Source: Phycomyces blakesleeanus NRRL 1555(-) (taxonomy: Eukaryota > Mucoromycota > Mucoromycetes > Mucorales > Phycomycetaceae). From it: a stretch of DNA of 64,000 nucleotides. This document shows positions 1 to 64,000 of the stretch, one piece after another. Position 1 is the stretch's first letter, and each line of letters begins with the position of its first letter. The stretch covers positions 1,913,223-1,977,222 of the forward strand of contig NW_017265135.1 of NCBI RefSeq assembly GCF_001638985.1. Reading direction: 5' to 3'. The translations under genes and the position numbers were made by a program. The notes under the pieces are model-generated. The model was given only the letters and a program-made list of their open reading frames with translations, was not told the origin of the DNA and made no database searches.

Positions 1-1398
1 ACATACATCATACTGTGGGATTACACAGCAAATTAAATTAAATTCAACTCAATAAATAAATAAATAAATGAGGAATATACTTTGACAGGTTAAATTATCT
101 TGACCGTCTGTTATAGATTGTTAGTATATATATATATATAAGATAAAATGATATAAAAGATACTGATTCGTGCAAAGTATCAACTTCCTCTCTTTTGTAA
201 ATATGCTTTTATGTTGGTATCTCCAAATATGTTCCGTATTTTGAAACACATTGAAACAATATTTTAGAGTATTAGGAACAGACTATTGCTAGTTACACAC
301 TGTCCTGGTTTACTGGCTATATCTATTTGCACACACACACCCATATATATACTTATATATATAAGCAATACTCATTTTGCTTTGGCTTGAACTAATACAG
401 AAAAAGAAAAATCCTCTGGACAGGTTTAGGGAATAAGGGAAAATATAATACGTCATCAAACTGGTTCTCAAAAAGAAGAGGAAGGAAGAGAAAAAAAGGT
501 ACCAGGGAATAAGGTAGTTTGATAAATGATTAAAGTAAAAAAGTAAAAAAATAAAAAAGAAAATCTGTAACTATGTGGTGGGAAATAAATTAATAAAAAA
601 AGAAGAAAAAGAAAAGAAAAGACAGATCAGTGGTTTCTTACAGAAAAGAATTTAAGCTTTTTTCTTTTTCTGTGTTTCTTTTTCATTTTTGGTTTTGATT
701 TTGGTTTTGCTGTTTATGTTATTGAAATGGCCGACGTGTGTCATGCGTGCTGCTATAGAGAGTTACACAGGAAATGGGACGAAATACAAAGAATATGAAA
801 GGTATAGCTAACTAATAGCAGTGTCAGTGGTAGCGATGGCAATTGGGATTGTGATTGTGATAGAGATAACGGTGTTGGGGTTGGTATTAGTATTAGTGTT
901 GGGGCTGGGGTTAATGATGTCCTGTGCCTTTATTTTTAAGAAAGAAAACATCTTGAATATTCTAGTTGTCACAATTTCTTTTTTTTTAGCTAGCAATTAT
1001 GCCTACTGGTCTCCGAGGGCCAGCTGTGCATGGTATTCTTATACCAAGATAACCAGAAGAGAGAAGAAGGAGAGGGTGAATAATGTATTAGTTGAATAGG
1101 TGATCAATGCGCGACATTTGCTGTGGATCAATCCAAGAATGAAGCTTACCAGATGATATAATTGGGTACATGTGATTTGCGCATGTATTTACATCAATAT
1201 TCGGTAGTTTTCTATCATGTCTACCAGCATTATTGGTTCAAAGATAGCATCTCCAGGAGAAGAACGTAAAGTATCATTTACATACTCAAGCCATTTGACA
1301 TTTTTATTTTATTTTTATTTGGGAGTGTATGGTGTAACCTTGGAAAAAACTGTATCCATAGAAATTAACGGACAAGGACAAGGGGATACGCAAGATAT
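1..1398. other. Gene-free AT-rich stretch
   Basis: I see no convincing coding region. The stretch holds short TA and CA microsatellites (near 124-140 and 331-360), A-rich runs around 530-620, and a run of TTGGGG/TTAGTG-like words around 870-912. The two opposed reading frames at 808-1099 are low-complexity and show no family motif. Confidence 0.6.
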
Positions 1399-2590
1399 AG
1401 TATTTTTACTTGGTTTTCGGACCTTTTCAAAAAAAAAAAATTCGGACGTTCTCTTTTTTTTTTCTGGATGATTTCCATTTTAATTTCAGACGTTTACAAA
1501 AGGGAATTCAGACAATTTCAAATTTTTATTGGACAATTTTATTTTTATTTCCAGACTTTTTTCTTACTTAGTTTAGACAAATTATTTCATACAGATTTCC
1601 ATAATTATTTGTCGCAAGCTGGAAAAAACCTGTCGTGATTTGAAAATGGGACAACCAATAAAAATCTGAGGGAAGCTTTTTGAGAGAAACTTTTTTCCTT
1701 TCAAAATTCAAAATGACTGATCATAATTTTACATTAGGCGCAAATGTAGAGACCATTGTTAATCAAAGCACTCTATAATAATAGGGGGTTTCATTATCTC
1801 TTAGGATTAGGATTAGGATTGGGATCCGGAAAGCGGGAGTTTAAATAGTGAAATTATTGGCTGAGAAGAATCTGAATAGAATTAAAATGTGTAGATTTAA
1901 TCCGAAGGAAAAGACTTTCGGATTGAAATTTAGGATTGCTCATTTTGACGTCTGGAAGTACTTAGAGCGAAAGTTTATCAATTTATTTGCCTCTCTTACA
2001 TATTTCTAGTTTATATATCACCCTTTTTATAAGCTAAACTCCTAATATAAGTAATAGAAATTAAGTTAATTGCTTATAATAAAATATCAGGTTCAAGAAT
2101 AAAACGATTAATTAAAAAGGGGGACTCAATAATTTTCATTTTTTATTCACTATCATTGGCTACAGGTTTAACATCCGCTTTCCGAATCCCAATCCTAATC
2201 CTAATCCTAAGAGATAATGAAACCCCCTATTATTATAGAGTGCTTTGATTAACAATGGTCTCTACATTTGCGCCTAATGTAAAATTATGATCAGTCATTT
2301 TGAATTTTGAAAGGAAAAAAGTTTCTCTCAAAAAGCTTCCCTCAGATTTTTATTGGTTGTCCCATTTTCAAATCACGACAGGTTTTTTCCAGCTTGCGAC
2401 AAATAATTATGGAAATCTGTATGAAATAATTTGTCTAAACTAAGTAAGAAAAAAGTCTGGAAATAAAAATAAAATTGTCCAATAAAAATTTGAAATTGTC
2501 TGAATTCCCTTTTGTAAACGTCTGAAATTAAAATGGAAATCATCCAGAAAAAAAAAAGAGAACGTCCGAAAACTAAGTAAAAATACTGGA
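1399..2590. repeat. Long near-perfect inverted repeat (foldback element)
   Basis: The left arm (about 1436-1836) and the reverse complement of the right arm (about 2175-2575) match over roughly 400 bp. I see only one substitution (GGGATCCGG against GGGATTCGG) and poly-T length differences. A weaker match extends outward to about 1399 and 2590, where the left arm carries an extra ~25 bp duplication. The 338 bp spacer (1837-2174) has no recognisable gene. Both arms carry three TTAGGA units. No transposase is present and no target-site duplication could be fixed. It is best read as a non-autonomous foldback element or an inverted duplication. If transcribed, it would form a long hairpin RNA. Confidence 0.85.
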
Positions 2591-3547
2591 AATGGACTAG
2601 AGTGATTTCTGTCTCAAACTCCCGCGTTTCCATGGATGCAGGCACCGTCATTAATATATGTATGTATATTCACCTGTCATGGCTGCGGATTTATGCTAGT
2701 TTCTTACAACGGGTGGGAAACAAATTAATGTTGCCTAAATAAATCGATAAATAAATAAATACATACAAATAATATGGATTTTCCTCGTTTTATTCTATAA
2801 TTTATATCAGTGAAAGGTGGCTTTGTACACTCAACACACACTCACCAATAGATAGATAGACAGACAAAAAGATATCCTTGATGAGAATCACATTTGACTC
2901 TTCAATGCTTTAGCCCTTCTTAAATGAGGACTATACATTCATGACATTAGCTATAATAAGTGATAGTATCCATTGGATATATTTCAATATAATATGTTTT
3001 TTCATCTGAAATGTAATCAACAAAGAAGGCCTACCCGAATCTGGTGCACCAAGTAAATGAAATGATTCTGAGCAATCAAGATTCCATTCTTTTGGGCACA
3101 AACCATAATAATCATAATCATAATAAAGAGGTGATTATAAGAGGTTATTTCCTAATTTGAAAGTAAAGTAAGGATGATTTTTATACTGCAAAAAAAAATT
3201 AATTTGTTTCAAAACTTTTTTTTAATTTTTTTTATTATTATTTATTTATTATTGTACTCAAATATACTTACACTTAGACCTGCACACACAAATATTATGA
3301 TTATTATTGTATCAATAATGAAGCATGTATATATATCTGTGTGTGCGAGTGTGTGAATATGAGTAACCCTGTTCATGTAAGAATTTCCATTTTTTTTTTC
3401 ATATATATATATATATATATATAAATTTCTCTCCATAGTTCATTCTTGGACACTATTCTTAATAGAGATAGATAAATAGATAGATAGATGCGCCCACACC
3501 TACACACACACACAAAGATATATAAGGGTAATAAAGGCTACACACGT

Positions 3548-3578
<31 letters not shown>

Positions 3579-4878
3579 TATATATAATGGTGTGTGTGAA
3601 ATGACTTTTTATATATACAGTTTTCCTTCTAATACTTCTTTTTGCCGTGGTGTTTGGACCAAGCAAAAGGTATTTTGTTTTTGTGCACTGTTTTTTTTAT
3701 AAAAAAAAATAAAATAAACAAAAAATCAAAAAATATAAACAACTTAATCGAATGTAGATAGTTTGCACAACAGTAGAATTGCCATGGCAACCACTCTAAT
3801 ACCAATATAAGCTAAACATTTATATATATGTGTATTTATATATGTATTTATATGTATAATATATATATGTATATTATTCCTCTTCTTCTTTCAAGATGGA
3901 AAACTAGAGGTGTTCTGTTTAGAAACCTTTTATATGTATATATTATATTATATTATATTATATTATATTATATTATATAAATATATTGTAATGATAGCGG
4001 TATTTGGGCAACCCGGCACCTGGAATGAGATTTAAATAATAATGATAATAATAAGACAGCTTATCCCGGCTAGGCAAAATATGTAATTGTAACAAGTACC
4101 AAATCTTATATAACTTATGATGATGATGATGATGATGCTGGTGATGATGCTGATTATTTTATTTTATTTTATTTTTACTGATGATGTAGATGAGCATTTG
4201 GGTAGAAATATCCAGCAGTGCAATGTGGAAAAGAAAAGCTGTGAATTGTATCACTGAAGCAGAACTTGAACTCGTGCCGAGTGCATGGGGCTCATTTCAA
4301 CAGACTCTATTTTATGTTTTACTTGTATATTTCTAAATATTATGGTTATTAGTCTTTAATACTCTCTATTATGCTTAGCGTATGTGTACGTGTGTACGTG
4401 TGTTTGTGTGTTTGTATGTTCGTGTGTACATGGTTTGTATATATACATATATGATTGAAAGTGTTTTGATTATGTATATATATATATATAAATATATATA
4501 AACAGGTATATGTTTTTGATAAAATTGTCTTACAAAAAGTAAAGAATCCGAAAAAGGAACCTATTCTGAGGTAACATCGGGGACTACCAAATTAAGACTA
4601 GTCTCAAGGTTGCTAGGATACGCCACAAAAAAAAAGAATAAAGTGAAAAAAAAAGTAATGCACAGTAATTATACACATATATAAATTTGTATATGTATGT
4701 ATTCAAGTTGAACAATAGAGTCAAATATAATAATATTATTGTAATAGTATGAAAAAAACAAAAAATTCTGAACACAAGAAATAATAATATCCTTCTCTCT
4801 CTTTCTGTGTGTGTTATTGTGTGTGTGTGTGTATTTATGTATATGTGATTGGTTAACCATCAGCTTATTTATTTAGTA
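2591..4878. other. Gene-free stretch rich in microsatellites
   Basis: No supported gene. It contains TA repeats (3402-3422, 3549-3573), a pentamer ATATT array (about 3943-3977), an ATG trinucleotide array (about 4117-4137), ATTTT units (about 4157-4177) and TG-rich tracts (about 4381-4430 and 4805-4835). Confidence 0.6.
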
Positions 4879-5421
4879 TCATTTCACAGGTCGAAGAACT
4901 TCATCAATACGGTAAGCGATTCCATTTGCGGCTTCAATAGGATCAACGGTATCTACCGTAGCTCGGTCATTCAAAACCGTCTTTCGCAGAAATACGTGGT
5001 GGTGGACCTGTATGGTTTGATCCTCGAGCATAGTATTCAGTTTTTGAGTATGTTGTAGCGATTTTGAGTCAAGTTTCCCAGTCGGCACGATATGGTTACG
5101 CAAAAAGCTCTTGAGGTTTGCTCTAATGTCGGCATCAGCATGATCACCAAATGCTGAATTGACAGGACAGAAGACTGTAAAAGGTGCACTTTGAGTGTCG
5201 TTGAATATGTCAAAGATGTCGTCGACCCGAGTTAAGATATCTAGAAAGGTAGACAGAGACGGGTCCGGGGCTAGTTTGTCAAACAGGGACTGCTGGGCTA
5301 CAGTACGATAATCAGGAGCGTTTGGCTCATAGAGTAACTTGATATCTTCAGATTCTCCCATCACTGATCCAAGTATAAATAATGATAGTAATAAAGACCG
5401 AGTGAATAACCAGATGTTCAT
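4879..5421 (-). CDS. Secreted fasciclin (FAS1) domain protein
   Basis: Single-exon gene for a 180-residue protein. The first ~22 residues are a typical signal peptide (basic-hydrophobic stretch ending near GSVMG), so the product should enter the secretory pathway. The rest is one FAS1 domain. It starts near LFDKLAPDPSLSTFLDIL and holds the characteristic core FTVFCPVNSAF followed by the conserved H in RNHIVPTG. FAS1 domains mediate cell-surface or wall adhesion. No GPI signal or second FAS1 domain is visible, so it is probably a soluble or wall-associated protein. The domain call is secure; the biological role is inferred only from the family. Confidence 0.85.
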   Translation of the reverse strand: MNIWLFTRSLLLSLFILGSVMGESEDIKLLYEPNAPDYRTVAQQSLFDKLAPDPSLSTFLDILTRVDDIFDIFNDTQSAPFTVFCPVNSAFGDHADADIRANLKSFLRNHIVPTGKLDSKSLQHTQKLNTMLEDQTIQVHHHVFLRKTVLNDRATVDTVDPIEAANGIAYRIDEVLRPVK

Positions 5422-6215
5422 CTTTTATATGTTATTTTATATAATTGTTTCCAATGTTACGATATTGCGCAAAAAAAAAAGCAAAAAAAGCAAAAACTAC
5501 AACAGTAAAGAAAAAGATGCCTGATGCATTTATGCAACCAAAAAGAAAAAAATCTCAATTATCAGCATTAGACCTGACGTCATATAAAATATGAGACACT
5601 TTAGACAAAAAAAGAAATAAAAAAAAAAGAAAAAAAAAGAAAAAAGAAAAAGTGGTAAGGTAGTACAATACAAAGAAGTGTTTGAAGGAGGCAAATAAAC
5701 AAATCCCGATGACCTCGCATCAAAAATAATAGTAATACAATACAGTACAGTACAGTACAGAGCAGTGAAGTACAATATAATATAATACACACACAAACGC
5801 ACACACATATATATAAATAAATATAATAAGAAAATTTGAGCGATATATTGTCACTATATAAACAAACTCGTTTGATCGCATCTCCTCTTCCTTTTACCCA
5901 TCTTTATTTTCGAATATCAAAACCTGAAAAAAAAGACGAAGAAGAAAAAGACTCTACCTTAAAGGAGCTCCTTTTTTCCCTCTTTTATTTCTCTCTCTCT
6001 CTATATCAACCTCTCAAACTACTCGGTTATTATTATAGTCTATATAAATACATATATACACACCCGCACATCTATTTATTGCCAGGTTGGAAAGACTAGA
6101 ATATAACAAGATAGAATACACAAAAAGAAACATTGTATTCATTCATTTATACTCTTTTTTTATATACAATACCTATACGTGTGAAATAAAATAAAAAAGT
6201 ATCGAATTTATCGCT
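5422..6215. promoter_or_regulatory. Divergent intergenic region between FAS1 and STE12 genes
   Basis: This 794 bp gap separates two divergently oriented genes and must contain both promoters. It has poly-A/poly-T runs, a GTACA/CAGTACAG tandem (about 5741-5775), a CTATATAAA box at about 5854-5862 and a pyrimidine-rich tract (about 5971-6012). No specific operator could be assigned. Confidence 0.45.
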
Positions 6216-8327
6216 ATGGCAACCACAACTTTCCGCGAAGTATATCCAAACCTTCCAAACGAGCAAGATATCGACACTCGCCTGGAACAAATTGACCAAC
6301 TCAAAGACTTCTTGGCCAATGCACCCGTTGATTTTGTGACCATTGAAGGTCAGCCGCCCATTAAGCGCCACCCTCTTCCCAACGGTGATTCTATTTCATG
6401 CGTCCAGTGGAACTCAACCCATTTTATTACCGGCACTGACATCGTACGTTGTCTTATCTTTCGCTTCCATGCCTTTGGAAGACCCGTGTCGAATCTAAAG
6501 AAATTTGAGGAGGGCATTTTCAGTGACCTCCGCAACCTCAAGCCGGGGACCGATGCAACACTCGAAGAACCCAAGTCTAGTTTCCTCGATCTCTTGTACC
6601 GCCACAACTGCATCCGAACCCAAAAAAAGCAAAAGGTCTTCTTTTGGCAATCCGTACCACACGACCGTCTCTTCTTAGATGCACTTGAACGCGACCTCAA
6701 GCGAGAAAAATTATCCCAGGAAGTCACTTCGGAGGCAGTAGCCTATCCGGCAAACACCATTACCCTCGATGCCACCCAGGCAATGTTTGACGAGTTTAGA
6801 CGTACGCTGTTATGTAATATCGAGCTTGAAGCCTGTCTTTCAGGGCGAACAACTAGTAACAATACCAGCAACAATATCAACAATAATATCAACAGCAACA
6901 GCAACAGTCCACGCGGATCTGCACCCTCGACGGGAATGCCCTCACCTTCGTTGTCCGCCAAAGAGTCAACTTCTCCGCTCGCTCAACCACAACAGCAATC
7001 ATCATCAACAATAACCACAGCACCAGAAGAATGGCCCGAGCCTCGCTCTCCCGAAAGCTCGTTCACTCGAATGGCCCACAGCATCTTTGGTCAGTTTTCA
7101 CTTTTCGAAGGGTCACCTATGTACAAGCAGCGTCGTCGCAAGTCCACCCGCCACCCATCTAGTTTGGCTAGCTTCCAGTCTCATCCAGTACCCGACCCAA
7201 CCGACGCCTCGCTTATGATACGCTCCCGGTGGTCTCCATATGACAGACCCATCTCTCGACGCGGCTCCTCGGATGAAGTACTTCGGTCTTACTTTTGTCC
7301 TTTTCCATCGTGCGGAAAGGATTTTAGACGGCTAGAACATCTCAAGCGCCATCTTCGTACACACACAATGGAACGGCCTTATCTCTGCAACGTTTGCGGC
7401 AAGCGATTCTCACGGTCCGACAATCTGGCCCAACACAAAAAGACACATGAGCGCAGGCACCATGTCTTTGCCAGCGACAGTAGTGATGAAGGGACAGACA
7501 AGGAAGACGAGGACAGCGGTGATGAAACCCTCGAACAATTTTCGCCAACCCAAGGTAACTTGCCACTCAAGGGACTTCACGACAGCCACAACCCACCCTA
7601 CCATCACGACAACAGCACAAACACACCCGACACAGCCAAGCACCCCGACTGGATCAAAACAGAGCCACTGGATGGAGAGTCTGATATCGAGGATTGGGTG
7701 AATCCCATTCCATCTCTGTCAGGCTCATCTACATTTACTTCGACTGCATCTTCTTGCACTTCCACGCCCGTTCGGACAAAGGTACAAGAATCGATTGTGG
7801 AAGATGAAGATGATCTGTTTTATCGCGATGGATATCTGCCAAGCCCGACATATATGCTTTCCTATACTTCCGCAATCTATCCCCTCGATGATCTGTGCTA
7901 TCCACCAGAGAATCACGATTTACTGGACTCAGCATTTGACACCCTCGAATATCAAAAGGCAACGAATACCCACTGCAAAAGAGAAGAGGAGGAGCAACAA
8001 TCGCCATTACCATCATATGTTCAAGATATCGATGACTACATGCACGACTGTGGCAAAGGAATCCAGGCATGCTATGAACTCTCCTCGTCATCATCTTCAT
8101 CTTCATCGTCACCACCACAATCTTTGACTGCAAGCCCTAGCCAGCCTCAGCAAATTAGTGATCTTTACCTTCATCTTTCTCAGTCTGGACACGGTTCACC
8201 ACACCCTTTTGAAGACTACAGCTGTTCATCTCCTAACCTCAGCATGCTTACTTCTGGGTTTAATTACCATATCGACTCTCACCACCGATCTACCATGAGG
8301 CCCACAGATGCCCTTATCCGCTTCTAA
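6216..8327 (+). CDS. STE12: STE12-family transcription factor with two C2H2 zinc fingers
   Basis: Intronless gene, 703 residues. The N-terminal ~20-165 residues form the STE homeodomain-like DNA-binding domain (blocks such as [33 protein letters not shown] and [20 protein letters not shown]). Two consecutive C2H2 fingers lie at about 359-411 ([12 protein letters not shown] with [18 protein letters not shown] with LAQHKKTH). This STE-plus-zinc-finger layout is typical of filamentous fungi and is absent from budding-yeast Ste12. Linkers are rich in Asn, Ser and Pro, with an Asn/Ser run near 215-230 and a polyserine tract near 625-635. Known homologues act downstream of the mating/invasion MAP kinase. 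The ATG follows a short A-rich leader and begins the first STE block. Confidence 0.95.
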
Positions 8328-10151
8328 ATCCGTCTCTTCTTATTCTTATTCTTATTCCCAACCAAACCCCACACCAACACCTTTTACACCCACACCATAT
8401 TCCCTCCTTTTTTTATTTTTATTTTTATTATTATTTTTAAAAATGTACTTCATCTTTGTATTTTCTCATTTGGTTTCATTACCTCTTCTTTATTTTTAAA
8501 AAAAGGAAAACACAAAAAAAGCAGAGCCTTAAATGACTGTACTTCTTTTTTGTACTTCTTTAACTTCTCTTTCTTGTTTTCTTTTTGTTCATTTTTTTTT
8601 TCATTTTTTTTCTTTTTTTTTGCTTGACATTCTTGAGTGTATATTCTTATTCTGTTATTTTTTCTTCTTCTCCCCTTTTCATTCACATACATCCCATATG
8701 TATATATCACACAATGCACTCTACAAAATCATCTTCATTCTCTCATTCTCTCATTCTCTCATTATCTCATTCTCCCTTCCTCTTACTTGAAAATATACTT
8801 TTTAGTATTTTGTTTTATATATATATATATATTATATATTATATTTATATAGCATACATATATGTAATAAAAAAATATTGTGCGTGTGCCTTTTTTTCAT
8901 TTTATAACAAAGTTAAAGTTTCTCATTAGCGGTTGATCATATAAAAATGGCATTTTTATTTTATATACGTCTCTCTTTAAGCTTCTATTCTATGCAATTT
9001 ATTGAAAGCGAAAATAAATAAATTTTTAATAGGGATTTATTATATTTAGAAGAAAAAAGAATAAATAAAATAAAATAATTAACGCAGAAATCAAGCTTAC
9101 CTATTTTTCGCTTTTTGGCGCGTTCTTTTACCGTCGCACGATCCCAGTTTTGGTTGCATTTTTATTATTATTATAAAACATGTATATATGTTTGTGTATG
9201 TTTGTGTGTGAGTGTGCATGTTTGTGTAGGTACGTATACAAATGATATAAATACATCATGGCTCATATACTCTTCATAATATATATATATATAAGCTCGC
9301 CCTGGTTTATTTGAAACGAATGTCATTTTTTTTTCTTTCTTTTTCTTTTTCAATTTATTCTACCTCGGGAATAGCTGCAAACAAAGAAGGTGTAACAAAG
9401 GACCTTGGTAGAAATCGAAATATACACTTATTACATGCGTCTAAATGGATGCCATGTATGTTTCGCGTGGAACAGCCAAAGTTTCAAAATCATTGATAGT
9501 ATATATAGATATAGATATATAAGTAAGTATGCATGCATGCATGTAAGCATGTATGTATGTATGTATGTATGTATGTATGTATGTATGTATGTTATGTGTA
9601 TGTGTATGTATTATATACAGATATACTTTTTATACCAAATTAGGAAGGACTACAAAAGTACTGTGTGGCGTTTCCTTTTTAACAGTGTGATTATAAATAA
9701 ATATATATAAAGTTATTCTTTTAAAGCTGCCCTTTATCCATCAGTTATAGTTTATTATCCCATTAAACACACTCATAGTTTCCCGCTTTATGTTCAGCTT
9801 TGGAAATACAGTTTCCTGGAAAGAGCCACTCAAAATATCTACATCTCTTTTAAATTTGTTTAAAAAATATATAAACTTTTTGTCTACAAAACTTATTGCA
9901 CCAAGGTATCCAAGTTCACTACGTCATCAGAAAATCAATCATTTCGAGCATTGTTTAAACCCAGGTTTACAAACCCCGTCATACTTTTAGCTAACCTTTT
10001 TTTTTTGGACCTTTTTTTTTTCTTTGTACACACACACTCACTTATAATAACAATAGCTAGTAAATAATCCGGAAACGCGTTTGTGTATTTTCGAGTTTAT
10101 TACAGTATCATCACACACATACACATACATCTCTACTAGAAAAAATACATC
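8328..10151. other. Gene-free interval with TTCTTATT and TATG arrays
   Basis: 1.8 kb without a supported gene. It starts with the likely STE12 3' UTR (TCTTAT repeats at about 8336-8356). Further on are long T-runs, CATTCTCT units (about 8738-8765), TA tracts, and a TATG tetranucleotide array at about 9549-9592. The last few hundred bases should contain the promoter of the downstream N-myristoyltransferase gene. Confidence 0.55.
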
Positions 10152-12169
10152 ATGAGCAAGAAAGATGAAAAGAGTCCCCAGGTAGACGAGGAAGAACTCG
10201 CCCGTCTGACCGCAAAGGTCGAAAAACTTGTCAAAAAGTCCCAGACAAAGGAACTCCAGAATCTCGTCAAAGGCAAACAGCCTGCCTCAAATAAGCCGGG
10301 CTCATCCAAGGATGAAGCCTTGATGCGCGAAAAGATCCAGACACTGATGCAGAATCTTGCCCTCATGGAGCAGTCTGGCCAATTAAAGAACTCAAACAAA
10401 AAAGAGATGGGAGACCACAAGTTTTGGAATACCCAACCCGTACCAAAGCATGGTGAGCAAACGATCTATCTCTCTATTTGTTTTTTTTGTTTTTTTTTGG
10501 AGACATATTTTAGTCGATTTGAAATCAAATTTTAAAGAAAAAGACGAAAGATAGAGGAGTATTGACAGGTTCTTTCTTTCTTTTTCTTTCTTTCTTGGAT
10601 GATATACTATCTATATAGATGAGCTTGTGACAGCAATTGGCCCTATTGAGCCTTCAATTCCTGTTGACCAGGTACCCAAGAATTCCCCCACTTTGCCAAA
10701 GGAGTTTGAGTGGTGTGAAATTGATATGAACAGTGAGAAAGAGGTAAGAGGCAGATATTTAATGCTGTGATCCAAAGTATACAGAAAAAAAATCTATACG
10801 TTGGCTAACGATATTTAATGTTGCAGCTCAAGGAACTTTATGAACTCTTAACAATGAACTATGTAGAGGATGATGATGCCCAATTCAGATTTGATTATTC
10901 CGCCAGTTTCTTGAAGTGGTAAATCAAGCAATAGTTTAATGTTCATGTGTGTGTGTGTGTGTGTGGTTGGCTTTGAGAGAAAGAGAGAGACAGAAAGAAA
11001 AAAGAGGTATTTACAAATCATTGTATAGGGCACTTCAACCTCCAAAGTGGAGAAAGTCCTGGCACATTGGTGTACGTGTGGCTACCAACAAGAAGCTGGT
11101 AGCCTTTATTAGTGGAATCCCCGCTGACATGAGAACCTATAACGTGTAAGTAATTTAGACGGTTGACTGCGGGGTGGCTATTGACTCTTACTAATCCTTT
11201 TTATATATGTATATACTTGTATTTTAAAATAACAACAATAATAGTACTCAACCCTTGGTCGAAGTTAACTTTTTGTGTATCCACAAAAAACTAAGATCCA
11301 AGCGTCTTGCACCTGTTCTTATTAAAGAAATCACTCGTAAAAGTCATCTTGAAGGCATTTTCCAAGCTGTTTACACTGCCGGTGTTGTCCTACCAAAGCC
11401 AGTTGGCACTTGTCGGTAAGTATATATATATAAATTGAGCGGTAGTTATTATTATAATGAGAGAGAAAGAGAGAAAGAAAACAAATGGATTAACAAGAAA
11501 TAATATAGCTACTTCCACCGTTCCCTTAACCCAAAGAAGTTGGTCGAGTGCAACTTCTCCCGTATTCCTGCCAAATCTACATTGACTCGCATGATCAAAC
11601 ATTATAAAGTTCCTGATGTTACTTCTACAGTTGGATTGAGAGAGATGAAGGTTTCTGATGCACCTGAAGTACGAGTCCTGTTGAACAAATATCTCGAACG
11701 ATTCGATTTCGCAGTCGTATTTGAGACAGACGAAGATGTCGAGCACTGGATCTGTCCCCACAAAGATGTAGTCTGGAGTTATGTGGTCGAGGATCCCGAA
11801 ACTCACAAGATTACCGATATGTTCTCCTTCTATTCTCTTCCTAGCTCCGTCATCAACAACCCTAAGCACTCTACTCTCAATGCAGCTTACATGTTTTATT
11901 ATGCCATTGATGTACCCGAATCAGCCAAGAAGACTCCCGCCGATGAAATCAAATACATTAGAAAGAGACTCAATGCTTTGATTGCTGATGCACTCACACT
12001 CGCGAAAAAAGCCAACTTTGATGTTGTTAATACCCTGGATCTGATGGACAACTCACTTTATGTGGACGAACAAAAGTTCGGTCCTGGCGATGGTCATCTC
12101 AACTACTATTTGTACAACTGGAAGTGTCCTGATGTCAAGCGTCAAAAGGTCGGATTAGTGATGCTTTAA
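10152..12169 (+). CDS. NMT1: Glycylpeptide N-tetradecanoyltransferase (N-myristoyltransferase)
   Basis: Six exons (10152-10452, 10619-10743, 10827-10918, 11029-11145, 11245-11415, 11509-12169) join into a 488-residue protein, close to the usual 455-500. The enzyme transfers myristate from myristoyl-CoA to N-terminal glycines of proteins such as Arf GTPases and Galpha subunits, and is essential in fungi. Visible family signatures are the N-terminal [11 protein letters not shown] segment, the [20 protein letters not shown] block that binds the acyl-CoA, and the acidic C-terminal half with [11 protein letters not shown]. The chain ends in ...GLVML. In this family the C-terminal carboxylate takes part in catalysis, so the intact terminus matters. 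The first ~80 residues are lysine-rich, as in other NMTs. All introns are GT-AG. Confidence 0.97.
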
Positions 12170-12525
12170 TTGAAGTACCATATACATACATATATATATA
12201 TATCATTATTATTACTATTATTTTATAGAGGATATATACATATGTATACGTATTTATATATGATATGTGCTTGTGTGTATTCTCTCATTTTTATTATTTC
12301 TGTTTCATATATGTTAATTTGTGCATATGGGGTAAAGAGGATATTCTGTCAAATGTTGGTATAAGCCTGTATAAACCACAGGATATCATACATGCATATG
12401 AATATATGTGTGCGTGTGCGTGTGCGTATTTGAGTCTCTGTGTCTGTGTCTGTGTCTGTGCTTGTGTTTGTGTTTGTGTTTGTGTTTGTGTTTGTGCCTG
12501 GGCCTGGGCCTGTGCGTACGGAGTT
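12170..12525. repeat. TG-rich hexanucleotide minisatellite after NMT1
   Basis: The NMT1 3' flank is AT-rich and then passes into an array of TGTGTC, TGTGTT and TGTGCC/TGGGCC hexamers at about 12430-12513. The same hexamer family occurs in the other orientation near 23.2 kb. Reading frames across it are low-complexity artefacts. Confidence 0.7.
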
Positions 12526-13214
12526 TTAGGATAGAATATGTCTGTTGACACGAGGCCGTAAACGAGTAGACCAAGAGGTATCCGAATCAACATGTCGACC
12601 TAGTAGGCGACGAATGGCTATGTTAGACCTGGAAGCACCTTTTTGCTTCGGACGGGATTGGTTAATTGGTTTCAGAGGCTGGTTCTCAGTCGAATAGGCA
12701 GCAAGAGAAGATCCTACAATGGTATTAAAGACAATTGTCTTATTTAAATACATAGACTAATTAATTTACTCACTGGTGTGAATGGAACTGCACTCCCGGT
12801 TAAATGCTGTGTCTGTATTTAGAAAAGGATTTTCATCCTGGTTGATTAATTTCCATTCTGAGAATGTCGCAGTACTTGATTGAGCTAAATGCACACAGGA
12901 TGGTAAAATCAAAGACGATTGAATGGGTGAAGGATGGTCTGGATGGCTGATATCTTTAAAAAGAGGAGAAAATAAATGACGAGGAGGATGCTCCTGGGTA
13001 TCCAGAATGCCATAAGCATCCATATGTGGGTCCAGTGTATTTGGAAACTGAGTCTCCATTGAATCAGCTGTGACTGAACCTTCGCTTTGTTTTCTAGGAC
13101 TAGTATTACTAATAGTCTCTATCCACTCTTTCTTCTACAAAATAACATAAATGTCCTTGCAAGTTTACTCAAGATTTCTAATATTTTTCACATACCTCTA
13201 CCAACGGAACGCAT
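12526..13214 (-). CDS. Unrecognised protein, C-terminal part of a spliced gene
   Basis: Three exons read in order on the minus strand (13214-13196, 13134-12774, 12713-12526). They have good GT-AG borders and an open frame of 188 residues ending at a stop. The product is rich in Ser, Pro, Thr, Asn and His, looks largely disordered, and ends in a basic tail (RRLLGRH, RLRPRVNRH). I recognise no domain. The 5' end is unresolved. The 19-nt exon needs an upstream exon ending in phase 2, which I could not find. Alternatively, translation may begin at the Met codon at 13059. A short ATG exon at 13551-13510 followed by GTAAAC would also splice in frame to the 13134 exon. The splice pattern supports a real gene; its function is unknown. 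Confidence 0.55.
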
Positions 13215-14415
13215 CTATGGACAAGCGAAAAGATATTAATTATTTTTATTATTATAAATAATAATATAATAGAATAACAACAAGCCTTCTTTCTTTATGA
13301 TTGTTTTTTTTAGGCCTGATTATTGTCGGTATCGTCTTGTAGGTAAAAGCCTTACTTGTGGAGTAGTTCTCGATTACTAACGGAGTACGAAACAAAACGC
13401 ATAGACCAAACAGTGTGCAACAAGAATGCATGTTAAGTGACCGCTTCTTTCTCTCCTTTAAATCTCTATCAAACCCAGAGCGAGTGTGGGTGGGTGAGAA
13501 CCAATGTTTACCAAAGAGGTCGTGTTCTGATTGTAGTTGGTGTAGGTGGACATTTCGGAGACCCCATCTGATGAGGGAGTGGACTAGGAGTTCTATATTG
13601 CATCTCGCTTTGGTTATTAGACATGACCAAGGAACAATAATGACAAGCGAAAAAAGAACAATGTACCTCATCTTCCCCCCGCCCATGTCCACTAACTCAT
13701 CTCTTGTCTGCAAACACGCTGGAGGGGCGATGCATTTAATACTCCGACAGCATATTTTGTGGCTGATGACGATTACAGTTCATCCAGCCAATCAAATAAC
13801 ATACTTAATGCTTCATCTAACATATTTGAATTATTTCGCGTCAAAATTGATTTGCATTGGCGTGTATAGGTTTTATATATCAACAATGTCATGTTTCTCT
13901 CTCTATATATAAAACTGTTAGCTGTCTTGGCTTGTATATTCTTTAATACATACAAATTTTTATATATAAATATATATTTAAATGTTTAATATTAAGCCAT
14001 TAATTCATTTTAAGCAAATTGAAATTGAACAAGAGCAAGAGCACGAACAAGATAAACCAGGGTTTAATTTATTGAGAATTGACTGTACACGTCTTGGTAG
14101 CAGTTATTTTTTTTTAGTTGATTGTAAATATTGGCAACTACTATAAATGTAGATACAGTATAATGCAGCTTCATAGTTATCGATTATGCCGTGAAGACCT
14201 GTTTATTGATTTTGCATGGATTAAGAAATACACACACACAAGAGATATAAAGATAGACTGACGTAACAAGGGACATTTATTTTTTTGGGGGGAGGGGAGA
14301 AAGGTTGGACTGCTGGGATAAAGAGCGACAAAAGCAAAGAACCACGTATTACGGCTCTTTCTTTCACAAACCAAACCTTTTCTTTTATTCTTCTTCCTTC
14401 TATTTTATTAATATC
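13215..14415. promoter_or_regulatory. Interval between the unknown gene and SHP1
   Basis: 1.2 kb between divergently transcribed genes. It may hold the missing 5' exon(s) of the minus-strand gene in 13250-13720, and a CCAATCA box at about 13787-13793. The SHP1 promoter side is AT-rich, with a G-run at about 14286-14297. Nothing else could be assigned. Confidence 0.4.
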
Positions 14416-16273
14416 ATGGCTGACCACAGTCAACTGATCGAGCAATTCACCAACATGACAGGTGTCGAAGCAACACAAGCTCAATTTTACTTGGAGATTG
14501 CTGGTTGGGATCTCAATGTAAGTATATAATGTAGAATATTGTATCATTCTTCTTTTTGTGGAATTGCAAATATATATATATTTAAAAAATTAGAAAGGGA
14601 TTCACTTATCATTTCGGAATATAGTCTGCTGTGAGCGACTTTTATGACAATTCCGGTAGCTCAGAGCCTCAAAGAACTGCTACTACTTCTTCTTCTTCTG
14701 CTCCAGAGCCATTTACTGCACCCACTAAATCTGCAGCACCTTCTACCTTTCAACCTGGACCTTCCAAAAAAAAGGCGCAACCTTCCCGAAACAATACGTA
14801 ATGCATTAGTGGATGTCGTGAATTACAAACTATAACTTTGTTTGTTGATTTAAATCTTTATGTAAATGTGCACAAAACAGATCCAAGATTCGTACATTGA
14901 ATGACATTGGAGCAGGCAATCATGATGAAGATTCAGAAGATGAGGAGCGCGAAAGCTTTTTTGCAGGTGGTGAAAAATCGTAAGGACTCTGTGAATTACA
15001 GATATCATAAAGAATAAATTGGGTTAAGGAGATATATGTATATGTATATGTATATGACTATGTGTATTTAGCTGACATATATTCTTTTTTCTTTTAGTGG
15101 CATGGTTGTTCAGGGACCCAATAAGAAGAGTGGAGGTAGCAGCTTGATTGATGATATCCTTAAAAAGGCAGCGGCGTGAGTTGATTAATTACAGAGATGT
15201 ATAGGTTAAAGAGCAGAGAATAATTAATCTAAGCAAATTATTATATAACTTTTTTTTCTTTTTCTAGAGGAGGAGTTGGTCCAGAAGAGGATAATGAAGC
15301 TGAATCTAGTAGACCTGCTCCGTTTTCCGGATCCGGTTATACACTCGGAAGTGATGACACACCCTCTCAGCAGATCGGTACAGCAAATCCCGCATCCACT
15401 GAAGTACCCCAAGGACCTGTAAGTTCATGTGATTAAATAAGCCTAGCTATCTGTGCAGTTGGTCTGACCGAAAAGGAAAACAGATTACGCGTTATTTGAC
15501 TTTTTGGAGAAATGGATTCAGTGTGGATGATGGACCATTGTTCCGTTATGATGATCCTGCAAATGAAGCAATGTTAAGCGCTATTAACAGTGGGTAAGCA
15601 CACTCCCACCCACAAATACCCAATTAGGTCAATTTGTAATTTAAGCTAATTTTTATACTTTAGACGAGCACCCCTTTCTTTGTTAAATGTCCAACATGGA
15701 CAGGCAGTGGATGTACGTGTAGCTAAACGCCAAGATGAGGATTTTGTACCTCCACCCAAAAGCCCTCCAAAGCCATTTGAAAGTGCTGGTCATCGTCTGG
15801 GAAGTCCTGCTAGCTACATTCCATCTACACCTGGAGCCTTCCCCACATCATCTTCTGTAGAGGCACCCAGAGTAGATGCTAGTCAACCTACAACATCGAT
15901 CCAGATCCGTCTCGCAGACGGTACTCGGTAAGTACATATATATATACAAAATATGTGCTACGATTTTTTTTTAATAAGTGCGGATTAATACTGTAGTTTG
16001 GTTGCAAAATTAAACCATACTCATACTGTGGGAGATATACGTCAATATATTGAAGCGTAAGTTTTTTTTTATTTTCTTTTATTAAATACATGTATATATC
16101 ATTCTTATATATATTATCTCTCTTTCTTTGTTTTAAATCTCTGTAGATCTCATCCTGATCAGAGACCTTATGTTCTCCAAACTACTTTCCCTGTCAAGGT
16201 TTTGGAAAACTCTAACCAGACTATCAAGGACGCAGGACTTTTGAACTCTGTAGTTGTCCAACGTTACCAATAA
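14416..16273 (+). CDS. SHP1: p47/Shp1-type UBA-SEP-UBX cofactor of Cdc48/p97
   Basis: Nine exons (14416-14517, 14625-14797, 14881-14979, 15098-15175, 15268-15418, 15484-15593, 15664-15927, 15997-16056, 16147-16273) give 387 residues, near the 370 of human p47. Domains in order: UBA (about 1-44, [20 protein letters not shown]), an acidic linker ([17 protein letters not shown]), SEP (about 200-265, [14 protein letters not shown]) and UBX (about 310-387, [20 protein letters not shown]). Two SHP-box-like motifs for p97 binding, FSGSGYTLG and FESAGHRLG, bracket the SEP domain as in p47 and Shp1. The protein should recruit Cdc48 to ubiquitylated substrates and to homotypic membrane fusion. All introns are GT-AG, mostly inserted in phase 2. 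Confidence 0.96.
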
Positions 16274-16700
16274 AACACAAGAAAGAAAGCAAGAGAAAGT
16301 GTGGGGAATACACACATTTATTTATACATATTGCATATACATATTACATATTGAGATGCTATACTGCCAATAGGGCAGATAGAAACAAAAAAGACCAGGT
16401 TTTTTATTATTTTTATTATTATTGTTTTATGACTTACTACTACTAATGTGTTTGTGTTTATATGTATATTCAATGACCTTAGCGTCAGAACTTATTCTAA
16501 GTTATTAGAAAGAGGAAGGGGGAGGTAAAACAGCAAAGAATGGACTTGCTTTCAATCTCGTTTCTTTGTGTGAAAACGAGAGAAAGTGAGATGGTCCAAA
16601 GTGAAGTAAAGGCGTTAGCCGATACAAATATAGAGAAAAGAGTACTATCATAAGAAAGGGGAAATAGACATAAGATAACGAATGAAAGTGCTTATGGATA
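16274..16700. other. Convergent 3' flank between SHP1 and the Crz1-like gene
   Basis: 427 bp between two converging stop codons. It is AT-rich and presumably holds both 3' UTRs. No gene or clear stem-loop is seen. Confidence 0.5.
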
Positions 16701-17714
16701 TCAAGGAAGCTGGTCAGGGTCCTCATTGTGACGAACGAGTCTGTGCCGTGAGAGGGCATCTCTTCTTGTGAAGCTTGTGGGGCAAATCTTGCAAGTGAAT
16801 GTACGTTTGTTGTGATGGACAGTGGCGACATGTCTATCTCTGTCGTGTTTGCGATCGAATGCTTTGTCACAGAAGGTGCATCCATGTTCCTTGATTCGCT
16901 GTTTGTCATGGGTCTTGACATGGGTGGTGAGATTATAGCGTCGACTGAACCTAGCTTTGCAGATGTCGCATTGGTATGGTTTCTTTACAGACTTGTTTCT
17001 GGGCATCTTCTGTTCTGGCTCACTTGATTCTTCGTCGCCATCTTCTCTTTGCTTTCGCTTGAGTGATCTTCGTTGGCTACCACAATGACGGCTTGTTAGC
17101 TGAGATGAATCTGTGGCAAAAGACAGATCATCCGCCTCTTGTGGTGCATTTTCTGACTCATCATTCTCTTGTTTTTGGCTTTCTGTGGGTTGGCATTGAT
17201 CTTGTGTGTCTTCATAAGCAATCTCTCCTAATTTATCAAACACAGATATGTTTTCGTCGTCAGATTCATTGTAGTCGATTAATGACTGGCTGACGCTTGA
17301 GAGGGAATGAAAAAATGAATCGGATTGATGAGGTTGATAATGCACTGAGCCAGCCTTGCTCTTGTCGATTAAAAGTTGAGATGGGTCTCCATTAAATTCG
17401 ACACTGGGCTTGTCGGTGAGTGGGAATGTATCAAAGTAATTGGCAACACATATTTCATTCATATAAGTATCATGGCGGTAGAGAGGGGTAGACATAAAGA
17501 GGGGTGTGTGTGCTGAGAGAGGAGTGTCTTGTTCGAGTAGTGGAGTTTTTAGGATTGGTGAATCCATGGTGCTATGATAACCAAGGTTTTCACTCAGGAG
17601 AACGTCCAGCTCTGGTTGGACTGGATTGATGCTGGCAAGGGTAGCCAGAAGCGAAGTGTCTTGCTTACCAACAGCATAGTTTCTATAGTACATATCACCA
17701 TATGATCTTGACAT
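16701..17714 (-). CDS. Three-finger C2H2 transcription factor, Crz1-like
   Basis: Intronless, 337 residues. The N-terminal two thirds is acidic and Ser/Thr-rich with repeated TPL units (LKTPLLEQDTPLSAHTPL). A basic stretch (RRSLKRKQRE, about 217-226) is a likely nuclear signal. Three C2H2 fingers follow at about 248-332: CDICKARFSRRYNLTTHVKTH, then CTFCDKAFDRKHDRDRH, then CKICPTSFTRRDALSRH. The finger order and the RKHDRDRH and RRDALSRH helices resemble fungal Crz1, the calcineurin-responsive factor. However, the inter-finger linkers are longer than usual and I cannot point to a definite calcineurin docking motif. The family call is firm; the Crz1 orthology is moderate. Confidence 0.85.
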   Translation of the reverse strand: MSRSYGDMYYRNYAVGKQDTSLLATLASINPVQPELDVLLSENLGYHSTMDSPILKTPLLEQDTPLSAHTPLFMSTPLYRHDTYMNEICVANYFDTFPLTDKPSVEFNGDPSQLLIDKSKAGSVHYQPHQSDSFFHSLSSVSQSLIDYNESDDENISVFDKLGEIAYEDTQDQCQPTESQKQENDESENAPQEADDLSFATDSSQLTSRHCGSQRRSLKRKQREDGDEESSEPEQKMPRNKSVKKPYQCDICKARFSRRYNLTTHVKTHDKQRIKEHGCTFCDKAFDRKHDRDRHVATVHHNKRTFTCKICPTSFTRRDALSRHRLVRHNEDPDQLP

Positions 17715-20067
17715 GATTTAAATTTCTTTTTTTTATCAAATAAAAAATTAAGAAGAAGAGTATTGGAAGGAAGAAGAAGAAGGAATCATAAAATTAGGAC
17801 CTGTATTTATAAGCCAAACTCCATTTCCAATTTGTGCTTCCCATTTGAGCCACGTTGTGGAAACCAAGCCAATGACTCCGCATTGACCCGCCTATAGCAT
17901 CATTTCTCCTCTTTGTTGCCATGGCAACCAATTGGATTCCGATACACTCCGCTGTCTAGTAGTTTTTTTTTGGGATTTTCTTAAAAGCTGTCAAAAAAAG
18001 GAAAGAGAAAAGAGGAAGCATCTACAAATTCCGCTCCTCATTGTCAGCTCCAAAGTGACACAAATCAATTTACACACATCATATATATATAAATGTGTAT
18101 ATATTTGTGTATATTTTTAGTAAAGTTTAGGAAAAGAAGAGCAAGAAGGGAATGAGGAGGAGGAGGAGGAAGAGGATTTATAAAATGGGGTCCAATAAAA
18201 ATAATGGTGAAGAGAGAGTTGTAATTGATTATGTAGGATAGGTAATTCACATAATGTTTGGGTAAAAGGTGAATTAATGGCTTGAAAAAAAAAAAGACAA
18301 TTCATGTGATTTCTCTGCTAAGCAATTCTACAGTAGCATCTTAATCAGCAAAACGTAAAAAAAAAATACTTTCCTTTTAAAGAAACTACCTTGTTTTTAT
18401 GTGAATATTATTTTTTGATACGGGTTTTAAGAATAAAGAGATTGCTTGGTGCTTCTAGAGGATTCCAATCGATTTTTGGTTCGTAATATGTATAATTGTT
18501 ACTGTTATTGTCTAGACCGACTTATGACTCAAAATGAGGTTTGGATAAGATAGACTCTAGACTTCATGACAAATAAGCTATATTGGGTTGGAGGGGTACG
18601 TTACAGAATACTTCTTGTGGAAGGTGTCGATCACTCACGATAATCGGAATTTAATAATCCTATCGGAAACCATGTTTACAGGATCCATATTATTGCCAAG
18701 AGTATATCTCTTTCTCTATATATCTCTTGTGTGTGTCTATGTACTAGAGTTGTAAATGATACATACTTTATTCCGCACTAAACACTCTATATTCATAAAA
18801 TTACTAATTGTATGAATTGGATTACATCGATGTAGTATGCGCGGGGTATTGGACCCTATGAAGTATCTTTCGTTTTCTTGGATTTTCTTAATATATTCAA
18901 AACCTATGCATACTCTTGGATAAGATTCCTTTTTCTTTCTTTCTTTGATAGCCAAGAAAAGCTTAGTAACGCCTTATTATAAAGTGATTTGGTGTTATAT
19001 ATAGCTATACACCTATATCCGTACACGATTATTATTGTTACTATTGCTGTTAGTTACCGTTCATAATCATTATTATTTTGGAAATCACAATTGACCAGGT
19101 TTGTGTGCCATTGGATTGGCCAGGTATTAAATGTAGAATATGTGTATACAAAATAAGATCTTTTGAGTGGCGTCTACCGGAAGTGGCTTTCTTCTCCGCT
19201 ACGATTAATGCCGCTCTCGTTAGTGGCCAAGTGTTTGTCAGAATTTCTCCTACTAAAAAGATACCAATTTACAAAATATAGAAAAAGGGGAATCTCGGGT
19301 AATTTTCAACCGAGTCATTCTTTCAGTTTGACTCACCTTTATTTATTTACATATAAAAAATTCTTTTTAATTTATTGAATCAAAAAATCAATCGTACATG
19401 TGTCACTCTAGAAGAGCAATAGGTTATTACTCCTGTCAATCAAGGGTAGACCGCAGTCGAATTTGAATACAAATGGTGATGTCAAAGCTGGTGTGTTTGT
19501 GATTTCCTTTTTCTATCAAGTTACCGCAGCCATACCAAAAAAATATATAAATATCAAGCAAAAAGAGACAAATTAGAAACATCAAATAATAAATACACAC
19601 ACACACGCACACGCACACAGATATATATATATATAAATAAAGTATTAATGTAGAAAATACTATGTGTGTGTGTGTGTGCGTGTGTAAATTAAGCTTGCAG
19701 CGTTTCTTTCTACCCTCACCGTAAATTCACCTAGAAAGCCGTGACTTTGGATTGGTAGTGAATTGGGTTCGATTCTTGCATGCAAATTCGTCCAAAATTG
19801 TGTACAATGGGTATTTTATTTCAACAGAAAAAAAAACTTCTTTCAATAGACAACAGTCTTTATGCATGTTCCAAATCAAGAAAGACAAATGAGTGTTAAA
19901 GCATCAGTTGGTAATAGACATTCCTCACTTCCCTTCTTTACTTTTCTTATTGTTACTGCCTTAACCATTCCAGCCCACCATTACAATCAATCAATCAATC
20001 AACCAACCAACAAACCAACCCACCAACCTACCAACCAATCAAGCAAGCAAAAACACACATTCATTAA
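17715..20067. other. Gene-poor 2.35 kb interval
   Basis: No supported gene. It includes the promoter of the Crz1-like gene (a CCAAGCCAATGACTCCGC block at about 17864-17881), a GGA-rich purine tract (18149-18175), TA and CA/TG microsatellites (19589-19683) and a CAAC/CAAT tetranucleotide array (19985-20040) just upstream of the TBC gene. Confidence 0.5.
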
Positions 20068-21817
20068 ATGCCTTTTATCAAAGCTCGATCCATGCAACGT
20101 ACCCACCAGGTCGAACAAATAATCACAGCTCTCTCAAGAAACGACATTTCTTCTCTCAGGTCACTTGCACGACAGCCAGGAGGCTATGTTCATGACACCT
20201 TGAGGAAGCTTGTATGGTAATTCCACACTTGTAGACACAACCACCAATGGCTCATTTACTTTTTTTTTATCTTATTTATTCTTTAGGCCCATCTTACTTC
20301 ATGCTCATTACGGCTGTTATGTAGATGAGAAGGGTAGTGGTAAGAAGATAAATAGACTTACTACCTGGATAATATATAATTATAGTTATGTTTATTAGAA
20401 AAAGATTTAGCTGATCCGGTTCAGATAACAAAAGACGTAGAACGATCCCTATACTACTATCCACAAGGTATTAAGAAAGAGAGAAATCCCCCCCCTTTAT
20501 TACACAATTATAAATTGTAAATGTATATATAAATAAATAATAACAGTAATAAAATAAAGATATTTCGCCTATGCTCAAGGCTCACAAGCAACAAGAGCTT
20601 CATCGGATGATTGTTGAAATATTGTGGAGAAATCCAAGATTGAAATACTACCAGGCAAGCCCTATTGAATGTATTTTATTTACACAGTAATTAAGATTAA
20701 TAATATTTGTATTCTTCCAGGGATTTCATGATATATGTACATGCTTTTTGTTGGTACTTGGGAAGAAGAATGCTATTCCAGCCACAGAAAATGTTGCTCT
20801 ATTCTTCTTAAGATATCCTTTTTTGTTGCTGTTGTTAATATTAAATGTTTATGAGATATATTAATTGATCTAAATATTATGATCCTTAACCATTAGCTTA
20901 CAGATGCAATGTTGGACTCATTTGATCCAGTATCAAAACAATTACGTCTTATGAGCTCTATTATTGAATACGAAGATCCAGAACTCACATCTTTTCTTGA
21001 AAGGTAAAAATAAATAAATATATATTAAAATACCTATAAAAATAAAAATAAGAAAAAAGGAATGATTTTTGAAACAATTAGATGAGACATTTCTTTTTTC
21101 TTTGTGTTTCTTAAATTTATAGAAATTATTCTTTAATGTTACAGGTCAAATATAATGCCGTATTATGCGTTGAGTTGGATCCTGACTTGGTACAGTCATG
21201 ACTTTGAGGACTTTAGCAAGATTACTCGTCTATTTGATCTGTTTGTAGCAAGTTCACCTCTCATGCCAGTATATGTAGCAAGTGCGGTATGTTTTTTTTT
21301 GTTTTTTTTTTAAAAAGATATATGTATTTTTTTGTGTTTGATTTAATATTAAACCTAAATTTCAGATCACTCTCCTTCGAAGATCTACTATACTCCGGGC
21401 AGAGCCTGACCTTGCTCACTCTATAATCTCTCACATCCCACATGATATCAACATTGATACAGTGATACAAAAAGCGGTGTCGTTAGAAGAGCGCTACAGT
21501 GCCCTGGAACTTCAAAAGCGAAGTGGCATATGGTTACATGATGAGTAAGGAATCCGCACAGTGCATATTCAATCAATCAAAAAAAGAAAAGAAATTAGGA
21601 GCGGCTCGGAAATAACTGCTCCATTATTATCAATCTTAGGTCGGTAGTCAATACTTGGTACCGTGATTGGAGTCATATGGGATGGAACGATGTACCAGAT
21701 AGTATAAAGGCCGATAGATACCTCAGCCATGGAATCCCAAAGGAAGAATGGGAAGATGAAATGCTCACAGAATGGATGGAGAGACGACGGAAATGGTTTG
21801 GAGCTATCGACTTGTAG
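20068..21817 (+). CDS. TBC-domain Rab GTPase-activating protein, TBC1D20/Gyp8-like
   Basis: Nine exons (20068-20216, 20287-20339, 20399-20467, 20560-20654, 20721-20812, 20902-21003, 21145-21286, 21366-21544, 21640-21817) give 352 residues. The catalytic Arg-finger motif ITKDVER (IxxDxxR) and Gln-finger motif YYQGFHD are both intact, so it should accelerate GTP hydrolysis on a Rab. TBC1D20 and Gyp8 act on Rab1/Ypt1-type Rabs at the ER-Golgi. FFLRDAMLDSF matches the family's LRD.M region. Intron 4 is GC-AG (CAG|GCAAGC) and intron 5 is AT-AC of U12 type. Unlike TBC1D20 and Gyp8, no C-terminal transmembrane helix is visible; the chain ends ERRRKWFGAIDL. A different-frame ATG upstream is ignored because it does not open into the TBC domain. 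Confidence 0.93.
20813..20901 (+). other. U12-type AT-AC intron in the TBC gene
   Basis: The intron starts ATATCCTTT, the U12 5' splice-site consensus, and contains TCCTTAAC, the U12 branch-point consensus. The probable branch A is 12 nt before the 3' end, and the intron ends ...CTTAC. Removing 20813-20901 joins TTAAG to AGATGC and restores the conserved frame FFLR|DAML. No GT donor exists at this place. Using the nearby AG acceptors instead would shift the frame; for example CTTACAG gives an early stop. Confidence 0.9.
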
Positions 21818-23554
21818 CTTCTCAATTTATTTTTATCTTTATTATATTCGTTAATCTCAATTACATTTATTTCAAACAAACAATCATATCATTACAATAA
21901 AAAACTCCAATCAACTTGGCCAAAATACATGAAACAAGGCACAAAACGACATATTGGACCACGCACATGATTGAAGATAATCTGTAACTATAGAAACGTA
22001 TTGTTTTCTCCTGGTTCCCAAGCCAATGACCTTTTGTTGTTGTTTTTGTTGTTGTTGTTACTGTTATTTTTAGTCCACACCATCCAAACCTATAAAGCCG
22101 TATCACAAACAGTAATAGAAACAAAGCTGTACCATTGACATGATAGCCTCCGCACAGTCCTCTATATACTTATCTATTTATATGTATATATGTATATATG
22201 TATATGTACGTATGTATACATGTATGTATGTATTTGAGTAGCTAATGTTTCCGTATTACATACTAAATACTCAAAAATAATAATATTTTATTCATGTAAT
22301 TTTTCTTTTAAAAAAATAAGTGTCTTTATCAAATGTATTGCTGCAATCAATAGAAAACAATAGCACAAATATATATATATTGCATAGTGTAGGGAGTTCT
22401 TTATTTTAACTGTGTTATTATTATTGTTGCTCTGTGCAGAACACCATTTATTTATATAATATGCCAAGACACTTGTATCTTATTTATATACTCTATATTT
22501 TGATGACCTGGGGATTGTATCTCATATTGCTGCAGGTTATATTTATTATTACTATGCTTATGATTTTCATATATCCTTTTTCCATATATCTATTTAAGTT
22601 TCAACATATTAGATCCCTCAGAAAATAAGAATAAAAGAAAAATAGATGGCATGGAGCCAATTTAAGCTTTTCCTTTTCCTTTTCCTTTCTTTATACTTGG
22701 TGCATATTAATTACCCAACTTTAACTAAACCAAGTAAAAAATATAAAATAAGATAAAACGGAATAAAGCGATTGCCTGTCCTTGTTCTGCTTGTTCTGCT
22801 TGCTTTGATTCTTTTGATTCCTTTGAATATACTACGGTGATGGTATAAACCGTATATATCAAATTAACTGAACTTACCAAGTCTGTCAATATCAATGGCT
22901 CTGGGCGTCATTGTTTGTTCATTTGTTTATCATTTGTTTGGGACGTCAGTGCACATCTTCTGACTTTTGCCGCCTATAGATGGTTTTGAAGTTTATCAAG
23001 GATTTCTCTGAGACTTTTTCTAATGACGTGACTGGTCATCTACTTGTACAGGATGCCAAAGGTCTCCCTGAAATCATCAATTGTTTCTCATTTTATTTTG
23101 ATGGTGATAAAGGCATAAGAAGCAAAAAAAATATAATTTAAAATATAATCACGGTTTATTTATCTATTTTAAAAAAATAACTAGCAGTATGTACACAGGC
23201 ACAGACACAGGCACAGACACAGGCACAGGAACAGGCACAGACACAGACACAGGAACAGGAACAGGCACAGGCACAGGCACAGACACAGGCACATATACAT
23301 ATACATGCACATACACACACTATTTAATACCATGCTATCGGCCCTCAATAATTTATTTGTAGATTTATAAAGTCCTCTCCTCCCAGTATTAAACTACTAT
23401 ACATAACTTAGCTCTTTGTCGGTTGCATTAATTCTTTTCTATGTTCAAGACTAGTACTTGAAAAAATAAACAAACCTCAATAGATAGACCAAATACCCGA
23501 ATAATATTATGAAAATCATTTTTTTCAAGATAGGTTATTATACAAAAAATGCCG

Positions 23555-23586
<32 letters not shown>

Positions 23587-25102
23587 GTATATTGCAATTC
23601 ACTACTTTCACTTGTAACTTTAATACTGCACAGCATCGAGGTACAAAAATATGATTCCGATCATCTTTTATCACTCCCAACATTTGGAACACAAACTGCC
23701 GAGACAGAGATCGAAAAACCCTACACTCTCCTCCCCTTCCCTCCTCTTCTCCCCCCTTTTTTTCTTGTTTTTGGTACCAAACTTTGACGTGCTCAATTTG
23801 GCATTGAGTCGGTTTGTACAAAATAGTCTGCATGTTTTTTTTCAAGCTGCACAGATGTTTAGCAACAAAAGTATAGAAGATATCGGCATCGGCAACTAAG
23901 TACTCCACGTGAGTAGAAGAAGCTGCAAACCCAGTTGTCAAAGAGAGTGAGATATTGAGAACATTGAATGGAAAAAGATCAAGTGTATTGACAGCTGGTT
24001 AATTAGAAACAAGAGAATATGGGGCATGCTCAGCAGTTTATTATGTATATATATATTTCTTTGTTTATTTTATTGCTTCTATTTTTGCCTAGAGACCAAG
24101 TATACAAGTATTTCAAGTTCTAGACTAAGCAGGTTGCCTAGATATTTTTTTTTTCTAGAAACATTAACCAATTTGTTGAAGATGGCTTAACAAGGGTGTA
24201 CAAATAAGCACATATGAACCAATTCACGAGTTTAACCCGCTCAAACATGAACGAGGTGTATATGACGCTCTGTTTTGAGTCCCTGAGACCTTATTTTAGA
24301 TTCATGATTTGTAATTACATCGAGAAAGCAAGAGAAAGCAAAGGAAAGCAAGAGAGTAGTATAATACAAACCCAAGAGTTTCGACTCTTAAAGGCGGGAT
24401 AAATAGAGATTAGAGCCTAAAAACGTGGCAAAAAAAAGAAAAGAAAAGATGCATAAACCTTAAACAATGCCGAAGCCAGAATATGATATGAAGATTGGTC
24501 TGTCTACAGCAATATAATAGTAATTTTATTATTTTTATTGATCTCAATAAGGATCTCCATTTGATCTATACGTTCCTGGTCATGCCTGTGGGTTTGCAGA
24601 ATCCTGCATAGCTGAGACATACGAGGGGCAAGATAATGACAATAATAATAATAAAAATAATAATCATAAAAAAAAGGGGGGGGGGGGAAGGAGGCATTCA
24701 AGGCAACTCTTGTCACAAGCATCCTCTTCTTTATTTGTGGCTCGTGCCCATTTGAACAAGGCGTTTTGGAAGGGGAGGGTCGACAGCAACCTACAAAATC
24801 AGCCCTCTTCATTTTACTTCATCTCTTCTAAAACCTCGGCTTCAGTTCCCGTGACACGAGTCTGGAAAATGAGAATAAAGAAAACTGGTGCCTTTGTAGA
24901 AATTCTCGACCAAATCTATATAATTCCCTTTGTTTCTTTCTCTCTTCTCTTCTCTCTCTCTAAAAGTGAATTTAAATATTCAACCTAATTAGTTATTATT
25001 ATAATATATATATATATAAGCAAAATTAGACACTTTATATATATATATATTTTATATTTTATATATAAATTATTCTCTAAAATACACTCTTTTAATTCGA
25101 TT
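21818..25102. other. Gene-free 3.3 kb interval with a CAGRCA minisatellite
   Basis: No exon chain with family similarity was found on either strand. Notable repeats are a hexamer CAGGCA/CAGACA array at 23193-23292 (about 17 units), TA tracts (23560-23590), an AGAAAGCAAG-type repeat (24325-24352), and a homopolymeric G12 run preceded by A8 (about 24670-24690). The end includes the promoter of the next zinc-finger gene, which is TA-rich (25001-25070). Confidence 0.5.
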
Positions 25103-25911
<809 letters not shown>

Positions 25912-26077
25912 ATTACAACTTTAATAAATATATCCATTCATCCCATTCATGCATCCATTTCTTTTTTTTTTTTTTACATATAATAAAATACATACATTTC
26001 AAACTCAATCGAACGTGACTGGCTTACCCCTATTTTAGCACGTCTCAAAATATTGTTATTTTTCATTCTCTTTAACC

Positions 26078-27521
26078 ATGGACAGCAGTGTATTTGAATC
26101 CCGTGATTTGCCTGTCAAGGTCCGGATCAGCCCGACAAAAGGCAGAGAGTTTCTTGCAAAAACCAGACTGGAAGCTCAACAGACACTCTTTCGGGTACAT
26201 ATAAAGCCAACACTATTTGAGCTCCACCTGTCAAAAAAGAAATAAAATAAAAAGAAATAAAATAAAGCTCACCTTTTATATACACACTGTATATATGTAT
26301 CGATTTTTTTTTCTTTTTGGTTTTTGGTTTTGGTTTAGGTATTTCCATATGCAACAGGTGCGTCATCCTCGACATCTTGCCGCACAAGATGATAATTATT
26401 ATTAAAGACTGACTTGATAACACAGCAATCTTTGACAGTCATAAGAAAAGGGTCTGTGCTCACTGTCTCTGTGTCCACCCCACTCGAGCCTTCTCTACTC
26501 GTTGCACCAGTTGTGATCAGATATACTTTTGCTCTCTTACATGTAGTGAAGCCTATCTATCATCATCAACAGTAGACCACTCTGTAATTTGTGGGCTTTT
26601 ACGAAAGCTAGCTACCTTTAAGTCAGATCCACACACCAAAAGTGTAGCTAAATTGGTCATTTTGTGTTTGTGGGAGCGACGACGAGAGGCACACAATCTT
26701 GGGTGGGACAGGTCAGACAATTGGTGGAATCCGGAATTGGCTGCTTACTCGGAGGATGCCTTGACAAGTAGCTTTGAACAAGTTCAAGCTCTCGAATCCC
26801 ACTACAATGATTGGCCTGAGGACGATAAGAAGGACTGGCGACGAATGCAGCAGTTCCTTTATAACCAGCTCAGCACAGCACAACTACTTACTCCTCATGA
26901 GACCCTACAGGATATTATGCATCTCGTATCACGAATCGAGTCCAATGGATTTGGTATATTTCTCGAGAATAAGACGGCCAAGGGTGCTGTGCTTATTGGT
27001 CGAGGCAAGTTATTTATTTGTACATTTGCATACATATTTACATCAATAGTAAAAAACAAAAAAAAAGAAACAAAAAACAAAAAACGAATAGTCTTCCTTT
27101 CTGTTCTTTTGCTCCCTAACCTTTGCATGTATTTTTAGCTCTCTTTCCACTCGCGTCTCTCTTCAACCATGATTGTGGTAACAACTGCGAAGTAGAACAG
27201 TGCACAGAAGATAAGCTTGAAGAAGAAGGGACCGAGGTCACAGTAGAAGTCGAACCTCCAAAACAAAATAAAAAGAAGACACTTCCAAAAACTTCGGTAG
27301 TCAAGATCATCTATCCTGCCGTCTTCTCCCAGCCGCGTGGCACCTTCCGAGTGATGAAGATCAGTACGGTGCGTGCTATTGAAATAGACGAGGCCCTGAC
27401 GATCTCCTACATTGATGCCACCCTTCCTGTGTCCGCACGCCGACAACTTTTGTTGGACGAATATTACTTCAAATGTCAATGCGAAAGATGTATAAAAGAA
27501 TCATCAGGAAATAAAAAATGA
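26078..27521 (+). CDS. SMYD-type SET/MYND lysine methyltransferase
   Basis: Four exons (26078-26194, 26339-26357, 26426-27004, 27139-27521) give 365 residues. The order is SET-N (about 15-50), MYND zinc finger (about 55-97: CAHC...CTSC...FCSLTC...H...C), SET-I, then the SET core with SLFNHDCGNNC and the ALTISYID strand, and a Cys-rich post-SET (CQCERC). These are the SAM-binding and zinc-binding landmarks of SMYD proteins, which methylate histone and non-histone lysines. NHDC replaces the usual NHSC. Exon 2 is only 19 nt. Intron 3 has a GC donor (GAG|GCAAGT), which the reading frame requires (LIGR|ALFPLASL). It converges on the MEPCE gene with only 59 bp between the stop codons. Confidence 0.93.
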
Positions 27522-27580
27522 TCAATCGAGAACAAGCACAAACACAAAAAGGACTAATGATATTTTGGTACATTCATGAT

Positions 27581-28554
27581 TTATTTCGTATAAAGCTCCA
27601 GGGGACGTTTGAACCCTAAGGAATATTTGTGCACAGACACAACACAAGCATCTTTAGTTATCATTGTATTGTATTTGGTCACATTTCATTTTTATTTCAA
27701 TCTGTATACACTTACCCTTGTTGTCATTGAGAGACTTTCCGAGGTGTTTAACAGATGAGAATCCCAGTTTCAAAAGATATGGTTCGTATTGATCTGGCGT
27801 GAAACTCAAACCTTCAAATATAAACCTGGTCTCCTATCCTCTTTGTTTTAGTGACTTTTACTTCTTTTGGTTGGGTACTTGTTTGTTTATTGATTGTATC
27901 TTGAAATATTATCATTACTACTAACTTCCGCATAGCCTACCTCAGTTTGTTTAGCTCGTCGATAGTATGTGTCGAAAGGCTGTGGTTCGACAACAAATGA
28001 ACCACCTGGTTTTAGACTCTTGTAGACTTTTTTAAAGAACATCTTGATACCCTCGTCTCCTCGATGCAATTGAATCCATTTAGTCACACTTAGCCTATTA
28101 GTATTAATATTAATATTTGGCATTCTTCGCTGGTATCAATCAACTCACGCCATAATTGTGTCATAACTCTCTGGCTCTACATCCATATCAACCCAATCTC
28201 CATCTTCAAATGTAGTATTGACCGGAAATCCAGTGTAGTCTGCAGTTGGTGGAAGGGTCATGAAAGAGTATCCAAACATATGCGACATTGATTTCGGGAA
28301 ATATGAGAAGCGCATGCAGAGATCTATAGGGCCCTGCTGTTTTTCTTCGGAGGGGTCCTGAAGTGCATAATCAATCTTGGTTTGCATTTTGGCTTTACGA
28401 ATAAGATCTTTGTCAATATCAACTCCCAAAATAGATTTTGGCTGATATCTTCGACCTGGTACAAAATAGTAATTTAGACAATAAATATAAAGTAAACCAA
28501 GAGTTACTGGTTTTATGTATGCACTGTATCATTACGAATCTTCCAAAGCCTTCT

Positions 28555-28587
<33 letters not shown>

Positions 28588-29054
28588 CTTTTTGTCCCTT
28601 CCTTTAATCTTATTATTAATTTATACCTACTGATAAAAATAGTAATGTTTCCTGAATTGCAACCAATGTCCAATACATCCTTATTCTTAAACAATGACAC
28701 GTCAAGGAGATCTAAGCGAGGATCGTGATGTTTGTATTTGTTACGTCGATCTCTATTATTGTTGAATTATTATCATTTCTCATATACTGTAATCAGCATA
28801 TTAATTAAAGAAGAATTAAATAGAATGCCTCACTCGTAATAGTTTTTGTAATTGCCATAAATGTATTTATGAGGGAACTTAGGAGGTGGTTGATTGCCAT
28901 CCAATTGTAATTCCACGCCTGTCTTTCCTCCCAAGTAAGATGCTTTGGATTCTGTTCGGTAATCCATGCGTTGATATTTCAAATTATTTGCCGGATCTTC
29001 ATATTCATCTGAGCCATAAGGGTTTTTGCGTTTTGAAAAGAGTTCTTGATTCAT
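27581..29054 (-). CDS. MEPCE/Bin3-type RNA 5'-phosphate methyltransferase
   Basis: Six exons (29054-28834, 28752-28627, 28448-28149, 28094-27941, 27830-27716, 27615-27581) give 316 residues. The family caps the 5' phosphate of small nuclear RNAs such as 7SK or U6 with a methyl group. Features: NYKNYYEDR and DPRLDLL before the SAM-binding motif VLDIGCNSGNITIFI, ILGVDIDKDLIRKA, the SVTKWIQLHRGDEGI block, FVVEPQPFDTYYRRAK, and the C-terminal GFKRPLELYTK, which matches the conserved tail of the Bin3 domain. Exon 6 is only 35 nt. Intron 2 holds a CTT array (about 28558-28590). The exon 3 acceptor (GTCGAAG) was chosen because it alone keeps the frame. Its N terminus is short compared with animal MEPCE. 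Confidence 0.94.
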
Positions 29055-30403
29055 TGCGATTGATAATTAGAAAAAGTATGTGCCTTTTATTTATTATTTA
29101 TTCTATTTTCTAGAACCAAGATGTAAGAGAAGAAGAATAGAAAAAAAAGCAAGTCATCAAAACAGGAAACCCAATAACTAGATGACCATTTAACTTTGTT
29201 TCTTTCCCCTTTTTAATATGTATATATTATTAAATATTATAATATTCGGATTGAGTTTTGTGCTTTGAGCTTACTTATCTTTATCATTAAAGAAGTAAAT
29301 TCCAATCTTTCTTGACCATTTCCAAATATAAAGAAAAATGTTAATTAAGTATATATACCCATTCATGCATGTGTACGTGCACATTTGTTACATAAAAAAA
29401 AGAATTCGCGCATACTTTTATAAACTTTCTTAATAGAGTTTTTATTTTATTTATTGTCTCTTTTGCTCACAGCATATCCGTCGTTTCGGAACAGAGAATG
29501 TGTTTCTTGATACATACCTCTGCTTAAGCCAAGATGGCTAATAAGAGCACAGCATTTTATATATCTGATCTCCATTTTATTTATGGAGGTATGATCTTTA
29601 CGCGTGGCCACGATTCTTTTGTTTGCTAAGGAACGACTCTTTTTTCCTTTCCTTTCTAACGTTTTATGAATGGTTTAGGTATCTGTTTTATGCGTAATTT
29701 GGAAATGTTTTAGACAAATCAAAATGCAATTGTCTAAATATTTCAAAGAGATAAACTATTTTAGATACAAGGATTGGATTGTTGTGGTAATTGTTGCTTG
29801 TTACTTAATTTTTTCTTGATGGCAATTTGGGTGGCCTTGTGCTCAAATTTATATCAAAATTTGTTACGGCTTTAACAAGATATATTTTCTACTTCTACCC
29901 CGAACTTGTTATACTTTTCACATGTTTAATTTGTGCTACTCTCTGGATGATCGTCATGAATAAAGAAAAGAAGAAAAAAAAGGTCGAACTATAAAATTAT
30001 TATTAAACAATATTTCTCGAAATTATAGGAAAAAGCAAAAGAGCTAGTTTCTCTAGTGAAGTACAACAATGCTTTGTGAAAATCGTGTGCATAGTTAATT
30101 TCACCATATGCAATTAGATAAACCATTAGCATATGAAGTACTTTTGGGCTATACAAACTACTATATATAGCTGTTTCTTGTGCTTAACCTAACAAATAAT
30201 AATAATCAGATTTGCTAAAGAGTATCATAAGTAAATATATGAAATATATAACAATAAACAGCAGGAATCTTATTTATCAAAGAAAAAAACAAAGGAGAAT
30301 ATAAAGGAATAAATAATAATAATAATGTGCAAAATGAATAAAAAAAGCTAAAGAAAAGGAAGGAAATGTTCATTGAAATCAAGTTGTGGTTTTGAGGGTA
30401 TAT
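29055..30403. other. Gene-free interval
   Basis: 1.35 kb of AT-rich sequence between the MEPCE promoter and the 3' end of the peroxin-like gene. No exon with coding character is seen on either strand. Confidence 0.5.
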
Positions 30404-32506
30404 TTAACGTCCACGTTTTCGGTTCTCTTCATAGTGTCGAATCCATCGTCTTCTGCGAGTAACCCTATATTTCAATATGTCTGCCTTACATGGTCTCCAA
30501 AGGTCGTCTGTGTATACCCATCCATCATCTTCTGGAATCACAAGCATCTAATACACACATCACCTTTTAGCTCTAATTACTTATGATTTGTATCAACAAT
30601 TATTGTGTTACCTCTAAAATAAAAATAAATAAATTATATATCAGTTTTAGCTCAAGATCATTGATTGACTAATTCACAGAAATTTGACTTACCAATACCG
30701 AGCATATCGTCTGTCCAAGATCCACTGGTATCAACCTCCCATGCATTTTCTGTCCAGCAATACCCTTCAGGTGCTTCCTCCTTCTTAGCCTCTCGGGGTA
30801 TGATGCCAGTACTATCTGTCCATGATCCACGCTCAAGTGGTAATAACTGTAATAAAAGTGAAATTAATAAAATACATTCTACAAAATACATTCTACTCAC
30901 TTCATCAGCCGAAAACTCTCCTGATGGACCACGTCTTTGATTCTCATAAACTGATATTTCTTGTATTATCGTCTGACGATCCAAAACACGCTCATACTCA
31001 TCATAAAGATCCATAATACTTTCAAAGCTCTTCTTTCCAATGGCCATTGCCTTTGGTGTGATTTGCTTCATCACATGCTTGACAAATCTCGTGTTAGATA
31101 CAAACATAAATATACCACCACCAAGCATTATGTCGCGCATTGACACAAATGATATCAGTATAGATAGCAATATCATCGAAAGTACCAGACCCTGAAAGAT
31201 CCAAATTGAATACTGTCTAGACCCCCAATTAATGTAATGAAGATTTTCGCACACAGTGTCATAAAGGTCACTCATTTCACCCATCATGTTCTGTAAGTTC
31301 TGAAGGTTTTTAAGATATTCGGGTGATGATTCCTCATAATTGTTTGATGAGCCGCCAATATTGAATGTGAATGACCCAGTCCGTTTCCCAGCCGGGCTAG
31401 CTGTGCGTAATGGAACAGAGTGACTAGCAGTAGGGGTAGGTGCAGCCACCGTGGACCGTGCTACAGGAGGAGAAGGCAATGGTGGCGACAGACTGGATGA
31501 ACGGAAACGTTTTTGATGCGCATTGGTCATCCAATGCATCAGTGCAAAATGGGGTCCAAATAATATGATCTTGGGATAGAAACCTGAAAAGAAAAACAGT
31601 ACATAAAACGTATACAGGAGTTAATTTTAGGTCACATATTTCTTCTTCTTTTGAACACAAATCCTATTTGCAAACTTACATGCAATACAGTAAAGAACCA
31701 TAGCCACCATTGTTTGAAGAGGATTTTCCCAACTCAACAATAATATTATAGAATCTCGAACAGCAAACATAGGCCCACATCTCGACACAAATCGAGTAGA
31801 ATTCTTAGTGGCAGTTTGTGGATTAAGGGATGGAAGCGTAGCCAGATATTCGTTTGATGGTTGACTGTCGTCAGAAGCATGTAGAGCAGCAGTAACTAGA
31901 ACATCCTCGAACTCGGGTGAAGTGACAATGCTCTTGATCTTTTCTACAGCTTCTCCAAAAGATTCGATTGGCTGAGTTTCTTCAGCCTGAGGAGCCAAAG
32001 TAGGGGATATTTCTCGACTACCGTTGGTCGGGGATTTTGCTCGGCTGCCGTTGGTAGGTGATCTTGACAAGGCTGTGATAATAGGAGAGCGTGAACCACT
32101 TTTGGATGAGCTCGAAGTAGGCGTGGAACTGGAGCCAGTACTGGTTGAATAAGATCTCAAGACTCGAGCAGCCTTGTTTTGTACGCTAGTACACGGAGGA
32201 GCAGACTTCTGGCAAGAGAAATGGCAAACGAATTCACATTCTACAGGATGTGGTAAAGGTTATTTAGTACCCACAAATCCCCCCTTTTTTTCTTAAAAAA
32301 AGAAAAGAAATGAGAATAAAACAATAGTTACCTGAGCATTTGAGGCCTTGATTAGCAACCCCCCAGAGGAATCGTCGGCAATGGCCACAGTAAGTGAAAT
32401 GTGTAAAGGTGTGTTCTTTGAACGAATGAACCATGATCAGCATGGGCAGAAACCCATGAACCAGGGCTTCTTTATGGCATAAGTGAGTGACACGTGAAAG
32501 TATCAT
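30404..32506 (-). CDS. Pex24/dysferlin-domain peroxin-like membrane protein with N-terminal C1 domain
   Basis: Five exons (32506-32332, 32240-31680, 31583-30901, 30846-30693, 30531-30404) give 566 residues. Residues 27-76 form a C1 (diacylglycerol/phorbol-ester) zinc finger. The spacing is H-x12-C-x2-C-x13-C-x2-C-x4-H-x2-C-x6-C, one residue short of consensus only in the last gap. After a Ser-rich linker come hydrophobic segments (TMVAMVLYCIACFYPKIILF; WIFQGLVLSMILLSILISF). The C-terminal dysferlin motifs follow (EGYCWTENAWEVDTSGSWTDD; DDGWVYTDDLWRP...TRRRRWIRHYEE). The Pex24-DysF arrangement is that of fungal Pex23/Pex24/Pex30 peroxins, reticulon-like ER proteins that control peroxisome and lipid-droplet formation. 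An in-frame TGA lies directly before the ATG at 32506. It is divergent from HEN1, with 84 bp between the start codons. Confidence 0.92.
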
Positions 32507-32590
32507 TCGCAGTCACTTGCGTGATATTGAGTGACAGAGGACGTGCACTTGTTTTGGAAACAGAGAAAAGTGCTTTGTGGATCATTGACA
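32507..32590. promoter_or_regulatory. Compact bidirectional promoter of the C1-peroxin and HEN1 genes
   Basis: Only 84 bp separate the two divergent start codons, so the promoters must overlap each other or the coding sequences. No TATA box is evident. A CACGTG E-box-like word lies just inside the peroxin gene at about 32491-32496. Confidence 0.5.
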
Positions 32591-34102
32591 ATGTCTGACG
32601 ATCAGTGTGAATCCACGTCCTTTTCACCCCCTCTTTGGAGACAACGAAGATTATTTATACTCGAAACTTTAAGAAAACACCGAGTATCGAGTGTATGTGA
32701 ATATATGTATATATAAACATGTTAACTTTTTTATATATATCTTTTATTCATGTGTATTGCTTAATGTCATAATCAGACTATTAGCATGTAATGTGCACTT
32801 TGGAAATTGTTTTCTTTCTTTTTAATTTCTCTTTAATTTTTGTAAAGGTCCTCGATTTTGGGTGCGGAGAGGCATCTGTCTTGGCTTTTCTTATTCCATC
32901 CCCACCTTCCAGCGATGACACCCCCTTCACGAAATTAGCAGGAATAGATATTGATCAAGAATGTGTAGAAGAAGCTGTTAGACGTTGTCAGCCATGGAGT
33001 AGTGATCATACCGAACTCCGTGAAAATCCATTGACAATTGATATTTTTCACGGTACGAGTCCATTTATTCTAGTAGAAGAAAAACTCAGTGTATTGGCTT
33101 ATTATTAGGGTCAATTGCCAAGGTTGACTCCAGACTTTCAGGATATGAGGCAATTGTGTGCTCAGAAGTTATTGAGCATGTTTATCCTGATGTCCTAGCA
33201 ACTTTTTTCAATACCACTCTTGGGAATTACATGCCCAAAATAATGATTGTCACTACTCCGAATGCTGAGTACAACATTCATTTCCCGTCTTTACACTATG
33301 GCCAACCCAATGCAGAGTTTCGCCACGATGATCACAAATTTGAATGGACTCGACAAGAATTTGAAGATTGGTATGCACATTATGTACATATATATATATA
33401 TTAAATTATGTGTTAAATTGGATTTTAATTTATTCACTTACAGTTTCCCCTTATCTAATTTTCTTAAATGACAGGTGCAAAGCAGGGGCGGCCACTTACG
33501 GATACACATATTCGTTTGAGGGTATTGGTCTTCTGGAGAGCAAACGAGACGACATGAGAGTAGGTCATTGTACTCAAGCATGTATATTCACACGTATTAG
33601 CCAAACACCACCCACAGAATTACCCGCACAGTTGCAACATCGCCTAGCAACGCACATTGAATTCCCTTTCTATAACAAACCTGCACTCTCCAAAGAATCA
33701 CAAAAGGAAACAATAGATTATTATATTGGTAAGATGTGTTTATCTGAGGAAGAGTATATGAAACGACAGGAGGAATATGCTCGCCAAGAAGAAGTAATTG
33801 CAGATGAAGCTTTGGAGTGGTGCGTGGACTGGTCGGAACAGATAATTGCCGTCCCTGAGATTTATAAACCACCTGTTATCCGTCAATGGACTCGAATTCC
33901 TCTCAATATTTCTCTGTCAAGATTATGGGATATTCTTGAGATTCGCCAGGCATTCAAAAAATATGAAGTTATGGTTAAACTCTTACAAGATAATCCCATA
34001 GAATATGGTATTAATGGAGATATTCTGTCAATCAAAAAGGCTTTTGAGATTATTAGAGATGACTCAGAAGAAGAACAAGAAGAAGAAGAAATTTGGACTT
34101 AG
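32591..34102 (+). CDS. HEN1: HEN1 small-RNA 3'-terminal 2'-O-methyltransferase
   Basis: Four exons (32591-32692, 32848-33052, 33109-33370, 33475-34102) give 398 residues. The SAM motif VLDFGCGEASV and the metal-binding residues of HEN1 enzymes are intact: E-x-x-E-H in SEVIEHVYPD, and the distal His in FRHDDHKFEWTRQEF. FSPPLWRQRR precedes the domain as in animal and bacterial HEN1. No dsRBD or La domain is present, so it resembles the short animal HENMT1 type acting on single-stranded small RNAs. An in-frame ATG at 32531 would add 20 residues, but it lies only 25 bp from the divergent gene's start, so 32591 is preferred. The tail is acidic (EEEQEEEE). It implies an active RNA-silencing pathway in this fungus. 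Confidence 0.95.
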
Positions 34103-36166
34103 AAAGTATAAGATATAATACTAAAGCAAAAGATTTTCTTATCTATCTATTTATTTATTTTGCTTTATAATAGAATAGTTACGAGTATTACATATACCTA
34201 ATTTCCCTAAAGTACTAATTTTATAAACACATACCTGATTTTCGAAACTCTACCAAAGAAATAAGGTACACATATAAATATAACACCAGTTTCATTTCTC
34301 TTTTGCTTAAACTTTACAATCAAGATCAAAGTATACCAGTATGTAAAGGCATGTATACTACAGTCAACGCTTGATTAAGTAATATTTGATTTAGTGATAT
34401 ATATATCTGAGCTTTTTTTTCGTTTGTTCTCTGTTAATTAGTGCTATTTTTTGAAATAGCTGGATTTAACTTAGTGAATAACTGTTTATTCACTTTTTTG
34501 TAAGCACCTCTTGTTTGAACTTTACTTATGATTAGCAAAAAAAAAACAATTGACATCGTCTCAATCTCAAGTAGAAACGCTGTAATTGCGCAATTGTAAA
34601 TGTAGGTACCCGATTTAAACAGCGACAAGTTTAGCCCTATTTTTTACGCAAATGCATGAATTTTACGATACCTTTTATTTGTACCTTTAGAACAGCAATT
34701 TCTATACATGAAGAATACATCGAGCATTATGTACCTGCAGGAGCTATCAGCCACGGTAAAGTAATTAAAACTTATAAATAAAAGTTTTTACATACTCATT
34801 TCTCGCTTTGTTTCATTTTCTTTTCTTTTGTTACACATTAATATTCTAGACAGTGATTAACCAGAATATCTTGAGCATGATGTTAAACTGCTCCGATCAG
34901 GATGTGCGATATTCCCTTTGATGAGAAAATTAATGTTGGTGTATTTTACAAAAGCGTATACTTTTATATTTGATGTACGTAAAAAGAAGATTTTTTGTCT
35001 AGCTAGATTTATGGTCAGCGAGTCGCTCAAGTGGTACATTCGTCAGGGTATATAAGTAAGAACACCAAAGCATACTAGTCAAATATTGCTGTTGCTGTTA
35101 GGTACAAGCTTTACAAGAATTAAAAGAAAACAATAAGTATAGGTGACACAATAAAATGCTTAATTATCAATGACATTTTCAAAAACAATAAAGTTGGTAG
35201 GGTTGGCATAATTTTATCTGGCACTTAGATTGAGATACATATCATATATATGCCTTGGTTGAGTTGACAATAAATAAGTAGAGGTGAAGGAAAGGGTACT
35301 ATTACTAGTACTTTCACTCCATGTGTACCTAAATCTAGATTTCAGTCAATTTTCTTTGGAAATTCGGATCAATTGTCTCGTAAATGATATAAAAGTAAAT
35401 AATAGACAATATGTATACATTTGTCTGCGCTTCTAGTAAACGATCAAAGCGTTTCCCTTTGTAGAAATTAAAGATGATACTTGGTGGGACAAATAATACA
35501 TGTGCGTAAAATATTTTACTAATAGATTTTTTGCAGCAAGTATAACAAAATATAAATTTATCAAATAACTTTTAATAAATAATATATATGTGGGTGGGTG
35601 GGTGGGTGTATTTTAAGCCAAAAAAAAAGCATTTTACGTCTAGTTATAATTATTAGATAAATTGTAACAATATATATATATATATAAGGAAAACCAAGGG
35701 AACAACGGTAGTCGAGTATCAAATGAGCTATCCAAACCATTCTATAAGCCTAGTAAACATACCCAAGGATTCCTTAGTATCTTCAGAGTATCTTTAGAGA
35801 ATCCATAATACACTATAACTTGAAATTAACATGTTATTATTCATACAAAATACCCAAACTTTAACCAGATGCATTATTGATGTTAGAACTATAAACACCC
35901 TGTGCACTTTTATCTCTTATTTAGTAGTTTAGAGCCAAAATATTAAAGCAGAAGACAAGTATTCATGTTTGGAGATTCTTTGTAGATAAAATGCACCAGA
36001 ATTCTTATAATATGAATTGAATTACCAACTTCCAACAAAAAAAAAGGTGACCACACGGCAGTCACCGGAGAAGCGATTCAAGATTCTGGCACTTGAGAGG
36101 TCAGTGCATGTTTCACTTTTTTTTTTTTGAAAAGCAAAGAAACATCTTTACTACAATCTACACATT
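34103..36166. other. Gene-free 2.06 kb AT-rich interval
   Basis: No supported gene. It contains a short GGGT array (about 35591-35609) and a TA tract (about 35669-35687). The end provides the SERINC promoter. Confidence 0.5.
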
Positions 36167-38208
36167 ATGGGTGCCGCATTAAGTTGCATTGCCTTACCAG
36201 CGCTTGGGACAATTGGGTCTTGGGTAGCTAGCTGCTTCTCTGCCGCAGCATGCTCGCTTGCATTCAAAAGGTTAGGAATTGCAGAAAGCTTTTCTCTCAA
36301 ACACTTGCTTATCGCAATTCTTTAGCTGCAACTGTAACAACTCCATTGCCACAAGAATAGGATATGCTGTAAGATTTAATTTTACGATTTAACATTGCAA
36401 TACATAAATAAATCAACTAATCTAATTTCATTGAATAGATCATATTCTTGATGAATTCCATCGCAAGTATACAATTATTTGATAAAGATAATTATACTAC
36501 AAATCGAGTCGTTTTTGCTAATTCATTGTCAATAGCTTGCATGGCTCATGCTTTCCAACTGGGCAATTAAAAAGTTGCAACATTTAACATTGGATTACAT
36601 GAAGCTCGATTGTGCAGAAGGAAGATGCTATGGAATTATTGCTGTATGTAACTTTTTACTTTAAGATATAAGGCATATTGGATATTTGGTCGGACAATAT
36701 GTACTCAACAACAATATTATTATTTCCTGCAGGTTCACCGAGTTTGCTTTGCCTTGGTCCTTTTTCATGCTATTCTTGGTCTCTTATTACTAGGTGTTAA
36801 CGACAGTCGGTCAAAACGTGCGGCAATTCAGAATGGGTATGTTTAATCGAAACTTCCATTAAATAATTATGTATTGAATATTGGCTATTTAAGCTGGTGG
36901 GGTCCGAAGATATTAGGCTGGATTGCTCTCTTGGTTGTTTCATTTTTCATTCCAAGTGGATTCTTCATGGCATGGGGAAACTATTTCGCATTAATTGGAG
37001 CCGCACTTTTCATTCTGTTTGGCCTAGTTCTACTGGTCGACTTTGCTCACAGCTGGACAGAAAGATGCATGGAGAACTATGAAATGACAGACTCTAACAA
37101 ATGGAAGTATATTCTAATCGGTAAGATAAAACATTAAAGATATATATATAAATATATAAAGAGTTATTCATTTAAAGGTTGTTTCATTGTACTTCACTGT
37201 ATATACTTGTAGGCGGCACATTGCTTATGTTTGCTGGCGCCATTACTTTGACGGGAATTATGTATGGCTTCTTCGCTACGAATGGATGCTCTCTGAACCA
37301 ATTTTTCGTTACCCTTAACCTGATTCTGTGTGCTCTGGTTACTCTTCTCTGCATCTCCCCGGCTATACAAGAAGCAAACCCGAGATCTGGACTATCGCAA
37401 GCCTCAATTGTGGTCATTTACTGTACATATGTTGTCTTGTCCGCAGTTGCTAACGAGCCTAACGATAAAGAATGCAATCCTCTGAGACGGTCACATGGAA
37501 CACAGACCACCTCAATTGTTCTCGGTGCAGTATTTACTTTCTTGGCAGTTGCTTATTCTACCAGCCGAGCGGCTACACAAGATGGTGCATTTATTAACAA
37601 CAGCAGACGTACAAACAATAACTACGAGCCTTTGGATACTGAAAGTGCTGTTCCTCTGATGCCAAATCAGGTTGAGCTTGGTGCTCAGCGTATGAGCGTA
37701 CAGGGATCAACTCGTCAACATTTAGTTGCTGCAGTTGAGAGTGGGTAAGTTATATATGTGGGCATATACAAAAGGAAACAATCACTAAAACCAGCTATTA
37801 GTGCTTTGCCTCGGTCAGTTCTTGATGATGAAGAGGACGATGACGATGATGGTATCGATGACAGAGATGATGAAAGATTCGGTGCAGTATACAGCTATTC
37901 TTTCTTTCATTTTGTGTTCGCAATTGCAGCAATGTACATTGCCATGGTACTTACAAACTGGTAACCCATCACCTCAAATTTTTTGATATTTAAAATCAGA
38001 ATACTAATATATATACACACTTAGGAATACAATTACTATGGAAGACGCAACTTTGCCAAGCCAAGATCAGGGGGATCTTGTCCGTATTGGACAAAGTTAT
38101 ACTGCTGTCTGGGTCAAAATAGTGTCGGGTTGGATTTGCCATATAATCTACCTTTGGTCTCTTGTTGCCCCTGTTGTTATGCCCGATAGGTTCACGGTAA
38201 ATACTTAA
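36167..38208 (+). CDS. TMS1: Serine incorporator family membrane protein (SERINC/TMS1)
   Basis: Nine exons (36167-36270, 36326-36368, 36439-36462, 36536-36643, 36733-36836, 36894-37120, 37213-37744, 37802-37960, 38025-38208) give 494 residues with about ten hydrophobic helices. Family marks are the Cys-rich N-terminal segment ([21 protein letters not shown]), [42 protein letters not shown], and the C-terminal [13 protein letters not shown] and [18 protein letters not shown] proteins are multi-pass ER/endosomal or plasma-membrane proteins linked to phospholipid distribution. Exon 3 is only 24 nt. Its donor must be GC (ATC|GCAAGT), because only that joins NSI to LAWLMLSNW in frame. A strongly acidic D/E loop ([17 protein letters not shown]) lies before the last two helices. 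Confidence 0.93.
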
Positions 38209-38656
38209 GAAACGTTTACGGGAAAATGTAATTATTAATACTTGAGCATAGATCTAATTTGTAGCTTTAATAAATTTATAAGATTATTAAATAAATATAA
38301 AATCAAAAAACTTAATGGAAAGTAAAAAACTTGGCAGTCAATGTATACATGCTATATAAAGCAAAACATTATTATACTGTTTCCTTCTATTGATATATTA
38401 TAAAGACGATTTAAATAAACATACACTTTGGAATGCAATATATAATAGGCTCTATATGATAAAAACAAATAATGTTATTGATTTTTATTTTCAAGTAATT
38501 AATAAACTATATACTTTGGTGTTTTGACATTAAAATATATATAAATTGACAGAATAGTATGTTTGACTTATATATATTAAAGAAATCCAATAAAAGATAT
38601 ATATCGACCATCATCAAATATTGGCATCTATTTGTTTGAACATTAATCTATCAAGT
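38209..38656. other. Convergent 3' flank of SERINC and OSH3
   Basis: 448 bp of AT-rich DNA between converging stop codons. It presumably holds both 3' UTRs. No gene is seen. Confidence 0.5.
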
Positions 38657-41600
38657 TCACCATAGATCTGGAATGTCACTCGGCCATTTTCCTGACTCAC
38701 GGATAGCCCAATAGTCTCCAGTGAATTGCCACGAATGACCAATCGAGTCTTGAGTACCCGGGGAATCAACAAATGCAGGATCTACAAAAGCGTCTTGTTG
38801 AAGCTTAAACCAGCGTGATTCCCAGGGAATCTTATTTGCTTCCATATTTTTGCGGCGATCACGCTGTTTTTGCTCTATCCGCTGCTTCTCAATATCAGCT
38901 TGTTCTACAAAACCTAAGTATTTATTCAATGTTAGAAAAATAAGATTTCAGTAATACTTTTATCCAGGGTTTACCTTGCTCATAAAGGCATTGATCAGGA
39001 CGCAAACGAGTATCTGTTTTAGGGATTCGACCATCTTCTATGGATGTAATCTCATTTAATTCAACAGTAAACTTATTGAATCCGTAGTATTTCTCAAAGT
39101 CCTCTATAGTTTGTGGGCTTGCTGCCCATAATACAGAAAGTTTTCGCTTGTTCATCTCAAGTTCTTCTGCCAATTTTTCACTCCATTTGCCTACGACACG
39201 TCTACACTTGATGTTGTCGGCGTCAAAAAATGTTGCAATTACATCATTTCGATTTGTTGGTGCACCAAAAATGCCACCTCCAGTGCCTTCTTTGAACGAT
39301 ATGACGGCATACTCTTTTGTTGTCTGGTTAACGATTTTCATTTCTCCTGCGTGTTCCAGGTATTTCTCGCCGGCCATCATATTCCGTAACCAACTTGATG
39401 GTTTTGAATAGGTAAAATGGTCATAGTGTCCAGTAAGCGTAACATGAAAAGTTCCTTCGGTTATGAATTCCATAGATCTTCCCCAGAATTTGCTCTTAAT
39501 TTTTGAGCATTGCCAATGGGTGTAGTTTCTAGATTCTGTGTGTGTCTTGTAAAGATAAACCATTACAGCCATTTAAAAGTCTGTGTAGATTATATAGTGC
39601 CAAATTTAACCTACTGCTATTATCAGTGGATTGTGGGACACTTTCTCAGACATGAATCTGAAGCCTTTGTCGGGTCGGATGGATTCATATGTTTCTGTCA
39701 TCATAGGGTTAAAAGGCTATTTATGATTCAAGAGAATTGTTAGTTACATTTTGTGATATAAGATCGCGTAAATAATACCTTTCTCTCGGTGCGATACTGG
39801 GAGGAAGAATAGCCTGATATGGCGAATAAAGCCACATACATCAATCTTTCCATGGAATCAGAAAGTGTGGATGCTTTGTCTAGGAGATCAGAGTATTCCA
39901 TATCCTCACATGCTTTTTGTAAGAAGTTGATGGGCTCATTCATGCTTACTGGCATAGCAATTGTTGAAAGATCCTTTCCGACATTCTTTCTGAAGACTGA
40001 TAGTGCCGATCCAATGTCTGCGATGGATGGTGATGGTAGTTTGCTACGGCGTTGGCAAGATCCAGAATTGTCCAAATTAAAAGATTGTTCAAGAGACACA
40101 ATATCATGCCCGTCTACGTATGAGAGTTTACATTATATACGGTATTTATAAAACTGCTTAAAGATCACAAAAATAAAAAGTTGCTTACCCTCGTCATCGC
40201 TACTGTCTCCTTCAGATATATTATCATTTTCCTCCCCTGCTTCAAGATAATCTTCCTCTGTGCTTAGAACAAAATCTTCCGCATCAAAAAACTCTTCAGA
40301 ATAAAGCGACAGCTGTGATTGCTTAGACGATTCCTCAAGAAGCCTCTGAATTCTTCCCATACTACTACCTGCCTCATTATGCTCGACAAGTGATCTTACA
40401 GTGGAGGCTTTGGAAGAATTAAGTAAATTGAGTGGATTTCGAGGGTTTGTGGCGGGTAAAGAGTGGAGTGTATTTTGGGTACTCTGCCATTGTTCTTCCT
40501 GCTCACGAATTCCATTAGTTACCAACTTATGTTGAGACATTAATTTTTCGATTGACATCTTCAATTCTTCAGAATAGTCAGCTTTGTTTGTTTTTCCATC
40601 TAATTGTTTCTTCAGCTCTTGTAGTATGCTTGTCATCTTGTAGGCCTCATTGCTCAGACGAATAGAGTCTTTCAATCCACATTCTATCCAGTCATCAATG
40701 CTTTTGGTAGGTACAGATGCTTTCACTGCTGTAATCCCACTTCTATTCAAAATGGATTTTTTACTCTCATTTGCAGTAATGTCGTAAACTTTCAGCGCAT
40801 TCACCCAGCTACTGTGCTCCTCCGTGCTCGATGTTTTAAGATGATATAATGCTGTGCCAGAGTCTATATGTATCAAACGCTGCGATTCGTTATTCGAGAC
40901 TATGGAAGCCATAACTTGAATCGAACCCCGGATTATGCTGTCTTTGTCAATTGAGTATGACAGTACTCCAGAAGAAGACAATGAGAACCAACGTTTCGCC
41001 CAGCCTGAGGATACGAAATTAAACCAAATTTTCCTTGATCAGGGATATATTATTCTACCAATTATTGTGTTATTTACCTTGCATACGTCTCCGTTTCTTT
41101 TTTAGTAACCATCCTGAAATGTGCGGTTGCTGAGGGGCAGGCAAAATCGGGGAAGTATCTTCCATAAGGTTTACTGAAAACGTTAATATCTTGGGTGTTG
41201 TTCTTGAAAACGTGTTGTCTACCATAAATAAGCATTTTTAGTAAGTATAAGATTTTTCTTTTGATAGTTTACACTCTATAGGCTTTACCGAAAACTAGTA
41301 CATAGTTTCCTGGATCAGCTACTTTATATGAGCCTTCAATTTTTGCTCTGCTTGACTGCATATCATTAATTGGGATAATTTCTTCTAGTCCGCGCTCTTT
41401 AAGCTTAACAGACGCTACTGATTTTGCACGTGTTCTTCCATGGCCGTTTTGGTGGCTGCTTGGGGAATTTTGAGAGCTGGCTGCGGTTGATGCTAAGTAA
41501 TTTTCATTTATGGAAGTATGCTCTTGACTCCTTGCCCGATCATCATGATCAGGTGAATACAATCCGTCTATGTTATGCGCATGAGCATCCGTAAAGTTAT

Positions 41601-41858
41601 TATGATGAGTGATGATTAGTTACCGTGATTGTAATCTACTTCGTTAAGATCTAAAAAATAAGAATCACGGGATAGTTTCTGACACTGTTCTTTATTGTTG
41701 GCCCCGAATGATACTTGTGCCTGGTTATTTATTCGATAAAGACCGAATGAAATATTGTTTTTCTGGGTAGTAAAAGACCAATGAATTGTTGTTCCTTCGG
41801 TGGAAACATAGACATAATGAAAATAGGTATCCCTTGGCTGGACTTGCACGACCTCCAT
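38657..41858 (-). CDS. OSH3-type oxysterol-binding protein (GOLD-PH-FFAT-ORD) with altered signature
   Basis: Eight exons (41858-41624, 41567-41289, 41218-41078, 41004-40189, 40113-39779, 39716-39611, 39535-38975, 38913-38657) give 909 residues. Domains: a GOLD-like domain (about 1-185, split by a long Ser/Asn insertion), PH (about 205-300, [20 protein letters not shown]), coiled-coil helices, an FFAT-like ER-tethering motif EFFDAED near 455, and the lipid-binding ORD (about 545-900, with [11 protein letters not shown]). The hallmark EQVSHHPP reads EKVSHNPL at 626-633. The second His, which binds phosphoinositide phosphate in Osh proteins, is therefore Asn. The exon 6-7 junction (donor GTTAAA) is the only one that stays open and gives ESRNYTHWQ. 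It is probably a lipid-transfer or sensor protein at ER contacts. Confidence 0.92.
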
Positions 41859-42335
41859 TCTTCAGAAAGGTAGTGGAAAGTAAAGAAAGGATGAGAGTTC
41901 TGGGTTCTCTTTTTAAAATATCAACCGTCTTTGTCTATAGTTCTTTAAAGAATGGGGTTTAAGTTCAACGGGTTTTACACATGGGTGAGAAGAGTTTTTC
42001 TTGTTTCACGGATTTTCTTGCTAGTTACGATTAATTATGGGTTGTATTTACACGGAAAGTATATCCGATGTGCTCGGTTGAATTACTGTTTGACAGCAAA
42101 TTAATACAGACTAAGCAGAAATAGTTTATTTTATTATTAATTTGGTCAATTTTAACATTACAGGCGTTTTCAAAAAGAAATGAAAAGAAAGAAAACGTGA
42201 TAGTAGGCATATAAAGTATGTTTATTAAATGGATATATATTTATTTTTCTCAAGCCATGCAAAACAGATGGGAATTTTCAAGCTTTTTTTGTTTGATTTT
42301 TGTTTTAATATATGGTTTACATGTACGAAACCGGC
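41859..42335. promoter_or_regulatory. OSH3 promoter / 3' flank of PEF1
   Basis: 477 bp between two minus-strand genes in tandem. It is AT-rich and should contain the OSH3 promoter. No specific site could be recognised. Confidence 0.4.
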
Positions 42336-43330
42336 TTAAGCATGTTGACGCATGACAAGGTCCAAGAACTAGAGACACCCGTTAATATGTATAAAAAAAT
42401 ACACATAAAACTAATACCCTCATTTCCTTACCTGGCCATAGTTGATTTGAATCCAACCATCATTGTCGGTATCAAAAGTACGAAATGAGTCTGTCAGTGT
42501 CTTTACAGTAACGCATGCTTGAACAAAGTTATCAAATGTAACATTGCCATGGCCTGTAGTAGATTTGGTACCTATTAGTGTAAATTATGGTTCATTTTTT
42601 CATTACATTATACATATTGCCTTTCTCACTTTATTTTAAGCCTTTATATATATAACTATCTCTCTCACTTGTATTTAAAAGTAAAACGAAAAATAATTAA
42701 AGAAATACTCACCGAAACGATCGAACTTTTGGATAAGAGTATTGACAAACTGGCCAGAGACGTTGTATCCAAACGAGCGCAGCGCGTTGGTCATCTCATT
42801 ACGATCAATACTGCCGGAGCCATCGAGATCAAAAGCCTGGAAGCATCTCTTCCAGTCTTCGATATACTTCCATAAACCTGTGAATTCTTGAAAGTCGATA
42901 GTTCCAGTGTTATCTGCAAAAAGAGGTTAGAACCAAAGTATTATAAGCGGATATGTATATATCATATATTTATCAACTTACCAGAATCAAACATATTCAC
43001 CATTGTACGAACTGTCTCGATGTTGAAGGGGCTCCAGTCACCGTTAATAAGCGCGCGCTGCAACTCATCTACAGTAAGAACACCGGAGCTATCGGTATCG
43101 ACAGCCTTGAACCAGCCCCACAGCTGGAGGTCAGCACCAGGTGGTGGAACTTGAGGTTGACCTACGAACGTCCAAGAATATATCAGTCTCTAGTTCTCCT
43201 GGTACTTATAATTTGATACGTGTCTCCTGTACAGATAAATCGCATGTATATTATAGTTACCCTTTGACCTATGTTGTGGGGGACCACCAGCGGATTGAGG
43301 GTTGTTGTACATATGGTCGGGGTGTGACAT
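42336..43330 (-). CDS. PEF1: Penta-EF-hand calcium-binding protein (peflin/ALG-2-like)
   Basis: Five exons (43330-43261, 43161-42982, 42913-42713, 42571-42432, 42368-42336) give 207 residues. A short Pro/Gly/Gln-rich N terminus is followed by five EF-hands. Loops DTDSSGVLTVDE, DSDNTGTIDFQE and DLDGSGSIDRNE look calcium-competent. The fourth is degenerate. The fifth, DTDNDGWIQINYGQ, is the dimerisation hand and continues into FLDLVMRQHA, encoded by a 33-nt last exon. Reading through its donor would give a shorter, atypical tail, so the splice is preferred. Homologues such as yeast Pef1 and mammalian ALG-2/peflin couple calcium to ESCRT and COPII functions. The gene is tandem with OSH3. Confidence 0.94.
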
Positions 43331-44814
43331 TTTGGAAGAAGTGGTGCCAAAGAGGAAGAAAATAATGAACTAGGGCGCAGTCAGTGTGCCAAGTACTTAA
43401 ATATGGATTCTTGAATGATGTGAAGCAGTCATAATGTAACAGCGCACACGCTATTTTAAGATAAACCCCGCAGGATGAGAATGCCCTTGAGTGATTCATG
43501 TCGGAGCCTTGCTTTGTTTACTGTGTACGGTGACTCAACTTTCTAGCAGAAAGTCAACGTTACTGATATAGATGTAGCATATATTTAAAGTAGAGGTTAG
43601 CTACACACTGAATTAAATGTTGAATTCTGCCCCAAGCCTTGGTCTTTTTACTCTAAACATACCAGAAGTTTAACAGTTATGAAGCACCATGGCACAATTA
43701 AGGGTCCCAAGACGAAGTGCAGCTCAGCAGCTAGAAAGTGGCGTTGAAAGTGTCACAACACCTTGAAATACTAAAGCGCTATTTACTCATGACACGATTA
43801 AGAAGGGCAGATGTACTTTATAAGATCATGCAACGGTAATATCTGTGAAATAAGGCCTACTTTTATATGCCTTGTAAACTAAGTTCGAAAGGAATCTGTT
43901 GCAGAAGCCATGACATGAGGATTTTGTAACGTGAACTTTGATATCATTCACCTAATGCAGCAAAGCAAATTAGGACTAGTCATGCATTTTCCAAACATTA
44001 CCAGGCTGTACAATAAATCATATATTCCTAATATATTTATGAAAATAGAGAAAATCGGAGGTCATTGACACAAAGATTAGTTTTAACGAACATATACAGC
44101 TGAGTATTATCGATTAGCGGGATGGTTGACTAAAGACTTTCAAGACCCACATCCTCTATTTAACTAACACTTGGCGCTGATATCTTCCATACACATTATT
44201 AAAAAAAATAAAATCACACATTTTACAACGGCAACAGCAAAATACTCTTTGAAAATCACTGCACAAGTCTCGGTCCCAATAATCTGAAGTTTTTGGTGCC
44301 AGTACTTCTTTATCCAGTATTTGCTCTCTTTTGAGTTTGGTTTTACAAAAGTCCACAATATTTTTTTCATTGCCACAAGTCATTTTTACCCTTATTCAAT
44401 GTCAGTTCATACAAGGAAATCACGCCTCTACCATGTCATAAGCGACCAAAAAAAATATACAAAATAAACAAAACGAAAAAGTAAATAAGCTCAGTAAAAG
44501 AGATGTAACTGATAAAGATTATGCAAAAATCCAAATAGCCGATAAAATACAGTGTGTGTATGATCGAGGCACATTGTTTTCATTAATGTTTCGCATACCA
44601 AAAGAGTAAATTTTAGGCAAAAATAAAAACGGATATCAATTATATAGAAAAGTTAAAAATCTATACGGAACTAGTAAAAAGTTTTGAGCATTTTATTGTA
44701 CCCAATTTTTTTTTCATTATTGATCTTAATTGAGCTCAAAATATAGCAGTTTTTGGAAGGAAAAATAAATAAATCAACTTTAAGAATTAGGAAGATCTGC
44801 AACAGAAGTAGTAA
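43331..44814. other. Gene-free interval upstream of PEF1
   Basis: About 1.5 kb without a supported gene. A small Cys-rich frame at 44156-44383 (-) has no recognisable domain or splice partners and is left out. Confidence 0.5.
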
Positions 44815-45006
44815 GAGCATCTTCAGCAGTCAGCCAGCTTTTATTTTATCTAAAGCCAAACACCTCCACTTTAGCTAAAATAAAAGTCACATTTCCCAGC
44901 AGTTAAATTCATCTTTTTTCATAAAATAAAATAAATTGAACTGTTGGAAGTATAGCTTTTAACTAAAAGTCTTAATACGAGATAAAAGTGGCTGTTGGAC
45001 ATGCTC
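44815..45006. mobile_element. Tourist-like MITE (PIF/Harbinger type)
   Basis: A 192 bp element. It begins GAGCATCTTCAGCAG and ends with the inverted GAGCATGTCCAACAG, and both continue into an imperfect match (AGCTTTTATTTTATC against CCACTTTTATC). It is flanked by TAA on both sides (44812-44814 and 45007-45009), the TWA target duplication of PIF/Harbinger elements. The interior also folds on itself (AGCTAAAATAAAAG and similar). There is no coding capacity, so it is a non-autonomous MITE. Confidence 0.8.
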
Positions 45007-45069
45007 TAAGTATATAAGCATTGTTTTTTTTCCACGTTCAGATATTATGATTATTAAGAGGTTGGATAT

Positions 45070-45100
<31 letters not shown>

Positions 45101-45139
45101 TACGTGTTAATAATACATGTATAGTAGTATAATAAATTA

Positions 45140-46959
<1,820 letters not shown>

Positions 46960-47134
46960 GGTAATCAGAAAAGTTGAAAGTTCAGGTTAAGTGAATAAGC
47001 AAACTTCAAAAGTTAGTCAGCAGAAAACTGAAAGTACTTAGATTTGTCACGTGACAGATCAATCGCCATCCATTTTTATGTAAAACCTAAAGGGACCGTG
47101 CGACACTAGATAAAAACTAGTACCGGAACCACTA

Positions 47135-47628
47135 GGGGTTTCACCAGCTCTGGATGCTTGGCTGTTGGATGCAGTGGTATTTTAATTCGAAAAATGATTG
47201 GTTGTGACGAGTCTTCAAAAGATGAAAACTGAGCATCCAGACATCCAAAAAAAATTGCTCGATACTCTAGATGTCGTGACTTGGTCAAAATTTATAAAAT
47301 TTTGTACTTTATGTACAATTGATGGCAAGGTTCATAGAAAATCAAAGTAAAAAATAAAGCATAATCAATCTATGTAAGAGTAGCTACCTTAATACCAAAT
47401 TAGACAGTTCTAACTTACTTGTGGGGAATTTGGGTATGGGCACTATATTTATGAGCATTCTAATCAAGCGTATTGTACATATGAATTTTGTCGTATATGA
47501 GATAAAACATATCAACCAAGAGATATTAATGATACTCGATAGTTTTTTTTTGATATTGGTTATTGTTGGATAGTGCTTAAACTACCAATACATCCAACAG
47601 TCAAGCATCCAGAGCTGGTGAAACCCTC
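47135..47628. mobile_element. Inverted-repeat element with TA flanks (mariner/Stowaway-like MITE)
   Basis: Terminal inverted repeats of about 45 bp (GGGTTTCACCAGCTCTGGAT then GCTTGGCTGTTGGATG on the left; the same in reverse complement at 47581-47628). They bound a 494 bp AT-rich segment with no gene and are flanked by TA on each side (47133-47134, 47629-47630). The TA duplication is too short to prove insertion, but TIR plus TA fits a Tc1/mariner-derived MITE. It sits 175 bp upstream of the NUDT12 start codon and so may shape its promoter. Confidence 0.7.
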
Positions 47629-47876
47629 TACCGCACACAATGATCGTTTCATTTTTGGGCAAAAATTTCAAACTCACACACATGCAATGGTAAGTAATTA
47701 TCCATATACCTCACTCGAAAAACTGAGCAATAATTTTATAAAGTCTGTTAGTTTTTACCAAAAAAAAAACCTATTAATTTTAAAGCACTAGCATATTTTT
47801 TTTACACATAACATGTGCTAGATAGATATTTGTTATAATAAACACCTAAATTTTATTCTCGTTTATTCAATATGTT

Positions 47877-50800
47877 TTATTGGCCGGTGTTATTTTCTTT
47901 ACTGTGGTGTTGCTCTCTTCGATCTTGAAGATCCTTGCGGAAGGCCATACCAGTCATAACTAATTTTCTAAAGTTTTCATTCAGGCGCCCAGTTTTGCTA
48001 CTTGGATTAGAAGAAGTTCCGTCCGAAAACAACTGTGAATTCGTAGTAGGAGACGTCAAAGTGCTTCTGCTGAACTGCTGTAAGGGATTTGGGCTAAAGT
48101 TAGACGCAGATGTGGCGATGGTAGAGAACGAAGTTGTGATTGCGTTAGGTAAATTTGAAGTCGATTGCTGGGTATTCAACTCGATAGGAGGTAGTATTCC
48201 AGAGTTGTCTTTTAACTCTTTGTTCTTGGCTGCTTTCTTGTGGAATACATCAATCAATGGACCTTGTTCTACCTTTTTCAAGCCCTATATAATCAATTTA
48301 GTATCTGAATGTGTACACATAATAATGCATTTCATTTACTTTCAAATCAAGCAAGCGCGCAAAGTTTCCTGTATGTCCGTCTCCTATTAAGAATATGTAG
48401 TTGTCTACATAGCCTTCAGGGGGATCCACTGGAGTCATAATTGTCTTCAAAATCGTCTCGGCTTTTGATATACCTCGATTGACAAGTTTCACATATCTAC
48501 AGAATCAAATGAGTTCAATGATATTTTCCCAACACGTAAATAAAAGTCAAAACCTACGACGTGGGTGCGGTCATAGATCCTTCAGGTCTCATAAATGGTA
48601 TGTCCATTAAAACGGTTTTGATAGTGTGGGTATCAAGCAGCATCTAGAATAAAAATAAATTTAGAGTATTCCTTTCAATATATTCAGCTATATTTCTTAC
48701 TTGTTCAGCACCAATCTCTGATATGGGTTTACATTTGAAAATATTTGAGATATATTTAGCCATAAAAGCTCTGCAAAATCGGTCAACACACATTAGATCC
48801 ACTTGTTTTTTTTAAAGAAAAAAGTCTTGGAAACTCAATACTTACTCTACAAAACGATCACTGAATGTCCGGAAATAACGCTTATTTGCAATCGTCTTTC
48901 CAACAATGGTCGCATAACGTTTGATAGTATCTTGTAACTGACTAACATAATCTGATTGATCGCCCACAGTATCCATAGTCCCCCATTGCAAGCGCGCCAT
49001 CTGTTGAAGCTGCACGTCACAGCTTATCTCCAAGCTTCGTGTAATGTTATCAATAGATGCTGATACGGCACTGTGGGCATATATATACATTAGTGATTAC
49101 GGTGAGTACCATTTACATACTATAACAACGCACCTCATGAATGCATCTTGAACATCCTTCAGATTCACATCGTCAATATATTCTGGGTCAATGGTTTCTT
49201 TTAATTTTTCTTCTAGCTGTAGTAAATCGTGTTAAACAACTATCGTGATAAGCAAATAAGAAAATGACTTGCCTGTGCCGTTGTCATACAGCAGTAGTCT
49301 GCAGTATTGAGCGCCAAACTTACGAACCGAAAATGCTCTAATGTCACGGCCTTCTTGTTGTTTCTTTATTGTTCAAAATAAGTTAGTGTGATAATTACCA
49401 GAAAAAAGGTGAATAAAGACTCACAGACTATAATTCTCTAGGATAACCTTGCTACAATACGAATGCAAATGCTTTGAGAATAGCTGGCACAGATCCCAAA
49501 AAGCCTTTCCAGTAGAAAACTTTGCACATTGAACTAATGTTTCGCGATAAAAGTAAAACAGGTCAGTGCTAGATGGTAATACCACCATATTAGAATCATC
49601 TTCCGCAGCTTTATCTGACTGAATATAAGAATCGATCATGTTGCTCAATGTTCTAAACACCGTAATACAGTTATAAGTACTTGCACACAGAGATCCTTTA
49701 CCAACTCCACACTTTACCTGTCTTCAGCATTAATATACACCCAAAGGTATGGGATGAAGGCAGATGATATTGTTTTTTCGAAACGAAGGACGGGTTCTTT
49801 TTTTCCATCTACATATTTGACCTATTTGGTAAAAAAAAATGAGATATGCTTCATACAATTCTCTAGCAATCCCTCACTTGCATGTTTTTCGTATCTTTTT
49901 GACAATTGTCCTTCAAATTCTATAGTTAACTGCAATGCCTTTAGTAGCTCCTTAACATCGATTTGAGAGGACGATGATAAAACAAGCTCCAGGTCAGATC
50001 TATATTTTGGGTAAAGTCTGTTAATGTACAAGACAATTAGCTCTTAGCGGTACCTTGTATAAGCGCAGAATTTTTCACAAATACGTCCACTCGCACACCA
50101 TGATACTGGGAATATCTCTCCATGAGTTTCATCGCATACTTTTAAAATACGCTTAAGAAAAGCATATCTCCGTGAAATGTTATCCAGTTGCGATACCTTA
50201 AATATGCTACAATTTAGTATAGCTCTCGTTACATGCTCTATTGTTTCCAACTTACCTCTTCAGAAGGTCGGAATATCTGTCGATAGTTAGCAAGTTGAAG
50301 AGAGATATATTTCTTTAGGATATTTTCTCTACAAGAGGTGTCTGTGTGAGCATAAGGTGAAATCCAACTACTTTTATAACATCTTACTTTGTATCATTTC
50401 CCAAGGTAGTCGCCACAAGACATGCATCATGGAGTACCCATGGCTGTCCGACAACAACACCATCATTATTAAATCTGCCAAAATACCCAAGGTAAGTATT
50501 CCAGGAACTTTATTTCATTAGTACTATTTATAGTTACCCTTCATCAAACTCATGCAAGACACAAGCCTCGAGATGCTTTTGCAACTTTGTGATCCGGTCA
50601 GAAAGTTCAGAAATTTGGGGAACGCTTTTGTAAGACTTGAAGTGTTGCATCAACTGAATTACTGCCTTTGAAAAAGAGTTGTATATGAGCCAAATTGAAT
50701 TGTCTACCATAGTTGTACCTCTAAGAGCTGGGCGCTTTCTTTATATTGCTTGTTACGCGACATGATCTCAAGCTGGTCCACGGCGGTAACTATAAGTCAA

Positions 50801-51463
50801 GTATCTTAAGTAAAAGTGATATCATATGTACATGTTTCTTACCAAGCATCTGCAGGCGTTTTAATGCAGTAACAGAATGAATAAGGTGGCGCTTGGCATA
50901 ATCAAGAGATTTTACATCCTGTGTGATATCTTGAACCATGGCCTCCGATTGTGCGGCTTTCATTTTTATGTCTTGTGTCTTTTGAAATAATTCCTAAGGT
51001 CATGCATTCACTTATTATATCTATCTTTTTGTTTTGATCTTATATCCAGACAAGTTTCCCAGTAACTAGACTTTACCTTTATCGACTCCTTCGCCTTTCC
51101 CAACTCTTCTGCCCCAGTACTCCCTAGCTCCGACTGTGCATTGGTTAGTTGTTCAGCATCCCGTCCTGTTCCAGATATTTTTCGTTGGAGCTTTTCTACT
51201 ACTGTGTCAATTGAAGCAAGGGATTGCTCTAGAAGGCGAATTATGGTTATGGAATCATGCAGACAAGATGATACTGGCTTACCATTAGGAAACAGACGGT
51301 TAATGTATTCTGTTGGGTCAAAATCAGGTGAATCAAGAGGATTCTCCACTTTGAGGATGTTCAATACTTTTTGTTCGAGATGAGGTGATATCTGAACAGC
51401 CTCTTTACGTAATTCATCGGTGCTATTCATGGGATCGTCCTCCTCGAACTTCTTTCCAAGCAT
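47877..51463 (-). CDS. VPS53: GARP/EARP tethering complex subunit Vps53
   Basis: Seventeen exons (51463-51077, 50993-50843, 50789-50719, 50665-50538, 50474-50388, 50328-50256, 50196-50054, 49999-49882, 49821-49718, 49652-49425, 49363-49273, 49216-49134, 49070-48846, 48770-48701, 48643-48558, 48496-48340, 48284-47877) give 869 residues. It tethers endosome-derived vesicles to the trans-Golgi. Diagnostic blocks: DPTEYINRLFPNGK, KSLDYAKRHLIHSVTALKRL, LVLPSSTDLFYFYRETLVQC-like text near 49.56 kb, LEEKLKETIDPEYI, and near the end YVKLVNRGISKAE and VDNYIFLIGDG. The last ~100 residues are Ser/Thr/Asn-rich. Introns 8 (CAT|GCAAGT) and 11 (CAG|GCAAGT) have GC donors; both are needed to bypass in-frame stops or frame loss. 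Confidence 0.94.
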
Positions 51464-51627
51464 GGAGAGGACTTTGACTGGATTACCGACTGTGACTAGG
51501 AATTTTATTACTTAGGATTCTTGTTCTACACTGCTGAGTGTTGCATATTCTGGACAGGATGATAGGATTAAAGTGGAAAGATATATTTATTATTTTATGT
51601 CAAAAAAGAAGGCCATCGCAAGCAGTA

Positions 51628-53417
51628 TTATGCATGCTCAATCAATGTGGTAACAAGTTTTCCATCGACAATAGTTGTCTTGAGCTGCTCAGGAACAAAA
51701 AGCTCTTTCATTTCGCTGTCCTCAGCTTCAATATCTTCAGGAACAAGAACATTAAGAGAACTAGACTTTGCGGAAAGAATCTCTACACCTAAGCATTCCT
51801 TAGATAAGTAGATCTCACCACTATCACACTTATCAACAGCAATTGTAGGTGTGACATGGAAGACCTGAAGAGCAAAGGACTTGCAGTTAACGAGATCGAC
51901 AGTTGAAACGGTTGAATCAATGGCAATACCGCATTTGACACACGAATCTATTTCATTATGATCCAATATTTATTAATATCCTTGTACTTAATAACGATAT
52001 TTACTAGTTTGTTTTTTCAAACCCCCCTCCTATTTCTAACTTACCCATGGTGACAGCATTGACCTTGCCCTTGATACGAATGGTAGAGTTCTTGCAGCCA
52101 AAGATATAGACGGCCTGGTTAATCGCGGTATCCTCAATAACAATTGTGTTGTTATTCTCGTGATTTTCGACAACCCACTTGTTGGCTTCAAGTGTAGTTC
52201 TTGCAGGCTTCTTGAGAATATATTTGTTTGGTTTAGATGGTGTAGGAGGAGCCTGCTTCTTGTTGCTTCCTGCATCTATGCTGCTTCCTGCGCGTAGCGA
52301 AGGGTTCTTGTGAGTCATCTGGCTCTTGTCTACCTTGCGCAGACCAGCTGTCACACTTGTGCCCTTGTTAATCTCTGCAAATACAGCAGCAGCACCTGTG
52401 GGCTTGCCCGCTTCATATTCTTCGAGAACTGCGGGAGGAGGAGGAGGAGGGGGGGGGGGAGGACCTCCAGCAGCAGGTGCGGGTGTGGTAGGTGCTGGGG
52501 CACTTGCGGTAGAAGTGTTGTTCTGGCTCATATAAGTTTCAAGGTTTTCTCCCTTGGGATTCCATGGCAAACCAGTTGGGTAGTTTTCCTTGACGAAGCG
52601 TCCGAGATTATCAAGAACAGTAAGGAAAGCTTGTGACCATTCGACATGCTTGGGATCTCTGCTCAAAAGTATTTTAGTTATCTCCAATTCATTGTGCCTT
52701 TACTCACTTTTCCTTCCACTCTTTGGCGACGCGGTTAGCGTAAAATTGAGCAGCGTCTTTCATATCACGGATAAAAGGAGAAGGCGCTGGTTCCTAAAGT
52801 ACACCATAAATTTAACCACTTGTGCTGAATAGCAGCATGATTGTATTGAACTTACACATGTGAACCATCCCAGGGCAGGAATACCCTCGGCAACTGTGCT
52901 CAGGTGGTTGAACATGGCACTGCCTCGGTTCTTTTCCTTAATATTAACAACCTCTGTAAGCAAGGTTTGAAGAGGATCAATAAGTTTTCCAAAAATAGTG
53001 GTGCTCATCACGGGCTTCTGTGCCAATGTAGAGATACGGAGAATGTCTCTTTCAGCTTGGATCGCACTGGCGACTAAAGTTGCCTATAGAAGAAAAGTCA
53101 GTTTAACGCTCCTAGTTTTTTTTTTCTTTTTTCTCATCTACCTGTTTTGAAATTGGTTCACCAATCTCAGCTGAAAGAGCAAGATATTTCTGGAGAGCAG
53201 CATTGATGGCTTCATCCTGCTTCTCGATTACTACTGGTACTTCAGATACTCCTGTAGGTTGGACTACGGCAGGTGCCGATGGAGGAGGAGGGGTGTTTGT
53301 GGGTGAAGTAGAAGAGACAGCTGAAGCTGATGAAGCTGACAGAGCAAGGTCTTCGAGGCGGGTAGTGGCAACCTCAAGTCTCTTGATGAGATGTGCAAGT
53401 GAATGGAATTCAGACAT
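51628..53417 (-). CDS. SRV2: Cyclase-associated protein (CAP/Srv2)
   Basis: Five exons (53417-53142, 53083-52856, 52793-52708, 52658-52045, 51947-51628) give 507 residues. Order: an N-terminal coiled coil (SLAHLIKRLEVATTRLEDLA), then the cofilin-binding helical folded domain (about 55-215). A run of about ten prolines near 262-271 follows, then a WH2-like actin-binding segment (LRKVDKSQMTHKNPSLR, near 300), and the beta-helical CARP domain (about 345-507, e.g. NNTIVIEDTAINQAVYIFGC and CVKCGIAIDSTVSTVDLVNC). It recycles ADP-actin with cofilin and can link to adenylyl cyclase. An in-frame upstream Met at 53447 is possible, but MSEFHSL fits the family start better. It ends 164 bp before VPS53. 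Confidence 0.95.
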
Positions 53418-54028
53418 GATGGAGAGCTTTGAAAGAAAGGGAAACACATGAGAACACGGTTCTGTGACGCTAATCTTAAGGTTGCACGGGCTCTATCTGA
53501 AAATCCCAGCGATTTAAACTGACATTCAATGATCACTTTACACACTCGTTGACAACCATGACGACAATTATGTTTATATTGTGCATGGACAAGGGGTTTT
53601 AGCACATAAACAGTATAAGCTTATATAAATTCTCAGTGATAGAAAAAAAATGGTCGAATGTATAAGATATTTCCAAAATAACATAAGAAAATATATCACT
53701 TGCTGTACATAAATAGCAGTACTGGACAACTGTCATTTGATTGACAGGTTTAGTGTTAAACACTTGTAAATATTTGCTCTGAAAATCATTAATGACTTTA
53801 TACAGCTAAATGCAAATATTGCTGTAAATTGTGTGGGCTTAAAGTATATTTTGACAACCTTTTTATGATCTGCAATATGTACAGGATGCATTAGTGGCTA
53901 TTCTGCTTGTGCACCATGGCCACTGTATTAATGGGGTATCGTCTAAGCCACCAGTGAAAGACAGCTGCTAGAAAAATGAGAGGTCAAGCATCGCATGATA
54001 TTTAGGTCATTTAACCGAAACAATTGCC
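53418..54028. promoter_or_regulatory. Divergent promoter region of CAP and the F-box gene
   Basis: 611 bp between divergent genes. AT-rich with no recognisable box. A CCATGG-centred stretch lies near 53916 and again at the F-box start codon. Confidence 0.4.
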
Positions 54029-55246
54029 ATGGTTGCCTCAATAGAAAAGTTCCCTGACATTGTCCTCCAACAATTGGCTTATTTGCTAGATCCTCGGGAT
54101 ATATTCTCATTGTCTCTAGCCTCGAAGGAACTCTATTACATCTTCTCTAACAATACGCTGTGGAAAGCGTAAGTATTTTATGCTTTGGTTATTTTATATA
54201 TTCTTATTTTATATATTATTATTATTCTGTACAGGAAGACTGTGCATGACTTTGGAAATCTTTTTCACGTTTACACAATTTTCACCACCTCCACTGGACT
54301 TGACCTTGGTGATGACTTGAAACAAAAGTTTGGAAAGGAACCTGAAAACTGGCACACTTATTACATTACTAAGAATGCATCTATCGATGAGACCAATAAT
54401 GACGAGTTGATGGATCAAGCAGATAAAGAGTATACAGAGGCACAGGCATATCTCAAAACATTTCAGAATGATGGGGATATTCAGGTTTTAAGTCAGGTAG
54501 CTTCCAAAATGATACGTATTCTTGGTAAGTCATCCGTATATAAGATAATTTATCATAAATATACTTATTCTGTGTATTTAGATATTTTCCCTGGCCATTC
54601 TGGTTGCTATTACATACTTGGGTTTATCCTCTTTGTACTCAACCAGCTTGAAGAAGCAATGATACTGTTACAGATGGGACGTGCAGCAGATCCAGATTTC
54701 GAGCCTATTGATGGTAGGTCATTTTGATAAAGTCGTCGTATATTTTCTAAAATATCACCCATCATATATCTATTTTTTTTATTAGATTTGGAAGAAGAGA
54801 TCGAAAACATATTATCTGGCTATAAAGGAGATGAATATGAACCTCCGTTGCTGGATAAAGACTCTCTTTCACCTGCCTTGACAGAAGTTCTCCTCGAGAT
54901 TTTTGACACTTTCGATAAAGACAATGACAGTGCTCTTAATCCTAAAGAATTAGATAGCTTTATTTTTACAACTAATGGATCTCACCCACCAGCGGCTTTC
55001 TTACGCCAAATGGGTCAGATGTTTGAAAGCAACGCAAAAGGTTGGTTGAATAAAGACGGGTTTTTGGTAAGTCAAATATATCTTTATTTATTTAAGAGAG
55101 AAGATGTGGTGCTTACCAAGGGTATGCATGTGGTGCTTTAGAGCTTTTACTTGAGGCAGACACTCGATGATCCTTCGGAAACAAGAAATGATCTTGGTGT
55201 TCACGGCTATGATCCTCATAGCTTGAAGAAACGCATGGAGGAATAG
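54029..55246 (+). CDS. F-box protein with C-terminal EF-hand
   Basis: Five exons (54029-54168, 54235-54524, 54582-54713, 54786-55066, 55142-55246) give 315 residues. Residues about 5-47 are an F-box (FPDIVLQQLAYLLDPRDIFSL...LW), so the protein probably docks to Skp1 in an SCF ubiquitin ligase. A helical middle with a hydrophobic segment (HSGCYYILGFILFVLNQLEEA) looks like a TPR-type pair rather than a membrane span. Residues about 225-275 hold an EF-hand whose loop DKDNDSALNPKE has the ligand positions for calcium (Ser replaces the usual Gly at position 6), followed by a second, degenerate helix-loop-helix. I do not know a characterised orthologue; calcium-gated substrate recognition is only a guess. 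Confidence 0.85.
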
Positions 55247-55527
55247 ACTGGAAAAATGTGTTGTTGGTTTTTTGCGTGTAGCCTACCATACCATGTTCCT
55301 TTGTAAATTATACAATATTTAATAAACAATTTATATTATGTGATTTTATGGTCTATGTACTGCTAGAATCTTTAGCAACCATATTCAGTAGAATAACGTC
55401 GCAGGAAGAAGATCCTGTGTCACTGCGATTTTATCTCTCATTCATCCCTTACTCAGTTGACTCTGTTCCTGCCAAAGTCACTTTTTACCTGTATTTATAT
55501 ATAAACTCATCTCAACCATCATTCGAC

Positions 55528-56421
55528 ATGGAAACAGCAATTACGCATTATAATCGAGCAGAATACATTGAGACTGTAAGTTAAAATTGTTCTGCATGAA
55601 GAAAGATGACAATAATCAGAGACGCAAACGAACGAAAGATTAGGACACTGGCAATAAAGTAAGCCGAAAATCAGTCATTTGTGGAAGTCAAAATATCATC
55701 CTAGGTGGCAAGGTGAGCATTTAGAAATAAAGATGTACCAACACGTACTATAAGCTAAGAAAAAAGCCACTATACAGACGATCATCCAGACTGATTGTGT
55801 CATTCGTGGTGATCTACGAAGAACAGGAGGTGGACATGCAGTTGTGATAGCTATTGGTCGCTATTGTCTACTTGCACAGGGTTCTATTATCCGTCCTCCT
55901 TATAAGACATATAAAGGGTATTTGACTAATGATGTTACATACTTAATATTTACAAACTTTGGATACTACAGTGTTTTTAGTTATTATCCTATGAAAATCG
56001 GAGACCATGTCACTATTGGCGAGGGGAGCATTATTGAAGCTGCTACAATAGGATCCTATGTGACTATAGGAAAGAACTGTATCATTGTGAGTATAAAGAT
56101 ATAAAAAGAAACGTAGATCTATTTTTTTAAATAATAAACATGAGATTTTAGGGTCGATTTGCTATGATTAAGGACTGTTGTTGTATTACTGATAACACAG
56201 TAATACCACCTAACACAGTTGTCCCTTCATTCTCAGTCTATTCAGGCTCACCAGGTGAGCGTTTTTTCTTTAGGAGATTAGCGAGAAAATTGAAAGTATG
56301 TTTTATTTAACAAATGTCTTTGTGTGTAGGTAGCTACCAGGATGAATTACCTGAATGTACACAGGAGTTATATGAAAACAAGACAAAGGATTATTACTCA
56401 AAATTCACTGCAAAAGATTAG
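55528..56421 (+). CDS. DCTN5: Dynactin subunit 5 (p25)
   Basis: Six exons (55528-55575, 55644-55712, 55778-55917, 55972-56086, 56152-56254, 56330-56421) give 188 residues (human 182). The protein is a left-handed beta-helix of hexapeptide repeats (e.g. [19 protein letters not shown]). Family blocks include [74 protein letters not shown] and ELPECTQEL. It is part of the dynactin pointed-end complex that adapts dynein to endosomal cargo. A six-residue insertion (RTGGGH) after RGDLR replaces the shorter animal loop. All introns are GT-AG. Confidence 0.97.
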
Positions 56422-58567
56422 ATATTCACTCTCTATAGTTCAAGACAGGGTTGAAGAGTAGAAAAGATACTTATTATTTTAGGGAGAATACGATATACTT
56501 TAATGTTATAAGGCTTGAACAAATAATACATTAACTAGCTAAAGTACCGTTGAATTCAAATTGGAAGAGTATTATATCACTTTTAAATATAAAGGCTGGT
56601 CGTCGTACCTGAATGTCTGATACTTAAATTAATTTATATGAAATGGTTTCCTTACTTTCAATGAACATTAAATAATAGTTGTAGTAATAATAACTTGTCA
56701 CTAAAAATATAAAAGTAAATCCATGAAAGATTGGAATAAGGGCAATTTTTTTTAATTTACTTCTCAGTTACTCCTCTTTTACGCTACTGTTAATGTTTTC
56801 TTTGCGTTTTCACATCGAACGAAGGCGTCGATTGTTCAACGAAATTTCTGGACAAAGGAAACTTGATCTTGGCTGTGTAATCTCTGCGAATTTTGGTAGT
56901 CTCTTACATATAAATATTATAAACGATTGAGAGATAGGGAGAGAAATACGGATGTAGGTTTTTACAGTAAAACAGGTAGTTATATAGCAGTAAATAAGTT
57001 AAAAATTCCTTATTTTTTTCAGTTATTTGATAAGTGGTAGTGGAACTGTTTATCAATGATATGAACACCTCAGTAAAGAATCTTTGCTTGATCCACCCAT
57101 TAGATATAAGGATGGGTCAAATTCTTACTAGATAAGAAAAATATTAGTGGTGATTACAAATACTTTATAAACAATACCTTGAAATGATCCAAGGAATTCT
57201 GGTATCTACACTCCATCTTATGATAAATAAGGGGCTAAAGAAATGGATTTTGATTAATTAACTCCAGAAAATTCTAGTTTATAAGAATAAAATACCAAGA
57301 AAATTAGTGAGTTTAGATATTATATGACAGAATTGAGAAATCATGAGTGAAATATAAAATTTTGTAAAGTTCAAAATCCTGAACATTGAATTGTCTTTAA
57401 GAATATTATATAAACAAGGTATTGTTTACAAGTCTTTTTTAAACTTGTAATAATAATAAAAGGTAATAATCAGTTCAAATATTGTTTTCAAGCTTATGTT
57501 TGTATTTAAAAATAAGAGCATTCCATTTTTTCTATTGTAACATAAATCAAATCTGTTTTTTTTAGGTATCTTATAAACCACTTAAAGAAAAATGAGATTT
57601 ATTTTAGATTTATCCTTACATAATTTCCAATAGTATTATAAAATAATATCACTCAAAAGTGTGGTATAATCTCAATTACTTTACTACTCTCAAATAGATG
57701 TTGGTAGGGGTGATAGACAAAGTGTTTGGTAAGTAAAATAAAAATAAAAATAAAACTTGATAGAATATATATGTACACTATGGAAAATGAGTGCTGATTC
57801 CAATGAATATTTTCGAGAATGCCTATGGTATTTTTCAAAATCACCATCAAAATCACCACTTATTTCCCATAGTAGTATATTAATTGATTAACATTAAATC
57901 GAATGCCAAAAATTCAATTACAAAGATAGATAATGCCCATATATTTATAGAAATGATATATTTGTAGTTGAGAGATCATTGGTTATCAGAATATATATAT
58001 ATATATATATATATATACGAGTTTCCAACTGATTAAATAAAATGTCAAGAAAATATATAATAAATAAATAAAAATTGATAAAAAAATCTCTAGGGTTCTA
58101 TAAACTAGTTAAGCGTCAATTCTATTCAACGCTCTTGTATTTATCAAAATACATACAGCGCATACCTTATGAAGTAGAAAGAAAATATCTTGTATTATGA
58201 ATGCGAGTAGAGTCTAATAGCTTACAGAAAGTATGATTTTACACAGAGTGTTTTATGTTGTTGACCCTCCTTGACTATCTCTTTTATTTCGTAGTAATAC
58301 CTTCTGGTTCCAATAGTATACTAGATGCATACCACCATACCAGTCATGTATTTCTGGTATGACAAACTTGTTTTCATTTCAATCAGCTTTTCTATAATAC
58401 TTTGCAATGAGCTAATATATATGTATATATTTCGCAATGCTGGCTAGTCTGTATCCTGTCTGAATTCATCGAGAATTTACCATTATTTTCTACTTTATAA
58501 TAGTTGCTATATAAGATTGTTACCTTTAGAATTTTGGTACTCTTTATTGCGATAAACTTCTCCTTGT
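56422..58567. other. Gene-free 2.1 kb AT-rich interval
   Basis: No exon chain with coding character is seen on either strand. It includes a long TA tract (57992-58017). The last part should hold the subtilase promoter. Confidence 0.5.
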
Positions 58568-61500
58568 ATGCATTTTTTTATATCCCTTTTAATCTGTACA
58601 AATATAACCTTGGCGTTAGCCTTTACGGGAAACCGAATTATAAAAAATTCCTATGTAATTGAGTTTAGTGAACCAAAGAATGCGGATAGTCGCAGAGAAC
58701 TCTTTCAGGAACGTCGCCTAAACTTTTATGAAGATCTCAAGACCTACAACATCAGCCATATAGTACGCCAGGAATACATGTTAATGAATGCTGTATCTGT
58801 TAAATTCGACTCTGAAAAAGATGCAATGCGATATTTCACAAATGGGGAGAATATTAAACGTATATGGCCAGTTGTAAGTGTAGTTAATATCATGAAAAGC
58901 CAAACTTCTTCTCTTTTTTTTTAAAAAACAAAAGTATTATCTATCTTTGTATCCTATCAGTCTAGTATTCCCATTCCGGACATTTATCCGCCTACTTATG
59001 GAAATCCAACCACAGACCTGTTCGATACTTATGGAACTACTGGCGTAACTAGAGTCAGGGAAATATTTGGGTAAGTTTTAGAAAATGCTTAAAATACAGA
59101 GTGTGTATTTATTAGAGACTATACAAAAAAGATTTGAAGGAGAGGGAATCAAGATCGGTGTTATTGATAGTGGTAAGTGTATAATACGTCTTTTAAAATG
59201 ACAACTTATTATTCAAATGATAAACATTGTGATAATGTTTATTATTAGGCATTGATTTTCTCCATCCCGCTTTGGGAGGGTGTTATGGAAAAGGATGCAA
59301 AGTTGCCTACGGATACGATTTTGTAGGAAATAACTACAATGGAGAAAATAATTTAAGTCCAAACAACTATCCGCGAGATGTGTGTAATGGTCATGGTACT
59401 CACGTAGCTGGTAAGAACATAAACAGACTTTTAAAAAAAAACACACCCAAATTTATCATTTTGACAGGTATAATTGGAGCCAACGACGTTGCTAAGAATT
59501 TTACAGGAATAGCACCAAAAGGTAGCCTCTGATCGCTATTTCATTTTTGATTAACACTAACTCTTTCATACACTCATGCAGTTACATTGGGAGCTTACAA
59601 GATCTTTGGGTGTACGGGTAGTACTACAGATGATGTTATTATGAAGGCTCTGGAGAAAGCATTTACCGATGGAATGGACATAATCAATCTTTCAATTGGA
59701 GATATGGGATGGCCTGAGTCTCCGGTTGCAATAATGGCCGATATGATTGCACTTCAGGGTGTTACTGTATTGGCTTCTGCCGGTAATGAAGGTGATCAAG
59801 GATTTTTTAAAGTCAATGTACCAGCATTGGGTAAACATGTATTATCTATTGCAAGTATACATAACACACATATACTTGCTCATGTGTTTGCACTAAAAAA
59901 TACTAAGCTTCGTAAGATAATTGGTTGTTTATTTGCTATGAATTTGCTTTTAATATTTTTTTGTTATTAGAGTATGTAACTCCTATGGCCGATTCATTCA
60001 ACCTTTTACACTCTGAGCTCGTTTTTGCTTCTAAAAGGTTCTTAGATAACCGCGACGGCTGTTCACAGTTATTCAACTTGGATAAAAAGGTCGTAGTAAT
60101 TGCTGCAGGTGGCTGCAACTTGGACATAAAGGTAATTTGCAATTTTTACTTTATTATCTCTATTCATGCATTCTCTCACACCTTAATTTTATTAGATTCT
60201 TAATGCCCAAAGAGCAGGTGCTGCAGCTGTTTTGATTTATACGACGTCAATAGATGCTATAATCCCTAGGACAGCGAACAAACAAATTAGCATTCCTTTT
60301 GGTGGAGTAGCTATTGATGATGCTGAGTATTTGTGGGACTTTCTCAATGTTAATCCCGGATACACAACAGATTTTCCGAAAGGAAATATCGTTATACCTG
60401 TCAAGAGAGCAAGTAAGCTGTATAAGCCTGTATATCTTAATATGTATAAATACTAATACGTATACTTTTATTGACCAAAACCAGACACAATTAGTCCATT
60501 TAGCTCATGGGGGTTGGGCCCTGATTTGAGCATTAAACCAGACATTAGCGCTCCTGGTGGCGATATTTTCTCGACGTATGTTTTGAAAGGATCAAAGGCA
60601 TTTTAACTCAAATTTTGTATAGGTACCCATTGACTATGGGAGGTTATACCACTATGAGGTAAAAAGTAATAACTTTGTGAATATAGTAATCAAACCCAGT
60701 CAACTCATTGTGTTTTGTAGCGGAACAAGTATGGCCTGCCCTTATGCTTCTGGAATAGTCGCTTTGCTTCATGAGTCATACAAAGGCCTTGGTGAAATCA
60801 ACACAGATAGCATTCGAACCATTGTAATCAATAACGGCAGTCCTTATAACATGTTCAAGACCAATACCCCCGAGACGATCGCACGCCAGGGTGGTGGACT
60901 GATTAACATTGAGAAGATGTTAGGTGCCACTACTCTCATCTTCCCAGAACAAATCCGGCTAAATGACAAGAACAAACGTGGAACCGATAATTTATACACC
61001 ATTACAATTAAGAATTATGATACAAAGCCAGTAATATACAGATTCTCCCACATGCCAGCAGGTGCTGCACAAGGCTATGGAAATAATTATTCACCGGGCA
61101 ACCCTTTCCCGTTGGCCAATCCCATTTTACTAAAAAATCATGAAGTTGAAGCTTTTGTTAATTTCCCTGTAGAATATCTTGAGATTCCTGCCAAAGAAAA
61201 GGCGGATTTGATTATACATATCTCCTTACCGCCATTACCCGCATATCTTCCTCCGACTATCTACTCTGGCTTTATTGTAATCCAAAGCGACAACAAAAAC
61301 CTCAATCAGTATATACCTTATGCCGGTCTAACTACTGATATATATACCCTCCCAGTACTTAATATCAATCAAACTTCGCCCTATATTTCATCTCAGACCG
61401 CCAAAGCCGATCAACCTGTTGCCATAGTTGCCAAAATGATCGAGGCATCTCCTCTTGTAGCCGTTATGGTCGTCAGTACAAGCGATCCGAATATTGTCTA

Positions 61501-61771
61501 TGGTCTTGTTCCTGATGGAATTAATATGTTTACAGCAAGAAACGATCCAAGCAATTCTGCTGACAATTATATTATTTATTGGAATGGTATCATTCAGCGT
61601 AGGATTCCCGGAGAGACTTTTAATCCTTCTGTAAATCCTAGAAATCCAAGATATGGCCGTCTAAAGGCTGGCTATTATAGACTAAGAATTATGGCTTTGC
61701 GAGTGTTTGGTAATCCTGAGATAGCCGAAGATTATGATACTTGGACCTCTCCAGAAATCTACTATGAATGA
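58568..61771 (+). CDS. Secreted subtilisin-like serine protease with PA domain
   Basis: Eleven exons (58568-58873, 58961-59070, 59132-59172, 59249-59410, 59468-59521, 59582-59911, 59971-60131, 60196-60412, 60485-60575, 60623-60658, 60721-61771) give 852 residues. A signal peptide (about 1-18) leads an I9-type propeptide (YVIEF...; about 28-105). The S8 catalytic Asp is in VIDSGID, His in NGHGTHVAG, the oxyanion Asn in ASAGNEGD and Ser in SGTSMACP (about 506). A PA domain (KKVVVIAAGGCNLDIKILNAQRAGAAAVLIY) is inserted between Asn and Ser, followed by a Fn3-like C-terminal region. This is the minor-extracellular-protease (Vpr/pyrolysin) architecture. The exon 6 end (59911) is less certain than the rest. 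All introns are GT-AG; exon 10 is 36 nt. Confidence 0.93.
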
Positions 61772-62251
61772 ATAAATTGAATTGTCATTGGCAGTCCCTC
61801 CCTTTTGCTCTCGCCTATAATTTTAAACTCAGTAATATATTGGACTTCTCTATCAATACGTGTTTGACTACCCTTTAAGAATACCCATTAAAGTACCAGC
61901 AAATTGGTGAGAATGCCTTTTTATTATTATTTTTAAAACATGTCAGAATGTACATCATACCTGTAAATGAATTCAAAGACGACTATTTTTACGAAAAGCG
62001 AACCTAAGAAGGCTGATTAATCACCACAATCATCCAACCCGCGTGTTCATTATAATCTTTAATTTGCAGCAGTAAAATAGACCTTGTTTTAAAATTGTAT
62101 AGATCATTACACCTTTAAATTTCTTTTGGAAATTTAAATAATTCTAGTGTACTGTATGACTAATATTCTTATTTGCTAATTAGTAGCTTATTGTTTTACA
62201 AATAACAAACAAACAAACAAAAAAAATACTTAAAAAAACGATTTGATAGCG
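61772..62251. other. Interval between the subtilase and the bromodomain gene
   Basis: 480 bp of AT-rich sequence with the subtilase 3' flank and the next promoter. It has a palindromic ATTTCTTTTGGAAAT-like word near 62119-62134. No gene is seen. Confidence 0.45.
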
Positions 62252-64000
62252 ATGGAAGGAAGACCAAAGCGACATGGTGCTGTAGATAAAGACTATAGAG
62301 AACGTAAAAGATTGAGAAAGGAGGAAAAGGTATTTTATATAAATGTAGAATGTATAGTTAAGATTGATATGCCGCAAACTAGAGTATAATTGAAATATTT
62401 TTTTTTCACTCTTGTCTATTACCTTGGGTTGGCTTACAATTTAATTATGTGCGAATTTACTCCCGTGCAACTCTCTAGTTTTATAATGCCAAAGAAATCC
62501 AAGAAGAATATGAATACGACGAAGACGATAATATTATTATGTCCATGGGAAGACAGCTCCTCAAAGAACTCAACGGATTGAAGGATACTGAAGAGTATGT
62601 GATACTAGCCAAAATATAAGTGTATCCCTGTATTATCTTACCCATTTTTTTTAAAAAAAAATTGATATTAGTGATGACCATTTTTTATGTACTCACTTTT
62701 TCAAGCTCCCGTCAAAGAAGTTGTATGCTGATTATTATGAAATTATTAAGCAACCCATTGCGCTTAGTACTATCGAGGTAAGTGCAGCATTAATGTTATT
62801 ATTATTATTATCAAACTCATAATAATCTATGGAATATTAGACAAAGATAGAAAGAAAGGAATACACATCGCTTGCTCAGATAAAAACAGATCTTGACCTT
62901 ATGGTTGCTAATGCAAAGAAATATAATATGAAAGAGTCTCAAGTATATCAAGATGCTGTTCAAATTCAAGTAAGGGGATATCTTTAAGCACCTCAAATCC
63001 AGGAAACTTACAAATACTGTGTTGCTTTTCCGATATAGAAATTTGTCAAGCCATGGCAACAAGATATCAGAAGAGAGGAAGCTAGACGACGTGAGAAGCA
63101 ACCTATAGCTAACACCAACATTGTCAAAAGCAAGGCTATTCTTAAATTTCCCAGAGAAGCCTTTGAAAGTCGCCAAACCACACCAGAAAACAAGATAAAA
63201 ACAATAAAATTAAAAGCAGTGGATAAGCAGATAAATAAGAAAGGTAAGTAACGGTATAATATGAAAGTGAAAGGAAAACTATGAGAAGACTTATACAAGA
63301 ACTATTTGTTATACCATCAGATTCTCCTTTACATGAACTCATGGCCGCTATTAGCAAGCGAGAAACTAAAACCGCCCTAACAATTCTAGAATCTGAACCT
63401 GCGATAGATCCAAACGAACTTGTGGAAGTTGAGATGTTTAATTATAAATTTACATGGGGTCCACTACATGCAGCAGCCTATTACGGAGACGTCAAGGTGT
63501 GCCAAGAACTTGTCCGTCGTGGTGCTAATATTGAATTGAGCGATACTTGGAATTCAGCTACACCTTTGGGATGGGCGGCATTCGGAGGTTTGTGTATAAT
63601 GAACATGGTAGATATTGTGTGTTAACTTTTTATTCTAGAGAAGGACAAGGTTGTGAAGCTGTTTGTGGAGAATTACAACGCGAACATAAATGCCAAAAAT
63701 AAATATGGACAGGTAGCACTTGAAGTTGTATCTGATCCAGATGACCCACGATGGATCGGTCTATTAAAACCTCCCTTCCATGTAAGTGATTTTTTGTCTG
63801 AATTATTAGAAATAAGCAAATTAGTATTCTAGCTCTTCTTATTCTGAGCTTTTCTAGACCGCTTCTCCAAAGATTCCAGAATCAAAGCCAACAGAGGAGA
63901 GAGTAGCACCCATACTAGTACTGAAACAACCTGCACCAGTAGTAAAAACGGCTGTTTCAGAACATCACAGTATATCGTCTGATCCTGGGTCATCTTACCA
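62252..64000 (+). CDS. Bromodomain and ankyrin-repeat protein, truncated by the window end
   Basis: Eight exons seen (62252-62329, 62479-62594, 62672-62777, 62841-62969, 63039-63243, 63321-63587, 63639-63781, 63858 to window end); the stop lies beyond 64000. The first ~26 residues are very basic (KRHGAVDKDYRERKRLRKEEK). A bromodomain covers about 45-140 (FFKLPSKKLYADYYEIIKQPIALSTI, then DLDLMVANAKKYNMKESQVYQDA), so it should read acetyl-lysine. A basic linker follows. Ankyrin repeats fill about 215-330 (WGPLHAAAYYGDVKVCQELVRRGANIE; ATPLGWAAFGEKDKVVKLF). The bromodomain resembles those of RSC/polybromo subunits; an ankyrin partner suggests a chromatin-remodelling complex subunit, which I infer. 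Confidence 0.88.

Follow-up and report, generated by a model that had tools for sequence, protein, structure and literature searches.

Evidence for a U12-type AT-AC intron shared by two TBC1D20-like genes of Phycomyces blakesleeanus

Positions 20813-20901 of the forward strand in the window analyzed here, by which we mean the whole stretch of 64,000 nucleotides, very probably constitute a genuine U12-type AT-AC intron of the P. blakesleeanus TBC1D20/Gyp8-like RabGAP gene, a reading to which we assign a probability of about 0.96 on the evidence of the sequence. The main new result, and the part most worth keeping, is that a paralogue of this gene shares the AT-AC intron.

The host gene, which we built from the sequence, spans 20068-21817 (+ strand) and comprises nine exons and eight introns that together encode 352 amino acids. 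Exon 1 (20068-20216) begins with ATG and is followed by exon 2 (20287-20339), exon 3 (20399-20467), exon 4 (20560-20654), exon 5 (20721-20812), exon 6 (20902-21003), exon 7 (21145-21286), exon 8 (21366-21544) and exon 9 (21640-21817), which terminates in TAG; all lie on the + strand. Seven of the introns are GT-AG or GC-AG, and intron 5 alone is AT-AC. Intron 4 (20655-20720), which follows exon 4, is of the GC-AG type (CAG^GCAAGC, with ^ marking the junction), and a public model of the gene, P0002, reads into it. The 352-amino acid protein contains a RabGAP-TBC domain (PF00566, E = 1e-24), and its nearest solved structure is that of human TBC1D20 (4hl4, E = 7.3e-50, and also 4hlq), with TBC1D17 next at 3e-4. 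The preliminary description had called this a fungal TBC1D20-like gene and had pointed to the Mucoromycota, and it was right on both counts. Residues 60-251 align gap-free to 4hl4, and the junction at residue 153 lies inside this block (fflrdamldsf over hhlrdfmdptm). A homology search returned 102 proteins and showed that the open frame has orthologues across Mucoromycota. A public P. blakesleeanus protein, P0001, is identical over all 352 amino acids to the AT-AC-spliced product; when viral contigs were scanned with P0001, no relatives were found.

The intron is 89 nt long, with its letters read directly, and interrupts codon 153 in phase 2. Its left edge reads AAG^ATATCCTTT, so that the 5' splice site ATATCCTTT occupies 20813-20821 (+) and conforms to the U12-type donor RTATCCTT. 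The branch-point element TCCTTAAC lies near the 3' end at 20883-20890 (+) and conforms to TCCTTRAC, and the second A of this element, at 20889, is 12 nt before the final intron base, the C at 20901. The 3' splice site AC (TTAC^AG) is placed at 20900-20901 (+) by the sequence and the gene build, and the right edge reads TTAC^AGATGC. The donor, the branch word, the 12-nt distance and the terminal AC are all as the preliminary description had them. Excision joins FFL-R-DAMLD with Arg at codon 153 and regains the conserved frame, also as described: 352 amino acids, ungapped to human TBC1D20 over the junction. When intron 5 is kept in, a stop is reached 16 codons past codon 153. A second exact copy of ATATCCTTT is present in the window at 22571-22579 (+), 3' of the gene, without a nearby TCCTTRAC.

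The further claim that no GT donor is available was too strong. Within 20721-21003, 17 possible introns with GT-AG or GC-AG ends and a length of 38 nt or more leave the frame open, though they are unfit for the conserved protein. The alternative that they would allow is a major-spliceosome intron with other boundaries (for example, 20793-20896 or 20754-20896). None of the 17 yields 352 amino acids, so each drops or adds residues inside a block that is gap-free against human TBC1D20 and common to many Mucorales models. A public model from the same assembly, P0002 (PHYBLDRAFT_179197, NRRL 1555(-), 326 amino acids), would favor such an intron, because it lacks exon 5 and reads ASPIEY in place of the 32 residues G124-D155 of P0001 (GFHDIC...FFLRD). 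We infer that P0002 reads on past exon 4 and resumes at 20904 through a GT-AG junction whose donor lies in intron 4, as expected of gene-finding software confined to GT-AG introns; both the join and its cause are part of that reading. An origin of P0002 through an intron at 20737-20903 was rejected, since the letters ASPIEY correspond to reading into intron 4 with exon 5 skipped. Given that the P0001 model is the AT-AC product and that the paralogue retains, at the corresponding site, both the donor ATATCCTTT and the terminal AC, we consider other boundaries very improbable. Recognition of the AT-AC intron amends the public NRRL 1555 model of this gene, from which exon 5 is missing.

The second P. 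blakesleeanus TBC1D20-like gene encodes P0058, which is 41% identical to the window protein, and lies at C18:207386-209259 on the - strand (loci L028, L029, L031-L034 and L037). Mapping of its exons reveals a 77-nt AT-AC intron, AAG^ATATCCTTTATTACAAAG...TATAATCTTGACTTTATGCTAACTTAC^AGATGC, at FLR^DAM, near 208.2-208.4 kb of contig C18. This intron keeps the donor ATATCCTTT and the end CTTAC, and its position and phase are identical to those of the window intron. The branch elements, ATCTTGAC in the paralogue and TCCTTGAC in the window, differ at two of eight bases, and the interiors of the two introns are no more alike than shuffled sequence. The five other introns mapped in the P0058 gene look like GT-AG introns on inspection, the exon edges there being approximate. 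We selected 35 of the 102 proteins by hand for a maximum-likelihood tree, rooted at the midpoint, in which each paralogue clade contains Mucorales as well as Umbelopsis, with Basidiobolus and chytrids apart. Support is 100/100 for clade A, 100/98 for clade B without Endogonales and 82/62 with them, and 98/96 for A and B together. Because the AT-AC introns of the two genes agree in position and phase, the intron is most simply taken to be older than the duplication. On these sequences, the simplest history would be a single AT-AC intron that predates a duplication in the ancestor of Mucorales and Umbelopsidales, before the Umbelopsidales-Mucorales split; parallel gain or gene conversion would be a less simple reading of the shared intron. 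Its retention in both paralogues offers a clean case for asking why minor introns last and escape conversion to the U2 type.

The preliminary description had predicted that U11, U12, U4atac and U6atac snRNAs would be found elsewhere in the genome, and Rfam matches support this in part. Single genome matches were obtained for U6atac (58.1 bits, Rfam cut-off 33) and U11 (56.3 bits, cut-off 39), both over the cut-off, and for U12 (46 bits, E = 1.5e-6), which is under its cut-off of 53. None of 14 prokaryote control genomes matches the U11, U12 or U6atac models. U4atac (RF00618) gave no genome match at the default setting or at E = 10, in a search without a positive control; at E = 10, 11 of the 14 prokaryote controls match although none would be expected, so weak matches at that level are noise. 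The U11 match starts at its 5' end with AAAAAGGGC, the U12 match contains GAGUAAGGA and the U6atac match contains GAAAGGAGAGAA, which we take to be the snRNA recognition elements for ATATCCTTT and TCCTTAAC. By eye, the 5' splice site is complementary to the U11 5' end AAAAAGGG and to the AAAGGA element of the genome's U6atac, and the branch-point element is complementary to GUAAGGA of its U12. The U11 match (locus L003, 1501-1796, - strand) is long relative to the 134-position Rfam model, with approximately 160 extra nt in the first hairpin that form mostly a homopyrimidine/homopurine stem, and this extension could be real; the locus folds very stably (MFE -126.9, z -7.8). MicroRNA matches in the U11 locus were rejected, as they are under their cut-offs and lie within the homopyrimidine/homopurine hairpin.

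The suggested search for U11-specific proteins gave a mixed picture. The C-terminal part of PDCD7 (U11-59K) is matched over the cut-off (profile positions 253-306 of 306, E = 8.2e-7), and in PDB the PDCD7-like genome protein again matches PDCD7 (E = 0.0029). The genome also has a CHHC zinc finger belonging to the U11-48K family, over the cut-off and unspecific: the family is over the cut-off in one of the 14 prokaryote controls, and the PDB matches of the finger are nearer to GTSF1 (2.2e-6) than to U11-48K (0.051). We therefore did not count U11-48K as evidence for a minor spliceosome. No members of the SCNM1 and CCDC84/CENATAC families were found in the genome, in searches run without a positive control.

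Duplex energies bear on whether this AT-AC intron might instead be removed by the major (U2-type) spliceosome. Such handling has been suggested for AT-AC introns of C. elegans, in which minor snRNAs are seemingly absent, according to the available text of PMC3033335. The donor of intron 5 is the U12 word ATATCCTTT and pairs hardly at all with U1: compared with the other seven donors of the gene, its duplex is least stable with the U1 5' end (-0.2 kcal/mol) and most stable with U6atac (-6.9 kcal/mol). With the strict U12 branch element at 12 nt and the minor snRNA matches in the genome, major-spliceosome removal of the intron appears extremely improbable. The U11 energy at the intron 5 donor is -5.4, with that at the GC-AG intron 4 stronger at -9.9, and 814 of 9,129 sampled window 10-mers equal or better it. 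U12 reaches -8.7 in the last 40 nt of intron 5, the best of the eight introns (next, -7.7), a value equalled or bettered by 179 of 2,204 sampled window 40-mers. The U11 and U12 duplex energies are thus not rare in themselves against the window.

Neither splice word is rare alone in the window, where RTATCCTTT is seen twice (2.15 expected) and TCCTTRAC six times (3.96 expected). In the 53.5-Mb genome, the pair of ATATCCTT and TCCTTRAC at intron spacing is found at 22 places and the reversed pattern at three; one of the 22 is intron 20813-20901. Scaled from the reversed control, a 64-kb window would hold approximately 0.004 matches by chance, a figure that does not yet require a correctly spaced AC or recovery of the conserved frame. 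The ordinary frequency of the single words might speak for a fortuitous match in sequence that is retained, pseudogenised or non-coding. We regard such a match as scarcely credible in view of the open 352-amino acid frame with orthologues across Mucoromycota, the genome-wide enrichment of the word combination (22 versus 3) and the intron common to the paralogue.

An AC or AG follows the branch A by 8-22 nt in 17 of the 22 pattern loci, with no such acceptor in the other five (L005, L010, L011, L014 and L023). For each of the 17, we chose the join with the greatest open-frame extension to both left and right and set no minimum length; the shorter side spans 12-454 codons, and the best join ends in AG, not AC, in two (L009 and L019). 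Pfam was run on 13 of the 16 loci besides intron 20813-20901, leaving out L016, L018 and L019. After removal of the segment, matches span the junction in five of the 13, four of them over the curated cut-off: DCP2 (L024, E = 2.8e-32), Glyco_transf_22 (L021, E = 9.2e-27), Npa1 (L017, E = 7.2e-16) and Alg6_Alg8 (L020, E = 1.2e-13). The fifth, LSM12_LSM (L025, E = 2.6e-5), is under it. No significant Pfam family was obtained for the other eight loci sent, and a portion of the 22 may therefore be fortuitous, in line with the control. The same strict pattern applied genome-wide to GT-AG U12 introns gave four matches versus three in the control, which is no excess; given the introns reported from ESTs (PMC2846911), it is probably too strict for this class.

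The intron may also have a wider history. We suggest, tentatively and with some doubt, that the AT-AC intron at the FxLR^DxM codon of TBC1D20 could be an ancestral eukaryotic minor intron that has kept its AT-AC ends in the two Phycomyces genes and perhaps also among Endogonales and streptophyte algae. Among the protein models, that of Jimgerdemannia (P0064) has FFLR-YPFL where the junction falls, the residues obtained by translating straight through AG^ATATCCTTT, and that of Mesostigma (P0096) has HHFR-YPP. The models of Spinellus (P0003) and Chlamydoabsidia (P0026) have R-Y-AMLD for R-D-AMLD at the junction; judged from these protein models, R-Y-AMLD would be the product of splicing 2 nt off, as AT-AG, at the AGAT repeat. 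The models of relatives are broken at the AT-AC junction in 6 of 61 cases and at intron 3 in 10 of 61, which is no excess, and for this reason we dropped annotation breakage as an indicator that relatives carry the intron.

The mechanism would be ordinary minor splicing. U11 would pair with ATATCCTTT and U12 with TCCTTAAC, U6atac would then take the place of U11 at the donor, the branch A at 20888 or 20889 would attack, and the exons would be joined at AC^AG, restoring codon 153 (Arg). These pairing steps and the splicing itself are drawn from the known minor-spliceosome mechanism; what our analysis itself shows is the sequence and its reading frame, the matches to snRNA genes, and the paralogue.

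A literature search returned no paper tying TBC1D20 to a minor intron, the papers on TBC1D20 and U12 being off-topic by title; PMC5604411 is a paper that matched Mucoromycota and the minor spliceosome. Other fungi have minor introns with consensus elements as well. According to the available text of a 2023 report (PMC10639083), Rhizophagus irregularis and Basidiobolus meristosporus have 205 and 249 minor introns, respectively, and approximately 20 are cited for P. blakesleeanus; the two retained paralogue introns sit in a species for which few minor introns have been reported. All four snRNAs are present in Rhizophagus in that account, whereas our Phycomyces search found no U4atac. In this search outcome Phycomyces resembles another member of the Mucorales, Lichtheimia corymbifera, for which the text available from a 2014 report (PMC4133162) gives four of five AT-AC splicing RNAs as found and U4atac as undetected, with the third stem of U12 atrophied and the second half of U6atac divergent. 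The closest comparison is within the species itself. Bartschat and Samuelsson (2010; PMC2846911) reported U12 snRNAs and U12 introns of P. blakesleeanus, and from 47,847 ESTs the predicted introns numbered nine AT-AC and eight GT-AG, or eight and 12 by a second method. As here, those introns have RTATCCTT donors and the U12 branch element; unlike here, the available portion of that report makes no mention of a shared intron in TBC1D20 paralogues. Since U12 introns of P. blakesleeanus are already in print, the surprise is small, and the sequence of the window intron marks it as a well-supported further case of a known intron type in a species known to have such introns.
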